Below are positions 1 through 64,000 of a DNA stretch of 64,000 nucleotides, piece after piece; the first letter of the stretch is position 1, and each line of letters opens with the position of its first letter. A model generated the notes under the pieces. That model was not told where the DNA came from. It did not search any database and worked only from the letters and a program-made list of their open reading frames with translations. Both the position numbers and the translations under genes were made by a program. Location: NCBI GenBank assembly GCA_026388695.1, contig JAPLJH010000092.1:1-64000 (forward strand), given 5' to 3'. This stretch comes from Deltaproteobacteria bacterium (GTDB lineage: Bacteria > Desulfobacterota > Desulfobulbia > Desulfobulbales > Desulfurivibrionaceae).

Positions 1-2010
1 CCAAGGCTCGGTCTCAATGATGTTGATGCATTTAACCTTTTCACACTTCCACTCCTGGGTTGCAGGATCGAAGGTGGAGTTAACAAAGCACTTCCAGTTG
101 GCATCGTCAACGGTCGGGAAGTCTGACCGGTAGTAGAACCCGGGGTAGCGGCTCTCCTGACGGAACTCGATGTGACGGATGTGGGTCTCTACACACCAAA
201 TACGATGGTAGTTCTCCCAAGCGCGCATCAACTCATGCAGGTCGCCAGCAGCCATCAACTCAGCATCTTCACGCAGCATCTTGAGAAGATCGAGGCAGAT
301 GTTCAGCAGCTTGCCGGAGGTCATGTAGTAGGTTGCAACACCGCCGCCGTACTCATCCGTGGCCTTCATCAGGCGCATCATGATACCGGCAGGCTTGCAG
401 TAGTTGGGGTTAACATCACCAGCGGTGGAAGCACCAACGTACTGGAGGTAACGCTTAACCGGTGCGTATACTTCGTCAGCATATTCCTGAGCGGACTTCG
501 GCAGCTCGGGCTTGAAGGAAGCGTTGTCGCGGCAGAACTTAACCATCATCTTAGCAACAATACGACCCTCGGCATGAGAACCAGAAGAGAACTTATGACC
601 GGAAGCGCCAACGCCGTCACCTGCGGTGAACAGACCGTCAACGGTGGTCATCCGGTTGTAGCCCCACTTGTACTGATGGGCACGGGTACCTTCAACGGTA
701 GGAACCCATGCTTCGTCCGGACCGGAGGTCCAGATACCACAACAGCCGGAATGAGAACCGAGCATGTATGGTTCGGTCGGCATGATCTCGGAACCAACCT
801 TCTCGGGCTCGATGTTCGCACCGGCCCAGAGACCAGCCTGACCAACGGACATGTCGAGAAAGTCTTCCCAAGCCTCAGACTCAAGATGCTTCCAGAACTT
901 CTTCACTTCCTTCTCGTCCATGCCAGCAGCCTTTCTAGCATCGATGAAGGCATTCAGAGCAACGTCGGTAGCCATGTAGATCGGGCCACGACCAGCTTTC
1001 AGCTCGTTGAGCATCAGATGGTTACGCAGACAGGTCGGGGTTACAGGAGAAGCGCCGTAAGGCATGAACTTCTCGAGCTCGCCTTTGACTGAATCGCTGT
1101 TGGCGTAGAACTCGCCCAGGCCGTTCTGTACTTTGGCCTTGAAGAGGAGGAACCATGCGCCAACCGGTCCGTACCCGTCTTTAAAACGAGCAGGCGTGAA
1201 GCGATTTTCCATCATGGTCAGAGTAGCGCCAACCTGTGCACACATGGTGTAGGTGGAACCAGCATTCCATACTGGGTACCAAGCGCGGCCCTTACCCTCA
1301 CCGGTGGACCGGGGACGGAAGATGTTTACTGCGCCGCCGCATGCACACAGAGCGGTCTTGCAACGGAAAACGTGAACCTTGTTCTCACGGGTGCTGAAAC
1401 CAACAGCGCCAGCGATCTGGTTTGCTTTGTTCTTGTCAAGGATCAGCTTAACGATGAACACGCGCTCCATGATGTTCTCATCGCCAAGAGCGGTTTTGGC
1501 CGGCTCAGCAACGATACACTTGTAGGACTCACCGTTGATCATGATCTGCCACTTACCGGTACGAACCGGCTTGCCGCCTTCGGTCAGTTTCGGGGCAGGA
1601 GCAGCGCCATCAAGGTTGTTGCCATCTGCATCGAGCTTCCAAACGGGCAGACCCCACTCTTCGAAAAGATGTACGGAATCGTCAACGTGACGGCCCAGAT
1701 CGTAGATCAGGTCTTCACGGACAACGCCCATGAGATCGTTACGAACCATTTTTACGTAGTTCTCGATCTTGTTGTCACCGATGTAAGTGTTGATAGCGGA
1801 AAGGCCCTGGGCAACAGCGCCGGAACGCTCCATGGATGCCTTGTCCACCAGCTTGATCTTCATGTCGGCAGGTGCCCACTTCTTGATCTCGAATGCAGTA
1901 CCGCATGCGGCCATACCACCACCGATGATCAGAACGTCTACATCGTGCTCGACAACCTCAGGATTGGCAACGGCTGCCAATTCACCCAGCGGCTTATTAG
2001 GTAACGCCAT
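1..2010 (-). CDS. aprA: Adenylylsulfate reductase subunit alpha (AprA), 3' end truncated by window edge
   Basis: Reverse-strand translation from ATG at 2010 reads MALPNKPLGELAAVANPEVVEHDVDVLIIGGGMAACGTAFEIKKW..., typical AprA FAD-binding start; adjacent to aprB. Confidence 0.95.
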   Translation of the reverse strand, partial: MALPNKPLGELAAVANPEVVEHDVDVLIIGGGMAACGTAFEIKKWAPADMKIKLVDKASMERSGAVAQGLSAINTYIGDNKIENYVKMVRNDLMGVVREDLIYDLGRHVDDSVHLFEEWGLPVWKLDADGNNLDGAAPAPKLTEGGKPVRTGKWQIMINGESYKCIVAEPAKTALGDENIMERVFIVKLILDKNKANQIAGAVGFSTRENKVHVFRCKTALCACGGAVNIFRPRSTGEGKGRAWYPVWNAGSTYTMCAQVGATLTMMENRFTPARFKDGYGPVGAWFLLFKAKVQNGLGEFYANSDSVKGELEKFMPYGASPVTPTCLRNHLMLNELKAGRGPIYMATDVALNAFIDARKAAGMDEKEVKKFWKHLESEAWEDFLDMSVGQAGLWAGANIEPEKVGSEIMPTEPYMLGSHSGCCGIWTSGPDEAWVPTVEGTRAHQYKWGYNRMTTVDGLFTAGDGVGASGHKFSSGSHAEGRIVAKMMVKFCRDNASFKPELPKSAQEYADEVYAPVKRYLQYVGASTAGDVNPNYCKPAGIMMRLMKATDEYGGGVATYYMTSGKLLNICLDLLKMLREDAELMAAGDLHELMRAWENYHRIWCVETHIRHIEFRQESRYPGFYYRSDFPTVDDANWKCFVNSTFDPATQEWKCEKVKCINIIETEPW

Positions 2011-2060
2011 AGTAAATCTCCTCAAGAAATTGTATTGAAATCAGTTAATTAACAAAAAAC

Positions 2061-2489
2061 TTACTTGGCAACCATGGTCGGCACAGGCAGCTGCTTCTCG
2101 GTGGAGAGCAACTCGTCGTCCAGGTTCGTGCATTTCAGTGCAGGATAAGCGTTGGCAGCACCCTCAGCAGTGGTCCGCACGGGGAACTTGAAACGCTTCA
2201 TGTTGCCGTTACGGAACTTAACGGTCCACATGATGGAATCAGAACTCCGCATCGGATGTACCTGGCCACCCATGGGTACGAAGTCATTGTAACCACGAAC
2301 AGCAATGGCGCCCTGCGGGCAGATCTTTACGCAGGAGTAACATTCCCAGCATGCATCAGGCTCCTGATTGTAAGCCTTCATCTCCTCTTTGTTCAAGACC
2401 ATCAGGTCATTGGGGCAGATGTACATGCAGGCGGTTTTGTCACCACCCTTGCAGCCGTCACATTTAGAAGGATCTACGTAACTTGGCAT
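2061..2489 (-). CDS. aprB: Adenylylsulfate reductase subunit beta (AprB), ferredoxin-like
   Basis: MPSYVDPSKCDGCKGGDKTACMYICPNDLMVLNKEEMKAYNQEPDACWECYSCVKICPQGAI, two 4Fe-4S motifs, upstream of aprA. Confidence 0.96.
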   Translation of the reverse strand: MPSYVDPSKCDGCKGGDKTACMYICPNDLMVLNKEEMKAYNQEPDACWECYSCVKICPQGAIAVRGYNDFVPMGGQVHPMRSSDSIMWTVKFRNGNMKRFKFPVRTTAEGAANAYPALKCTNLDDELLSTEKQLPVPTMVAK

Positions 2490-3206
2490 TCACTAACCTC
2501 CTCACTTGGATTGAATTTTCGAACTCCGATCTTACGAAATTCGCGTTTACCTTATCAAGGACAGCCGCCCAGGCCCAGGAACGCTCGAAGCAATCGCTCC
2601 AGAAGCAGACCCTTACCCCGTTGACCATCTAAACTACCAAACCGTAGAAGAAAACCCGCCTACAGCTTCTTTTTCCCGCCGCGAACCCAAACGGTTAATT
2701 CCGCGTATTTTTCTTCTTTTTTGCATAAAACTGAAGAGCGACTCATTTTCTAGAACATTGGTCTGTATAATTTCTCACCTGATAAAAGTCAAGAAAAAAA
2801 CATTGCGCACATCCTCCCCAGAGACCCCGCCCATGCCGCCTCTGCATCACTCAATTTTGGCCCGTTCCCTCATCACCGGATCGCCTCCTGTCGCGCTAAA
2901 AAATTGGAGAACTCGCCTATGGATAGTAGGCTACATTGGGGAAAATCATTTTCCCATGCTTTCAGGGTCTCATTTTTTCCTCTGCGAAATGAATTTGACA
3001 CAGACTGTTCCCGTGATTAGTGTGTTGCCAAAATTGCCCTATGCCTCACCACGCATTGTCGATATAACTAATTGGAATAACGACAAGAAGATAATTGGAA
3101 GCTTTCCATCCTCCCGCAATTATGAACCATGTCCTTCATCATCTGGACAGAATGAATGCGGTCGCTTCTTTTTCCCCAATAACACATTCTTCGAAAGGTC
3201 ATTACC

Positions 3207-4178
3207 ATGGACAAGAAGTCACAGCAAACACCACAACCCCCCTCATTTAACAAGTCCTTGTTCGGCGCTGACAATAACCCAAGCAATATCATGCCCGCCA
3301 AGCTCACCGCGGAAAGTAATCTGAAGTTCCGTTGCCATCCCGGCGTCTCCTGCTTTACCAATTGCTGCGGCAATATTAATATTGTTTTGACCCCTTACGA
3401 TATCCTGCGAATCAGGCGCCCTTTAAACCTGTCCGCAGAAGAATTTCTTCTGCGTTTCACCACCCCGGTCTACCTGGAAAAAACGGACCTGCCCGGGGTG
3501 AAAATCCATCTCGACGAGAATGGCCGCTGCCCATTTGTCACGGAAGAGGGCTGCACCATCTATCCTTATCGGCCGACAACCTGCCGCTATTATCCGGTGG
3601 GGATGTCTTATTTCCATGCGGCTGGCAACGAAGGAACTGCGGCGGAGGAATTCTACTTCCTGGTCAAAGAGCCCTACTGCAAAGGGCACGAAGAGCCGAA
3701 GGAGCAAACCATTCGCGAGTGGCGGGTTGACCAGGGGATTGACGAATCAGACGAAATGAACCGAGAATGGATGGAAATTGTCATGCGCCGCAAATCTTTC
3801 GGCCTACAGGCAACCTTGAGCGAACCGGCCCAGAAGATGTTTTTCCTGGCCAGCACCGATCTTGACAAATTCCGGGATTTTGTTTTCAACAGCTCCTTTC
3901 TGGAGACCTATGACGTCGATGCGGAAACACTGACGAAAATCAAAACCGACGATATCGCGCTGATGAAATTTTCCTGCAAATATCTGGCCGCTTCCATCTT
4001 CGGCACCAAGGATCTGCTGATAAAACCGGAAAAAGTCAAGGCGCGGGTGGAGCAGAACAAAAACAATCAGGGCGACGTGGAGAAACAGGCCATGGAAACC
4101 TATGAAGCACTGCGCCGAGACCACGATCTGCTCAAGAAAAAGATAGAAGTGCAGAAAGAGACGGACAAGAAAAGCTGA
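3207..4178 (+). CDS. YkgJ-type cysteine cluster (zinc/iron-chelating) protein
   Basis: FRCHPGVSCFTNCCGNINIVLTPYDILRIRRPL...CPFVTEEGCTIYPYRPTTCRYYPVG. Confidence 0.8.
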   Translation: MDKKSQQTPQPPSFNKSLFGADNNPSNIMPAKLTAESNLKFRCHPGVSCFTNCCGNINIVLTPYDILRIRRPLNLSAEEFLLRFTTPVYLEKTDLPGVKIHLDENGRCPFVTEEGCTIYPYRPTTCRYYPVGMSYFHAAGNEGTAAEEFYFLVKEPYCKGHEEPKEQTIREWRVDQGIDESDEMNREWMEIVMRRKSFGLQATLSEPAQKMFFLASTDLDKFRDFVFNSSFLETYDVDAETLTKIKTDDIALMKFSCKYLAASIFGTKDLLIKPEKVKARVEQNKNNQGDVEKQAMETYEALRRDHDLLKKKIEVQKETDKKS

Positions 4179-5627
4179 TCACCCGAAGGGGAGGGCAATC
4201 GTAAAGGTGGCGCCCTCCCCTTCCTTGCTGTCCACGGTTATTGTCCCCTGATGGCTGTCGACAATATTTTTGACGATGGCCAGTCCAAGCCCGGTTCCCC
4301 GATTTTTATCGGTATAAAACGGGGTAAAGATATGCCCCTGTTTTTCCAGGGACATCCCCCCCCCGGTATCGCTGACCACGAGCAGCGCCATGCCCGTTTC
4401 TTTTTCGTATCTGGTTTCCACCGTAAGCGTTCCCCCTTCCGGCATGGCCTGCACACTGTTCATCAAAATATTAAGACAGGCCCGGTGCATCAGCCCCTGA
4501 TCAAGGGATACCTGCGGCATATCCTGGGCCAGCGAGGTTTTGAGGACAATTTTCTGTCGCTCCAGCTCCGGCTCCATGAAGGTCAGAATCTTGCCGAAGA
4601 TATCATTCACCGAGGTCGGCACCATCTTAAGCTCCTGGGGACGGGCAAAATCCAAGAACTCCCGCACGATTCCATCCAGCCTGCCTGTTTCCTCCACGAT
4701 AATCTCAGCCAGGTGTTCATTGCCCGGCGCCACGCTCTTGAGGCGTTTACCCAAAATATCCGCAGTGCTGCGGACAATGCCCAACGGATTTTTGATTTCA
4801 TGGGAAACCGAGGCCACCATCTTGCCGAGGGTGGCCAGCCTCTGGCTTTGGTTCAGCTGCTGCTCAAGACGTCGGCGTTCCTCCGCGCGGGCATCGATGA
4901 TCCGGTCCGCCCGGGCCACGATAAACCCGAGCACCACAAAAAGGGCAGACATGATCAGCATGGAGGTAAGAATGATGGAGCCCTGCAATTTGGTAATCGC
5001 CACCACATCCTCGGAAAGATCCTGCACCACCTCGATCACTCCCATGATTACATCCCCTTTCTGGTTGTTCGCCTGATACTGCCGGAAGGGGATAAAGGTG
5101 CTCAGCTGCGAGGAGATGGGCCGCGCCCCAGGAAGGAGGTTCAGCAGGGAGCCGGTTGAGCGGACCACGGAGTTGTTTTCGCCAGTCAGGGCCTTGCGGT
5201 ACTCAATGCCACCTTCGCCAACGCGACCAATGCGGGCGGTCACCGTGCTGTATGAAATGATATTTTCCTTGGAATCAAAAATAGTCACCGCCTGAATGCG
5301 CATCCCGTGCGTGGCGTTGCGGACCACGGCATCAAGCCGGGCAAACTGCTCGGGGTTGCGCAGGGCGATCTTCCCATAACGCACCACGGTGGGCAGGACA
5401 AATTGCTGGAACACCTGATGGCTGAGATTCTCGGCGACAACAAAGGCGTAGGCCTCACTGCGTTCCAAGAGAACCTTTTTGGCGTGATTTGAGATGATCC
5501 AGGAAAGAACCAAAGTAAAGAGGAGAAATACCGCAAGGCCGCTGTAGGAAAAGAACTTAACCAGCCGAAACGGCTTCAGGCTGGCGAGGCTGGCCGCATC
5601 ATCTTCCATCTTTCTTATTTTAACCAT
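4179..5627 (-). CDS. Sensor histidine kinase (NtrB/AtoS-like HisKA + HATPase)
   Basis: TLGKMVASVSHEIKNPLGIVRSTADIL (H box), VSDTGGGM and GTGLGLAIVKNIV (N/G boxes); start placed at MVKIRKMEDD. Confidence 0.9.
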   Translation of the reverse strand: MVKIRKMEDDAASLASLKPFRLVKFFSYSGLAVFLLFTLVLSWIISNHAKKVLLERSEAYAFVVAENLSHQVFQQFVLPTVVRYGKIALRNPEQFARLDAVVRNATHGMRIQAVTIFDSKENIISYSTVTARIGRVGEGGIEYRKALTGENNSVVRSTGSLLNLLPGARPISSQLSTFIPFRQYQANNQKGDVIMGVIEVVQDLSEDVVAITKLQGSIILTSMLIMSALFVVLGFIVARADRIIDARAEERRRLEQQLNQSQRLATLGKMVASVSHEIKNPLGIVRSTADILGKRLKSVAPGNEHLAEIIVEETGRLDGIVREFLDFARPQELKMVPTSVNDIFGKILTFMEPELERQKIVLKTSLAQDMPQVSLDQGLMHRACLNILMNSVQAMPEGGTLTVETRYEKETGMALLVVSDTGGGMSLEKQGHIFTPFYTDKNRGTGLGLAIVKNIVDSHQGTITVDSKEGEGATFTIALPFG

Positions 5628-7347
5628 GACATACCCCGCATCGCTTGCACTGTGTAGTGTCACAGGCAATCGTTGATTTTTCTTTCAAAGCTTTCTGGTA
5701 CTCCGCCCACAGATATTGCCGGTCGATCCCATGATCAAGGATCTCCCAAGGAAAAATCTCCTCCTGGCCGCGCTGACGCATGGCATAGTCTTCCGGGTCA
5801 AGGCCGCAGCCCTGCAAGGTCTGCCGCCAGTTTTGCCCACCTTTCAGCATGGCGTACAGGGCCAAACCGACCTTACGATCCCCACGGGCCAGCACCGCCT
5901 GATAGAAAGCGTTTGCCGGCTGATCAACAACCAGGCGGGTATTTGCCATGCCCACCACGCCCTTGCGCAAGAATTTTATGCGATTTTTAAGCGTTGTCAA
6001 TGGGGCAAAGCCATGGAACTGGAACGGGGTCCAGGCCTTGGGCACAAAGCTGTTGACGCTCAGAGTTATATTGCCCATACGCCCCGTTTCTCGGCCCACC
6101 CCCAACAGGATCTTGCGAACCTTGTCCGTCAAGAGCAAAAGTTCCGCCAGGTCATCCTCGCTTTCCGTGGGCAGACCGATCATGAAATAGAGCTTGAGAT
6201 GATGGATTCCGGCCCGGGCCAAGGCCTCTGCCGCACACAACACATCCTGCTCGCTGATGCCTTTATTGATTACCCGACGCAGCCTTTCCGACCCGCCGTC
6301 CGGCGCGATTGCCGCGCTCTTCAGCCTGCTTTGCGCAAGCAGGCCACAGAGTTCGTCGCTGATGGCGTCAGCCCGCAAGGACGAAAAAGACAAGGCGCAG
6401 CCCTCGCCCAACAGGTACTCGGCAATCCGGGCGAGATCCTCGCTCCGCGCCATCTCCATCCCCAAAAGACCCACCCTTTTGATATCCTCGGGCCGCTCGG
6501 CCAGACCGGCAAGGATGCTTTCCGCAGACCAGAGGCGGGGCGGACGATAGACAAAACCGGCGGCGCAAAACCGGCATCCACGACTACAGCCACGACCGAG
6601 TTCGGTCAGGAAAAGGTTGGCAAACTCTGCCTCGGGAGAAAGCAATTTTGAGTGTCCGGCCACCGGGGATTTGTCCAGCACCACCCGCCGCACCCGGGCA
6701 GGTGCCTCCGGGTCAGCCTCAATGCGGGTCAGGACACCGCCTTCCCCGTAATGCATGGTATAGAAGCGCGGGACATAACAGCCAGTGAACTCCCGGACGA
6801 TCCCCCGAAGCAGTTCTTCCGGCTCTTCGCTTGTCAGGCGGTCGGCAAGATGCTCCATGAGTTGCGGAAGAATCGGCTCCGCTTCCCCAACGACAAAAAG
6901 ATCAATAAAGGGCGCCAGGGGCTCGGGATTGATAAAGGAGGCCACGCCGCCGCCAATGACCAAGGGTTGACCAGGGCGGAATCTGTTGGTGCCTGCGCTA
7001 CGCTTTTCAGCCAGAGGCTCAATGCCACCGGCAAAAAACAGGGCCAGCAGGTTGAGAAAGTCCTGTTCAAAACTCAAGGAGCAGAGCAGAATCGGAAAAT
7101 CGCGGAGGGGGCGACCCGATTCCAGAGAAACCGGGGGCTGGTTGTCCTGATAAAAAAACCGCTCGCAAACGAAGCCGGGCAGACTGTTTACCAGGGCATA
7201 GACGAGCTGGAAGCCCAGGTTGGAATTGCCAAGGGCATACCTGTTTGGAAAGATGAGGGCAACCGGCAGTAGGCCCTTCCATTTTTTGCGCTGCGTCCCT
7301 TTTTCGCTGGCAAGAAAATCACCGGGTGCAGGTTGGCGCTGACGCAT
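5620..7347 (-). CDS. B12-binding-domain radical SAM protein (TIGR03960-like)
   Basis: LGRGCSRGCRFCAAGFVYRPPR radical SAM motif with N-terminal cobalamin-type domain. Confidence 0.85.
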   Translation of the reverse strand: MRQRQPAPGDFLASEKGTQRKKWKGLLPVALIFPNRYALGNSNLGFQLVYALVNSLPGFVCERFFYQDNQPPVSLESGRPLRDFPILLCSLSFEQDFLNLLALFFAGGIEPLAEKRSAGTNRFRPGQPLVIGGGVASFINPEPLAPFIDLFVVGEAEPILPQLMEHLADRLTSEEPEELLRGIVREFTGCYVPRFYTMHYGEGGVLTRIEADPEAPARVRRVVLDKSPVAGHSKLLSPEAEFANLFLTELGRGCSRGCRFCAAGFVYRPPRLWSAESILAGLAERPEDIKRVGLLGMEMARSEDLARIAEYLLGEGCALSFSSLRADAISDELCGLLAQSRLKSAAIAPDGGSERLRRVINKGISEQDVLCAAEALARAGIHHLKLYFMIGLPTESEDDLAELLLLTDKVRKILLGVGRETGRMGNITLSVNSFVPKAWTPFQFHGFAPLTTLKNRIKFLRKGVVGMANTRLVVDQPANAFYQAVLARGDRKVGLALYAMLKGGQNWRQTLQGCGLDPEDYAMRQRGQEEIFPWEILDHGIDRQYLWAEYQKALKEKSTIACDTTQCKRCGVCHG

Positions 7348-7509
7348 GGAGGTTCATCTCGAACCTGCCGGAGAGGAGCAAAACGCCCCGGCAGTGGTTG
7401 AAAGCGGGCAGCCACTGCGCACCGCTTTTTATTGATTTCCCCAAAAAAGGCGAAGTCGAAACACCTTGTATGTTTACCCCAGACAAAGACACGGCGCAAG
7501 CCTCCAACT

Positions 7510-7628
7510 GTAACTGTTCAGCCGCGCCGCTTCGCTGCTGCCACAGATGCGCGGAAGAGGTCTGCGAAGTGTGCTATGCACATGAGCAGGCCGATGACAA
7601 CGCAGATGTGGTGCGGCTGGGCAGTTAC
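7510..7628 (+). repeat. Structured intergenic repeat element, copy A
   Basis: Core CCACAGATGCGCGGAAGAGGTCTGCGAAGTGTGCTATGCACATGAGCAGGCCGATGACAACGCAGATGTGG matches copy B at 28240-28347 (reverse strand) with 3 substitutions and 1 indel in ~72 nt; outer arms GTAACTGTTCAGCCGC/GCGGCTGGGCAGTTAC pair. Confidence 0.85.
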
Positions 7629-7631
7629 ATA

Positions 7632-8801
7632 TCAGCTCTCATTCCTGCGCAGAAATGTCGGCCGATCGTAGTCCTGCTCGTTTAAAATATTGTTGGCATA
7701 GGATCTCTGCATACCGTTTGCCACAGCGCGGCCTGCGGCCATGCCCTGTTCGCCTCTTCTAAACGGCAAAGGCTGTGCCGCAGGTTCGCGTTTTTTCGGC
7801 ATGAGCTGCACCCTGTCGGACAACTCTTCGATTTCCTCCACGGTATCGCGGATACCTGTGGCAATAACCGTTACCTGCAACTCATCGCCCAGGTTCTCGT
7901 CAAAAATAACACCTAGGATAATGTTGGCGTCCTCATGCACTTCTTGATAAATTTTTGTGGTTGCCTCGGTCACTTCCGGCATAGTCAAGGTCTCACGGCT
8001 GGCCGAGATATTGACCAATACACCCCTGGCGCCATCGATGCTGATATCCTGCAGCAGCGGGCTGTTGATCGCCATATTCACCGCTTCCACCGCCCGGTTT
8101 TCGCCCACCCCGTATCCTGAGCCCATGAGCGCCTGACCCATCTCGTTCATGATCGCCCGCACATCGGCAAAGTCGGGGTTGATGTAGCCGGGAAGGTTGA
8201 TCAAATCAGTGATGCCCTTCACGGCCTGCACCAGAACATCATCGGCCATCTTCATCCCGTCGATGAATCGGGTTCCCTTCTGGCTCAGGGAGATAAGCCG
8301 GTCGTTGGGAATGGTGATGATGGTGTCCACATGCTCCTTCAAATTCTTCCAGCCCAGTTCCGCGTTTTTCATCCGGGCCCTGCCCTCGAAGGCAAAGGGC
8401 TTGGTCACTACGCCCACGGTGAGCGCTCCCAGCTCCTTGGCAATCCGGGCGATAACCGGTGCAGCCCCGGTCCCGGTTCCGCCTCCCAATCCGGCGGTGA
8501 CAAAAACCATGTCACAGTCCTTCAACTGTTTTCTGATTTCATCGATGGACTCCTCTGCCGCCTCTCTACCCCTTTCAGGGTTGGCTCCGGCCCCAAGTCC
8601 CTTGGCGACATTCTTGCCAAGCTGCAACCGGACATCGGCCTTGGATTTCTCCAGGTCCTGGATATCGGTGTTGCCGGCAATGAACTCCACCCCGAGGATG
8701 TTGCTGTCCACCATGGTGTTGACCGCATTACCACCGCCGCCGCCAACGCCAAAAACCTTGATCTTTGCCCGAGACTCTTCTTCCGCGAATTTAAAAGTCA
8801 T
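7632..8801 (-). CDS. ftsZ: Cell division protein FtsZ
   Basis: IKVFGVGGGGGNAVNTMV...GLGGGTGTGAAPVIARIAKELGALTVGVVTKPF. Confidence 0.98.
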   Translation of the reverse strand: MTFKFAEEESRAKIKVFGVGGGGGNAVNTMVDSNILGVEFIAGNTDIQDLEKSKADVRLQLGKNVAKGLGAGANPERGREAAEESIDEIRKQLKDCDMVFVTAGLGGGTGTGAAPVIARIAKELGALTVGVVTKPFAFEGRARMKNAELGWKNLKEHVDTIITIPNDRLISLSQKGTRFIDGMKMADDVLVQAVKGITDLINLPGYINPDFADVRAIMNEMGQALMGSGYGVGENRAVEAVNMAINSPLLQDISIDGARGVLVNISASRETLTMPEVTEATTKIYQEVHEDANIILGVIFDENLGDELQVTVIATGIRDTVEEIEELSDRVQLMPKKREPAAQPLPFRRGEQGMAAGRAVANGMQRSYANNILNEQDYDRPTFLRRNES

Positions 8802-8867
8802 ATCCTGCTCTCCCTGTTCAAGGTCTTTGACCTACTCCCCAACATCGCCTGGCGCTGATGAGCATCT

Positions 8868-10100
8868 TTATACTATCCCTTTAAACCAGTCTTTCATTCG
8901 ACCGGTAACTCTCCCTACCACTCCCCCCTTGGGCCGCTTGAATCTCTCCCCCGGCCCATTCTTCATGCCATAGATAACCAGACCAACGCCCGTTGCCCAC
9001 TGCGGCGTGCCCACCACATCCACCACCCCACCGATATTTTCCGGGCGACCGATGCGAACCGGCAGGTCGAAAATCTGTTCCGCCAGCTCTTCCATGTTGT
9101 CCAACAGACATGAACCGCCGGTCAGTACCATGCCGGCGTTGACCATTTCCTTGTACTTGGAATCCAACAACTCTTGGTTGATGAGCGTAAGCATCTCCTC
9201 AACCCGGGGCTCAAGGATCTCTCCCATAACCCGCCGGGAAAGCTTCCGGTTCTTTCTCCCTCCCACACTGGGAACCTCAATGACCTGATCCTTGTCGATG
9301 AGCGAGGCCAAGGCGCTGCCGTACTCTTCCTTCAGCCTTTCCGCCTCTTTCTGCGGGGTGCGCAACCCGATGGATAGGTCGTTGGTGAGGTTCTGGCCGC
9401 CCAGGCCCAGGACAAAGGTATGTTTGATGGTTCCATCGGCAAAAATCGCCAGATCGGCAGTGCCGCCGCCAATGTCCAGCAACCCGACCCCAAGTTCCAT
9501 CTCTTCCCGGGTCAGAACCGCGCCTGCCGAGGCAAGGGGTTCGAGCACCACATCCGTTACCTGGAGTCCGGCCCGATTGCAGCACTTGACGATGTTATGC
9601 ACCGCAGTTGCTGAGCCGGTCACGATATGCACATCGGACTCGAGGCGGACCCCGGTCATGCCGATTGGGTCCTGGATGTCGGCCTGGCCGTCCACCATGA
9701 ACTCCTGGGGCAGCACATGGATCACCTCCTGATCCGGCGGGATGGGCACGGCCCGGGCCGCATCCACCACCCGGTCGATATCGTCCTGCCTGATCTCGTT
9801 ATGCTTGATGGCGATCAGGCCATGGCTGTTAAAGCTCTTGATATGGCTGCCGGCAATACCCACATACACCGAGCCGATCTCACAGCCCGCCATGCGTTCC
9901 GCCTCTTCCACCGCCTGCCTGATCGAGTGGACGGTGCTCTCAATATTGACCACCACGCCCCGACGCAAACCCACCGAGGGATGCCTGCCGATGCCGATGA
10001 TGTCAACCCGGTTATCATGGACCTCGCCCACCACCACGCAGATCTTGGTGGTACCGATATCCAGCCCGACAATCAGGTCGCCACGTTCTTCATGTGCCAT
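8868..10100 (-). CDS. ftsA: Cell division protein FtsA
   Basis: LIVGLDIGTTKICVVVGEV...GLLDIGGGTADLAIF...VLTGGSCLLDNMEELAEQIFDLPVRIG. Confidence 0.96.
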   Translation of the reverse strand: MAHEERGDLIVGLDIGTTKICVVVGEVHDNRVDIIGIGRHPSVGLRRGVVVNIESTVHSIRQAVEEAERMAGCEIGSVYVGIAGSHIKSFNSHGLIAIKHNEIRQDDIDRVVDAARAVPIPPDQEVIHVLPQEFMVDGQADIQDPIGMTGVRLESDVHIVTGSATAVHNIVKCCNRAGLQVTDVVLEPLASAGAVLTREEMELGVGLLDIGGGTADLAIFADGTIKHTFVLGLGGQNLTNDLSIGLRTPQKEAERLKEEYGSALASLIDKDQVIEVPSVGGRKNRKLSRRVMGEILEPRVEEMLTLINQELLDSKYKEMVNAGMVLTGGSCLLDNMEELAEQIFDLPVRIGRPENIGGVVDVVGTPQWATGVGLVIYGMKNGPGERFKRPKGGVVGRVTGRMKDWFKGIV

Positions 10101-10199
10101 TTGCTCACCTTTTTTCGATCTCGCAACGCGCCATCGACGGTTATCACAATGCTCTTGCTTCTTTGATACGAACCTGGGTCAATCGGGAGAAGCGGCTGT

Positions 10200-11045
10200 C
10201 TACACCGCCTCGTCAAAACCCACCAACACCTGGTTCCGCCCATAGTCCATCCTGACATAGGCAGCTTTTTCAAATTCCTTGCTCTTGTATAACTTGTACA
10301 ACACCTTGGTCAGCCAAAAATATTTGGTCCCGACATTTCCTGCCCCCAGATGAATGGGAAAGGGCCTGTCCACCAGATAGAGGGTAATATTTTCATCCCC
10401 GTCCACATGGAGTTCCGAGATATTCTGTTTTGGCAGGATGGAACTCCCCTGCCCCGCATATTTAATGAACTGTAGGGCCTCGCCCAGTTGCGAATCCTTG
10501 AGGGTTCGCGGCCATTCATCCCTTTTCAGCCCGGTGATGATGGGATAATCCATGTCCTCGGGCGGCAACACCTGGGCAAAGGCAACCCCGTTCTGGTCAA
10601 GATAGTACAGGCCGTTCTCAAGGCTGACAATGGCCACCGGCAGACGCTCCTTGATCACAATGGTCAAGCGGTTTGGCCAGTCCCTGGCAATCTCCACCGA
10701 TTCGACCCATTCATGGGCCGATATCCCGGCCTTCACCCTCTTGATATCAAGGGCCAGCAAATTGCTGTGCACATCCACCCCGCTCATTTCTAAAATGAGG
10801 TTCTTGGTGGTCCGACGGCAGCCCTGGATGTTGGTGGCGGTTATCTGGAAAAAATCCGAGCGGCCCATGGCTTTATAAACGATAAAGCCGACCACGGCAA
10901 AGCCTGCCACCAGCAAGAGAAAACCGACGCCGATAATGGCCAGTTTTTTCCGCAGGTCCAGGGTTCGGCTTTTCTTGCCGCTCCCGTAACGCTGCTGTAT
11001 GGGCTTTCCCTTTCTCAAAACCGTCTCTGCCCCTTTTTTCCCCAA
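10200..11045 (-). CDS. ftsQ: Cell division protein FtsQ (POTRA)
   Basis: Single TM then FFQITATNIQGCRRTTKNLILEMSGV...ERLPVAIVSLENGLYYLDQNGVAF; position in dcw cluster. Confidence 0.9.
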   Translation of the reverse strand: MGKKGAETVLRKGKPIQQRYGSGKKSRTLDLRKKLAIIGVGFLLLVAGFAVVGFIVYKAMGRSDFFQITATNIQGCRRTTKNLILEMSGVDVHSNLLALDIKRVKAGISAHEWVESVEIARDWPNRLTIVIKERLPVAIVSLENGLYYLDQNGVAFAQVLPPEDMDYPIITGLKRDEWPRTLKDSQLGEALQFIKYAGQGSSILPKQNISELHVDGDENITLYLVDRPFPIHLGAGNVGTKYFWLTKVLYKLYKSKEFEKAAYVRMDYGRNQVLVGFDEAV

Positions 11046-12047
11046 TTACAGGATATGAACTTCCGGCTCCAACCGAACACCGAACCGCTCGAAAACCTTT
11101 TCCTGCACCAGCCGCATCAGATCCAGAAAGTCCTGGGCCGTGGCCGAACCGGTATTCACCAAAAAATTGGCATGCACCGCAGAAACCTCGGCGCCACCGA
11201 CGCGAATGCCCTTAAGCCCCGCGTCCTGGATGAGCTTTCCGGCGGCAGGCAAGCCAGCGGGATTCTTAAAAAACGATCCGGCGTTGGCTTGGCCCTGCGG
11301 TTGCTTTTCTTTCCGGTCGCGCATCAACTCACCGCATTTTCTCTCAATGGCCTGCCGGTCCCCTGCCTGCAACAAAAATTCCGCAGCCACCACGATCATA
11401 CTCTCTGTTTCCAGATGCCGGTACGAAAAGGCCAGATCGTCTTTTTTTCTTTCCACAAACTCCCCAGAGCCACTTAAAAATGTCACCGAGGACAGAGCCG
11501 CACTCATCTCCTTGCCCCAGGCTCCGGCATTCATGACCACCGCCCCGCCCACCGAGCCCGGAATGCCCGCAGCAAACTCCAGGCCTTGTAACCCTTGGGC
11601 AGCGCACCAGTTAACCAGCTTCATCAGGCTGCATCCGGCCTCAACCTGCACCAAAGTCTCCTCTGCCTTTTTCCCGGCCAGCTGATCAATGGCTGCAAAC
11701 TTTCGGCCCAGCATGACAATAACCCCGTCGTAACCCGCATCAGAAACCAACAGGTTGCTGCCCCGGCCAATGACCCTCCAGCACACACCCAATTTCGCCA
11801 ACACGGCAACAAGGCTCTGCAATTCTTTCCGGCTTGCCGGGGTGGCGATGGCTCTGGCCGGGCCGCCCACCTGCAGGGTACACCAGCGGGCCATCGGGCT
11901 GTTCCATTCGATCTCGCCGGACCAGAGGTTGCGCAGTTGCTCCGACCAGTTATCCACCCCTTTGTCCATCGGCCCCTGCCCCCGGAAGTTCAAGACCTCA
12001 CCCCTGTCGGGATGATCTTGCAGGTTGTAGACCCTAGCAGGCAGCAT
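11046..12047 (-). CDS. murB: UDP-N-acetylmuramate dehydrogenase
   Basis: [26 protein letters not shown]...[22 protein letters not shown]...[19 protein letters not shown]. Confidence 0.95.
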
Positions 12048-13425
12048 GCCCCTGCTCCAGTTTCTGCAAGAGTTCCTCACCGGCCTGGTAGATGCTGCCA
12101 GCGCCCAGCGTCAAAACAATATCGTCCGGCTGCACCATAGCCCTTACCGTGCGCGCCAAGGATTCAACATCCGCGACAAAATGGGCGTTTTTCTGGCCGT
12201 GCAACTTGATCTCTTGCAAAAGCGCAGAACCGCTTACGCCCTTGATGGGGGTCTCGCTGGCCGCGTAGATCTCCGTGAGCAGCAAAACATCCGCTTCGTG
12301 GAAGGCGGTGCTAAATTCCTTGAACAATCCGGCCGTCCGCGTGTAGCGATGGGGCTGGAACATGACGATCAGCCGCCGTCTCGGCCAGGCCGAGCGCATG
12401 GCCGCCAGGGTTGCCCTGATCTCGGTGGGGTGGTGACCATAATCATCAATGACCATGACCCCATCAACCTCTCCCTTGATCTGTAGGCGCCGCTGAACCC
12501 CGCTGAATGTTTTCAAGGCATTGCGAATAACAGCAAAGGGAACATCAAGCTCCAGGGCCACGGTTATCGCGGCCAAGGCGTTGTAAACATTGTGCTGCCC
12601 AGGGATATTGAGGGTTATTTCCCCCAGCACCTCTGTATTCCGGCAGACCTCAAAAACCGAGGTCAGGCCCTGGGCCACTACTGCCCTGGCATGAACATCG
12701 GCCTGACTGGTCAAACCGTAGGTAATAACCCTTTTTCTGATCTGGGCTAGGACCGAAGCAACATTGGCATCATCCAGACAAACCACCGCCGCCCCATAAA
12801 ATGGCAGCTTCTCGATGAATTCCAGAAACGCCGTCTTGATCTCTTCAATGCCTTGGTAATGGTCCAGATGCTCCAGATCGATATTGGTTACGACCTCAAG
12901 GACCGGCGACAGTTTCAAGAAAGAGCCGTCGGACTCATCCGCCTCGGCAACCAAAAACTCGCCCTCACCCAGCTTTGCGTTGGTGCCCAGGCTGTTCACC
13001 TTGCCGCCGATGACCACCGTTGGATCAAGGCCAGCCTCGGCCAGCAGCCAGCCGACCATGGAGGTGGTGGTGGTCTTCCCGTGGCTGCCGGCCACAGCAA
13101 TGCCGTACTTCTTGAGTCGCATGAGTTCGGCCAGCATCTCCGCTCTGGGGATGACCGGGATATGCGCAGCACGGGCCGCCTGGACCTCCGGATTATTCTC
13201 CCGTACCGCCGAGGAAGTCACCACCACGTCCGCCCCGACAATCCACTGGCCCTGGTGCCCGCTGTATACCTTGCCGCCCAATCCGGTCAGACGCCTTGTG
13301 ATATCGGTCTCACGCAGGTCGGAACCGCTCACAGTATAGCCGAGGTTCAGAAGCAGCTCGGCGATGCCGCTCATGCCGATGCCGCCTATGCCCACGAAAT
13401 GGATATGTTGTGTCTTCTTATACAT
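12034..13425 (-). CDS. murC: UDP-N-acetylmuramate--L-alanine ligase
   Basis: [29 protein letters not shown]...[17 protein letters not shown]. Confidence 0.97.
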
Positions 13426-13450
13426 GCACTATCCTTGAGTACTTGTCCGC

Positions 13451-14533
13451 TCAAGCGGCCAACAACTGTATGCTCTTTTCCACAATGGCGGCGGTCGCTT
13501 CCGGCCGGGCGTATTGCTTCATCCGGGCTGCCATGTTTTGCAAACGGGGGGCATCGTTCAAAAGCCCCAAAATCTCCTGCCGCAGCTTTGTTCCGTCGAG
13601 TTCCCGCTCCCGAAACATCAGGGCTGCCCCGCCGCGCACCAAAAAAGCCGCGTTGGTTGTTTGGTGGTCATCCGCGGCATACGGGTAGGGAATCAGAATA
13701 GCGGGTTTGCCCAGCACCGCCAACTCCGCCAGGGTGGTAGCCCCAGCCCGCGAGACAACAAGATCCGCATCCCGGTAAGCCGACGCCATATCGCTGATAA
13801 AAGACGAGACCTGGGCCGTTACCCCTGCCTCGGCGTACGCCTTGCGCACCCATGCTTCGTCGCTATTCCCCGTCTGGTGACGGACCTGAACCGGATCGAC
13901 AGACGGGTTGAAAGAGAAGGCCTCAACCATCAGTTTATTGACCCGATGGGCGCCCTGACTGCCCCCCAAAACCAGCACCGTTTTCATGGCAGCCTGATCC
14001 TTCTGCTGACCGGCCGCATCGAGCAATTCAGCCCGCACCGGATTTCCGGTGAGAACGGCCTTGCCCTTGGGAAAAAACCCCTCAGAACCGGGGATGGAAA
14101 TATATACCTGGTCAACAATTTTTCCAAGCATCCTGTTGGCCATCCCCGGAATTGAATTCTGCTCATGGATGCAGGTCTTGACCCCCATAAGTCTTGCCGC
14201 CAGCACAACCGGCCCGGTCACATAGCCGCCCACCCCCAAAACCAGCTGCGGCTTGAAGTTACTGACAATCCGCAACGCCTGCCACAGGCTGATGGGGAGC
14301 TGGGCCACACTCTTGAGGGTGCCCAAAAGCGACTTTCCCTTCAAAGGCAGGCAGGCAATGGCTTTTTTCTCAAAGGAACGCGCAGCCAGCGTTTTGTTGT
14401 CAATGGCGCGATCCGTGCTGACAAAAAGGATCTTGCCCTCGGGAAACCGGCGCAGCATCTCTTCGGCCACGGCGATGCCGGGAAAAAGATGCCCTCCTGT
14501 TCCGCCTCCGGTCACGATCATCCGCATGGACAT
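13451..14533 (-). CDS. murG: UDP-GlcNAc:undecaprenyl-PP-MurNAc-pentapeptide GlcNAc transferase
   Basis: MIVTGGGTGGHLFPGIAVAEEMLRR...LGVGGYVTGPVVLAARLMGVKTCIHEQNSIPGMANRML. Confidence 0.97.
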   Translation of the reverse strand: MSMRMIVTGGGTGGHLFPGIAVAEEMLRRFPEGKILFVSTDRAIDNKTLAARSFEKKAIACLPLKGKSLLGTLKSVAQLPISLWQALRIVSNFKPQLVLGVGGYVTGPVVLAARLMGVKTCIHEQNSIPGMANRMLGKIVDQVYISIPGSEGFFPKGKAVLTGNPVRAELLDAAGQQKDQAAMKTVLVLGGSQGAHRVNKLMVEAFSFNPSVDPVQVRHQTGNSDEAWVRKAYAEAGVTAQVSSFISDMASAYRDADLVVSRAGATTLAELAVLGKPAILIPYPYAADDHQTTNAAFLVRGGAALMFRERELDGTKLRQEILGLLNDAPRLQNMAARMKQYARPEATAAIVEKSIQLLAA

Positions 14534-14547
14534 TCCTCTGTTCTTCC

Positions 14548-14736
14548 TTAGCGCCCGAGGGCCATGCTGCGGTTCCCGGCATTTCTCGCCAGCAACCAGC
14601 CTTGCGCCTGTTCCATGGTCCGGCTAAAACAATCCGGGCAGTATCCGTGGGAAACCCTTGTTTCCTTGCCGGCCTGTCCCTGTATCCAGCCGGTTTGGCT
14701 CTTGGTTTTCTGGCACACACAGCACACTGTTTGCAT
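14548..14736 (-). CDS. Small stand-alone Cys-rich (Zn-binding-like) protein with CxxC...SHGYCPDC pattern, at the usual ftsW position
   Basis: MQTVCCVCQKTKSQTGWIQGQAGKETRVSHGYCPDCFSRTMEQ...; strong SD (AAGGAGAG) upstream of ATG on the minus strand. Confidence 0.65.
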   Translation of the reverse strand: MQTVCCVCQKTKSQTGWIQGQAGKETRVSHGYCPDCFSRTMEQAQGWLLARNAGNRSMALGR

Positions 14737-14815
14737 AACCCAGTCTCTCCTTTTTCCGCCCCACGCCGTGCCCCCTCGGAAAGCAGGCAGCCCGGAGGTT
14801 CTTTCGACCGTTGCG

Positions 14816-16249
14816 CTATCGCGCTTCCTGCCGCCCCAAACCGCTCACCGCCTGAACGAACATCTCGCCTCGGTGGCTGTAACTTCTGAACATATCAAAG
14901 CTTGCGCAGGCCGGAGACAAAAGCACCGCATCTCCCTTCTCCGCTAGTGTTCTGGCCAGTCGCACCGCCTCGCCCATTTCTTCAGCAAAGGCTATCCGGG
15001 TGGTCTTGGCAAAGGCTTGGGCCATTGCCTCCCTTGCCTCACCGATCAGGACCATGGCCCGAACCTTTTCCTGCACCAGGGGGCGCAGCATCTCGTAACC
15101 GCCGCCTTTATCCCGGCCTCCGGCGATGAGCACCACCGGCTGGTTCATGCCAGCCAGGGCGGAGAAGACAGCCCCGACATTGGTGGCCTTGGAATCGTCA
15201 TAGTAGGAAACCCCGTCAACCTCGGCCACCAGGGCCAGCCGATGCGGTAGAGGAGTGAAGCCAGCCAGACTTTTCTGGATGTCCTCCTGGCTGCACCCCA
15301 TGGCCCGGACCGCCAGAATCGCCGCCATGGCATTTTCGGTGTTTGGCGCCTGGGCCAGCGAGGTTCCCGCCAATTCATACTCCTCGGCCTTCTCGTCCGG
15401 CTCGTCCGCCGTGCCAATCCGCGCCTTGGTTCCGTTGAGACAGGCCATCATCCCAGCCCGGTCGTCGGAGCTGTATTGCCGGATTTTTCCTTGCAGCGGC
15501 CAGGGGCTTTTCTGCTCCGCCGCCTTGGCCAGCCAGTCGGCAATGGCGGGATCGTCGCCGTTAAGCACCGCCACGTCGCCGGGCTGTTGGTTTTTAAAGA
15601 GCGACATCTTTGAATCGACGTACGCCCCATAGGATGCGTAGCGGTCCAGATGATCCGGGGTGATGTTGAGCAGCACCCCCACCTGGGGCCGAAACTCCCC
15701 GGCGCTGTCCAGCTGAAAACTGCTCACCTCCAAAACCACCACCTCGCAATCCTGCGGCCCGGCCAGATAGTCGGCCAGGGGAATCCCGATATTCCCGCCG
15801 ACAAAGGCCTTCTTGCCGCTGCCGGTGAGCAGATCGCCGATCAGGGTGGTCACCGTGCTTTTGCCGTTGGTGCCGGTCACCGCCACCACCGGGGCCTTAA
15901 GGAAATCCTTGGACAGGGCCAACTCGCCCACCACCGGAATGCCTTTTTGCCGTGCCGCCGCAAGCGGTGCGATGTCGAGCGGGACGCCCGGACTTACCAA
16001 AATACAATCTGCCGAAGTTAAAAGCTCAGAGGTATGGCCGCCAGTTTCTACAAAAACTCTTTTCTCCTCCAGCCACCGAACCAAGTCTCCTTCAAGGTTC
16101 TCCTGACGGCCACCCTCTGAAACCGATATTTTTACGCCAAGCTTGAGCAGGAATCGCACTGCGGAAACACCTGACTTGCCAAGGCCCACAACAACAACAT
16201 GGGCTCCGGGTTGCAGTATTTCTTTGAGATTCGTGCTCACAAGTTTCAT
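14816..16249 (-). CDS. murD: UDP-N-acetylmuramoylalanine--D-glutamate ligase
   Basis: VVVVGLGKSGVSAVRFLLKLG...VVAVTGTNGKSTVTTLIGDLL. Confidence 0.96.
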   Translation of the reverse strand: MKLVSTNLKEILQPGAHVVVVGLGKSGVSAVRFLLKLGVKISVSEGGRQENLEGDLVRWLEEKRVFVETGGHTSELLTSADCILVSPGVPLDIAPLAAARQKGIPVVGELALSKDFLKAPVVAVTGTNGKSTVTTLIGDLLTGSGKKAFVGGNIGIPLADYLAGPQDCEVVVLEVSSFQLDSAGEFRPQVGVLLNITPDHLDRYASYGAYVDSKMSLFKNQQPGDVAVLNGDDPAIADWLAKAAEQKSPWPLQGKIRQYSSDDRAGMMACLNGTKARIGTADEPDEKAEEYELAGTSLAQAPNTENAMAAILAVRAMGCSQEDIQKSLAGFTPLPHRLALVAEVDGVSYYDDSKATNVGAVFSALAGMNQPVVLIAGGRDKGGGYEMLRPLVQEKVRAMVLIGEAREAMAQAFAKTTRIAFAEEMGEAVRLARTLAEKGDAVLLSPACASFDMFRSYSHRGEMFVQAVSGLGRQEAR

Positions 16250-16265
16250 CTTCCGCCTGTTTTTT

Positions 16266-17345
16266 CTAACGCAACTTCAAGGTTGCCAGGGCGCTCAAGC
16301 CCAGAACAATGGAGACGATCCAGAATCGGACCACAACCTTGGGCTCCGTCCAGCCCTTCTTTTCAAAATGGTGGTGAAACGGAGCCATGAGAAAGATCCT
16401 TTTCCCGCCGGTCATCTTGAAAAACCCAACCTGCAAAATAACCGAAAGCGCCTCCATGACAAAAATCCCGCCGACAATGGCCAGCAGCATCTCCTGTTTG
16501 ATGATGATCGCCACCATGCCAAGGGCGGCCCCCAAGGCCAGGGAGCCCACATCGCCCATGAAAATCTGGGCCGGATAGGCATTGAACCAGAGAAAACCCA
16601 GGCTACCCCCCACCAGGGCGCCGCAGAAAACCGCAACCTCCCCGGCCCCCGGCACATAGGGAATCTGCAGATATGCCGCCAGCCCGGCATGCCCGGCTAG
16701 GTAGGAGAAGAGCAGATAGACACTGCTCGTCACCACCGTGGGTCCGGTGGCCAGGCCATCAAGGCCGTCGGTGAGATTCACGGCATTGGAGGCGCCGACC
16801 ACCACCAGGGTTGCGAAAATCACATAATAGGTGCCCAGGTCGGGCTGGATATTCTTCAAAAACGGAAAGCTCAAGTGCCCATCAAAATTCGGGTTGTTAT
16901 AGATGAGCAACCCCGCCACCAAGGCGCCGAGGATCTGCCAGAAGATCTTACCCCGAGCGCTCAAGCCCTTACTGTTCTGTTTTTTAATCTTGCGGTAATC
17001 GTCATACGCGCCGATCCCACCGAACCAGAGGGTTATTCCGAGAATGATCCAGACAAAGGAATTGGACAGATCGACCCAGAGCAGGGTGGTCACCGTGACG
17101 GCAAAAAGGATGAGCAGGCCCCCCATGGTGGGAACCCCCCGCTTGCTGAAATGGCTGGCCGGACCGTCGTCCCGCACCACCTGACCGATCTGATTTTCCT
17201 GCATCATCTTGATAAATCGGTTGCCGCATAGCAACAAGATGAGGAAGGCGGTCAGCGTGGCCCCGATGGCGCGGAAGGTGATATAGCGAAAAACATTCAG
17301 CGCGCCGAGATAGTTGTGAAGCGGATAGAGAAGATGGTAGAGCAT
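16266..17345 (-). CDS. mraY: Phospho-N-acetylmuramoyl-pentapeptide-transferase
   Basis: MLYHLLYPLHNYLGALNVFRYITFRAIGATLTAFL...NAVNLTDGLDGLA...FHHHFEKKGW. Confidence 0.97.
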   Translation of the reverse strand: MLYHLLYPLHNYLGALNVFRYITFRAIGATLTAFLILLLCGNRFIKMMQENQIGQVVRDDGPASHFSKRGVPTMGGLLILFAVTVTTLLWVDLSNSFVWIILGITLWFGGIGAYDDYRKIKKQNSKGLSARGKIFWQILGALVAGLLIYNNPNFDGHLSFPFLKNIQPDLGTYYVIFATLVVVGASNAVNLTDGLDGLATGPTVVTSSVYLLFSYLAGHAGLAAYLQIPYVPGAGEVAVFCGALVGGSLGFLWFNAYPAQIFMGDVGSLALGAALGMVAIIIKQEMLLAIVGGIFVMEALSVILQVGFFKMTGGKRIFLMAPFHHHFEKKGWTEPKVVVRFWIVSIVLGLSALATLKLR

Positions 17346-17356
17346 GGTGTCTGTCC

Positions 17357-18663
17357 TTAGCCCTGCTTCTCAAGCAGATCGTGAGTGATTGTTTCCATCC
17401 GCATCCCGCGCGAGCCTTTGACCAGCACCCAGTCCCCCGGCTTCAGGGAGCCTGCGGCGATGCTCGCCCGCAGCCAGTCGCTGACCTGTTCCTTGTTCGT
17501 AAAAACCATGGCCTTCTTTTTGCTCATCCCCGCCTTCCAGGCAGCGGCGCCCAAGGTCTCGGCAAAGTCACCGACAACCAGCAGGGCGTCGAAACCAAGC
17601 CGCGCCACCTCCCTGCCGATGGCCTGATGGGCCGCGACACTCTGTGTCCCAAGCTCAAGCATGTCGCCAAGGATAACCACCTTCTTGTGGGTGCGGTCCA
17701 TCTGGTGCAGGGTCTCAAGCGCGGCCAGAACCGAAGAGGGATTGGCGTTATACACATCGTTTATCAACCTGATTCCGCCGGTAAGCCTCTGCACCTGGAG
17801 CCGTTTTTCAAAAGGGGCAAAGCTCTCCAGCCCGGCCACGATATCCTTGAACTTCACCCCGGCGGCGTGGGCCATGCCCGCCGCAGCCAGGGCGTTCTGC
17901 ACATTATGCGCCCCAAGGCTCCGGACTTTGACCCGGGCCTCATTGCTACCGATCTGCAAGGTAAAGGCCATGCCGCGTTCGCCCAGACTGCGCAGCCGAA
18001 TGCCGCGGATATCGGCCTTGGGGCTACGGCCAAAGGTAATTTTTTTCTGGCTACAGCGCCGGGCTATGCCCCGCACCCTTTTGTCATCGATATTGACCAC
18101 CAACTTGCCCCAGGCCTTGATCCCGGCAAAGAGTTCGCCCTTGGCCCTGGCTACCCCGGAGATGTCGCTTAAGCCCGCAAGATGGGCATCCTGGACATTG
18201 GTGATGCAAGCGATGTCCGGATCCGCAATTTCCGTAAGCCTGGCAATCTCACCGGGCTGATTCATGCCCATCTCCATCACCGCGAAATCATGGTGATACT
18301 CAACCGGCAACAAAGAAAGCGGCAGGCCAATCAGATTGTTAAAATTCCCTTGCGTCTTCAACACGTTGTATTCCCGGGTCAGGATTGCCGCGATCATCTC
18401 CTTGACCGTGGTCTTCCCGCAGCTTCCAGTCATCGCCACCACCTGCAGATCCGGCATCAGCGATCTCCGGTAGGCGGCCAGGTCACCCAAGGCGCGGAGG
18501 GTGTCCGCCACCAGCACCACCGGGACCGGCGGCATCTTCTCGGGCGCCGTATCAACCACCAGCCCGGCAGCCCCTTTTTCCACGGCTTGTTGGTCTTGCC
18601 GGAAAGAAACCTGCCCCCCGTGGCCAAAAGAACCTGGGACAACGTCCAGACCGGATTCTGCAT
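17357..18663 (-). CDS. murF: UDP-MurNAc-tripeptide--D-Ala-D-Ala ligase, with apparent N-terminal deletion/frameshift near 18590-18605
   Basis: Main frame ...QAVEKGAAGLVVDTAPEKMPP...VVAMTGSCGKTTVKEMIAAIL...VILGDMLELG; canonical N-terminus MQNPVWTLSQVLLATGGRFLSG lies in a different frame (ATG at 18663). Confidence 0.8.
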
Positions 18664-18789
18664 GGGGTCCGAGCCAGAATTCTTTTCCGTTCTTCCGTTT
18701 TTCATGCCGCAAGCACCTATTTTCCGTACCATTGCCAGATCCATCACCCCTCCCCCTCTTTTAGAGAGCTTGACTACTTCTTCCGACCA

Positions 18790-20385
18790 TTACCAGTTGA
18801 TCACCGCAGCCTGGGCGGCAGCTTCAAGCCTGTCATCGAAAAAAAATCTCCCCTCCGGGGTTATCTGATAGGTCTCATGTCCCTTACCGCACAGCAGCAC
18901 TACGTCTCCGGGCCGGGCATGGCGGATGGTTTCCCTGATCGCCTCCCGGCGGGAAGGAACAATGTCATAGCCTCGCGTCGCTTCCCGCTGTAACAGGGCC
19001 TCAAGGCGCAGGCGCGGCAGGGCGGTTTGCAAAAGCCCCGCCTCAATGTCCCGCAGGATGGCAGCAGGCTGTTCACTGCGCGGATTATCCGAGGTGAGCA
19101 CAACCACATCGGCCTTTGCTCCGGCAACCTTACCCATGAGCGGGCGCTTCCCGCGATCGCGGTCTCCGCCGCAGCCGAAAATCACAATCAGACGCCCGGC
19201 GGTGAGACGGCGCATGGTCTGTAACACATTGGCCAGCGCATCCGGGGAATGAGCAAAATCAACAAAAACACTGACCCCGGCCGGAGCCGGAACCCGCTCC
19301 AAGCGGCCGGGAGCAGCCTGAGCCTGAGCCAGACCGTCAACAATCTTCTCGCCGGAAATCCCCAAGGCCACTGCCACCCCAACCGCACCGAGGAGATTTT
19401 TCAGATTAAAGGTCCCGACCAGATCGGAACGGACCTCCAATTCCCCGGCCGGGGTTGTCAGTCTGGCCATGGTTCCGGCCAGACTTTCTTGAGCCTCCCG
19501 CACAGCCACCGTGGTTCCGCTCAAGCCGCAGTCAACCAGGGTGCGCCCCTTCTTCCCCGTATAGCCCAAGGCCTTGTCTGTCCGCAGCTCAGCCAGCAGG
19601 CGCCGACCCCAGTCGGTGTCAAAATCATCCTGGTCGTCGCAAATAACAACGGTCTTGCCGTCCTGCTTCAGGTACTCGGTGAAGAGCCTTTTCTTACTCG
19701 CGAAGTAGCTGTCCATATCCCTGTGAAAGTCAAGATGGTCCCGGCTCAGATTGGTAAAAAGAGCCGCATCGAAGAGGATGCCCGCCACCCTTTTTTGCTC
19801 AAGGGCATGGGAGGAGGTCTCCATGATGACGTGGGTGACGCCGTTATCCGCCATTTCAGCCAGGATGCGGTGCAGGCTGACCGGATCAGGGGTGGTAAAC
19901 GGGGCGGGAATTTCCACTGCGTTGTAGCGATAATTCACGGTGCCGATCACCCCTGGGTTCCCCCCAGCCTGACGGATGATCGACTCCAAAAGATAGGTTG
20001 TCGTGGTCTTGCCGTTGGTGCCGGTGATCCCGACCATGAGCATCTTCCGGGCCGGATGGCCATGGAAACTAGCCGCTGCCTGCCCCAGGGCCTTTGGCGT
20101 ATCAGCCGCCTCAAGACAAGCAACCTTGGCATGCTTCCAGCCCCGACAACGCCCCTTGCCGACCAGTACGGCGGCACAGCCTTTTTTTACGGCAGCCTCA
20201 AGAAAATCATGCCCATCCACGGTCAACCCCGAAATCGCGACAAACAACGCACCAGGCCCAGCCTGGCGGGAGTCGGCGGTGATGCTGCGTATCGCTCTGT
20301 CTTGCAGCCTGTCCAGGTTCACGATTTCCATCTCCTCAGCCATTTCCCGTAAAGATGCTGCGGCAAGGCTGTTGTTTTTTCCCAT
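18790..20385 (-). CDS. murE: UDP-MurNAc-L-Ala-D-Glu--2,6-diaminopimelate ligase
   Basis: SITADSRQAGPGALFVAISGLTVDGHDFLEAAVKKG...GITGTNGKTTTTYLLESI. Confidence 0.95.
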   Translation of the reverse strand: MGKNNSLAAASLREMAEEMEIVNLDRLQDRAIRSITADSRQAGPGALFVAISGLTVDGHDFLEAAVKKGCAAVLVGKGRCRGWKHAKVACLEAADTPKALGQAAASFHGHPARKMLMVGITGTNGKTTTTYLLESIIRQAGGNPGVIGTVNYRYNAVEIPAPFTTPDPVSLHRILAEMADNGVTHVIMETSSHALEQKRVAGILFDAALFTNLSRDHLDFHRDMDSYFASKKRLFTEYLKQDGKTVVICDDQDDFDTDWGRRLLAELRTDKALGYTGKKGRTLVDCGLSGTTVAVREAQESLAGTMARLTTPAGELEVRSDLVGTFNLKNLLGAVGVAVALGISGEKIVDGLAQAQAAPGRLERVPAPAGVSVFVDFAHSPDALANVLQTMRRLTAGRLIVIFGCGGDRDRGKRPLMGKVAGAKADVVVLTSDNPRSEQPAAILRDIEAGLLQTALPRLRLEALLQREATRGYDIVPSRREAIRETIRHARPGDVVLLCGKGHETYQITPEGRFFFDDRLEAAAQAAVINW

Positions 20386-20406
20386 GTCCAGTACCCGGAG
20401 CTTCCC

Positions 20407-22407
20407 TTACTGCATCGTTTTCAGATGCAGCACACACTGTTCCACGCCTCTCAAAGCTGTCCCGGCCAAGGGATACTGACTTGCCACCTGCCCCGAACCG
20501 ATGATCTGCAATCGCACCCCATACTGTTGCAAAATCTGCATCGCCTTTCGCCCGCTCAGTCCACGCACATCGGGCATGACAAGCCCCTGCGTCCCTTGAG
20601 CCAAGGCAGTGGGCAGGGTGGATTTGGCTTGGACCATCTCCATTTTTTTGTAGTAGCCGGTTTCGCGTACCGCCAGTTCCCTGGCGGTGGGGGGCTTCGC
20701 CTTGTTTTGGAGAGCGGTTCTGGCCTGCGGCATCATCTCTTCCGCAAGATCCCGAGCCGGCGACTTAACCAGCGGGTCGATATGAGCACCTTCAAGCACA
20801 ACGATCATGGCGATTTCCGGATGCTCCAACGGAGCCATCCCCAGGAGGATAGTCTCCATTACCGACTGACCGATGCCCGCTTTTTCGCCACCCTCTTTTG
20901 CCGCCTGCGCCGGGTTCTGCGGAGCAAGATTTTTTTGCAGCAATGATTCGATGACAAAATTCCCCTTTCCAGCCCCGGCAGCCTTCTTTATCTCGCTGCG
21001 CATACCAGCGCTCACCTCGGGCCGCACGACAAACTCCCCAATTCCCTGCCGAACCGGCACGTCCCACACCTGCTCATCCTGCCAAACAGCGCGGAGCACA
21101 TGGGGGGTCATCACCTGGCCTCCGTTGAACAGCCGACAAAATGCCGACAGCAACGCCAGAGGGGTTGCTGTCGGGGCAGAATCTTTCTCAGCGCGCGGGA
21201 CCATGGCCTTTGCCGATTCAAGAGGATTTTCCATCTGAATCGCGACGGTCTTGTTCGCCGGGCCGACATTCACGTCTTTTAAGGCAAACAATGCCTCAGG
21301 CAAATCCACCTCACCCTTGACGGTCAAGCCGATTCTGTCGGCAAAGGCGTTGAACTCGTCGCGTCCCACCACGGTCTGGCCGAAGCCAACCCCCTCCGGG
21401 GAAATATACCGGCCATCCTGCACCACATTCCAGGCAGCCCGCTGAACCGCCGCCTCCTGCTCCGGGGCCGCCTCGCTTCCAGACACCCCGCTCTTTTGTT
21501 GGGCAAGTCTGTTATCCATGACCGCCGCCGTCTGGAACAGGCGGTCCATTGCGCCAAGATCAAGGATGTCTTCAACAGCCCGGTTTCTCCGTGCCTCCGT
21601 GCTGAATTCCCAGAACCGATTGGGATCATAATCCGGCAGACTAGCCAAGCCGAGAATCTCACCGGTATCCGGGACCATGAGGACCGCCACCCCGGCTTTG
21701 GCCCGCGTGCTGCCAACCAGAGCTTTCAGTTTTTGCTCCAAAATGTTCTGTAGATGGATATCAATGGTCAGGATAAGACTGGCGCTGTCGCTCCCCTCAG
21801 CTATTTTCTTGCTCACCCCGGCGGCGGCCAACCTTGGATCATAGACCCCGCCGCCCCGCAGAACACTGTCATAATAAAACTCGACTCCGGCCAGGCCCTG
21901 TTCATCCTTTAAAAAGCCGATCACATGGGCACCCAACTGGTTTCCCGGATAAAATCTCTGCACCTGGTTGATGCGGTAGACCCCTTTCAGATTAAGGTCC
22001 GCGATCTTTACCGCTTTTTCGCGGGAAAGATCCCTGCCAAGCCAGGCAAAACTTCTTTCCCCCTTCAGGGCCGAAAGAATATTTTTTTCATCCACTTCAA
22101 GAATTTTTGCAACCTCACGGGAAACTTCCTCTGGCGCATCAAGCTCCAAGGGCCTTGCATACAAGGAACTCCGCTGAAAGCTCACTGCCAGCTCCATGAA
22201 ATTCCGGTCATAAATATTTCTCCGGCCTCCGCCGGTTACGGCGCCGACCTGTTCTTCCTTTTGCCCGTCGCCCTGTACCTGCTCTCCACTGCTCCCGAAA
22301 AACTGGCTTTTTATGGCCACCCCCGCGAACACCACTGCCAGCAGTATTAAAACGCCGCCCACCATGGCCGGGCGGCGGTCTCTTCCCTCGATTGCCCGTT
22401 TCTTCAT
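20407..22407 (-). CDS. ftsI: FtsI/PBP3-like protein with PASTA domain; catalytic motifs absent (predicted pseudo-transpeptidase)
   Basis: RRNIYDRNFMELAVSFQRSSLYARP, AGVEFYYDSVLRG, VMPDVRGLSGRKAMQILQQYGV (PASTA); SxxK site reads DLGAMDR. Confidence 0.88.
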   Translation of the reverse strand: MKKRAIEGRDRRPAMVGGVLILLAVVFAGVAIKSQFFGSSGEQVQGDGQKEEQVGAVTGGGRRNIYDRNFMELAVSFQRSSLYARPLELDAPEEVSREVAKILEVDEKNILSALKGERSFAWLGRDLSREKAVKIADLNLKGVYRINQVQRFYPGNQLGAHVIGFLKDEQGLAGVEFYYDSVLRGGGVYDPRLAAAGVSKKIAEGSDSASLILTIDIHLQNILEQKLKALVGSTRAKAGVAVLMVPDTGEILGLASLPDYDPNRFWEFSTEARRNRAVEDILDLGAMDRLFQTAAVMDNRLAQQKSGVSGSEAAPEQEAAVQRAAWNVVQDGRYISPEGVGFGQTVVGRDEFNAFADRIGLTVKGEVDLPEALFALKDVNVGPANKTVAIQMENPLESAKAMVPRAEKDSAPTATPLALLSAFCRLFNGGQVMTPHVLRAVWQDEQVWDVPVRQGIGEFVVRPEVSAGMRSEIKKAAGAGKGNFVIESLLQKNLAPQNPAQAAKEGGEKAGIGQSVMETILLGMAPLEHPEIAMIVVLEGAHIDPLVKSPARDLAEEMMPQARTALQNKAKPPTARELAVRETGYYKKMEMVQAKSTLPTALAQGTQGLVMPDVRGLSGRKAMQILQQYGVRLQIIGSGQVASQYPLAGTALRGVEQCVLHLKTMQ

Positions 22408-22415
22408 GCCGGGCC

Positions 22416-22784
22416 CTATGGCCTTCTCGTCTGCTTTTCTGAAGGCGGGAACAATCCCAATCCCCCGGCCGCAGCTTCGATTTTCCCCTGTTGCAGCAAC
22501 GCTTCCTTTTCTGCGGAGAGCGCGACATTGGCTGCGGCAAGTTCGACTTTCTCCTTTTTCCCTTTATCAAGGCTACCGAGGCCGTCCTGTAGGGCAATTC
22601 CAAACCAGAGACTGCCGACGACTCCCAGCAGCATAGCGACAACCGTTACCACCCCGATAATTCTGAAAGGTCCCTCCTGATCCGACCCACCCGCCCGTTT
22701 ACCGGCAACTCTTTGCCTGTTGCCGCCCTTGCCGGAATATTTTTTCGCATAATCCCGCATCTCAACTTCTTCCTCGGGCTGCAA
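22416..22784 (-). CDS. ftsL: FtsL-like small bitopic division protein
   Basis: Position between rsmH and ftsI; one TM (IIGVVTVVAMLLGVVGSLWFGIAL) followed by coiled coil. Confidence 0.75.
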   Translation of the reverse strand: MQPEEEVEMRDYAKKYSGKGGNRQRVAGKRAGGSDQEGPFRIIGVVTVVAMLLGVVGSLWFGIALQDGLGSLDKGKKEKVELAAANVALSAEKEALLQQGKIEAAAGGLGLFPPSEKQTRRP

Positions 22785-23649
22785 CCCGCAACTTGGCGCT
22801 TCTTGCCCTGGGATTACGCTGGCATTCAGCGCGGCCTGGGGTAATGGGCTTCGGAGTGATCACGTCGAGCAGGGGATTTTCCCGGAAGGCCTGTTTCACC
22901 AGGCGATCTTCCAGGGAATGGAAGGAGATGACACAAAATTTTGCCCCAGGCACAAGCAGGGTGGCGCCATCGGCCAGAATCCGCTCAAGGCTGTCCAGTT
23001 CGCGGTTCACGGCAATGCGCAAAGCCTGGAAAACCTTGGTGGCCACATGGATTTTCGGGGGATGGAACCGCTTGGGAATGGCCTTATCCACTAGGGCGAC
23101 AAGCTGGTCGGTGGAAACAATCTTCTCTTTCCGCCGTGCCTCGACAATCCACTGGGCAATCCTTCTCGCCTGGTACTCTTCGCCATAGTAGAAAAAGATA
23201 TCCGCCAGCTCTTCCTCGGAGGCCTCGTTGACCAGCTCAGCGGCCGTGGTGGCCTGGCGCTGATCCATCCGCATATCAAGCGGTTCGCTGCCCTTAAAGC
23301 TGAAGCCGCGGCCGCTTGTATCGAGCTGCAAAGAAGAAAGACCCAGATCGAGCAGCAGGCCATCAATTGTGCCAATGCCATGCTCCATCAGGGTCTCCTT
23401 TATCGAGGTGAAATTTTCATGCACAAAGCGGACACGGCCTGCAAAGCGGGCCAGCCGTTCCTGCGCCAGGGTCAGAGCCGCAGCATCCCAGTCAAACCCC
23501 ACAACCTGACCGGTGGGACCGCAGGCCTCAAGAATTCCTTCCGTATGGCCTCCCAGGCCCAGATTGCCGTCAACATACAGACCTCCATCCTTCGGGGCCA
23601 GACAGGTGACCACTTCCTCGAGCATGACCGGGAGATGTGATGGCTGCAT
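22762..23649 (-). CDS. rsmH: 16S rRNA m4C1402 methyltransferase RsmH (MraW)
   Basis: HLPVMLEEVVTCLAPKDGGLYVDGNLGLGGHTEGIL...LDLGLSSLQLD...SFHSLEDRLVKQAF. Confidence 0.97.
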   Translation of the reverse strand: MQPSHLPVMLEEVVTCLAPKDGGLYVDGNLGLGGHTEGILEACGPTGQVVGFDWDAAALTLAQERLARFAGRVRFVHENFTSIKETLMEHGIGTIDGLLLDLGLSSLQLDTSGRGFSFKGSEPLDMRMDQRQATTAAELVNEASEEELADIFFYYGEEYQARRIAQWIVEARRKEKIVSTDQLVALVDKAIPKRFHPPKIHVATKVFQALRIAVNRELDSLERILADGATLLVPGAKFCVISFHSLEDRLVKQAFRENPLLDVITPKPITPGRAECQRNPRARSAKLRVAARGRS

Positions 23650-23655
23650 ACCGGA

Positions 23656-24132
23656 TCAGAACAGCCCCAATTCCTGAAGAACCTGCTCGAAATTCTGAAA
23701 ATTCTGGGCAGTCGGTTTGTTTTCAGCCGCCCACACTTCCTTGTCCCAGATTTCAAAATAGGTAATCATGCCGTTCGCTACGATTTCCTTCTTGATGCCG
23801 CAATCTTCCCGCAAGGTTGCAGGAAGCAGTATTCTCCCCTGCTTGTCCAGGGCGCATTCCTCGGCACCGCCGATCATGTATCGGATCAACTTGACTGTTT
23901 CCGGGCTTTTCTGGCCTTGCGCCAAAAGGGCCGCCTCCAGCTCTTCCCACTGCGGCAGCGGGTAGGCCCGAATGCAGTTGTGCCAGGGAATAACCATGAG
24001 TCGCTCGTCGCCTTGACTGCGCAAGGACTCGCGGAACCTGGTCGCGATATTCAGCCTGCCTTTCGCGTCGAGGACATGCTCGGAGCGACTGCGGAAACGA
24101 CAGACTGGATTTTTCACACTCCCTTCAACCAC
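23656..24132 (-). CDS. mraZ: Transcriptional regulator MraZ
   Basis: FRSRSEHVLDAKGRLNIATRFRESL...ECALDKQGRILLPATLRE (two SpoVT/AbrB-like repeats). Confidence 0.95.
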   Translation of the reverse strand: MVEGSVKNPVCRFRSRSEHVLDAKGRLNIATRFRESLRSQGDERLMVIPWHNCIRAYPLPQWEELEAALLAQGQKSPETVKLIRYMIGGAEECALDKQGRILLPATLREDCGIKKEIVANGMITYFEIWDKEVWAAENKPTAQNFQNFEQVLQELGLF

Positions 24133-24149
24133 ACGCAGCTCCTTGTTAC

Positions 24150-24174
24150 TCCCCGATTACCCACTTTACACCAC
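24150..24174 (-). promoter_or_regulatory. Candidate MraZ operator: three 10-nt-phased repeats
   Basis: Minus strand GTGGT-N5-GTGGG-N5-GGGGA directly upstream of mraZ. Confidence 0.6.
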
Positions 24175-24328
24175 TTTATGTACCCTTATAGTGAAAAGGA
24201 CCGATCAGTGTCAAGGAAAAAACAAGCGGAACAGCTTATTCTCACCCCTTAATTAAAGCATTAAAAACACTACATATGGATACATATGCACATTCAAACA
24301 CCACAGAAAGTATTACATAGAAAGATTA

Positions 24329-24373
24329 CCCACCTTGCCCCACAAAAAATATTTTTTTGTGGGGCAAGGTGGG
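24329..24373. repeat. 21-bp perfect inverted repeat (3-nt loop)
   Basis: CCCACCTTGCCCCACAAAAAA-TAT-TTTTTTGTGGGGCAAGGTGGG. Confidence 0.95.
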
Positions 24374-24567
24374 GTGAAATTTCACCACACGCCGGATTTT
24401 TCCCGAAAAAACACACCCCTCCCGCCAAGGCTACGCCGCGACCCGCCCCCTCTCTTTATCTCGCTGATTTTTTGGTTTTTCCTTGCCTTTCCCCCAACTT
24501 TCATTTAAGGTGCCCCTTTTTTTCCCCAACCGGGGACGAACCCTTTTGCATGGGAAGTCAAAAAGTC

Positions 24568-26352
24568 ATGGATCAAAGTAAAATCAGAAACGTCGCCATT
24601 ATTGCCCCCGTTGACCACGGAAAAACCACCCTGGTCGACCAACTGTTCCAGCAAAGCGGCATGTTCCGGGAAAATCAGGAAGTAGCCGAACGCCTCATGG
24701 ACTCCATGGACCTGGAAAAGGAACGCGGCATCACCATCACCGCCAAGAATGGCTCATATTGCTTTAAGGATTACTGGATCAACATCATTGATACCCCCGG
24801 GCACGCCGATTTCGGCGGCCAGGTGGAGCGGGTTTTGCGCATGGCGGACGGCTGCCTTCTTTTGGTGGACGCCCAGGAAGGCCCCATGCCCCAGACCTAT
24901 TTTGTTTTGAAAAAGGCCCTGGCCGCAGGGTTGCGCATCATCGTAGTGATCAACAAGATCGACAAACCCGCCGCCCGTTGCGAGTGGGTGGTTGATCAGG
25001 TCTTCGACCTCTTTGTCAAGCTTGAAGCCCCGGACCACCTGCTGGACTTCCCGGTGGTCTATGCCTCTGCCAAACAGGGCTACGCCAAGCATCACCTCGC
25101 CGATGAATCCACCGATATGGTGCCGATCTCCGAGCTGATCGCCGCGCATGTACCCCCGCCATCAGGCGACCAAAATGCCCCCTTGCAGATGCAGGTCAGC
25201 TCACTGGACCACTCCCCCTATCTTGGGCGCTTGGGCATCGGCAAGGTAACAAACGGCACCCTGAGCATCAACAAGCCCATTGCCGTGGTCAAGCGGGACG
25301 GCAGCATCCACTCAGCACGGCTCACCAAGATCTTCCGCTTCGAGTCCGACCAAAAAGTGGCCACCGATTCCGCGGGGGTTGGCGAGTTGGTTGCCGTTGC
25401 AGGCATGGACGACGTTACCGTTGGCGTGACCTTCACCGACGCAGACAACCCCATGCCCATGCCGCTGATCGAGATCGATCCGCCGACCATCTCGATGAAT
25501 TTCATCCCCAACGATTCCCCGTTTGCCGGGTTGGATGGAAAATTCGTCACCTCCCGTCATATCGAAGACCGACTCCGAAAAGAGACCCTTGCCGACGTGG
25601 CCCTCCGGGTAGAACCCATGACGGAAGGCGTCGGCTACGTTGTTGCCGGCCGGGGCGAGCTGCATCTTTCCATCCTCATCGAAAAGATGCGCCGCGAGGG
25701 CTTCGAGCTGCAGGTCACCCGCCCCCAGGTCATCATGAAACAAGAAGGCAGCGTCACCCTCGAGCCTTACGAAGAGCTGACCATTGACGTGGACGAGCAG
25801 TACGCCGGCGCGGTAATAGAACGGCTGGGCATGCTCAAAGGACAGATGCAGGAAATGACCCAAGCAAACGGCATGAACCGGCTGGTCTACAAAATTCCCA
25901 CCAGAGGGTTACTCGGCTACCGCTCGGAATTCATGACCGCCACCAAGGGATTGGGCATGATGAACTACGTTTTTGCCGAGTATGGTCCCTATGCCGGAGA
26001 CATCATCAACCGGGTCAACGGGGTCCTCATCAGCATGGATACATGCACCACCGTGGCCTACGCCCTTTTCAATCTGCAAGATCGCGGCCGATTGTTCCTC
26101 GGCCCGGGCAACAGAATCTATGCCGGCCAGATCATCGGCGAGAATGCCCGGAACCAGGACATGGTGGTCAATCCGGCCAAGGGCAAGAAGCTCACCAATA
26201 TGCGGGCTTCCGGCTCCGACGAAAATGTAGTTCTTGTCCCGCCGGTGCAGATGAGCCTGGAAGACTGTATCGCCTATATCAATGATGACGAACTGGTGGA
26301 AGTGACCCCCAAGACCATCCGGTTGCGGAAGAGATCGCTGAACGTTAAGTAA
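24568..26352 (+). CDS. typA: Ribosome-associated GTPase TypA/BipA
   Basis: [57 protein letters not shown]. Confidence 0.97.
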
Positions 26353-26385
26353 GAAGGGCCTTCGATCCCCTTTCTAATTTTGCAC

Positions 26386-26428
26386 CAAAAAAAGGCCATG
26401 TCGGATGTTGTCCGACATGGCCTTTTTT
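26386..26428. terminator. Rho-independent terminator downstream of typA
   Basis: AAAAAGGCCATGTCGGA-TGTTG-TCCGACATGGCCTTTTTT. Confidence 0.93.
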
Positions 26429-26561
26429 GCGTTCTTCACTGCATGAATCAAACAAAGGTCTCTGCGCAACAGGATGGCTGGGACGCTCAAAAATATTTCC
26501 CATTCCGCCGAAGCAAGTGGTATACAGGAGCGACAAAAAACAGCATGCAATGGAGATGGAA

Positions 26562-27494
26562 ATGAAAAAGATATGCACGATACTGGCGATGATGGCGCTG
26601 CTTCTCCTGACAAGCACCTTTGTGCCCAATGACAGCCAGGCGCGTGTCGGAGGCGGAAGGTCCTTTGGCAGCCGCAGTTCGCGCTCCTATTCTCCGCCAA
26701 GCCGTCCTGCTTCGACTCCAAGCCCTTCCCGCCCGCAACCTGGGGCTCCGCAACCCGCCCCCAACCCACCACCTGCCGGAGGCGGCTTCTTGCGCAGCCT
26801 GGCCGGCGGCGTGGCCGGTGGACTTCTGGGCGGCATGCTCTTCAGCGCCCTCGGCGGCTTTGGCGGCGGATGGGGAAGCGGAGGAGGCAGCGGCCTGCTT
26901 GGCATTCTTCTGATCGCAGGAGTTGGCTACCTGATCTTCCGCTTCTTACAGAACAGAAACAAAAAGAGACAGGAACAACCCCAACCGGAGAGATTTGAGC
27001 CCACCGGTTATGCCCAGGAGCACAATGCCGGACAGATATATCCGCAGGAAGACCTTGCAATGGGCCTCGCCTCAATCCGCCAAGCAGATCCTGCCTTTGA
27101 CGAGAATCGCTTCAACGAACAGGCAATGGATATCTTTTTCAAAATCCAGGGCGCCTGGATGCACCGCGACCTAACTCCAGTAGCGGGTATTCTGACGGAA
27201 GAGATGCGGAAAATCATCCAGGAAGACGTTGCCCGTCTGCTGCGCGACAAGCAGATCAACCGGCTGGAAAACATCGCGGTCCGCACGGTGGAAATAACCG
27301 AGGCGTGGCAGGAGCCGGGACAGGATTACCTCACGGCCCGCATCCATGCCAACCTGCTCGATTACACGGTGAGCGACACCAACGACCACATTTCCGGCAG
27401 CACCACCGAGCCGGTGAAATTTGAGGAATTCTGGACCTTCACCCGGCCTGCGGGGAACAATCCATGGAAGCTCTCGGCCATCAACCAGTCGTAG
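26562..27494 (+). CDS. Tim44-like domain membrane protein
   Basis: Signal/TM N-terminus, Gly-rich linker, FNEQAMDIFFKIQGAWMHRDLTPVAGILTEEM...FEEFWTFTRPAGNNPWKLSAINQ. Confidence 0.85.
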   Translation: MKKICTILAMMALLLLTSTFVPNDSQARVGGGRSFGSRSSRSYSPPSRPASTPSPSRPQPGAPQPAPNPPPAGGGFLRSLAGGVAGGLLGGMLFSALGGFGGGWGSGGGSGLLGILLIAGVGYLIFRFLQNRNKKRQEQPQPERFEPTGYAQEHNAGQIYPQEDLAMGLASIRQADPAFDENRFNEQAMDIFFKIQGAWMHRDLTPVAGILTEEMRKIIQEDVARLLRDKQINRLENIAVRTVEITEAWQEPGQDYLTARIHANLLDYTVSDTNDHISGSTTEPVKFEEFWTFTRPAGNNPWKLSAINQS

Positions 27495-27539
27495 ACCTCA
27501 GCCCCGTAATCTTTTCCCGGGGCGGTGCCACGACGGGTT

Positions 27540-28226
27540 CTACATCACCACGGTCCGCTTGATGTACTTCACCACCTCCGCCGGGTCGTCCATGACCTGG
27601 AAGTAGAGCAGATCGTCCTCGTTGATGTACCCCTCGGACAGCATCCGCTCCTTGATCCAGTCCACCAGGCCGCCCCAGAAATCAGAGCCCACCAGAATAA
27701 CCGGAAAACGCTTCACCCTCTTGGTCTGGATCAGGGTCAGCGACTCGAACAGCTCGTCCATGGTGCCAAAGCCTCCGGGCATCCCGATAAAGGCCATGGA
27801 ATACTTGACAAACATCACCTTGCGCACGAAGAAATACTTAAAATTCATGGGCAGATTGGTAAAGGGATTGGGCTCCTGCTCAAAGGGCAGGTTGATGTTC
27901 AGCCCGATGGAAAGGCCCTCGGCAATAGCCGCGCCCTTGTTGGCAGCGGCCATGATCCCCGGCCCGCCGCCGGTGATGATCCCGTACCCGGCCATAGCCA
28001 GATCAAGGGCAATCTGCTCGGCCAGCTTGTAGTAGCGGTCATCCTGGCCGGTTCTGGCGGAACCGAACATCGACACCGCAGGCCGTCCGATGTTGGCCAG
28101 GGTGTCAAAGCCCTCGACAAACTCACTCAAGATACGAAACAGCCGCCAGGAATCCCCCACCTGAAAATTATCCAGCGAATACTGCTGCCGTTCGTCAACA
28201 ACCGTCCCGGTCTTGGTCAATCTCAT
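27540..28226 (-). CDS. LOG-family / TIGR00730 Rossmann-fold protein
   Basis: VSMFGSARTGQDDRYYKLAEQIALDLAMAGYGIITGGGPGIMAAANKGA...GMPGGFGTMDELFE (PGGxGTxxE). Confidence 0.92.
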   Translation of the reverse strand: MRLTKTGTVVDERQQYSLDNFQVGDSWRLFRILSEFVEGFDTLANIGRPAVSMFGSARTGQDDRYYKLAEQIALDLAMAGYGIITGGGPGIMAAANKGAAIAEGLSIGLNINLPFEQEPNPFTNLPMNFKYFFVRKVMFVKYSMAFIGMPGGFGTMDELFESLTLIQTKRVKRFPVILVGSDFWGGLVDWIKERMLSEGYINEDDLLYFQVMDDPAEVVKYIKRTVVM

Positions 28227-28239
28227 ATCCGATCTCCTC

Positions 28240-28347
28240 GTTAGCGATCACAGGGTGCCACATCTGCTTTGTCATCGGCCTGCTCATGTGCACTAGCACA
28301 CTTCGCAGACCTCTTTCGCGCATCTGCGGCACCCTGTAATCGCTAAC
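28240..28347 (-). repeat. Structured intergenic repeat element, copy B
   Basis: Reverse strand GTTAGCGATTACAGGGTG-[core]-CACCCTGTGATCGCTAAC; core ~95% identical to copy A at 7510-7628; ends just upstream of the RBS of the LOG gene. Confidence 0.85.
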
Positions 28348-28390
28348 AGTTCAGTAAACGATGGTCTCGCAAAAAGTCTCGGCAGCGCAA

Positions 28391-30523
28391 TCACGAAAGA
28401 GCTGCCAGGGCCGCCTGAGCCGGGGCAAACTCCGGGGAATACCGTAGCACCTTTTCATAAAGCTTTCTGGCCTTGCCCGGCTTGGCCTGTTGCTCGAAAA
28501 TCCTGCCCAGCAACAACGCAGCTTCCCCCTGACGCGGATCAAGACGGAGGCACTCCGTAAGAGATTGCATGGCCCCTTCCTGGTCCTGGATCAAATCCTG
28601 CACCAGGCCAAAGCGATACCAGTGGGCAGCCTTACCCCCATCCAACTCAACCGCCTGGCCACACAGGGCCAGGGCGATATCATGGCCCTGTTTTTCCAGG
28701 GCATAGAGTCGGCCCAGCCTGCTCAACGAACCGGCATCCCTGGGGTTGCCGCTGACCGCCCGCTGATAGGCGGCAATGGCCAAGGCATTCTCCCCCAAGG
28801 CCTCACAGGCCCGACCAAGCCAGCGCGCCACCACCATGGGCTCTCCGCCCTGCTGGGGGTTCTTTTTGATCAATCCCTCGCACCGCTCCAAGACCTCACG
28901 GGCCTCGGCGTATCTTGCCTGCCGACAATAGAGCATGCCAAGGTGCTGCAAGAGATCGGGATGCTTGCTGTCCACGGCCAAGGCCCGTTCCCAGAGCGCC
29001 AGAGCCTCTACTGCCTGACCGTCGTCAAGACAGATAAAGCCCAGATTGAACAGGGCCATGAAATTTTTGGGATCAACCCCAAGCGCCTTCATAAAACAGG
29101 CACGGGCGGCCTTGAGCCGATTGAGCTGGATGCTGGCAACCCCCATGCTGTTGAGGATGTTCACATTGCCCGGCTCAAGGAGCAGGCCCTGCCGATACTC
29201 TCCCAGGGCCTTGACCAGATCGCCTTCGTTATAATAGACATCCCCGCTGATATTGAGGCTGACTGCGTCAAAGACGGCCAGCGAATCCGGGCCGAAAAAG
29301 GTCGCGTGCTGCAAGGCCTTCCGGCAATTCAGGGGTAGGTCCGATTTCTTAAAATCATGATAGGGAAAGGTGGCCACCCCCATGGAAAAGGAGCTGCCGC
29401 CAATGGCCTCCATCTTGCCGCGAAAATCCTTAAGCCAGGCGCGGGCCGCCTTGCCGTCAAGCCCATCGAGAAAAAGAAACGCCTCCCGCTGATTGACCAG
29501 CACCAGTCCCTTCTCCTGGCCAAGCAGCGTCCTGAGCCGCTTGGAAAAATGGTTGCTCGCAGGCTCCTGATCCATGCGGAGCAAGACCAGGGAGAACCGG
29601 CTTTTCCCGCGATACAGGGCGCGCAATTTTCTCAGCGCCGATTCCGGGGTCTTGCGAAAGGGGTGCGACTCGATATCCTGGGCAGTGACATGGCCGCAGA
29701 GGCTGAAAGGCCCCCGCAGACGGGCGGTGCGCAGAGCCTGCCAGGCCTGCTCCAGAAGCTGCTCCGGCGCGCCGCTCTCCTCGGGGTCATGGGGCGTCAC
29801 CGTGGTGATGCCGAGATGGGCGGTGGCAAAATTTTCCCGCTTGAGCCGCAGAAGCAGCGACTCGCCCAACTGCCGGGCCTGTTCCATGTCCACCCCATAC
29901 CAGAGCAGGCCAAAGATTCCGGCGCCCAGATGGTGCAGATGCATATCCTCGCCGATCATGGAGGCAAGACAGCTTCCGGCCCGCACGATGTAGCGCAGAC
30001 TCCGGTCCGCGTCACGGGTGCGCGGGTACACCTCCAGCAAGGCCAGGGTGGACGAGGCCAAAGGTGCCACGACATCAGCCTCTTCCTGGCCAAGGGCCTC
30101 AAGCTCTCCCCGCAGATGGAAGCCGTTCACCAACCCGGTGGCCGGGTCCTGGCAGCTCTGCTTGAGCAGATAAAATTCCCTGGAGATGATATGGCTCTGC
30201 TCGTCGAGCCAGACCGTCGGCATCCCGTAGAGCTGTGACTCGCCACCTTGTACCACCAGCAGCCCGCAGAGCGTTTCCCCGCCCCAGATGGGCAGCAAAA
30301 GCTCCTGCTGCTCTGTGTCGGCCACAGGCAAGTGGTTATCGCGGATCTGCTTCAACCCGGCCTTCAGCTCCGCAGGCGGCTTGCCCTCATCTTCGCCCAG
30401 AGGCACCAGCCGAGCGGTGTCACAGGGGAAAAAATCAAAAGCCGTCTTGGTAAACAGGGTGGAAAACCGGCGAAGATCGGCAGGGGTAAGAGGCCCGGCC
30501 TCAAAAAGCAAAGGTATGGTCAT
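28391..30523 (-). CDS. Degenerate-GGDEF / tetratricopeptide repeat protein
   Basis: DPATGLVNGFHLRGELEAL GGDEF-type start but LGAGIF in place of GGDEF; C-terminal TPR repeats. Confidence 0.75.
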   Translation of the reverse strand: MTIPLLFEAGPLTPADLRRFSTLFTKTAFDFFPCDTARLVPLGEDEGKPPAELKAGLKQIRDNHLPVADTEQQELLLPIWGGETLCGLLVVQGGESQLYGMPTVWLDEQSHIISREFYLLKQSCQDPATGLVNGFHLRGELEALGQEEADVVAPLASSTLALLEVYPRTRDADRSLRYIVRAGSCLASMIGEDMHLHHLGAGIFGLLWYGVDMEQARQLGESLLLRLKRENFATAHLGITTVTPHDPEESGAPEQLLEQAWQALRTARLRGPFSLCGHVTAQDIESHPFRKTPESALRKLRALYRGKSRFSLVLLRMDQEPASNHFSKRLRTLLGQEKGLVLVNQREAFLFLDGLDGKAARAWLKDFRGKMEAIGGSSFSMGVATFPYHDFKKSDLPLNCRKALQHATFFGPDSLAVFDAVSLNISGDVYYNEGDLVKALGEYRQGLLLEPGNVNILNSMGVASIQLNRLKAARACFMKALGVDPKNFMALFNLGFICLDDGQAVEALALWERALAVDSKHPDLLQHLGMLYCRQARYAEAREVLERCEGLIKKNPQQGGEPMVVARWLGRACEALGENALAIAAYQRAVSGNPRDAGSLSRLGRLYALEKQGHDIALALCGQAVELDGGKAAHWYRFGLVQDLIQDQEGAMQSLTECLRLDPRQGEAALLLGRIFEQQAKPGKARKLYEKVLRYSPEFAPAQAALAALS

Positions 30524-31959
30524 TGTTTCTTATCCTCGAAAACTTCTTTCAAACAGTTGGCCAGCAGCACCACTTCCTTGTCCGCCACGGTACGCATATC
30601 AAGGAGCAGCCAGTCATCCTCGATACGGCCGAGCACCGGCAGCGACAACTCCCGCAAGCCCTTTTCCAATTCGTTGACACTCCGGTCCAGGGGGGCAAGG
30701 GCCACACCCCGGCTGGGCAGGGGCTGTTCCGGCAGCGAGCCGCCGCCCACCATGGAGGTAATATTCTTCAACTCCACCGCACACACCGACCCAAGCTCCT
30801 TCCCGATCAAGCGGCGCAACCGCTTGGCCTTACGATCAATGGCCGCCAACGGCATGGCCAGCATGGCCAGGGTGGGGATCTGGGCAATGGCCTTTTCCTC
30901 GTCGAAATAAAGCCGCAGCACCGCCTCCAGCCCGGCCAGGGTAAATTTGTCGATGCGCAACGCCCGGTTCATGGGGTTGGCCTTGATCTGCTCGATGATC
31001 TCTTTCTTGCCCACAATGAGCCCGGCCTGAGGCCCGCCCAAGAGCTTATCGCCGCTGAAGGTCACCACATCAACCCCGGCCCGGACCACCTCGCCCACCG
31101 TGGGTTCCTTGGCCAAGCCGAAGCGGGAAAGATCCACCAGACAGCCGCTGCCCAGATCCTCCATGACCGACAGGTTGTGGCGTGCACCCAGCGCGACCAG
31201 CTCTGCAAGCGGAACCTCGGAGGTGAAGCCGATGATCCGGTAGTTGCTGGTGTGCACCTTGAGGAGCAGCGCGGTTTCTTCGCTGATGGCCTTTTCATAA
31301 TCGCCAAGATGGGTGCGGTTGGTGGCACCCACCTCAACGAGCTTGGCCCCGGTTCGGCTCATCACCTCGGGGATACGGAAGGAGCCGCCGATCTCCACCA
31401 ACTGGCCGCGAGAGACGATGACTTCGCGCCCCTTGGCTAGGGTGTCCAGCACCAGCATCACCGCAGCGGCATTGTTGTTGACCACCAGGGCAGCCTCGGC
31501 CCCGGTCAGCTCGCAGAGGATATCTTCCACCTGACTGTACCGGCTGCCCCGTTTGCCCGTGGCCAAATCAAGTTCCAGGTTGGAATAGCGACTACCCACG
31601 GCCAGCAGGCTCTCCATGGCTGCCTCGGGCAGCAAGGAACGGCCAAGGTTGGTATGCACCACCACGCCGGTGCCGTTGATCACGGTACGGAAGTTGGGAC
31701 GGAGCCTGGCGGCAAGGAGGGCGGAAAAACGGGGCAGCAGAGCGGCTTGGCTTAGGTCGGCGGGCTTGATGGGCGCACCCTTGAGAATCTCCTGCCGGAG
31801 CGACTCCAGCAATTGGCGCACCGAGCTTTTCACCAGCGACGCAGGCGCAGCGGGAGGCGGGACCAGCCAGCCTAGAAATTCATCAACCTTGGGAATAGCC
31901 CGAAGCAGGCGTTGGGTGGAAGCGGCCGGTTTCCCGGCGGATTCAGGTTTTGTGGTCAT
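30520..31959 (-). CDS. selA: L-seryl-tRNA(Sec) selenium transferase
   Basis: VINGTGVVVHTNLGRSLLPEAAMESLL...NRTHLGDYEKAI...VTFSGDKLLGGPQAGLIVGKKE. Confidence 0.96.
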   Translation of the reverse strand: MTTKPESAGKPAASTQRLLRAIPKVDEFLGWLVPPPAAPASLVKSSVRQLLESLRQEILKGAPIKPADLSQAALLPRFSALLAARLRPNFRTVINGTGVVVHTNLGRSLLPEAAMESLLAVGSRYSNLELDLATGKRGSRYSQVEDILCELTGAEAALVVNNNAAAVMLVLDTLAKGREVIVSRGQLVEIGGSFRIPEVMSRTGAKLVEVGATNRTHLGDYEKAISEETALLLKVHTSNYRIIGFTSEVPLAELVALGARHNLSVMEDLGSGCLVDLSRFGLAKEPTVGEVVRAGVDVVTFSGDKLLGGPQAGLIVGKKEIIEQIKANPMNRALRIDKFTLAGLEAVLRLYFDEEKAIAQIPTLAMLAMPLAAIDRKAKRLRRLIGKELGSVCAVELKNITSMVGGGSLPEQPLPSRGVALAPLDRSVNELEKGLRELSLPVLGRIEDDWLLLDMRTVADKEVVLLANCLKEVFEDKKQ

Positions 31960-32175
31960 TCACTCCCCAGTTCAGGCAGAAAACGGCGGTTTGAGATCAA
32001 GAAACCCATAACATACTGAAAGGACTTACCGTTTTTCCGGAAAAGTGTCAAGGGGGAGCGACAGCACTGGATCAAGTTCGGAGATCTCAGCACCCTCCGG
32101 CGAACGCGAACATGGAACTAACCGGCCCGCGCGGCTTTTTGCGTAGGCCGGTTGAGTAACGGAAGACGCAAAACA

Positions 32176-33141
32176 TCACATATCGACATGATCAGACTTG
32201 TCTCTATTGCAGTCAAAGCATGTGAGTCTAATGTTGTGCTCTTCTGCGCTACCACCCTTTGCGTGGGGAATTATATGATCAAACTCGACTTCATCATCCT
32301 TTAAATGAACGCCACACTCTTGGCAGGTGTAGTTATCGCGTCTTACGACACGCAACTTTATCTTGAAGGGAATATACCGGCCTCGTCTCCGTTTTTCCGC
32401 TGTCTCGGTAATTGATTCTCCGACGAAGACTACGGGACATATGTGCCCGAAGTTCTTGCACATGGCATCAAGAATGATTTGGGGAATCTCGTCAGGGAAT
32501 TCGTTTGCGTCGAAGTTGAACACCTCTGCTTCAAATGACTTTTTTCTTGCTGCATCCAACGGACTTCGCTGGTCGTCAATCCCAGTTCTCACTATTTCTT
32601 CTAGGCGCTGGATTTCTGCATCAATCCCATCCTTGAGTTCGCCCTCAATCACGAAATCATCTGCATCACTTCCGTCTAGCGGATAAGGCACCCGAAATTT
32701 TTCGAAATCCGACATCGGCGATTGCATGTACTCAAGGATATTTTTGCCTTCTTCTTCGGCAAGCTTAGTAATCCGCTCCATGAATAGGTTCCGGACCACA
32801 CGCTTGGCTAAGACTGCTGGATTTGCCTTTGCAACCATGACGAATTTTTCAACTTCTCTTCGTTGCTCGTCATCAAGTGGATCAGCGGTTCCAATGAAGC
32901 CAGTTTCCAAAACCTTCTTGATGTGTTCGTGATGGGCGATCGCTTCTGATTTTAAAGATGGAAGCAATGGAGACTGCTCAACGAATGGCCCGTATGGACA
33001 GTATTTCAACTCCCAACACGGTTTACATGCCTGACTAGATCGATGTTTCCAGTCTTTAAGGAAATCTTTGTCATCAATGTCCTCTGGGTAGCCTAGCGCT
33101 TCCTTGATGGTTTTGTGTATGGCCTTTTTGGATGATGACAT
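32176..33141 (-). CDS. HNH endonuclease-domain protein with N-terminal Cys-rich motif
   Basis: RRDNYTCQECGVHLKDDEVEFDHIIPHAKGGSAEEHNIRLTCFDCNRDKSD; N-term ACKPCWELKYCPYGP. Confidence 0.88.
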   Translation of the reverse strand: MSSSKKAIHKTIKEALGYPEDIDDKDFLKDWKHRSSQACKPCWELKYCPYGPFVEQSPLLPSLKSEAIAHHEHIKKVLETGFIGTADPLDDEQRREVEKFVMVAKANPAVLAKRVVRNLFMERITKLAEEEGKNILEYMQSPMSDFEKFRVPYPLDGSDADDFVIEGELKDGIDAEIQRLEEIVRTGIDDQRSPLDAARKKSFEAEVFNFDANEFPDEIPQIILDAMCKNFGHICPVVFVGESITETAEKRRRGRYIPFKIKLRVVRRDNYTCQECGVHLKDDEVEFDHIIPHAKGGSAEEHNIRLTCFDCNRDKSDHVDM

Positions 33142-33229
33142 GCAGATTTCCTTTCTACCTCCGACAACAAATTAAATCGCCCCGCATAAAATGCGGAACC
33201 CTGTTTTACTGCCCATATAACATCCCCCC

Positions 33230-34528
33230 TCAAAACTCCTCAATCCGTTTCCTGAACCAGCGGAGCACCGCCTCCTTCTTCTCGGCGATATCGATCTCGT
33301 AGATATCCTGCGGGAACAGCAACTGGGCCACCCCGGAATCGAAGATCCGCTTCACCTCATACTCGTCGTGGGAGACCTCCCGCTCGTAGATATAGTTGAG
33401 ATACGAGCGGTTGGTGTGGACGATGAACTCCACGCGCATGCCGCCCATGCGGGCGAAGAACTTAAACATCTGGGTCTTGGCGGAGCTGCCGATGCTGCCG
33501 CTGTGATGCCCGCCGCCGGAAAGGGTGTCGGTCACCTCCTCCAGAGTCATCAGCGACCCGGCCTTGGTGGCGCTCTGGGTCAGGTGTTTTTGAAAGGCCT
33601 TGACCTCGGCCACCGAATCCACCACCCCCATGAGGCCCAGTTCGTCATCAACCGCCACGGCTGGATTTTCCTCGCCCTTGCGCAGGAGCTTCAGCACCTT
33701 GGCCTCGGACTGTTTCTTGCGGATGGAGACATAGATCGGCACCTCGGCCCCGTTGGCCTGGAAGCGTCGGCGTTTGATCAGGGTGAGCTTCTGGTTGGCC
33801 TTTCTTTCCACGGCGCGGGCCTGCTCCCGGCTTATGATCTCCACTTTGGTGCAGGCGAAGGTCTCCGGGTCGTGGTCGCTCAGGAGATAGACGATCTCCA
33901 GCTCGCCGATTCTGGTTTTTTTGCTCCAGACATGCTCGTTCAAAAAATCGAGGAACTGGCCGAACTTTCCTTCCACCTCGGTTTCCCGCTCGCGCTGATC
34001 GATGGATGCGGCAAGATTCATGAGGATCAGCTTGCGCTTGGCCTCGAAACGCGCCTTCTTGTGGTAACGGTCGTCAAAGAGGATGAGCATGAGATCCACC
34101 GGGGACTTGCAGGAGTCGATCTCGTTGGTCATCTCGATGTAGGAGGCGTAGTTGGCCAGCACCTTACCCTTGAGATAGTTGATCACCCCGTCGGCGGTGC
34201 GGGAATAGGTGTTGACCCGCAGGATCACCTCCCGGGCGTTGCCTTCGATGCCGAACATGTTGCCCAGCAGCCGGTAGGCCCGCTCGTTGGCCAGCTTCCG
34301 CCGGACCGGATCATTGATGATCGCCTGGATTTCGGAAAAGGTGCGGACATCGAGAAACTCGAAGATCTGGTTGCGCAGGATCCGGTAGCGGGTGGCCATG
34401 CCAGCCTCGGCCAAGCCCCTGGCAAAGAGCCGAGCCTCCGGGGAAAGCGGTGCCAAGGCCGGGGGCCTGTCGCCGGTGGCAAAAGGGCCGGATCGGTCCA
34501 GCAATGAAAAGATGTTCTCCTGCGTCAT
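33230..34528 (-). CDS. Conserved-looking hypothetical protein adjacent to nifV
   Basis: Long ORF MTQENIFSLLDRSGPFATGDRPPAL..., same strand and close spacing to nifV; no family recognised. Confidence 0.7.
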   Translation of the reverse strand: MTQENIFSLLDRSGPFATGDRPPALAPLSPEARLFARGLAEAGMATRYRILRNQIFEFLDVRTFSEIQAIINDPVRRKLANERAYRLLGNMFGIEGNAREVILRVNTYSRTADGVINYLKGKVLANYASYIEMTNEIDSCKSPVDLMLILFDDRYHKKARFEAKRKLILMNLAASIDQRERETEVEGKFGQFLDFLNEHVWSKKTRIGELEIVYLLSDHDPETFACTKVEIISREQARAVERKANQKLTLIKRRRFQANGAEVPIYVSIRKKQSEAKVLKLLRKGEENPAVAVDDELGLMGVVDSVAEVKAFQKHLTQSATKAGSLMTLEEVTDTLSGGGHHSGSIGSSAKTQMFKFFARMGGMRVEFIVHTNRSYLNYIYEREVSHDEYEVKRIFDSGVAQLLFPQDIYEIDIAEKKEAVLRWFRKRIEEF

Positions 34529-34576
34529 GATGCTTTCTCCACTTTTTTCCACTGTACGGGCAGGGAGGCACTGGGA

Positions 34577-35692
34577 TCAAGAACTATATTCGGCCACCAA
34601 CCGACGCACCTCCCGATCATGGAGCGGCCTGCCCAGGGCCAGGCACTGGCTCCGGAAGGAATCCGCCAGCCGCCCCAGCTGCGCCTCCTGGACCTGCACA
34701 CCCAACTGCCGCAACCGCTCGGCCACGCCCTGCCTGCCCACCTTGGCCCCATACGACAACCGCCTTTTCGCCCCGACCAAAGTCGGCTCGTAGGGCTCAT
34801 AGGTCCGAGGATCCTTGGCGATCCCGGCCAGGTGCAACCCGGTTTCGCAGGCAAAGATCCCCGCGCCGATCACCGGCTGATGGGGTTCGATTGTCCTCCC
34901 CGAGCAGTCGGCAGCCAACCGGGCCAGGGCTGGGAGCCGGGTCGTCGCATAGGGCCTGGTTCCTTGCAGGGCCAGATAGCCCGCCACCTCTTCCAAGCGG
35001 CTGTTCCCGGCCCGCTCGCCCAAGCCCAGTACGGTGACATCGGCCCAATGGGCTCCTGCCTCCAGGGCGGCTATGGCATTGGCCGTGGCCATGCCGAAGT
35101 CGTTGTGCATGTGCACCCCGATCTCCACCGCAAATGGCCGCAGCTCGCGGACCAGGGCACCGATGGAGCCGGGGGTGGCCACGCCCACCGTGTCGGCTAT
35201 GCGGATGCGGTCCGCGCCGCTTTCGCAGGCAACACGGACGATCTCGCGCAGGAAACCGGGCTCACCCCGGGTCGCATCCTCCAAGCCGAGAGAAACATAG
35301 GGTACCGCAGCCCGCGCCCTGGTAGCCGTTTTGGCCACGAGCCGGACCACAGCCGCGCGATCCAGCCCGAGCTTTACCGCGATATGAAGGTCGGAAACAG
35401 GAATGGAAAGGGAAAGCACATCCGGGGTCAAACGCAGGGCGCAGGCGAGATCATCGTCCTGGCAGCGGCACCAGAGACCCAGGCGCTTCACCCCCGCCTC
35501 TTTCCGGCAGCGGGCCACCAGCTCGGCAAGCTCTGTGTCCCGCGGCGAGGCGATCCCCACCTCCACCTCTTCGATCCCGACCCGCACAAGATCGCGGGCA
35601 ATGGCCACCTTCTGCTCCAGGGTGAAGGCAACGCCCACTGTCTGGCTGCCCTCGCGCAGGGTGCTGTCCACCAAGCCTCGCACATGTTCCAT
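34577..35692 (-). CDS. nifV: Homocitrate synthase NifV-like
   Basis: LVDSTLREGSQTVGVAFTLEQKVAIARDLVRVGIEEVEVGIAS...VHMHNDFGMATANAIAALEAGA; nif/mod neighbourhood. Confidence 0.85.
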   Translation of the reverse strand: MEHVRGLVDSTLREGSQTVGVAFTLEQKVAIARDLVRVGIEEVEVGIASPRDTELAELVARCRKEAGVKRLGLWCRCQDDDLACALRLTPDVLSLSIPVSDLHIAVKLGLDRAAVVRLVAKTATRARAAVPYVSLGLEDATRGEPGFLREIVRVACESGADRIRIADTVGVATPGSIGALVRELRPFAVEIGVHMHNDFGMATANAIAALEAGAHWADVTVLGLGERAGNSRLEEVAGYLALQGTRPYATTRLPALARLAADCSGRTIEPHQPVIGAGIFACETGLHLAGIAKDPRTYEPYEPTLVGAKRRLSYGAKVGRQGVAERLRQLGVQVQEAQLGRLADSFRSQCLALGRPLHDREVRRLVAEYSS

Positions 35693-35702
35693 GGCTGTCA
35701 CC

Positions 35703-36490
<788 letters not shown>

Positions 36491-36494
<4 letters not shown>

Positions 36495-37159
36495 CGCCCT
36501 GCCCTCCCTCTGCTTGCCAGCTTGTTGGTCATGACGAGAATGGTGACGCAGACCACCGACATGATGATTACCAGGGTATTGGCCAGGGTGTAGTTCCCGG
36601 CCTGCACTGCATCGAATACGGCCATGGATGCGGTTTGGGTTTTGCCCTCGATGTTTCCCGCCACCATCAGGGTTGCGCCGAAATCCCCCATGGCCCTGGC
36701 AAAGGCGAGCATGGTCCCGGCCAGCAGCCCCCGTGCGGCCAGGGGCAGGGTGATGCGGCAAAACACCCGCAGCTCGGTGTCGCCCAGGATGCGGGCGGCC
36801 TGTTCGTATTCGGTACTCACCCCTTCAAAGGCGGCGCGGGCGGATTTAAAAAGCAGGGGGAAGGCCACCACCGTTGCGGCAAGCACCGCGCCCTGCCAGG
36901 TGAACATCAGGCTGATGCCCAGATGGGCATGGAGCCATGCGCCCAGCCAGCCGTTTCTGCCCCAGACCACGATGAGGTAATAACCCAAAACCGTGGGCGG
37001 CATCACCAGGGGCAGGGTCAGGATGGCATCGAGAAAATCCCGGCCCCAAAAGGTGAAACGGGCTGTGAGCCAAGCGAAGGCCACGGCAAAGATAAAGGTT
37101 ATCAGCGTGGCGCAAGAGGCAACCCGTAATGTCAGCCAAAGCGGGGTGAGGTCGGGCAT
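36491..37159 (-). CDS. modB: Molybdate ABC transporter permease
   Basis: LPLVMPPTVLGYYLIVVWGRNGWLG...FARAMGDFGATLMVAGNIEGKTQTASMAVF. Confidence 0.93.
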
Positions 37160-37946
37160 GATCGTTTCCTTCAGAAGACAACCGCGATGGCTTGCTAAAG
37201 CCGTATTTTGCCAAAATAGCCTGCGCCTCTGGACTGCGCAGATAGAGGAGAAATGCCTGGGCCTTTTCCTTGTTGGCGCTCCCCGCCACTACGGCCACGG
37301 GATAGACAATGGCCTTATCGGTGGGGATTTCAGCCACAACCCGCACCTTGTCTTTTGCCGCCGCGGCATCCGTGGCATAGACAAAACCAGCCTCCACCTC
37401 GCCCCGCATCACATATTCGAGCGCCTGTTTGACCGAGATGCCCATGACGCATTTGGGCGCCAGCGTATCCCAGAGCCCCTGCTTTTCCAGGGCAGCCTTG
37501 GTATATCGGCCAACCGGCACCGACTCGGGATTGCCCATGGCGATTTTTTGCACCCGCCCTGATTTCAGATCACCAAGTCCGACAAGCGGAGGCATATTCA
37601 CCGGGGCGATGAGCACCAGGGAATTTCCCGCGAAATTGATTCTGCTACCCGGCAGGACAAACCCACCCTTTTCCGCCTTGTCCATGCTCTCCTGGTCGGC
37701 CGAGGCAAAAACGTCCGCCGGTGCTCCCTGGGCAATCTGCTGCAACAACGATCCGGTGGCAGCGAAATTGAAACTGACCTTCACCCCTGGATTTTTCGCG
37801 GCAAACGATTTGCCGAGTTCCTTGAACGATTCGGTCAGGCTGGCGGCGGCGGAGACAAGAATCTCGGTTTCCGCGCTGGCAGGAGACGGCGACCAGAACA
37901 TTGAAGGGAGCACAACGAACAGACAGAACAAGATTCTCAAAAACAT
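36846..37946 (-). CDS. modA: Molybdate-binding protein ModA (ORF runs ~314 nt into modB in another frame; functional domain ends near KYGFSKP ~37185)
   Basis: ETEILVSAAASLTESFKELGKSFAAKNPGVKVSFNFAATGSLLQQIAQGAPADVFASAD. Confidence 0.9.
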   Translation of the reverse strand: MFLRILFCLFVVLPSMFWSPSPASAETEILVSAAASLTESFKELGKSFAAKNPGVKVSFNFAATGSLLQQIAQGAPADVFASADQESMDKAEKGGFVLPGSRINFAGNSLVLIAPVNMPPLVGLGDLKSGRVQKIAMGNPESVPVGRYTKAALEKQGLWDTLAPKCVMGISVKQALEYVMRGEVEAGFVYATDAAAAKDKVRVVAEIPTDKAIVYPVAVVAGSANKEKAQAFLLYLRSPEAQAILAKYGFSKPSRLSSEGNDHARPHPALADITGCLLRHADNLYLCRGLRLAHSPFHLLGPGFSRCHPDPAPGDAAHGFGLLPHRGLGQKRLAGRMAPCPSGHQPDVHLAGRGACRNGGGLPPAF

Positions 37947-37993
37947 GACGATACCCCTTCTTTAATGAAGAATAAAAAACCTGTGGACCGCGG

Positions 37994-38398
37994 TCACGAG
38001 CCTGGATCGATACTGCCTGCATCACACAGCGCCTCGCCCAGCTTCGCAGTCATTTCCTGCAAAACATCTTGAAACTGCGCGTGGTACTGCCAGAAAACAG
38101 CGATTGCTCTCTCGCCGGTCGGCGTAAGTCTGGCCCCGCCGCCGCTCTTGCCGCCCCGGGAGGTCTCCACCAGCTTGCATCCCGCCTGGCTATTCATGGA
38201 GGCAAGAAGATCCCAGGCATGCTTGTAGGACATCTCCATGGACTTGGCCGCCTGGGCAATGGAGCCTGACTCCTTGATCCGCTCCAGCAGCACCACCCGG
38301 CCATAGCCGAGAAAGGTGCCCTCCTTGCCTTCAAGCCAGAGCCTTCCCCGCCACTGCAGAGCAGCTTCCACCTTGTCTTGCCGTGTCTTGTTTTTCAT
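37994..38398 (-). CDS. modE: ModE-type LysR-HTH regulator (single domain)
   Basis: GRVVLLERIKESGSIAQAAKSMEMSYKHAWDLLASMNSQAGCKLVETSRGGKSGGGARLTPTG. Confidence 0.9.
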   Translation of the reverse strand: MKNKTRQDKVEAALQWRGRLWLEGKEGTFLGYGRVVLLERIKESGSIAQAAKSMEMSYKHAWDLLASMNSQAGCKLVETSRGGKSGGGARLTPTGERAIAVFWQYHAQFQDVLQEMTAKLGEALCDAGSIDPGS

Positions 38399-38400
38399 TT

Positions 38401-38424
38401 CGATATATTTAGCAGAATATATCG
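38401..38424. promoter_or_regulatory. Candidate ModE operator palindrome
   Basis: CGATATATT-TAGCAG-AATATATCG, 2 bp upstream of the modE start codon. Confidence 0.75.
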
Positions 38425-38443
38425 GTTGCGCAAGCCTTTTTGC

Positions 38444-38492
38444 ATAAAAAAGCCCGTCTGTCTCAGCCAGGGAGGGGGCGAGACAGACGGGC
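38444..38492 (-). terminator. Rho-independent terminator of the porin gene
   Basis: Minus strand GCCCGTCTGTCTC...GAGACAGACGGGC-TTTTTT. Confidence 0.9.
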
Positions 38493-38521
38493 CAAACAGG
38501 GGAAAAGATGGGGAAACCCTG

Positions 38522-39316
38522 TTAGAACGCCATGCTCACGGAAACACCGCCATAGACAAAGCTGTCGTCATTGCCATTCTTGCTGCTGGCCTTCATGAGA
38601 TCCTGGGCGTCATTGCTCAGGGCGAAGGTATAGCTGAGCTTCGGCGCGACGGTGATGTATTTGTTCACCGGCACGGTAAGGCCCACGGACAACACTCCGT
38701 CATGGAAATTGCTGTACTTGCTGCCATCGACATTTTTATAAGGTGAGGACTCACTCGCCTTGAGGTAGCTCACCTGGGCGCCGAGATCCAAAGTGATTTC
38801 ATCTTTCACCGGGAAAGAGTGGGAAATCCCCAGGGTTGTATACCAGCCAGGATAAAAATCCGTGTCGCGGTACACGGTCAGGGTCGGCTTCAAGATGGTG
38901 TTCAGGGCAGCACTTGCAAAAAATTCCTGCGAGTCATGCGCCGAATCAAGGGAGTAGTAAATATAGCCCACGGAATAAGCCACGGGACCCATCTCCCAGC
39001 CATAGGACAAAGTCATGTCGGTTTCATTCCAGTTGTTTGTCTCATCCGCCGTTGTGGAGTACTGATTGGTGTCAAGGTTTCCCCAGAGGTTTGCGGAAAA
39101 CCCCTTGTATCCCACAGTCATGGACGGCTGCACCACAACGCTGTCCTTGCTCAATTCAAAGCCACGCCAGATATACTGGCTGTACGCGCCAACGGTCAGG
39201 TTCGCCGTGGGCTTGTCTTCCTCGGCCTCGGCAGCGAAAGCCATGCCGGAAAGCATGGAAAAGCACACCCCTGTGGCGGCAACCCCGACCAACAACTTCC
39301 TCGCGACTTTACTCAT
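38522..39316 (-). CDS. TorF-like putative outer-membrane porin
   Basis: Signal peptide; VGAYSQYIWRGFELSKDSVVVQPSMTVGYKGFSANLWGN, beta-rich, C-terminal F (SVSMAF). Confidence 0.75.
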   Translation of the reverse strand: MSKVARKLLVGVAATGVCFSMLSGMAFAAEAEEDKPTANLTVGAYSQYIWRGFELSKDSVVVQPSMTVGYKGFSANLWGNLDTNQYSTTADETNNWNETDMTLSYGWEMGPVAYSVGYIYYSLDSAHDSQEFFASAALNTILKPTLTVYRDTDFYPGWYTTLGISHSFPVKDEITLDLGAQVSYLKASESSPYKNVDGSKYSNFHDGVLSVGLTVPVNKYITVAPKLSYTFALSNDAQDLMKASSKNGNDDSFVYGGVSVSMAF

Positions 39317-39546
39317 CTTCTCTCTCCTTTTTTACCCATTATGAAAATTACCTTTAAAGGCACAAAGCCCGTCTTCTATGTACTTCTGTGTATCCAAATT
39401 TCATGCCAACGGCAGAAAAATTCATAACTGCATGGAATTAAAGAGATTACAGCCAGGCACCACATTGTTGCAGATTACATTTTTGAATTATTATACTCCG
39501 GCAAGATGACAAAAATGCAATCTACAGCTGTCCTCGCTCCACCACG

Positions 39547-39798
39547 CTACTCCTTGTCCTTAACGCTACAGGTCCGCACCGAGTCGATCTTTGTCCAATC
39601 ATAGTAGGTATTGAAACTCTTGCCATCCTTGCCCTCTTCCGTAACCCGGACAAACTCCTCGCCAAGAAAAATCACCGCCTTCTCATACACCTTACCCTCG
39701 TTGATCTGCACCGACACGCCCTTACGCAGCTTGCGGGACATGGTTCCTTGCACCGGCATGGAAGAATACTCAAACACCTTTTCCCAGGTAGCCTTCAT
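39547..39798 (-). CDS. Small hypothetical protein upstream-adjacent to nifB
   Basis: 83-aa ORF MKATWEKVFEYSSMPVQGTMSRKLRKGVSVQ..., same strand. Confidence 0.5.
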   Translation of the reverse strand: MKATWEKVFEYSSMPVQGTMSRKLRKGVSVQINEGKVYEKAVIFLGEEFVRVTEEGKDGKSFNTYYDWTKIDSVRTCSVKDKE

Positions 39799-39821
39799 TG
39801 CGTCACCTCATTAATTTTTTG

Positions 39822-41096
39822 TTAAGAACACCCGCCGCCCGAGCCGACACAGCCGCCGGAGGCACAGGACTTCTTCCGTTTCTGCAGGGGCGCGACATTG
39901 GCGCCTTCGTAGATCGCCTTCACGCCGTCCACGATAAACCCGCCCATCTCCACCGGCTTTACCCCGGCCTTTTCAAGAATCCCGCGGGGCGTTTCGCCCA
40001 CGTTGCTGACCAAGATCGCACGGCAATCGTTCAGAACTCGGGCCAGAGAGGTCCAACGCTGCAAGCCACCGCTTACCTTGGGCGCAGGCCGCTCTTCCAC
40101 CCACAGATACTCGTCCCCCTTGCGCTCGTAAATCTGGAAGCGATTGGCCTCACCAAGATGCTGGTTGACCAAAACCCCCTCCATGGTGGCCACGGCCACA
40201 TAGGGCCGGATCTCCGGGGGCAGGGCCGGGAGCTGGGCGCAGGCGGAAAGACAGCCGCGCATCTCCTCGGTACGGTCCTGATCCAGCAGACCCACCGCGT
40301 CGGCCCGACAACGGGTACAGTGGCGCATCTGCGGCAGGAACTTCTCCGCCTCGGTGCGCAGCACGCCAATTTCCTCCTTGGATGGCTCACGGATCGTGCC
40401 AAAGGGAGTGCCGACATTGGGGAACATGGCCATACAGTTGAGGAGATCCGCCCCCAACTCCTGCATGGTTTCCGCCACCTTGATAATATGGTGGTCATTT
40501 ATCCCCGGAATCATAATGGAATTGATCTTCACCGTGATCCCGTGGGCCTTCAAGGATTTGACTGCCTCCAACTGCCGGGAAAGCAACAGCTCCGCCGCCT
40601 GACGGCCGTGATAGGCAACCTTGCCGTCGCGGACCCAGCTATAAATCTTGGACCCCACCTCCGGATCAACCGCATTGATAGTGATGGTCACATGGGAGAC
40701 GTTCAATTCGGCCAATTCTGGGATATAGGGGCCGATGGCCAACCCGTTGCTGGCCAGACAGAGGATCATCTGCGGGTAATTTTTATTGATTAAGCGCATG
40801 GTTTCCATGGTCGCCTCACCATTCGCAAAGGGATCGCCAGGTCCGGCAATGCCGGCCACGGTGATGCGCGGCTCCTTTTCCAGAACCTTGCCCATGTACA
40901 CCAGGGCCTGCTCGGGGGTTAGGATAGTACTGGTCACCCCGGGCCGCGACTCGTTGACGCAGTCGTACTTGCGGTCGCAATAATTGCATTTGATATTGCA
41001 GTTCGGCGCCACCGGCAGGTGGACGCGACCGGCCTGCCCTTTCATGGCCGGGTTGAAACAGGGGTGTTTGCTCAGGTCTTTGTGGATTTCGTGCAT
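39822..41096 (-). CDS. nifB: Nitrogenase cofactor biosynthesis radical SAM protein NifB (with C-terminal NifX-like domain)
   Basis: HLPVAPNCNIKCNYCDRKYDCVNESRPGVTS, GPGDPFANGEATMETMR, HCTRCRADAVG. Confidence 0.97.
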   Translation of the reverse strand: MHEIHKDLSKHPCFNPAMKGQAGRVHLPVAPNCNIKCNYCDRKYDCVNESRPGVTSTILTPEQALVYMGKVLEKEPRITVAGIAGPGDPFANGEATMETMRLINKNYPQMILCLASNGLAIGPYIPELAELNVSHVTITINAVDPEVGSKIYSWVRDGKVAYHGRQAAELLLSRQLEAVKSLKAHGITVKINSIMIPGINDHHIIKVAETMQELGADLLNCMAMFPNVGTPFGTIREPSKEEIGVLRTEAEKFLPQMRHCTRCRADAVGLLDQDRTEEMRGCLSACAQLPALPPEIRPYVAVATMEGVLVNQHLGEANRFQIYERKGDEYLWVEERPAPKVSGGLQRWTSLARVLNDCRAILVSNVGETPRGILEKAGVKPVEMGGFIVDGVKAIYEGANVAPLQKRKKSCASGGCVGSGGGCS

Positions 41097-41170
41097 GACT
41101 CTCTCCCTTATTGATAGCTGTAAGCCTTCAGTTATCAGCTCAAGGCTGACCGCTGATAACTGCTTTATTT

Positions 41171-42529
41171 TTACATGTAGCTGTAGCCGACCTCGGAACC
41201 GTCCTGCTTGACCGCGATCATGGCATTGGCGATCAGATCGAAGAGCTGCTGCGCCCCGTGGTAGCCGATGTGCAGGAGCCGCTGGCCGCCGACCCGGTCG
41301 TGGATGGGAAAACCCACCCGGATGAGCGGAATGCCCAAACCCCGCGCCAGGGCATAGCCCTTGCTGTGGCCGAGGAAAAAATCCGGCTTCAGCTCCGCGG
41401 CCAATTCGCCTATCTCATGGAAATCCATGCCCTCATGTATCCGGGGCATTTCAACGGCAAATCCCTCCACCGCCTTTTCGATGGCCTTGATAAAGCAACC
41501 GCTGGTGCCGCCCGAGGCGCACACCACCGGTTGCACCCCGATCTCGGCAAGAAACGAGGTCAAGCCGATAACCAGATCCTCTTCGCCGTAGACCACGGCC
41601 CGTTTGCCGAACACATATTTATGACCGTCCACCAGGCTGTCCACCAAGCGGCCCCTTGCCATGGCGTACTTCTCCGGCATGGGGTTGTCTGAAAGATCGC
41701 TCAGCACCTCGAAGAACCGGTCCGTTTCCCTGATACCCACCGGCATGCCCAAACGGTGCAGGGGCACGTTGTAAGTCTTTTCAAGATGCTTGCCCCCGGA
41801 GAGCTGATCCGGCAGGGTATAGCCAAAATCCACCGTCGCCTTGGCCCCGCTCATCGCCTGAATATCCGTAATCTTTGTCCCGCCCGTGGGAATCAGGGGA
41901 TAATCCCGCAAGGCCGGACCATCGAGGGTTTCTGAAAAATCAGGCAGCACGGTGGCGAGCAGGCCGCAATCCGCAACAATCTCCTTGAGGCTCCTGAGAT
42001 CAGCAGCCGAGAGAAAGCCTGGCAGAATATTCACCGTGCCGTTCGGTTCTGCCGCCTCGGTCAACTGCTCGACCAAGGCCCTCACCGCCGCATGAAATCC
42101 CTCCATGTGGGTGCCAGAATAGCTCGGGGTGGAAACCTGCACCAACAACGGGCCGCCATCCTGCATAAACTCCTGGCGATACTCGAAGAGGAGCCTCTTC
42201 ACATCGTCGCCGATGGTTTCGGTGAGGCAGGTGGTGGCTATGCCGATGAGTGCGGGGTGGTATTTCTCCGTCACGTTTTTCAGGCCCAGCTTCAGGTTCG
42301 CCCCGCCGCCGTAGACCGCGTTCTTCTCCCCCAGCGAGGAGGAGGCGATGTCGATGGGCTCGTTGAAATGGCTGATGATGTAGCGCCGCATATAGGTGGC
42401 GCACCCCTGGGAGCCGTGGAGAAAAGGCACCGCCCCTTCCACACCCCGAAAGGCGAGACTGGCGCCCAGCGGCTTGCACAGCTTGCAGGCATTGGTGGTG
42501 GAGACATACTGGGGGGGCATCTTAGTCAT
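41171..42529 (-). CDS. nifN: Nitrogenase cofactor scaffold NifN
   Basis: STTNACKLCKPLGASLAFRGVEGAVPFLHGSQGCATYMRRYIISHFNEPIDIASSSLGEKNAVYGG. Confidence 0.95.
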   Translation of the reverse strand: MTKMPPQYVSTTNACKLCKPLGASLAFRGVEGAVPFLHGSQGCATYMRRYIISHFNEPIDIASSSLGEKNAVYGGGANLKLGLKNVTEKYHPALIGIATTCLTETIGDDVKRLLFEYRQEFMQDGGPLLVQVSTPSYSGTHMEGFHAAVRALVEQLTEAAEPNGTVNILPGFLSAADLRSLKEIVADCGLLATVLPDFSETLDGPALRDYPLIPTGGTKITDIQAMSGAKATVDFGYTLPDQLSGGKHLEKTYNVPLHRLGMPVGIRETDRFFEVLSDLSDNPMPEKYAMARGRLVDSLVDGHKYVFGKRAVVYGEEDLVIGLTSFLAEIGVQPVVCASGGTSGCFIKAIEKAVEGFAVEMPRIHEGMDFHEIGELAAELKPDFFLGHSKGYALARGLGIPLIRVGFPIHDRVGGQRLLHIGYHGAQQLFDLIANAMIAVKQDGSEVGYSYM

Positions 42530-43886
42530 TGGGCACCTCCTGTACGGTTTCTGCTTTCCTTGGCACAAATCGCCACACCGGGCTCATCACCGAGCCGTAT
42601 ACTTCCTTGGCAAAGTTGAGCATGCCGATAAATCCGGCCAGCATCTCCTTGCGCTCGTGGTTATGGTCGCAAAAGGCAACGCCCAGCTTATAAGCAATGG
42701 GCCGTTCCTTGACCCCGCCCACAAAGATGTCCACATCCTTTTCCTGGAGAAAGGCAGAAAGCTCCAGAGGGTTGGAATCATCGACGATGATGGTGCCGGG
42801 ATCGGTGATCGCGGCGAGCTCTTCGTAATCCTCCGGGGTCCCGGTCTGGGAGCCGACCATAACCACCTGCATGCCGATGGTGCGGAAGGCCTTGACCAAG
42901 GAAAATGCCTTGAAAGCGCCGCCCACATAGATGGCCGCCCGCTTACCAGCCAGGGCCTGCCGGTAACGCATGAGCTCCGGCATGATCAGCGAAAGCTCCT
43001 CCTTGACCAGTTCCCTGGTGCGGCGCATCATCTCTTCATCCTTGAAAAACTCGGCCACCGCATAGAGCGACTCGGCCATGTCTTCCACGCCGAAATAGGA
43101 AACCCGCAGCGAGGGAATGGAATAGTCCTTCTCCATCATCTTGGCCAGATCCATGGTGGAACCGGAGCACTGCACCACGTTAAGCGCCGCGCCGTGGGCC
43201 CGCTGGATATCTCCCACCCGGCCGTCGCCGGTGATGTTGGCCACCACCTCGACGCCCATCCGACTAAAATATTCGCGGATCAGCCAGATCTCTCCGGCCA
43301 GGTTGAAATCGCCCAGAATGTTGAGGCTGTATTTGGAGATGCCGCTGGTGTCGCCCATGCCCACCAACTGGCGCATGGCATTGCAGGCGGCCTTGTAGCC
43401 TTCCCGCTTGTTGCCCTTGAACCCCTCCGACTGCACGGGCAGGACCGGGATACCCTTTTCCTCGCTCACCCTGCGGCACACCGCCTGCATGTCATCGCCG
43501 ATGATCCCGACGATGCAGGTGGAATAGACAAAAGCCGCCTTGGGGCTATGGCGGTCGATGAGTTCAACCAGAGCGTTGTAGAGTTTTTTTTCGCCGCCAA
43601 AGATGACGTCGATCTCCTGCATGTCCGTGGAAAAGCTCAACCGGTGCAGTTCCGGTCCGGAGGACAAGGCGCCCCGGATATCCCAGGTGTAGACCGCGCA
43701 ACCGATGGGCCCATGCACCAAATGCAGGGCGTCGGCAATGGGATAAAGCACCACCCGCGAACCGCAGAAGACACAGGCCCGCTGGCTCACCGCCCCGGCC
43801 AGGCTGTCCTTATTGCAGTCCATGACAAAGGGGGCTTCCCCGGTGCGGTGTATCGAATCCTGTCGTTCCTGCAACGCTGCTTCCAT
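42522..43886 (-). CDS. nifE: Nitrogenase cofactor scaffold NifE (start moved to MEAALQERQD because the longer ORF start overlaps a sigma54 promoter)
   Basis: QRACVFCGSRVVLYPIADALHLVHGPIGCAVYTWDIRGALSSGPELHRLSFSTDMQEIDVIFGGEKKLYNAL. Confidence 0.95.
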   Translation of the reverse strand: MEAALQERQDSIHRTGEAPFVMDCNKDSLAGAVSQRACVFCGSRVVLYPIADALHLVHGPIGCAVYTWDIRGALSSGPELHRLSFSTDMQEIDVIFGGEKKLYNALVELIDRHSPKAAFVYSTCIVGIIGDDMQAVCRRVSEEKGIPVLPVQSEGFKGNKREGYKAACNAMRQLVGMGDTSGISKYSLNILGDFNLAGEIWLIREYFSRMGVEVVANITGDGRVGDIQRAHGAALNVVQCSGSTMDLAKMMEKDYSIPSLRVSYFGVEDMAESLYAVAEFFKDEEMMRRTRELVKEELSLIMPELMRYRQALAGKRAAIYVGGAFKAFSLVKAFRTIGMQVVMVGSQTGTPEDYEELAAITDPGTIIVDDSNPLELSAFLQEKDVDIFVGGVKERPIAYKLGVAFCDHNHERKEMLAGFIGMLNFAKEVYGSVMSPVWRFVPRKAETVQEVPND

Positions 43887-43926
43887 GGCTTCCGTGCTCC
43901 TGTGTGATGATTTACAAAGGAGTAAG

Positions 43927-43942
43927 AGCAAGGGGTATGCCA
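43927..43942 (-). promoter_or_regulatory. Sigma54 promoter of nifE
   Basis: Minus strand TGGCATACCCCTTGCT (TGGCAY-N5-TTGCT). Confidence 0.85.
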
Positions 43943-44039
43943 AACAGGATAATTAATATTTTATTGTATGATTACTTGCCGTTAAGAATTTGCAGCTTCA
44001 TGCGTTGAAGCGGAAGGGGGCCAGGACCAAGGAGGGTTG

Positions 44040-44055
44040 TGTAAGCTTTGCGACA
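44040..44055. promoter_or_regulatory. NifA upstream activator sequence for nifE
   Basis: TGT-AAGCTTTGCG-ACA (TGT-N10-ACA), ~98 bp upstream of the sigma54 box. Confidence 0.75.
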
Positions 44056-44069
44056 AAAAAGAAGGGGCC

Positions 44070-44096
44070 GGACATTTTTGTCGGCCCTCTGGGGGA
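44070..44096. repeat. Direct repeat flanking EF-hand/TCS module, copy 1
   Basis: GGACATTTTTGTCGGCCCTCTGGGGGA. Confidence 0.85.
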
Positions 44097-44135
44097 GGGT
44101 GCGGAACAACAAAGAATAACTGTATTTTTCGAGGC

Positions 44136-44169
44136 GCCCGGCTGTCTTCAACGCAAAAGACAGCCGGGC
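44136..44169 (-). terminator. Hairpin terminator after EF-hand gene
   Basis: GCCCGGCTGTCTT-N8-AAGACAGCCGGGC perfect 13-bp stem. Confidence 0.75.
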
Positions 44170-44183
44170 CACAGGGAAGTCGT

Positions 44184-45071
44184 TCAGGCCGTAACGTCCA
44201 GCAGGGAAGTCGAAGATTTTGATTCTTCCTTGCTGAGTTTTGTCAATTGCTCCAGCATGAGTTGTAACAAATCAATTTGTTTCTGGCTGGAACTCTTGGT
44301 ACCTGAAGATTTCGTTTCTGAGTCATCGCTGGATATTGCCATGGCCATGTCTCCCGGGGGAGGTGGCGGGGCAAAGCCGCTTTTGTCCATAAACGACTTC
44401 AGCTCGTCGGTATTGAGTGAACCGTCGCTGTCGCTGTCGGCCGCAGCAAAGGTGTCATTGCTGACGGTAATGGACTGGCCGGTCATCTTCTGCATCTTCT
44501 CAGCCATGGCTGTCAGTTCATCCTTGGAAATACCACCGCTGCCATCCGAATCCACCTTCTTAAAAAAGTCCTGCGGCCCATGATGGCTGCCACCGTTGCC
44601 AATCGATGCCGTGTCCGAGGAGGCACCTTGATCGCCGGACCCAGACTGCAACTGCTCCAGCAGCTTTTGCAGGCCAGCAATCAGGGAAGAAAGGGCGTCC
44701 CCGCCGGAATTGGCGGCATAGGCCGCTGCTGCCTTATCCTTCGAAGGCGGTGCTGCCCCCATCTCTCCCGATCCTCCCATCTCACCTGGAGGGCCAAAGC
44801 CGTTGCTCTTCATGAGATTCATCATCTCATTTTCACTCAACGTACCACTGCCATCGGAGTCGTAATTTTTAAAAGAGGTGTCGTCCACCGCGAGGGTCTT
44901 TCCGGTCTTGCTGTTGATGTCCTCTGCCAACGTCTTCAACTCGGCCTGGGAGACCCCTCCGCTGCTGTCTAAGTCTACCTTCTTGAATAAATCTTGCGGC
45001 CCCTGCCGCTGTTGCATGGCTTGCATAGCCTGCATGGCGTAACTGCTGGAACTGCCGATACTGCTTACCAT
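44184..45071 (-). CDS. EF-hand calcium-binding protein (four EF-hands)
   Basis: DLDSSGGVSQAE, DSDGSGTLSENE, DSDGSGGISKDE, DSDSDGSLNTDE loops. Confidence 0.9.
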   Translation of the reverse strand: MVSSIGSSSSYAMQAMQAMQQRQGPQDLFKKVDLDSSGGVSQAELKTLAEDINSKTGKTLAVDDTSFKNYDSDGSGTLSENEMMNLMKSNGFGPPGEMGGSGEMGAAPPSKDKAAAAYAANSGGDALSSLIAGLQKLLEQLQSGSGDQGASSDTASIGNGGSHHGPQDFFKKVDSDGSGGISKDELTAMAEKMQKMTGQSITVSNDTFAAADSDSDGSLNTDELKSFMDKSGFAPPPPPGDMAMAISSDDSETKSSGTKSSSQKQIDLLQLMLEQLTKLSKEESKSSTSLLDVTA

Positions 45072-45261
45072 AATCTGTCCTCCTGCATGGAATTTGGTGA
45101 TGCATACGAGATGCGCCTGATTTCCATATCGGTTGAAGGCCAGCACAACAATGTGGAAAGAATAAGGAAAGGAACCCGCACGAGCCAAATGCCCATGCAC
45201 GAATGCCGCTGGTTATGATACAGATAAAACTGAAACCAACCTGTTACGGAGGAAAATTGGC

Positions 45262-46704
45262 ATGAAGATCAGCATTACCCACAGGCTCTTCTTGGCGATC
45301 ATTTTGGCGGCTGGCATGGCAGTGATCAGTTTGGTCCTTATCATGCAGTTGAGCATGAGGCAGGGATTCCTGCGCTACATCAACACCATGGAAAAAACGG
45401 GTGTTTCCCGGTTGGCCGCCTCACTACAGGAGGGCTATCGCCCTGAATATGGCTGGGAGTTCGTGCTGCACAATCCAGCCCTGTGGCATCGGCTGGTTAT
45501 TGCCTCCATGCCTCTGGGTGGCCCACCTCCTCCACCGGGAGTCCCGGCTGACCCTTCGCCGAACCTCGAGATCGAAGGACCGCCATCCAGGCCACTCCAG
45601 CCACATCTGGCCCCCCATTTTGTTCATCGTCTTTTCCTTCTTGATGCGGACAAAAAGGTGCTGATTAGCCGGGTTGAAATCCCCGTTGGAAGTGAAGCAA
45701 CACCCTTGCTCCATCAGGGCAAGATCGTTGGGTACGTGGGGATGATGCCCCGCGAGGAGATGTCCGAACCCCATCAGGCGCGTTTCATCAAGGAACAATC
45801 CCTAGCTTTCGCCATGGTGGCGGGTGTTGTCCTCCTGTTGGCCACCGGGCTCTCGCTGCTTCTCTCCAAACGGCTGGTCCGCCCGCTACGCGGCCTGGCT
45901 GCGGCGACACGCCAACTGGCCGCAGGGAAGTTCGCCACCAGGGTGGAAGTGGTCTCTGCCGACGAACTGGGACAGTTGGCCGACAATTTTAATACCTTGG
46001 CCATGACCTTGGAAAAGAACGAGCAGGCCCGTCAGCAATGGGTGGCGGACATCTCCCATGAGTTGCGCACACCGGTGGCGATCCTGCGAGGCGAGATCGA
46101 AGCCCTTCAGGACGGCATCCGCCAACCAGATTCCGACTCGCTCCGCTCCCTGCACGGGGAAGTACTCCGCCTCACCCGCCTGGTGGATGATCTATACCAG
46201 TTGACCATGTCCGATCTTGGGGCGCTTACCTACCAGAAGGAAAAACTGGATATCATCGGCCTGCTCAAGGAAACGGTCGCCAGCCATGACACTAAATTCT
46301 CCGACAAAGGGATCACGCTCACCAGCACTCTCCCTACAGAAAACACTGTGGAAATACTCGGGGATGCCGAACGATTGTATCAACTTTTCGCCAACCTGCT
46401 CGACAACTCGCTGAAGTACACCAACGCCGGAGGAGAACTACGCATAGGCACGACCTGCCATGAGCGCACCGTGACCATCGATTTTCGGGACTCCGCCCCC
46501 GGGGTTGCCGGTGCGGATATAGGCCGGCTGTTCGAGCGCCTCTACCGGGTGGAGGCATCCCGTAACCGCGCGACCGGCGGCGCTGGCCTCGGTCTGGCCA
46601 TCTGCCAGAACATCGTCGAGGCCCACCAGGGAAAGATCTCGGCACAATCCTCCCCCTTGGGCGGTCTCTGGGTTCAAGTCGAGCTGCCGAGGACGAAATG
46701 CTAA
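45262..46704 (+). CDS. Sensor histidine kinase (BaeS-like, HAMP) with Pro-rich periplasmic loop
   Basis: WVADISHELRTPVAILRGEIEALQDG; HAMP; GGAGLGLAICQNIVEAHQG; PPPPPGVPADPSPNLEIEGPPSRP. Confidence 0.92.
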   Translation: MKISITHRLFLAIILAAGMAVISLVLIMQLSMRQGFLRYINTMEKTGVSRLAASLQEGYRPEYGWEFVLHNPALWHRLVIASMPLGGPPPPPGVPADPSPNLEIEGPPSRPLQPHLAPHFVHRLFLLDADKKVLISRVEIPVGSEATPLLHQGKIVGYVGMMPREEMSEPHQARFIKEQSLAFAMVAGVVLLLATGLSLLLSKRLVRPLRGLAAATRQLAAGKFATRVEVVSADELGQLADNFNTLAMTLEKNEQARQQWVADISHELRTPVAILRGEIEALQDGIRQPDSDSLRSLHGEVLRLTRLVDDLYQLTMSDLGALTYQKEKLDIIGLLKETVASHDTKFSDKGITLTSTLPTENTVEILGDAERLYQLFANLLDNSLKYTNAGGELRIGTTCHERTVTIDFRDSAPGVAGADIGRLFERLYRVEASRNRATGGAGLGLAICQNIVEAHQGKISAQSSPLGGLWVQVELPRTKC

Positions 46705-47429
46705 TGACGCAAATGATCCTGATCGTGGAGGATGAACCGAAACTGGCGGAGGTATTACGCGACTATCTGCGGCATGCGGGATTCAAGACCTTCTGGATCG
46801 TCAGCGGATCGGCGGCGGTTCCCTGGGTACGGGAGCACGCCCCTGCTCTGATCCTGCTGGACCTGATGCTGCCCGAACGTAACGGCCTGGAAATCTGCCG
46901 GGATATCCGCACCTTCTCGTCCGTGCCGATCATCATGATCACCGCCCGGATTGAGGAGATCGACCGACTCCAGGGCTTGGAGTCGGGGGCGGACGACTAC
47001 ATCTGCAAACCGTTCAGCCCCCGAGAGGTGGTAGCCAGGGTCAGGGCGGTGCTCAGGCGAACCGAGGTCGCCTCATCCTCAACCGTCGGCCTGACTCTGG
47101 ATCAATCCCGCTACCAGGCCACACTGAACGGCTACGACCTGGATCTCACCGCTGTCGAGTTTAATTTACTGAAATTCCTTTCCTCAAAGACGGGACAGGT
47201 CTGCACCCGCCAGCAGTTGATGGACAGCATCTATCCCGACGAGCGGATTGTGGCCGACCGAACCATCGACAGTCATATCAAGAAACTGCGCAAAAAGATC
47301 GCCCTGTGCAGCGGCGACGCAGAGTTCATCCATTCTGTATATGGGGTGGGATACAAATTTGAGCTGCGAGACGGGGCGGTGGGGTTATCGGGAAGAGAGG
47401 CGGGGGGTTCTCTGAGCCCATTGGTTTAA
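46698..47429 (+). CDS. OmpR-family response regulator (BaeR-like)
   Basis: ILIVEDEPKLAEVLRDYLRHAGF...LILLDLMLPERNGLEICRDIR...ADRTIDSHIKKLRKKI. Confidence 0.95.
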   Translation: MLMTQMILIVEDEPKLAEVLRDYLRHAGFKTFWIVSGSAAVPWVREHAPALILLDLMLPERNGLEICRDIRTFSSVPIIMITARIEEIDRLQGLESGADDYICKPFSPREVVARVRAVLRRTEVASSSTVGLTLDQSRYQATLNGYDLDLTAVEFNLLKFLSSKTGQVCTRQQLMDSIYPDERIVADRTIDSHIKKLRKKIALCSGDAEFIHSVYGVGYKFELRDGAVGLSGREAGGSLSPLV

Positions 47430-47470
47430 AAGGGAAAGTTCCCCGAAGACTTTTTTTATCTTTGGGTTAT

Positions 47471-47496
47471 GGACATTTTTGTCGGCCCCTGGGGGA
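47471..47496. repeat. Direct repeat flanking EF-hand/TCS module, copy 2
   Basis: GGACATTTTTGTCGGCCCCTGGGGGA. Confidence 0.85.
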
Positions 47497-47511
47497 TTGG
47501 CAGCATGACGC

Positions 47512-47859
47512 TCAAGAAGGACGCGGCCAGTACATGATGATTATCACCCCCAGCAGGGCCACGATACCCCCAAGGATATCGAACCTGTCGGGCTCTATCC
47601 TATCAACTTGCCAACCCCAAAGGATTGAGAGAACAATAAAAACACCGCCATACGCTGCGTAGACACGACCGAAATGCGCTGGCTGAAAAGTGGGAATTAT
47701 CGCATAGAGCATAAGCACGAATGCTCCGACAAGCGCGTACCACGCGGGTTTCCCTTCACGCAGCCATAGCCAGACAAGATATCCGCCGCCAATCTCACAC
47801 AGCCCGGCAAGAACAAAATAAAAAATGGAGGTGATTATCTCTATGGTTCCCATTTGCAT
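47512..47859 (-). CDS. YnfA/UPF0060 family small membrane protein
   Basis: [63 protein letters not shown]. Confidence 0.93.
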
Positions 47860-47897
47860 ATATTCCTACGCAAGGGTTTCTTCTAAAACAGACAAAC

Positions 47898-47944
47898 GCC
47901 AAAGAGCGAGCAAAGTCCTTCTTGGCCTCCACTCGCTCTTTGGC
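47898..47944 (-). terminator. Putative terminator of the nifH operon
   Basis: GCCAAAGAGCGAG-N21-CTCGCTCTTTGGC, 13-bp perfect stem. Confidence 0.7.
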
Positions 47945-47967
47945 AAAACAGCAAGAGAGCCGCTGCC

Positions 47968-48189
47968 TCACACCCACCAGATCTGCCGCTTGGCCGGGTT
48001 GCCGTTTTTCTCAAAGACATCGCCTGACTCTTTGAGCACCACGTCAAGCTCCTCAACGGTGAAATGATAGCCGTCTTCCGCAGCCAGAACGACAAACTCC
48101 TCTCGGGTACCAGGGACATCATATTTGGCCCGCACATGTTTATCTCCGCCGCCGGCAACCAGCAATGCCTCTACGTCTTTTCTCGCCAT
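47968..48189 (-). CDS. Nif11-domain-like small protein
   Basis: TREEFVVLAAEDGYHFTVEELDVVLKESGD resembles Nif11 (PEEFVALAAExGYxFTxEEL). Confidence 0.75.
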   Translation of the reverse strand: MARKDVEALLVAGGGDKHVRAKYDVPGTREEFVVLAAEDGYHFTVEELDVVLKESGDVFEKNGNPAKRQIWWV

Positions 48190-48211
48190 GGTCTTTCTCC
48201 TTATAATACAA

Positions 48212-48667
48212 TCAATTAATAACAGAGGTCATAATTCGCGACTGAACTTCCAAGGCAAGTTTGAGCATGCCGCCTATCTGCCCCATGGTCGGGGGGGTGA
48301 TGGAATAGCTCTCTACATCGCAGATATCCTGAAATCCATCCCAAGCCTTAAGCGCTTCCCCAAGACCCGCCAGTTCGCCGGGCAGAAACTCATCAATGGC
48401 TTCCACCAAATCGTGCATGGTGTGGTTGTATGGCAGCTTGCCGTTTTTCATGAGCAAAGCCATGATCAGTTTTTCAATGGCCATGGCCACCAAATTATAC
48501 AGAATCGCTGTGGTGAAGGCTTCTTTCCTCTGAGTATAGGCATTGTTGGCCGTGGCCAGGAACTGATTGCCCTCCTCAAGAAAATCTTGCCATCCCTTGA
48601 TGGCTTCGCTTTTGACCTCGGGAAACCCTGCCAGGGTAACAACCGGTTTCTTCCCTGATTCTTTCAT
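48212..48667 (-). CDS. HEPN-like domain protein in nif operon
   Basis: QRKEAFTTAILYNLVAMAIEKLIMALLMKNGKLPYNHTMHDLVEAIDEFLP. Confidence 0.6.
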   Translation of the reverse strand: MKESGKKPVVTLAGFPEVKSEAIKGWQDFLEEGNQFLATANNAYTQRKEAFTTAILYNLVAMAIEKLIMALLMKNGKLPYNHTMHDLVEAIDEFLPGELAGLGEALKAWDGFQDICDVESYSITPPTMGQIGGMLKLALEVQSRIMTSVIN

Positions 48668-48683
48668 GGTTCTCCCTCCTTGC

Positions 48684-49133
48684 TTATAGTCGTCTGCGCT
48701 GGCAGATAAGCTCGGTGGGCTGCCACCCAAGCTTGCGGTAAAATCCCAGAGCCGTTGCATTATTCCGGTCGGCCAGAAGTTGAAGACGCCCGACCTTTCT
48801 GCCCACAGCCCATTGCTCCAGGGCCGTCATCAATTCTCGTCCTATCCCCCTCCCTTGCCATGGTTCGGCAATCACCACATCCTCCACCAACAGAGCAAAA
48901 CCTCCCTCGGCCGTGGAGATGGTGAGTTGCCCGGAACACATACCAATGACCTGTCCCGCTGTCTCGGCAACCAGAATAACCGCTGTCTCGTGGGCCAAAA
49001 GCATTGCAAGCCCCTGGCGCTGCCGGGCTGCATCAAAATCAAAGTCCGCCTCGATGGAAAAAAGGATCTGGAGTAAATCCACCAGGGCAGCAAGATCAGC
49101 AGGCCTGCCGGGTCGTATCACGACTTGTGCCAT
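48684..49133 (-). CDS. GNAT-family N-acetyltransferase
   Basis: LLVEDVVIAEPWQGRGIGRELMTALEQWA...NNATALGFYRKLGWQPTE. Confidence 0.9.
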   Translation of the reverse strand: MAQVVIRPGRPADLAALVDLLQILFSIEADFDFDAARQRQGLAMLLAHETAVILVAETAGQVIGMCSGQLTISTAEGGFALLVEDVVIAEPWQGRGIGRELMTALEQWAVGRKVGRLQLLADRNNATALGFYRKLGWQPTELICQRRRL

Positions 49134-49149
49134 GGCCCGACCTTCCGAC

Positions 49150-49449
49150 CTAGCCACTGAACTCGATACGGATGGCATCCTCTCCCTCCGGGATCAAGGT
49201 GTAGTGCGTTCCGCGGGTAAATTGCATTGCCTGGTTGCACGCGACCTCCTGCAATCTCTCTATATCGCCGTGCACCGTGGCCTCGTCCGCCTCGCTGTTC
49301 ACATGAATCTTGACCTCTTGGTCATTGTCGGTGAACTGGAGCAAAAAGGAATTATGCTCCATAAAAACCAGGTCATCGTAGGCATAGGAGATACCCATCC
49401 CTGCCGCCTCGACAATGGTTTTGACCATCCCCAGGGGGTTTAGGCTCAT
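49150..49449 (-). CDS. Hypothetical nif-operon protein (99 aa)
   Basis: MSLNPLGMVKTIVEAAGMGISYAYDDLVFMEHNSFLLQF...; tightly packed same-strand ORF. Confidence 0.7.
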   Translation of the reverse strand: MSLNPLGMVKTIVEAAGMGISYAYDDLVFMEHNSFLLQFTDNDQEVKIHVNSEADEATVHGDIERLQEVACNQAMQFTRGTHYTLIPEGEDAIRIEFSG

Positions 49450-49513
49450 CTCGTATTCCTCCCTTCTGACAGTTTAAGCAAATCTTCTTTGTCTCCACCC
49501 CACCCAAGCCAGC

Positions 49514-49699
49514 TCATAAATCTTCGGATTTACTGAGGGTGTAGGTGTCCCGCCATCTGGCGCCGCAGGTTGCGCAAAACATGGAGACCTGCACCTGATC
49601 GGTTCCTGTTTTTTCCGGTGGCGCACTCGCCTTAATTGCCTTGGAACCGCATTTAGGACAGTGGCCGCCCTTGGACTCCAGGTATGACTTGAAGGTCAT
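49514..49699 (-). CDS. Small zinc-ribbon protein
   Basis: HCPKCGSKAIKAS...MFCATCGARWRDTYTL. Confidence 0.75.
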   Translation of the reverse strand: MTFKSYLESKGGHCPKCGSKAIKASAPPEKTGTDQVQVSMFCATCGARWRDTYTLSKSEDL

Positions 49700-49710
49700 C
49701 TGTCTCCGCC

Positions 49711-50016
49711 CTATGCGGTGATGAGATAGTCGGCAGCAGGGGCGCCATTCTCTAAGCCGTCAAGGATCGCGTCGATCGCCTCTTCACTGTCCACACCCTT
49801 GAACCACCAGTTCTCCGGCTGGATCACCATGATGGGCCCGGAATCGCATTGTTTGAGACAGGTGGTGGCGCTGATCAGGCAGTCCAGCCCCCGGTCGAGC
49901 ACCTCTTCTTCGATGTATTGCAGAAACCCTTCGGTCTGCTTGTGGCAAATGCCCTTCTTGTCGCCGGCAACCCGGAAACTCTGGCAAACGATGATCTGAC
50001 GCGCTGGTATAGCCAT
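49711..50016 (-). CDS. Thioredoxin-like [2Fe-2S] ferredoxin, nif-associated
   Basis: IIVCQSFRVAGDKKGICHKQ...ISATTCLKQCDSGPIMVIQPENWWF. Confidence 0.88.
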   Translation of the reverse strand: MAIPARQIIVCQSFRVAGDKKGICHKQTEGFLQYIEEEVLDRGLDCLISATTCLKQCDSGPIMVIQPENWWFKGVDSEEAIDAILDGLENGAPAADYLITA

Positions 50017-50050
50017 GGGGATATCTCCTTATTGTGACGAATTCTCTCTT

Positions 50051-51202
50051 TTATTTTTTACACTTCACTTTTTTGCCACCGCCGAACAGCACATCCACCG
50101 TGCCTTCGACATTGTCCTCCAGTAAAAGCACCGTCAGACCGAGGCTAGATAAAATATCCCGCGGCTTTTGCCCCGCACTGGCGGCCATAAGCACAAAACA
50201 ATCAGTTAAAATTTCCGCCACCTGCTGCCAGCGGTTGTCGCCACTGCCGGGCTCGGGAAGATCACGGGTCCCGAGCAGACAGGCGAGGCCGTCTTCCCTT
50301 GGACCATAGATCAGGGCCTTAATGGCCTGACCGAGATGAAGATCTATATCCATGCCGTTGGAGCTAAGCACAGCCACATTGGGCCTGGCCGTGGTCGGCT
50401 TGGGCACGCTTAAGGTTCCTCCATCGGCCGGGGGGATGCTCTCGCCCCGGGGCGACTCTTCCGGCAGGCAAACGACCGGGATGTGTTGACCCGCCTTCTT
50501 TGCCAGAGCCGCCATTGTCTCCACCGAAGGCTGAGGCAGTCTCTCTTCCGTTTTCAGCCATCCCTTCCCTGGCCCTGGCAGCAGACTTATGGAGTCAGCG
50601 CCAAGAGCGTAGGCCTGGCGGGCAATCTCCTCAATTTCGTCTTCATTGATCCCTCCATACACCGTGGTCTGGATGGAGACCGCAATACCTGCCGCTTTGC
50701 AGGCCGCGATTCCCTTGGCCTGCTCCTCGATCAGTATCTCTGCCCCTTCTGCCAGGGGGGTATTCCGTTTGCCCGGTCGAATCCAGGTATAGATTTTCTT
50801 GACTGTCTGCGGAGTAACCGCGTCCAGCAGCAGGGTGACCCTGGCAACTCCGTGTTCGGCCAACAGTGTGGCATGCTCGGCCAGGCCGAGACCCAGGGTG
50901 GTAATGCCCAGGGGCAAATCAGGATAGTGCTCCCGCAACATAGCCAGGATATCCCGGGTCATGGTCACGGTGGCCAGAGGGTCCCCCGGGCCATGGAGAT
51001 CCAGGCCGGCGATATCGCTTCCCTGGGCCAGCAAATCGGCAATCCAGGTAAGCGCTCCCCGGAGGGGCACCGCCTGGGGCAGTTTGTCCTCCCCGCAGAA
51101 ACGAATCCGGGCCGCAGCCTGAGGAGCCACCGGCAGAATAAGCCACTGGGGAATCTTGCCGCCGCACCCTTGCTTGGTCTTGGGAAAATGAACAATAGTC
51201 AT
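50051..51202 (-). CDS. NifB paralogue lacking radical-SAM cysteines, with NifX-like C-terminus
   Basis: LPVAPQAAARIRFCGED aligns to NifB LPVAPNCNIKCNYCDRK; retains GPGDPLATVTMTRDIL; C-term DIDLHLGQAIKALIYG...DCFVLMAASAGQKPRDIL. Confidence 0.85.
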   Translation of the reverse strand: MTIVHFPKTKQGCGGKIPQWLILPVAPQAAARIRFCGEDKLPQAVPLRGALTWIADLLAQGSDIAGLDLHGPGDPLATVTMTRDILAMLREHYPDLPLGITTLGLGLAEHATLLAEHGVARVTLLLDAVTPQTVKKIYTWIRPGKRNTPLAEGAEILIEEQAKGIAACKAAGIAVSIQTTVYGGINEDEIEEIARQAYALGADSISLLPGPGKGWLKTEERLPQPSVETMAALAKKAGQHIPVVCLPEESPRGESIPPADGGTLSVPKPTTARPNVAVLSSNGMDIDLHLGQAIKALIYGPREDGLACLLGTRDLPEPGSGDNRWQQVAEILTDCFVLMAASAGQKPRDILSSLGLTVLLLEDNVEGTVDVLFGGGKKVKCKK

Positions 51203-51282
51203 CCCGGCCTCCGGTGTAAGGGTAGAGGCGCGACGGGGGAATCACTTCCCCCGCCACCGCCATTTCGTACTCATTTCATGAT

Positions 51283-51307
51283 GGGGACAGATTTGAAATC
51301 TGTCCCC
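51283..51307. repeat. Intergenic REP-like palindrome between nifK and nifB-like gene
   Basis: GGGGACAGATT-TGA-AATCTGTCCCC. Confidence 0.85.
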
Positions 51308-51320
51308 CAAGTTTCCCAAC

Positions 51321-52694
51321 CTAAAGGACCAGCTCGAACTTTGATTCGGAATCGTCCCGGTCTTTACGATCGAGCAAAACTCCGAGGATTTTCTCCAGCA
51401 GCCTGAGGCCGCCCTTGTACCCTACGGTGGGGAAATACTGATGCCCCTGCCGATCCAGGATGGGAAACCCCCAGCGCACGTATGGAATGTCCTCGTCCCT
51501 GGCAATATACTTGCAGTAGGTGTTGCCGATGATCAGGTCCACCGGCTCGTTCTTGATCCACTGATGGAGCAGGAACATATCCCCCTGGGCCTTGACGTTG
51601 ACCTCGCAGCCCATGTCCTTGGTGATTTCCTTGATCCTTTTTTCAAACTTCTTGCCAGGAGTACCGGTGACAATATGGATCGGCTTCATATCCATGGAGA
51701 CCAAAAACTCGGTCATGGCAATGAGCTGATCCGGATCACCGACCAGGGCGACTTTTTTGCCGTAGAGATACTGGTGCATGTCCGAAATCATGTCCACCAA
51801 CTGCCCGCGCTCATTGACAATCTCATCAGGGATGCTCACCCCGGCGATGGTCCGCAGGGCATCGATGAAACGGTCCGTGGCCATAAGGCCAAAGGGCATA
51901 TCCAATACGCGGCAAGGAACCTTGTGCTTCTTATCGAGTTCACGAGCCGCGTCGGCCGAACACCATTCACCCAGGGCCAAAGTTCCCTTGGAGTCCCCGG
52001 TGCTTTGCAGCTCGGCCACAGTGGTGCCGCCATCCGGAAACATCTTGTACTCGCCGGAGAGCGGGCCGTTGAGCACGCCGGAGGTGTCCGGAAAAAGGAT
52101 AGTTTTCACCCCGATCATCTGAGTGATCCGCTTGATCTCCTCCATGTCGGCAGGCTCCACCCAGCCGGGGATGATATTGACCTTGCCGTTCTTCTTCCCG
52201 GTCGGCTCAGCCATCCCGGCCATGGCTTTGACCATGTTGGAAAAACCGGTGACATGGGACCCCGCATAGCTCGGGGTGGAGGCACTGATCAAATACCTGC
52301 CCTCGGGAACCTTTCCTTCCGCAGCCGCCTTTTTCTTGATCTGGGGAAGATCGTCGCCGATGGTCTCGGAGAGGCAGGTGGTGTGGATCGCTATCACCAC
52401 AGGGTTATAGACGGTGAAGATGTTATTAATGGCCTGCAGCATATTGGCCTGGCCGCCGAAAACCGAGGCACCCTCTGTAAAAGAGCTGGTGGAAGCGGAG
52501 ACCGGTTCCTTGTAATGCCGGGTCAAGGCGGAGCGGTGATACGCGCAGCAGCCCTGGGAGCCATGGCTGTGCGGCAGGCATCCGTGGATGCCGAGAGCCG
52601 CATACATGGCGCCGATGGGCTGACAGGTCTTGGCCGGATTAATGGTCAAGGCCGTGCGCTCGGTAATTTCTGTGGGTGTATGTCGTAAGAGCAT
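51321..52694 (-). CDS. nifK: Nitrogenase MoFe protein beta chain
   Basis: INPAKTCQPIGAMYAALGIHGCLPHSHGSQGCCAYHRSALTRHYKEPVSASTSSFTEGASVFGG. Confidence 0.97.
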   Translation of the reverse strand: MLLRHTPTEITERTALTINPAKTCQPIGAMYAALGIHGCLPHSHGSQGCCAYHRSALTRHYKEPVSASTSSFTEGASVFGGQANMLQAINNIFTVYNPVVIAIHTTCLSETIGDDLPQIKKKAAAEGKVPEGRYLISASTPSYAGSHVTGFSNMVKAMAGMAEPTGKKNGKVNIIPGWVEPADMEEIKRITQMIGVKTILFPDTSGVLNGPLSGEYKMFPDGGTTVAELQSTGDSKGTLALGEWCSADAARELDKKHKVPCRVLDMPFGLMATDRFIDALRTIAGVSIPDEIVNERGQLVDMISDMHQYLYGKKVALVGDPDQLIAMTEFLVSMDMKPIHIVTGTPGKKFEKRIKEITKDMGCEVNVKAQGDMFLLHQWIKNEPVDLIIGNTYCKYIARDEDIPYVRWGFPILDRQGHQYFPTVGYKGGLRLLEKILGVLLDRKDRDDSESKFELVL

Positions 52695-52747
52695 TGTCGT
52701 ATCCTCTGTTTATTGGGACAGGTTTAAAGTCTGGCCCTTGCCTTTCA

Positions 52748-54388
52748 TTACTCCCAATTATATGAAGCCGATAGCTGGGGGTTCTTCTGCCAGGGAGCCT
52801 TCATGAAGCTCCAGACCTTGGAGTTCACCAAGCGATCTATTTCCTTGTAGAAGTTTATCGCCCCCTGGAAACCGGCATAAGGGCCGCCGGAGTCATAGCT
52901 ATGGAGCTGCTTCATGGGCACACCCAGTTTCTGGATGGAATATTTCTCCTTGATGCCCGCACAAAAAAGATCCGGCTTCATCAATTCGACGAGTTTTTCC
53001 GCCTCGTACTGGTTCAGGTCGTCGATAATCAGCGTGCCCTTGTCCATGTCCGCTGCCAGGCCGTCATACTGCTTGAACTTATAGCCTGCCTTTTCGAGGG
53101 CCTTCATCTCCTTCTCGCTTTTGCGCGGCTTAAAGCGGGTTTCGTCCGCTTCAACCTCAAGCTCTTCAATGTTACGACTGTCTGCATCCAGCTTGATGTT
53201 GGGCAACACCTGGCGGCCCTCGTAATCATCCTCATGCCCGAACTCATAGCCGGCTGAGATGGTTTTCATCTTGAGCTCGTCAAAGAGTTCCTTGTAATGA
53301 TGGGCCCGGGATCCGCCGACAAACATCATGACGGTCTTATTTTCGGTCCGGGGGGTAATCTCGGCCAAAGCCGCCTCCACCTCGGGCATTTCCTCGGCGA
53401 TAACCTTTTCCACCGTATCGATGAGCGCCTTTTCGCCGAAATACTCGGCGATCTTGCGCAGGCTCTTGGCCGTGGCCTTGGCGCCGATAAAGTTTACCTT
53501 GACCCAGGGAATGCCGTATTTGGTCTCCATCATGTCCGCCACATAGTTGATGGAGCGGTGGCACATAACCGCATTGAGATCCGCGGTATGGGAGGAGGCA
53601 AACTGGTCATAGGTCGAGTTGCCGGAGAAGGTCGAGATGCAGGTGATCCCGCATTTCTTGAAGATCCGGTCGATCTCAAAGCCGTCGCCGCCGATGTTGT
53701 ACTCGCCCAAAAGATTGATCTTATACTTGCCCGGCTTTACCTCGTCGTTGAGGCCCACCAGATGCCTAAACACCTGGTTGTTGGCAATGTGATGGCCCGC
53801 GGACTGGCTCACTCCCTTGTACCCTTCGCAGGAGAAGGCGTAGACGTTGCAATCGCCGAATTTCTCCTTCATGTTCTTTGACACGGTGTGGATATCGTCG
53901 CCGATGAGCCCCACCGGACAGGTGGCGAACACGGCGATGGATTTGGGATGAAAGAGGTCATAGGCCTCCTGGATCGCCTGGGCCAGCTTCTTCTCGCCGC
54001 CGAAGATGATGTCCTGCTCCTGCATGTCCGTGGAAAAGCAGTAGTTCATGTAATTTTCCCCGTCCGGACCGGCATCGGTCTGGTTTCTCCGGGTCAGCCA
54101 GGCATAAAAACTACAGCCGATTGGCCCATGCACCAGGTTGACGATATCGCGGGTCGGCCCCATGATAACGCCCTTGCAGCCGGCATAGGTGCAGCCGCGC
54201 ATGGTGATGATTCCGGGAATGGTGCGCACATTTGCGGTGAGCTCCGGGGTCTCGTTCTGCAGGGCCTCGTTGATCATAATCTGCTTGGCGCGTTTACGGC
54301 CTACCTTGGGCGGATACTTCTCAAGGAGTGCCGACTTGACCTCGGCAGGGGCCCACTGCACCAGCTTTTTCTTTGTTGCTGTTGCCAT
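52748..54388 (-). CDS. nifD: Nitrogenase MoFe protein alpha chain
   Basis: MRGCTYAGCKGVIMGPTRDIVNLVHGPIGCSFYAW...CFSTDMQEQDIIFGGEKKL. Confidence 0.98.
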   Translation of the reverse strand: MATATKKKLVQWAPAEVKSALLEKYPPKVGRKRAKQIMINEALQNETPELTANVRTIPGIITMRGCTYAGCKGVIMGPTRDIVNLVHGPIGCSFYAWLTRRNQTDAGPDGENYMNYCFSTDMQEQDIIFGGEKKLAQAIQEAYDLFHPKSIAVFATCPVGLIGDDIHTVSKNMKEKFGDCNVYAFSCEGYKGVSQSAGHHIANNQVFRHLVGLNDEVKPGKYKINLLGEYNIGGDGFEIDRIFKKCGITCISTFSGNSTYDQFASSHTADLNAVMCHRSINYVADMMETKYGIPWVKVNFIGAKATAKSLRKIAEYFGEKALIDTVEKVIAEEMPEVEAALAEITPRTENKTVMMFVGGSRAHHYKELFDELKMKTISAGYEFGHEDDYEGRQVLPNIKLDADSRNIEELEVEADETRFKPRKSEKEMKALEKAGYKFKQYDGLAADMDKGTLIIDDLNQYEAEKLVELMKPDLFCAGIKEKYSIQKLGVPMKQLHSYDSGGPYAGFQGAINFYKEIDRLVNSKVWSFMKAPWQKNPQLSASYNWE

Positions 54389-54399
54389 TGTATTTCTCC

Positions 54400-54774
54400 T
54401 TATGAGATGGATTTAACGCCCGTCTCGCCTGTCCTGACCCGGACCGCATCGGTAAGAGGCAGAATAAAAACCTTGCCATCGCCGGGCATTCCGGTCTGAT
54501 TCGTATTAATAATTGTCTCCACCACGCAGCCCACCATGGAGTCTTCCACCACTGCGGTGATCATCCGTTTCGGGTAGAGCTTGCCTTTTTCACCCAACAA
54601 CGCGGCGGCTTCTTCATACCCCTGGATTGTGCCTTCAAGGACGGCCGGGCTGACAAATCCCACCCCGCGGCCTTGGGCCTCATGGGCAAAGAAGGCGTCC
54701 ACGCCGCAGTCGGTGAGGGCCTGTTTGGTCTGATTCATCATGTTTATGCGCACGATGGCGATGACCTCTTTCAT
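54400..54774 (-). CDS. nifI2: Nitrogen regulatory PII-like NifI2
   Basis: MKEVIAIVRINMMNQTKQALTDCGVDAFFAHEAQGRGVGF...GDGKVFILPLTDAVRVRTGE; between nifH and nifD. Confidence 0.93.
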   Translation of the reverse strand: MKEVIAIVRINMMNQTKQALTDCGVDAFFAHEAQGRGVGFVSPAVLEGTIQGYEEAAALLGEKGKLYPKRMITAVVEDSMVGCVVETIINTNQTGMPGDGKVFILPLTDAVRVRTGETGVKSIS

Positions 54775-55127
54775 GGCGTTACCCCTTCCTTGACATAGTC
54801 GGTCTCCTTGACGCCGGAGCTGATGGTGTAGGACTCCTCCACCTCGGAAACAAAAATCTTGCCATCGCCAAATGCCCCCTTGCCGGCGGAGCGTGCTGTA
54901 TTCATCACGGTCTCGATGAAAAACTCCTTGTCCGAGGGGTTGATAACACTCATCAACATAACCTTGGGCAACTCGTCGTAAGTAACCTCGCCGATCTTGA
55001 TGCCGCGTTGTTTACCGCGGCCTGCGACGGAATACTTTGTTACGGCCGGGTAGCCTGCCTCCATGAGGGCGGCAAGGACCTTGTCTGCTTTTTCCGGCCG
55101 GACAATTGCTCTGATCATAGTCAACAT
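54771..55127 (-). CDS. nifI1: Nitrogen regulatory PII-like NifI1
   Basis: MIRAIVRPEKADKVLAALMEAGYPAVTKYSVAGRGKQRGI...GDGKIFVSEVEESYTISSG. Confidence 0.93.
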   Translation of the reverse strand: MLTMIRAIVRPEKADKVLAALMEAGYPAVTKYSVAGRGKQRGIKIGEVTYDELPKVMLMSVINPSDKEFFIETVMNTARSAGKGAFGDGKIFVSEVEESYTISSGVKETDYVKEGVTP

Positions 55128-55216
55128 GGTTGTTTCTCCATTATTTTTTTAGGTGTGCTGCTGCTGTTGGTTGGTCCCTTGCTGACAGCGGCAAGCGCAA
55201 AGCTGTCAGCTGCCTC

Positions 55217-56104
<888 letters not shown>

Positions 56105-56119
56105 TCACATGCCTTTATC

Positions 56120-56134
56120 GCAAGGGGTGTGCCA
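56120..56134 (-). promoter_or_regulatory. Sigma54 promoter of nifH
   Basis: Minus strand TGGCACACCCCTTGC (TGGCAC-N5-TTGC). Confidence 0.9.
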
Positions 56135-56225
56135 AAGCAGAATCAAACTTCGCAATTTTCGTATAACCATTTAATATTACTTTCTTTATTAAGTACCCCT
56201 GGCACAGGGGTCGCCAGTGCTCCCG

Positions 56226-56257
56226 TTCCCTTTTGTAAGTTTGCCTACAAAAGGGAA
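56226..56257. promoter_or_regulatory. NifA UAS within a 12-bp inverted repeat
   Basis: TTCCCTTTTGTA-N8-TACAAAAGGGAA containing TGT-AAGTTTGCCT-ACA, ~100 bp upstream of the nifH sigma54 box. Confidence 0.85.
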
Positions 56258-56502
56258 GAGCGGAGAGGAGGGAGGTTTTCTACAAAAATGTCACAATGTT
56301 GAAACTGGCGCGCGGGAAGGCGTAGCCTCCATTGGGAGAGGACAAAAAAATTTTCTTTGTAATTTCATGTAATTAAAAATGAGTCCCGTTCGATATGTTA
56401 CATTTTTGAAGTATTGGAACATTTATTGCTACTCCAATACCACAGAAGCTTTCCCCTAAAATTTCACCTTCAACGGATCACGACCAGAGGCGGGCACAGC
56501 GC

Positions 56503-58110
56503 ATGACCAAACCGGACTACCCCACCGAACGCCTTGAGTTACAGGCCCTCTATCAGATAAGCCAGCTCATCGGCTCTGCTCTAGACATCAAAAAAACCCT
56601 GTCCGAGGTATTGCAAATCCTGCATGAGACCCTCCGCATGGAGCGGGCAACCCTTGTCCTCCAGGAAGAAGGCGGCGAACATCTTTCCATTGCCGCCTCA
56701 TACGGCCTCAGCAAAGCGGAGGAAAAACGCGGCATCTACCGGCCAAACGAGGGGATAATTGGGCGCATCTTCCAGAGTGGCTTTCCTTTCGTGGTGCCGG
56801 ATATCCACAGCGAACCGCTTTTTTTGAACCGGACCGGCGCTCGCGCCAATCTCCCCAAAGGAGAAATTTCCTTTATCGGTGTGCCGGTCATGCTGCCGGA
56901 GGGACCGGTGGGCGTTCTTTCCGTGGACAGACTCTTCGGCCAGGAAATCTCCTCTGAGGAAGACATCCGTTTTCTCACCGTGGTCGCCATGCTCATCGCC
57001 CAGTTTCTGCGGTTGCACAAGGCCGTGTCTCATAAACAGCAGGTACTGGTGGAAGAAAATCTGCTGCTCAAGAAAGAGCTGCGCAGCCGCTACAACCAGC
57101 ACAACATCATCGGCCAGTGCAAGCGGATCCAGGACGTGTACAACTACATCGACAAGGTTGCCCCAAGCCGGGCCACCGCGCTGCTCCTGGGCGAATCCGG
57201 CACCGGCAAGGAGCTGGTCGCCCGGGCCATCCACCAGGCCAGCCCGCGCGCAGACAAACCTTTCATAAAGATCAACTGCGCCGCCCTGCCTGAGAATCTT
57301 CTGGAAAGCGAACTGCTCGGCCACGAAAAGGGAGCCTTTACCGGCGCGGCCAATCTCAAAAAAGGGCGATTTGAGCTTGCCGATGGCGGCACCATTTTTC
57401 TCGACGAGGTGGGGGAACTGCCCCTGGCCCTGCAGGCCAAGCTGCTCCGAGTACTACAGGAACAGACGTTCGAGCGGCTGGGCGGCACCCAGACCATCAC
57501 CGTCAATGTCCGGGTCATTGCCGCCACCAACCGCAGCCTGGAAGAGTGCGTTGAGCAGGGAAGTTTTCGCGCGGATCTCTATTACCGCCTCAACGTTGTT
57601 CCTGTTGTCCTGCCTCCACTCAGGGAGCGGCGGGAAGACATTCCCCTGCTCCTCGATCATTTTTTGCAGGAGAGCAACCGTATGAACACCCGAGAAGTGC
57701 ACCTCTCAAGCCCCGTTGTCCAGCTCCTCTGTGGTTACAGCTGGCCGGGCAATGTCCGCGAACTGCAGAACCTCATCGAGCGACTGGTGATCATGGCGGA
57801 CCGCGACACCATTGTTTCCCGAGAGCTGCCAAGCTACATCACCGCAGAACCGGAAATAGCGGACTCAACCGCGCCTTTCTGCCGCATTGCCGCACCGACT
57901 GCCGGACAACCAAAGATGACAAGCGAAACTCTGCCCGAAACAGACAAGCATAAATCTTTAAAGGATATGGAAAAGGAAGAGGTAGTTGCTGCCCTGCGGC
58001 GACACGGATGGGTTCAGGCCCGGGCCGCCCGGGAGTTAGGGCTCACCCAGCGTCAGATGGGCTACCGCATCAAAAAATACGATATCGCCATGCCTGATTT
58101 TTCCCATTGA
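56503..58110 (+). CDS. nifA: Nif-specific sigma54 activator NifA (GAF-AAA+-HTH)
   Basis: GAF N-term; [46 protein letters not shown]. Confidence 0.95.
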
Positions 58111-58115
58111 ACAAA

Positions 58116-58153
58116 AAAGCCAGATTTCCTCTGACAAAAGGAAATCTGGCTTC
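58116..58153. terminator. Bidirectional terminator between nifA and GATase gene
   Basis: AAGCCAGATTTCC...GGAAATCTGGCTT. Confidence 0.88.
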
Positions 58154-58185
58154 ATTTCTTTTGCAACCCCATCCCCGGAACACAA

Positions 58186-58905
58186 TCAGGAAATAAGACT
58201 CAGATAGTCGCTGAAAAATTGATGGAAATCTTTGGAGATCTGCGTCCGTAAGCGCCTTGCTTCGGCCAGCAGATCGGCAGGCCTCACCACCAGAGACCGA
58301 AACGAAGCGAGCCACTGCCAGTCTTGTTCCAGCCAAAGACTGATATCCTCGGAAACCGCGACATGGTTGTCAAACTGCAACCCAAGGATATGCGGCCGCT
58401 GCTCAAGGGAGAAGGCCTCCACCTGGCATTGTTCCGAGGTGGCAAGCAGGGAAAAATGTTTGGGCAGCGGCTCCAGCACCGTCTGGCTGTGCCACTTGAA
58501 CATGGGGATGGCCTTGCCGAGATTTCTGAACGCCGGATGCTCACGACCGTCATGGGTGAGATGTCCTTGGACAAAGCCGATGCTTGGCTTGAAGTTCGAC
58601 CCTACCTGAGCGCCGAGCACGGAGGCAAGCAGTTGATGCCCGAGACAAAAGCCCAGAATCGGCTTGTCTGCGGTAATAGCCCTTTTGATAAAACGTTTCT
58701 CCTCCACGAGAAACGGGTATTTCTCCTCCTGATTGACGTTGGGAGCCCCCCCCAGAAGGATGATCGCCCCATAGTCGTTGAAGTCGGGAATCCAGTCCTG
58801 CCAGACCTTGACGATATCACAATCGACCCGGTGTTTATCGAACGCCTCAAGAAGCAGCCGCCCAGGCCCAGCCCAGGGGGTATGTTGCAGGATCAGGAAT
58901 TTCAT
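58186..58905 (-). CDS. Type 1 glutamine amidotransferase-like protein
   Basis: DYGAIILLGGAPNVNQEEKYPFLVEEKRFIKRAITADKPILGFCLGHQLLASVLGA. Confidence 0.9.
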   Translation of the reverse strand: MKFLILQHTPWAGPGRLLLEAFDKHRVDCDIVKVWQDWIPDFNDYGAIILLGGAPNVNQEEKYPFLVEEKRFIKRAITADKPILGFCLGHQLLASVLGAQVGSNFKPSIGFVQGHLTHDGREHPAFRNLGKAIPMFKWHSQTVLEPLPKHFSLLATSEQCQVEAFSLEQRPHILGLQFDNHVAVSEDISLWLEQDWQWLASFRSLVVRPADLLAEARRLRTQISKDFHQFFSDYLSLIS

Positions 58906-58931
58906 CTGTCATTTTTTACCAATTGCGGGGG

Positions 58932-58974
58932 AACAGGCGGCGGATTCGCGGAAATCCCGAATCCGCCGCCTGTT
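58932..58974. repeat. 17-bp perfect inverted repeat downstream of glnB
   Basis: AACAGGCGGCGGATTCG-N9-CGAATCCGCCGCCTGTT. Confidence 0.93.
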
Positions 58975-58997
58975 ATCACTTTCTTGTCAGGCAGGAA

Positions 58998-60978
<1,981 letters not shown>

Positions 60979-61128
60979 CTCGCTCTCCTTTCCATGATTG
61001 ATCTCCTCTGTAGATTTTTGGATAATGAGTACAGCACTTTTTTTTGCTTCACGCCTTTTCCAGAACAACCTGCCCATTCTGCTTCACAGACGCTCACCTC
61101 CGTCCGGCAAGCGGTTATCTGGCACAAA

Positions 61129-61144
61129 AGCAACAAGCGTGCCG
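61129..61144 (-). promoter_or_regulatory. Sigma54-type promoter of amtB-glnB
   Basis: Minus strand CGGCACGCTTGTTGCT (GGCACG-N4-TTGCT). Confidence 0.75.
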
Positions 61145-61575
61145 TGCTTCCATTTGATGTTTATTTTCCTCTTATCTCATTGTCTCAGTGGGACATTTTA
61201 GTTTTGTTGCACCCCAAAAACCAAATAATCCTCTCCCATTATTACATTTATGAAGTAAATAAATTCCTCGGTGACGTTAAAATTTACATAAATGTGATAA
61301 TGGAGAGAGGGGGTGGGTGCTTGGCTTTCCGGATAAAACCAAAGAGGGGATTGCAGGGCCATTTTTTCGACAAAATCTCTTCGCGAGAAGATTTTTCACA
61401 TATAATTTTGATGCCGCCTGCTACTTGGTCCATCCCCCGCAATAAACCGTGAATACCTGATCATTTCGGGAAGAGACCAAAAAAACCTTGACGCGGCACA
61501 GCGGATAAGTCAAATATGCATTTAACTTATTTAATTGAAACCCATTCGCCCTCTCTATATAAAAGAATCCCGCCC

Positions 61576-62706
61576 ATGAAAAAACGTATCCTTCTCTCCC
61601 TCCTTGGCTTGCTGCTGGTGATCGGCCTCCTTGCCGGCATCAAAGGTTTGCAGATTTTCAAGATGATGGGCAAAAAAGACAGCTTTACCCCCCCGCCCGA
61701 AACGGTAACCACGGCCCAGGCCCACCCGGATTCCTGGGAGACCAGTCTGCCTGCCGTGGGCTCTCTGGAAGCGGTGCAGGGAGTAACCATCGCCGCAGAA
61801 TTACCAGGTAAGGTGGTACACATTGCCTTTACCCCAGGCACTCAGGTACAGGCGGGCAGTATTCTGCTCCAACAGGACACCTCCTCGGAAGAAGCGCAAC
61901 TCCAGGCGGCAGAAGCACAAGCCGCGCTCGCCAAGGTCAATTTCGAGCGGCTCCGCCAACTCATCGAGGCAAACGCCGTTTCCCAGGCAGCTCTTGATGA
62001 CGGCGAGGCGAAACACAAACAAGCAGTGGCCCAGACCCACGAGATCCGGGCAGCCATAGCGAAAAAAACCATTCGCGCCCCATTCTCCGGTCGTCTCGGC
62101 ATCCGCTTGGTCAATTTGGGCCAGATTCTCAAAGAGGGGGAGTCCATAGTTTCCCTCCAGGCCATGGACCCAATTTTTGTTAATTTCATGCTGCCCCAGC
62201 AGGAGCTGGCCAAAATCAAGCCGGGATTTCCGGTGCGGATAACCTCCGACGCCCTGCCCGACCAAACCGTAACCGGCAAGATCACCGCAATCAACCCGCA
62301 GGCTGACAACGCCACCCGCAACGTCCGGGTACAGGCCACTGCGACGAACAAAGAAGAACGGTTGCACCCCGGCATGTTCGCCACGGTCTCCGTGATGCTA
62401 CCCGCCAAAAATCAGGTGCTGACCATCCCCGCCACCGCCGTACTGCCAGCCCCCTACGGCGACTCGGTTTTTGTGGTTGAAGAGAAGAAAAACGAAAAAA
62501 CCGGTAAGCCCGGCCTGGTGGTGCGCCAGCAGTTTATCCGCCTCGGAGAAAAGCGCGGCGACTTTGTCGCCATTGCCTCAGGTCTTGATGCGGGGGCCAC
62601 CGTGGTCAGCTCCGGGGTGTTCAAACTGCGCAACGGTCAAGGCGTCGTGATAGACAACGTTCTAAACCCAAAGTTCAACCTCAATCCCAAGCCCAACAAC
62701 AGCTGA
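61576..62706 (+). CDS. RND efflux periplasmic adaptor (membrane fusion protein)
   Basis: GSLEAVQGVTIAAELPGKVVHIAFTPGTQVQAGSILLQQDTSSEEAQLQAAEAQAALAK...IRAPFSGRLGIRLVNLGQ. Confidence 0.93.
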   Translation: MKKRILLSLLGLLLVIGLLAGIKGLQIFKMMGKKDSFTPPPETVTTAQAHPDSWETSLPAVGSLEAVQGVTIAAELPGKVVHIAFTPGTQVQAGSILLQQDTSSEEAQLQAAEAQAALAKVNFERLRQLIEANAVSQAALDDGEAKHKQAVAQTHEIRAAIAKKTIRAPFSGRLGIRLVNLGQILKEGESIVSLQAMDPIFVNFMLPQQELAKIKPGFPVRITSDALPDQTVTGKITAINPQADNATRNVRVQATATNKEERLHPGMFATVSVMLPAKNQVLTIPATAVLPAPYGDSVFVVEEKKNEKTGKPGLVVRQQFIRLGEKRGDFVAIASGLDAGATVVSSGVFKLRNGQGVVIDNVLNPKFNLNPKPNNS

Positions 62707-62724
62707 TCCGCTGAGTCAAGACCC

Positions 62725-64000
62725 ATGAAATTCACCGACATTTTCATCCGCCGTCCCGTGCTTGCCATGGTGATCAGTCTGCTCATCATCATTGCCGGGT
62801 TGCAGGCGTTGCGCAGCCTCAATGTCCGCCAGTTCCCCAAGAGCGAAAACGCGTCGGTCACCGTGACCACCGTCTATGTCGGGGCCAATGCCGAACTGGT
62901 GCGGGGCTTCATCACTACCCCGCTGGAACGGGCCATTGCGGCAGCCGACGGTATTGATTATATCCAATCCCAGAGCGCTCAAGGCGTCTCCACCATCACC
63001 GTCCGCCTCAAACTCAACTATGATGCAATCAAAGCCCTGTCGGAGATCAGCTCCAAGGTGGACCAGGTCCGCCGAGACCTGCCGCCCGAAGCCGAGGTAC
63101 CGATAATCAACGTTGAGTCGGCGGACAACCAGTTTGCTGCGGCCTATCTCAGTTTCACCTCCGATATCCTGACCCAGAACGAAATTACCGATTACCTGAC
63201 CCGGGTGGTGCAGCCCCGTCTTTCCGCCATCCAAGGCGTGCAGCGAGCCGACATCCGCGGAGGCCGCACCTTTGCCATGCGCGTCTGGCTCAAACCAGAA
63301 CGCATGGCCGCCTACAACGTCAGCCCGGCCCAGGTCCGCAAGGCCTTGGCCGCCAACAACTATCTCGCCGCCCTGGGTCAGACCAAGGGTTCACTCATCC
63401 AAGTCAACCTCACCGCCAATACCGATCTGCGTTCGGTGGAGGAGTTCAAGCGCTTGGTAATCCGAGAAGAGAACGGGGCCACCATCCGGTTGGCCGATGT
63501 GGGCGAGGTGGTTTTAGGGGCCGAGGATTACGACAGCGAGGTGCGTTTCTCCGGCCAGACCGCCACCTTCATGGGGATCTGGCCCCTGCCCAACGCCAAC
63601 TCCCTGGACATGATCAAGCTGGTCCGCACGGAAATGACGGCCATCCAAAAGGATCTGCCCACCGGCCTCAAGGGGCGCATCGCCTACGACGCCACAGCCT
63701 ACATCGACGATGCCATCCATGAAGTGACAAAAACCCTGGGCGACACCCTGCTCATCGTGATGGTGGTCATCTTCCTCTTCCTCGGCTCCTTCCGTTCGGT
63801 GCTGATCCCGGTGGTGGCCATCCCCCTGTCGCTTATCGGCGGCCTGTTCCTGATGCAGCTCTTCGGCTTTTCCATCAATCTGCTCACCCTGCTAGCCATC
63901 GTCCTTTCCGTAGGGTTGGTGGTGGATGACGCCATCGTGGTGGTGGAAAATGTCGAACGCCATTTGGGGGAAGGCAAGTCGCCCCTGGATGCTGCCCTAC
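62725..64000 (+). CDS. RND efflux pump inner-membrane transporter (truncated at window end)
   Basis: MKFTDIFIRRPVLAMVISLLIIIAGLQALRSLNVRQFPKSENASVTVTTVYVGANAELVRGFITTPLERAI...LSVGLVVDDAIVVVENVERHL. Confidence 0.95.
   Translation, partial: MKFTDIFIRRPVLAMVISLLIIIAGLQALRSLNVRQFPKSENASVTVTTVYVGANAELVRGFITTPLERAIAAADGIDYIQSQSAQGVSTITVRLKLNYDAIKALSEISSKVDQVRRDLPPEAEVPIINVESADNQFAAAYLSFTSDILTQNEITDYLTRVVQPRLSAIQGVQRADIRGGRTFAMRVWLKPERMAAYNVSPAQVRKALAANNYLAALGQTKGSLIQVNLTANTDLRSVEEFKRLVIREENGATIRLADVGEVVLGAEDYDSEVRFSGQTATFMGIWPLPNANSLDMIKLVRTEMTAIQKDLPTGLKGRIAYDATAYIDDAIHEVTKTLGDTLLIVMVVIFLFLGSFRSVLIPVVAIPLSLIGGLFLMQLFGFSINLLTLLAIVLSVGLVVDDAIVVVENVERHLGEGKSPLDAAL

Follow-up and report, generated by a model that had tools for sequence, protein, structure and literature searches.

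The 64,000-nucleotide stretch of DNA analysed here (the window) carries two hairpin-forming elements, copy A at 7510-7628 on the forward strand and copy B at 28240-28347 on the reverse strand, which are very probably members of a family of non-autonomous transposable elements (miniature inverted-repeat transposable elements, MITEs) of the order Desulfobulbales. Rfam covariance models gave no match to the window at the gathering score, and no description of the family was found in the open-access literature searched, while a description in a subscription journal could exist. Judged by Rfam and this literature, the family appears to be undescribed: it is order-wide, has a constrained, strand-specific interior and is placed preferentially at stop codons. 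MITEs are usually defined by their ends only. The present family, which has reached copy numbers of dozens or more in many species and keeps its interior fold by compensatory change, makes it testable whether the RNA or single-strand structure of a mobile element matters for its spread. Otherwise its copies are liable to be mistaken for conserved regulatory RNA in Desulfobulbales genomes.

The intact unit measures about 151-153 bp and consists of a leader of about 45 nt followed by a 106-nt hairpin, which forms its 3' part. The leader, present upstream of many copies with the consensus GTAACTATCCAGCTTGATGCCGGAATTGAACGAAAACCACGGAAT, starts with GTAACTATCCAGC, and the hairpin has the 3' end GCTGGACAGTTAC; these two are terminal inverted repeats, the inverted match covering the first 13 nt of the leader. 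The start of the leader is repeated in the 5' arm of the hairpin, GTAACTGTTCAGCAG. Among 37 copies the leader start agreed with the copy's own 3' end at 8.2 of 13 positions and with the 3' ends of other copies at 7.1 of 13 (0/2000 permutations). In leader-bearing copies from the own genome and from other genomes, with the unit taken as running from the leader start to the 3' end, the identity between the last 8 bases on the left and the first 8 on the right was 0.64, against 0.38 at 9 bp and a background of about 0.27-0.29. Among 69 loci picked by the leader motif alone, and not by their flanks, 27 showed a perfect 8-bp duplication and 43 agreed at 6 or more of the 8 positions, whereas shuffling gave means of 0.45 and 2.73 and maxima of 3 and 9. 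Target duplications were also seen in other families, at L363 (CATATTTT), L366 (GTTCTTTT), L376 (GAATATGA), L377 (CATAAATT) and L379 (GATCCCAT). Terminal inverted repeats combined with an 8-bp target duplication identify the element as a MITE. A 52-bp copy at L299, made up of the leader and CGTTAC, is flanked by a perfect 8-bp repeat and could have arisen by internal deletion or represent a mobile form of very small size.

Copy A, 119 nt long, corresponds to the element's hairpin part (recognised by sequence, BLAST and covariance model) and lies antisense to ftsZ, which occupies 7632-8801 on the reverse strand. Its 5' outer arm GTAACTGTTCAGCCGC (7510-7525) pairs with its 3' outer arm GCGGCTGGGCAGTTAC (7613-7628), with the latter reaching to within 3 bp of the ftsZ stop codon. 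Comparison of copies revealed an insert in the 5' arm, GCCGCTTCGCTGCTG (7526-7540), which is shared with L009, L021, L025, L031, L038 and L042; at L241 an insert matching it occurs in both arms, and the two inserts are complementary. The conserved core of copy A (7541-7611) contains a GA/GA mismatch, a k-turn-like internal loop, the GGYCUGC/GCAGGCC stem, a GAA/GA loop and an apical stem-loop. It is 71 nt long and not 72 as first given, but the three substitutions and one loop indel said to separate it from the core of copy B were recovered, as were the nested pairings described for it. Copy B is a hairpin part of 108 nt with the GTTAGCG..CAGGG arm subtype, its 5' outer arm GTTAGCGATTACAGGGTGCC lying at 28328-28347 and its 3' outer arm GGCACCCTGTGATCGCTAAC at 28240-28259, all on the reverse strand. 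It stands immediately upstream of GAGGAGA, a sequence resembling the ribosome-binding site of the next gene downstream (27540-28220, reverse strand), whose product we take, from its sequence, to be a LOG/TIGR00730-like protein.

Two points about these copies had to be amended. The outer arms do pair with themselves and evolve by paired changes, but calling them entirely different in the two copies was too strong, since other copies bridge A and B; across copies the arms nearly always start with GTAA and end with TTAC. The hairpin that had been delimited is real, but intact copies extend beyond it by the leader. Neither a recognisable leader nor an 8-bp repeat was found at 7510-7628 or 28240-28347, and we read copies A and B as old or decayed members of the family, assigned to it by homology of the hairpin.

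The existence of two copies, as originally proposed, is not a chance resemblance, since the core gave 40 BLAST matches in the genome that contains the window (G000; 2.58 Mb in 114 contigs, 87% complete) and a covariance model built from 25 copies matched about 50 same-strand places in it, the other matches being reverse-strand echoes of the palindrome. The model search was a check suggested by the first-pass annotation, which had named a lack of further copies, or homologues without covarying arms, as evidence against its reading; what we found was the reverse on both counts. All 17 sampled genomes of the genus were positive. Across the order 124 of 194 sampled genomes gave a match, though ordinary hairpins may account for matches near E = 1e-8; because reverse-strand echoes of true copies score equally high, matches with E above about 1e-10 were not counted as members. 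Several other families of Desulfobulbales gave strong matches that share the core, the leader and the 8-bp repeats, and carriers include Desulfobulbaceae and Desulfurivibrio MAGs, from whose names the order is taken to be Desulfobulbales. Outside the order, two of 247 sampled genomes of the phylum had one weak match apiece, plasmid and phage collections held no match to the element, and neither of two matches in IMG/VR was the element. The family is essentially absent outside the order Desulfobulbales. The element is short and non-coding, and indels among its copies are not in threes. One genome, G064, contains many near-identical copies with perfect 8-bp repeats, which indicates recent movement there.

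Comparison of orthologous loci revealed that the element occupies a given site in some genomes and is missing from it in others. G000, G095 and G064 have the full hairpin at site A, G098 has a core-less form of it, and no element lies there in the other genomes in which the site was read; the arms in G000 and those in G095 are set apart by a paired change (GTAACTG/CAGTTAC as against GTAACGG/CCGTTAC). Site B is filled in G000, G064 and G102 and empty elsewhere, except for a core-less form in G095. Arms that have lost the core were also seen at L248, L252 and L279. The locus pairs L052/L120 and L113/L125 each include a filled and an unfilled member, and the difference runs both ways. At all of these older loci, A and B included, the alignments do not show clean junctions of the single-base insertion kind. 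The occurrence of the element at sites A and B is patchy when set against the similarity of the genomes, which implies losses or repeated insertion at the same place. We also considered that the arms might be pre-existing palindromes that received a core; this was ruled out, as the arms are part of the moved unit. Two observations concern the orthologues of 7510-7628. In G102 (L174) a different repeat, of the ATTCCGGCGAAGGCCGGAATCC type, lies between the arms GTAACAACTC and GAGTTGTTAC, and looks as if another payload sat between similar ends. At L163-L171 most element-free genomes carry another hairpin-like repeat, GACGCAAAG...CTTTGCGTCTCCGCG, after ftsZ. The first-pass annotation had wavered between a non-coding RNA family and a folded, MITE-like mobile element, and the latter half of this reading is supported by the terminal inverted repeats, the 8-bp duplications, the copy number, the intergenic scatter and the element-free orthologous sites.

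Its other suggestion, selection on structure, also holds. The 106-nt hairpin has the consensus GTAACTGTTCAGCAGTGCCGCAGATGCGCGGAAGAGGCCTGCGAAGTGTGCTATTGCACATGAGCAGGCCGATGACAAAGCAGATGTGGTGCTGCTGGACAGTTAC in most copies and is predicted to fold into a 22-bp closing stem, the GA/GA mismatch, a short stem, an internal loop, a 7-bp stem, the GAA/GA loop and a 6-bp apical stem, in that order; in variants the 5' arm (that of copy A, for example), the 3' side or both carry inserts. As a sequence pattern the internal loop fits a k-turn (a 3-nt bulge followed by G·A and A·G), with GGCC-GAU-GA opposite GA-GGCC at positions that are invariant or conserved in 19/20. Over 25 copies 96.6% of the pair cells were standard and 17 pairs showed double changes, a result that none of 500 shuffles equalled, and controls with slid partners scored far lower. 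Among 92 copies taken from numerous MAGs, G·U combinations numbered 422 and A·C combinations 52, or 156 and 45 once majority-G·U pairs were removed; these pairing counts refer to sequences and not to independent events. The plus strand was predicted to be the more stable in all 40 own-genome copies examined. From the paired changes, the G·U excess and the plus-strand stability, a strand-specific fold is shown to be under selection. Repair of the palindrome by its own arm was rejected as a source of this pattern, because it would yield perfect pairs on both strands, in contrast to the G·U excess on one strand that is observed. A type-2 core occurs in G064 (L277, L280, L281, L285, L293) and in G004 (L361, L372), where it has many copies; its stems differ in sequence from those of the first core, whereas its layout and its GAA/GA loop do not. 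In G064 a second repeat, AGCTGAGTTGAGCAGCTTGTCTGCTCAAACGAAACTTATACCCTCTGGGTGCA, lies inside hairpins at one position (for instance at L262, L265, L270, L273, L275 and L287) and elsewhere forms tandem arrays.

Placement relative to genes is uneven. With simple script-based gene calls, the 3' end of the element fell within -6 to +8 of the stop codon of an antisense 3' neighbour in 41 of 52 elements (observed range -4 to +7), against a mean of 20.2 and a maximum of 29 when elements were placed at random within the same gaps. The terminal GTAA itself supplies the stop codon, a TAA, in 13 cases. The 5' end shows little such proximity (7/39). Either target choice or purifying selection could have produced this bias.

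These features invite the explanation that the element is a cis-acting RNA, such as a 3'-UTR stabiliser, a processing site or an attenuator, which is kept at each locus for the sake of the neighbouring gene and has spread only secondarily. In favour of such an RNA are the strand-specific fold and its compensatory changes, the close association with stop codons and the position of copy B next to a sequence resembling a ribosome-binding site. However, the strand that forms the G·U-rich fold is usually antisense to the abutted gene, so that the mRNA of the neighbour carries the less stable complement; moreover, most members of the genus have no element at site A or site B, and the flanked genes differ from case to case. 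We consider a locus-by-locus regulatory role unlikely. A MITE, for its part, requires no conserved inner fold, and transposition alone does not account for the core. It could be hypothesized that movement of the element depends on its own folded plus strand, as RNA or single-stranded DNA, through protein-binding motifs such as the k-turn-like loop and the GAA/GA loop, which would make it a structure-recognised mobile element and not a conventional MITE recognised by its ends alone. If true, the fold and not the sequence would be recognised by a host- or element-encoded factor, and this would explain why two cores whose stems are unlike share one architecture. We regard this extension as unlikely.

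The nature of the mobilising enzyme bears on a special case of the MITE explanation, in which the element is an internally deleted IS66-family element moved by an IS66 transposase. IS66 elements have GTAAGCG ends and 8-bp repeats (PMC11946415). A GTAA terminus with an 8-bp repeat is also found on IS66 copies of the same order, and an IS66 end in two genomes of the same family, GTAAGCGCTCAGCA, matches the MITE arm GTAACCGTTCAGCAG at 12 of 15 positions. This match is suggestive at best: 12/15 agreements arise by chance too in those loci, a more extended similarity to IS66 ends was looked for without success, and the MITE termini are mostly GTAACTG or GTAACTA, with GTAAGCG in a minority. Furthermore, none of the 17 genus genomes has a DDE_Tnp_IS66 match, and in the 194 genomes strong MITE and IS66 matches (E<1e-20) are not positively associated (5 with both, 27 with the MITE only, 69 with IS66 only). 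Descent from IS66 is, in our view, a serious candidate that nonetheless falls somewhat short of being probable. A REP-type palindrome mobilised through single-stranded DNA by a Y1 transposase (RAYT or IS200-like) would agree with the hairpin form and its strand asymmetry, and 15 of the 17 genus genomes do possess Y1 transposases. Against this stand the exact 8-bp duplications at copies, which to our knowledge are not expected of Y1 enzymes, and the lack of enrichment of copies beside Y1 genes, with a single instance in 94 kb, which is itself an IS200-like element nested inside a copy; a Y1 route is scarcely credible. The 750-bp element at L215, with a Y1 gene and a matching 8-bp repeat, was considered as a parent and dismissed, as it proved to be an IS200-like insertion nested in a MITE copy; this insertion (L215:1280-2029) encodes a 142-aa Y1 transposase, has the hairpin ends CCGCCTTTAGGCGGG and CCTCCGTCTTTAGACGGAGG and sits in the 5' arm of the MITE copy. 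No autonomous element with the same terminal and 8-bp repeats was found in about 1.3 Mb of loci or at 20 solitary ends in G064, the genomes being incomplete.

Under the MITE explanation a transposase acting in trans would insert the unit and duplicate 8 bp of the target, the cutting being done by a DDE transposase that is perhaps IS66-like. The unit would land in intergenic DNA, mostly with its 3' end a few bases from the stop of an oppositely oriented gene. Its plus strand would fold, as RNA or as single-stranded DNA, and the fold would probably help the element itself to move or to survive, and not the individual genes beside it.

Several known repeat families resemble the Desulfobulbales MITE in part. 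The bcr1-type repeats of the Bacillus cereus group are short, interspersed, intergenic and MITE-like and often lie in UTRs, and conserved secondary structure has been reported for bcr10 and bcr18 (PMC3446304). The Desulfobulbales MITE is likewise a short interspersed intergenic repeat, but it inhabits a different host phylum and is distinguished by its 8-bp duplication, its leader and its 22-bp closing stem. bcr1 itself has a conserved RNA fold, and differs in sequence and in target duplication. NEMIS/Correia, ERIC and RUP are listed as bacterial MITEs (PMC3733652). They are transcribed elements that resemble the Desulfobulbales MITE in being short and non-coding, with terminal repeats and gene-adjacent insertions. 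These elements use a TA target of IS630-like enzymes, whereas the Desulfobulbales MITE has an 8-bp duplication and a stronger strand-specific internal fold. REP/BIME sequences, with their RAYTs, are high-copy intergenic hairpins as well, and REPs measure 20-40 bp and bear GTAG or CGTC tags (PMC3733652); the Desulfobulbales MITE, in contrast, is about 150 bp long, has a target duplication and shows no RAYT linkage. With the IS66 family it has GTAA termini and the 8-bp target duplication in common, but it contains no transposase gene and its ends beyond GTAA mostly differ.
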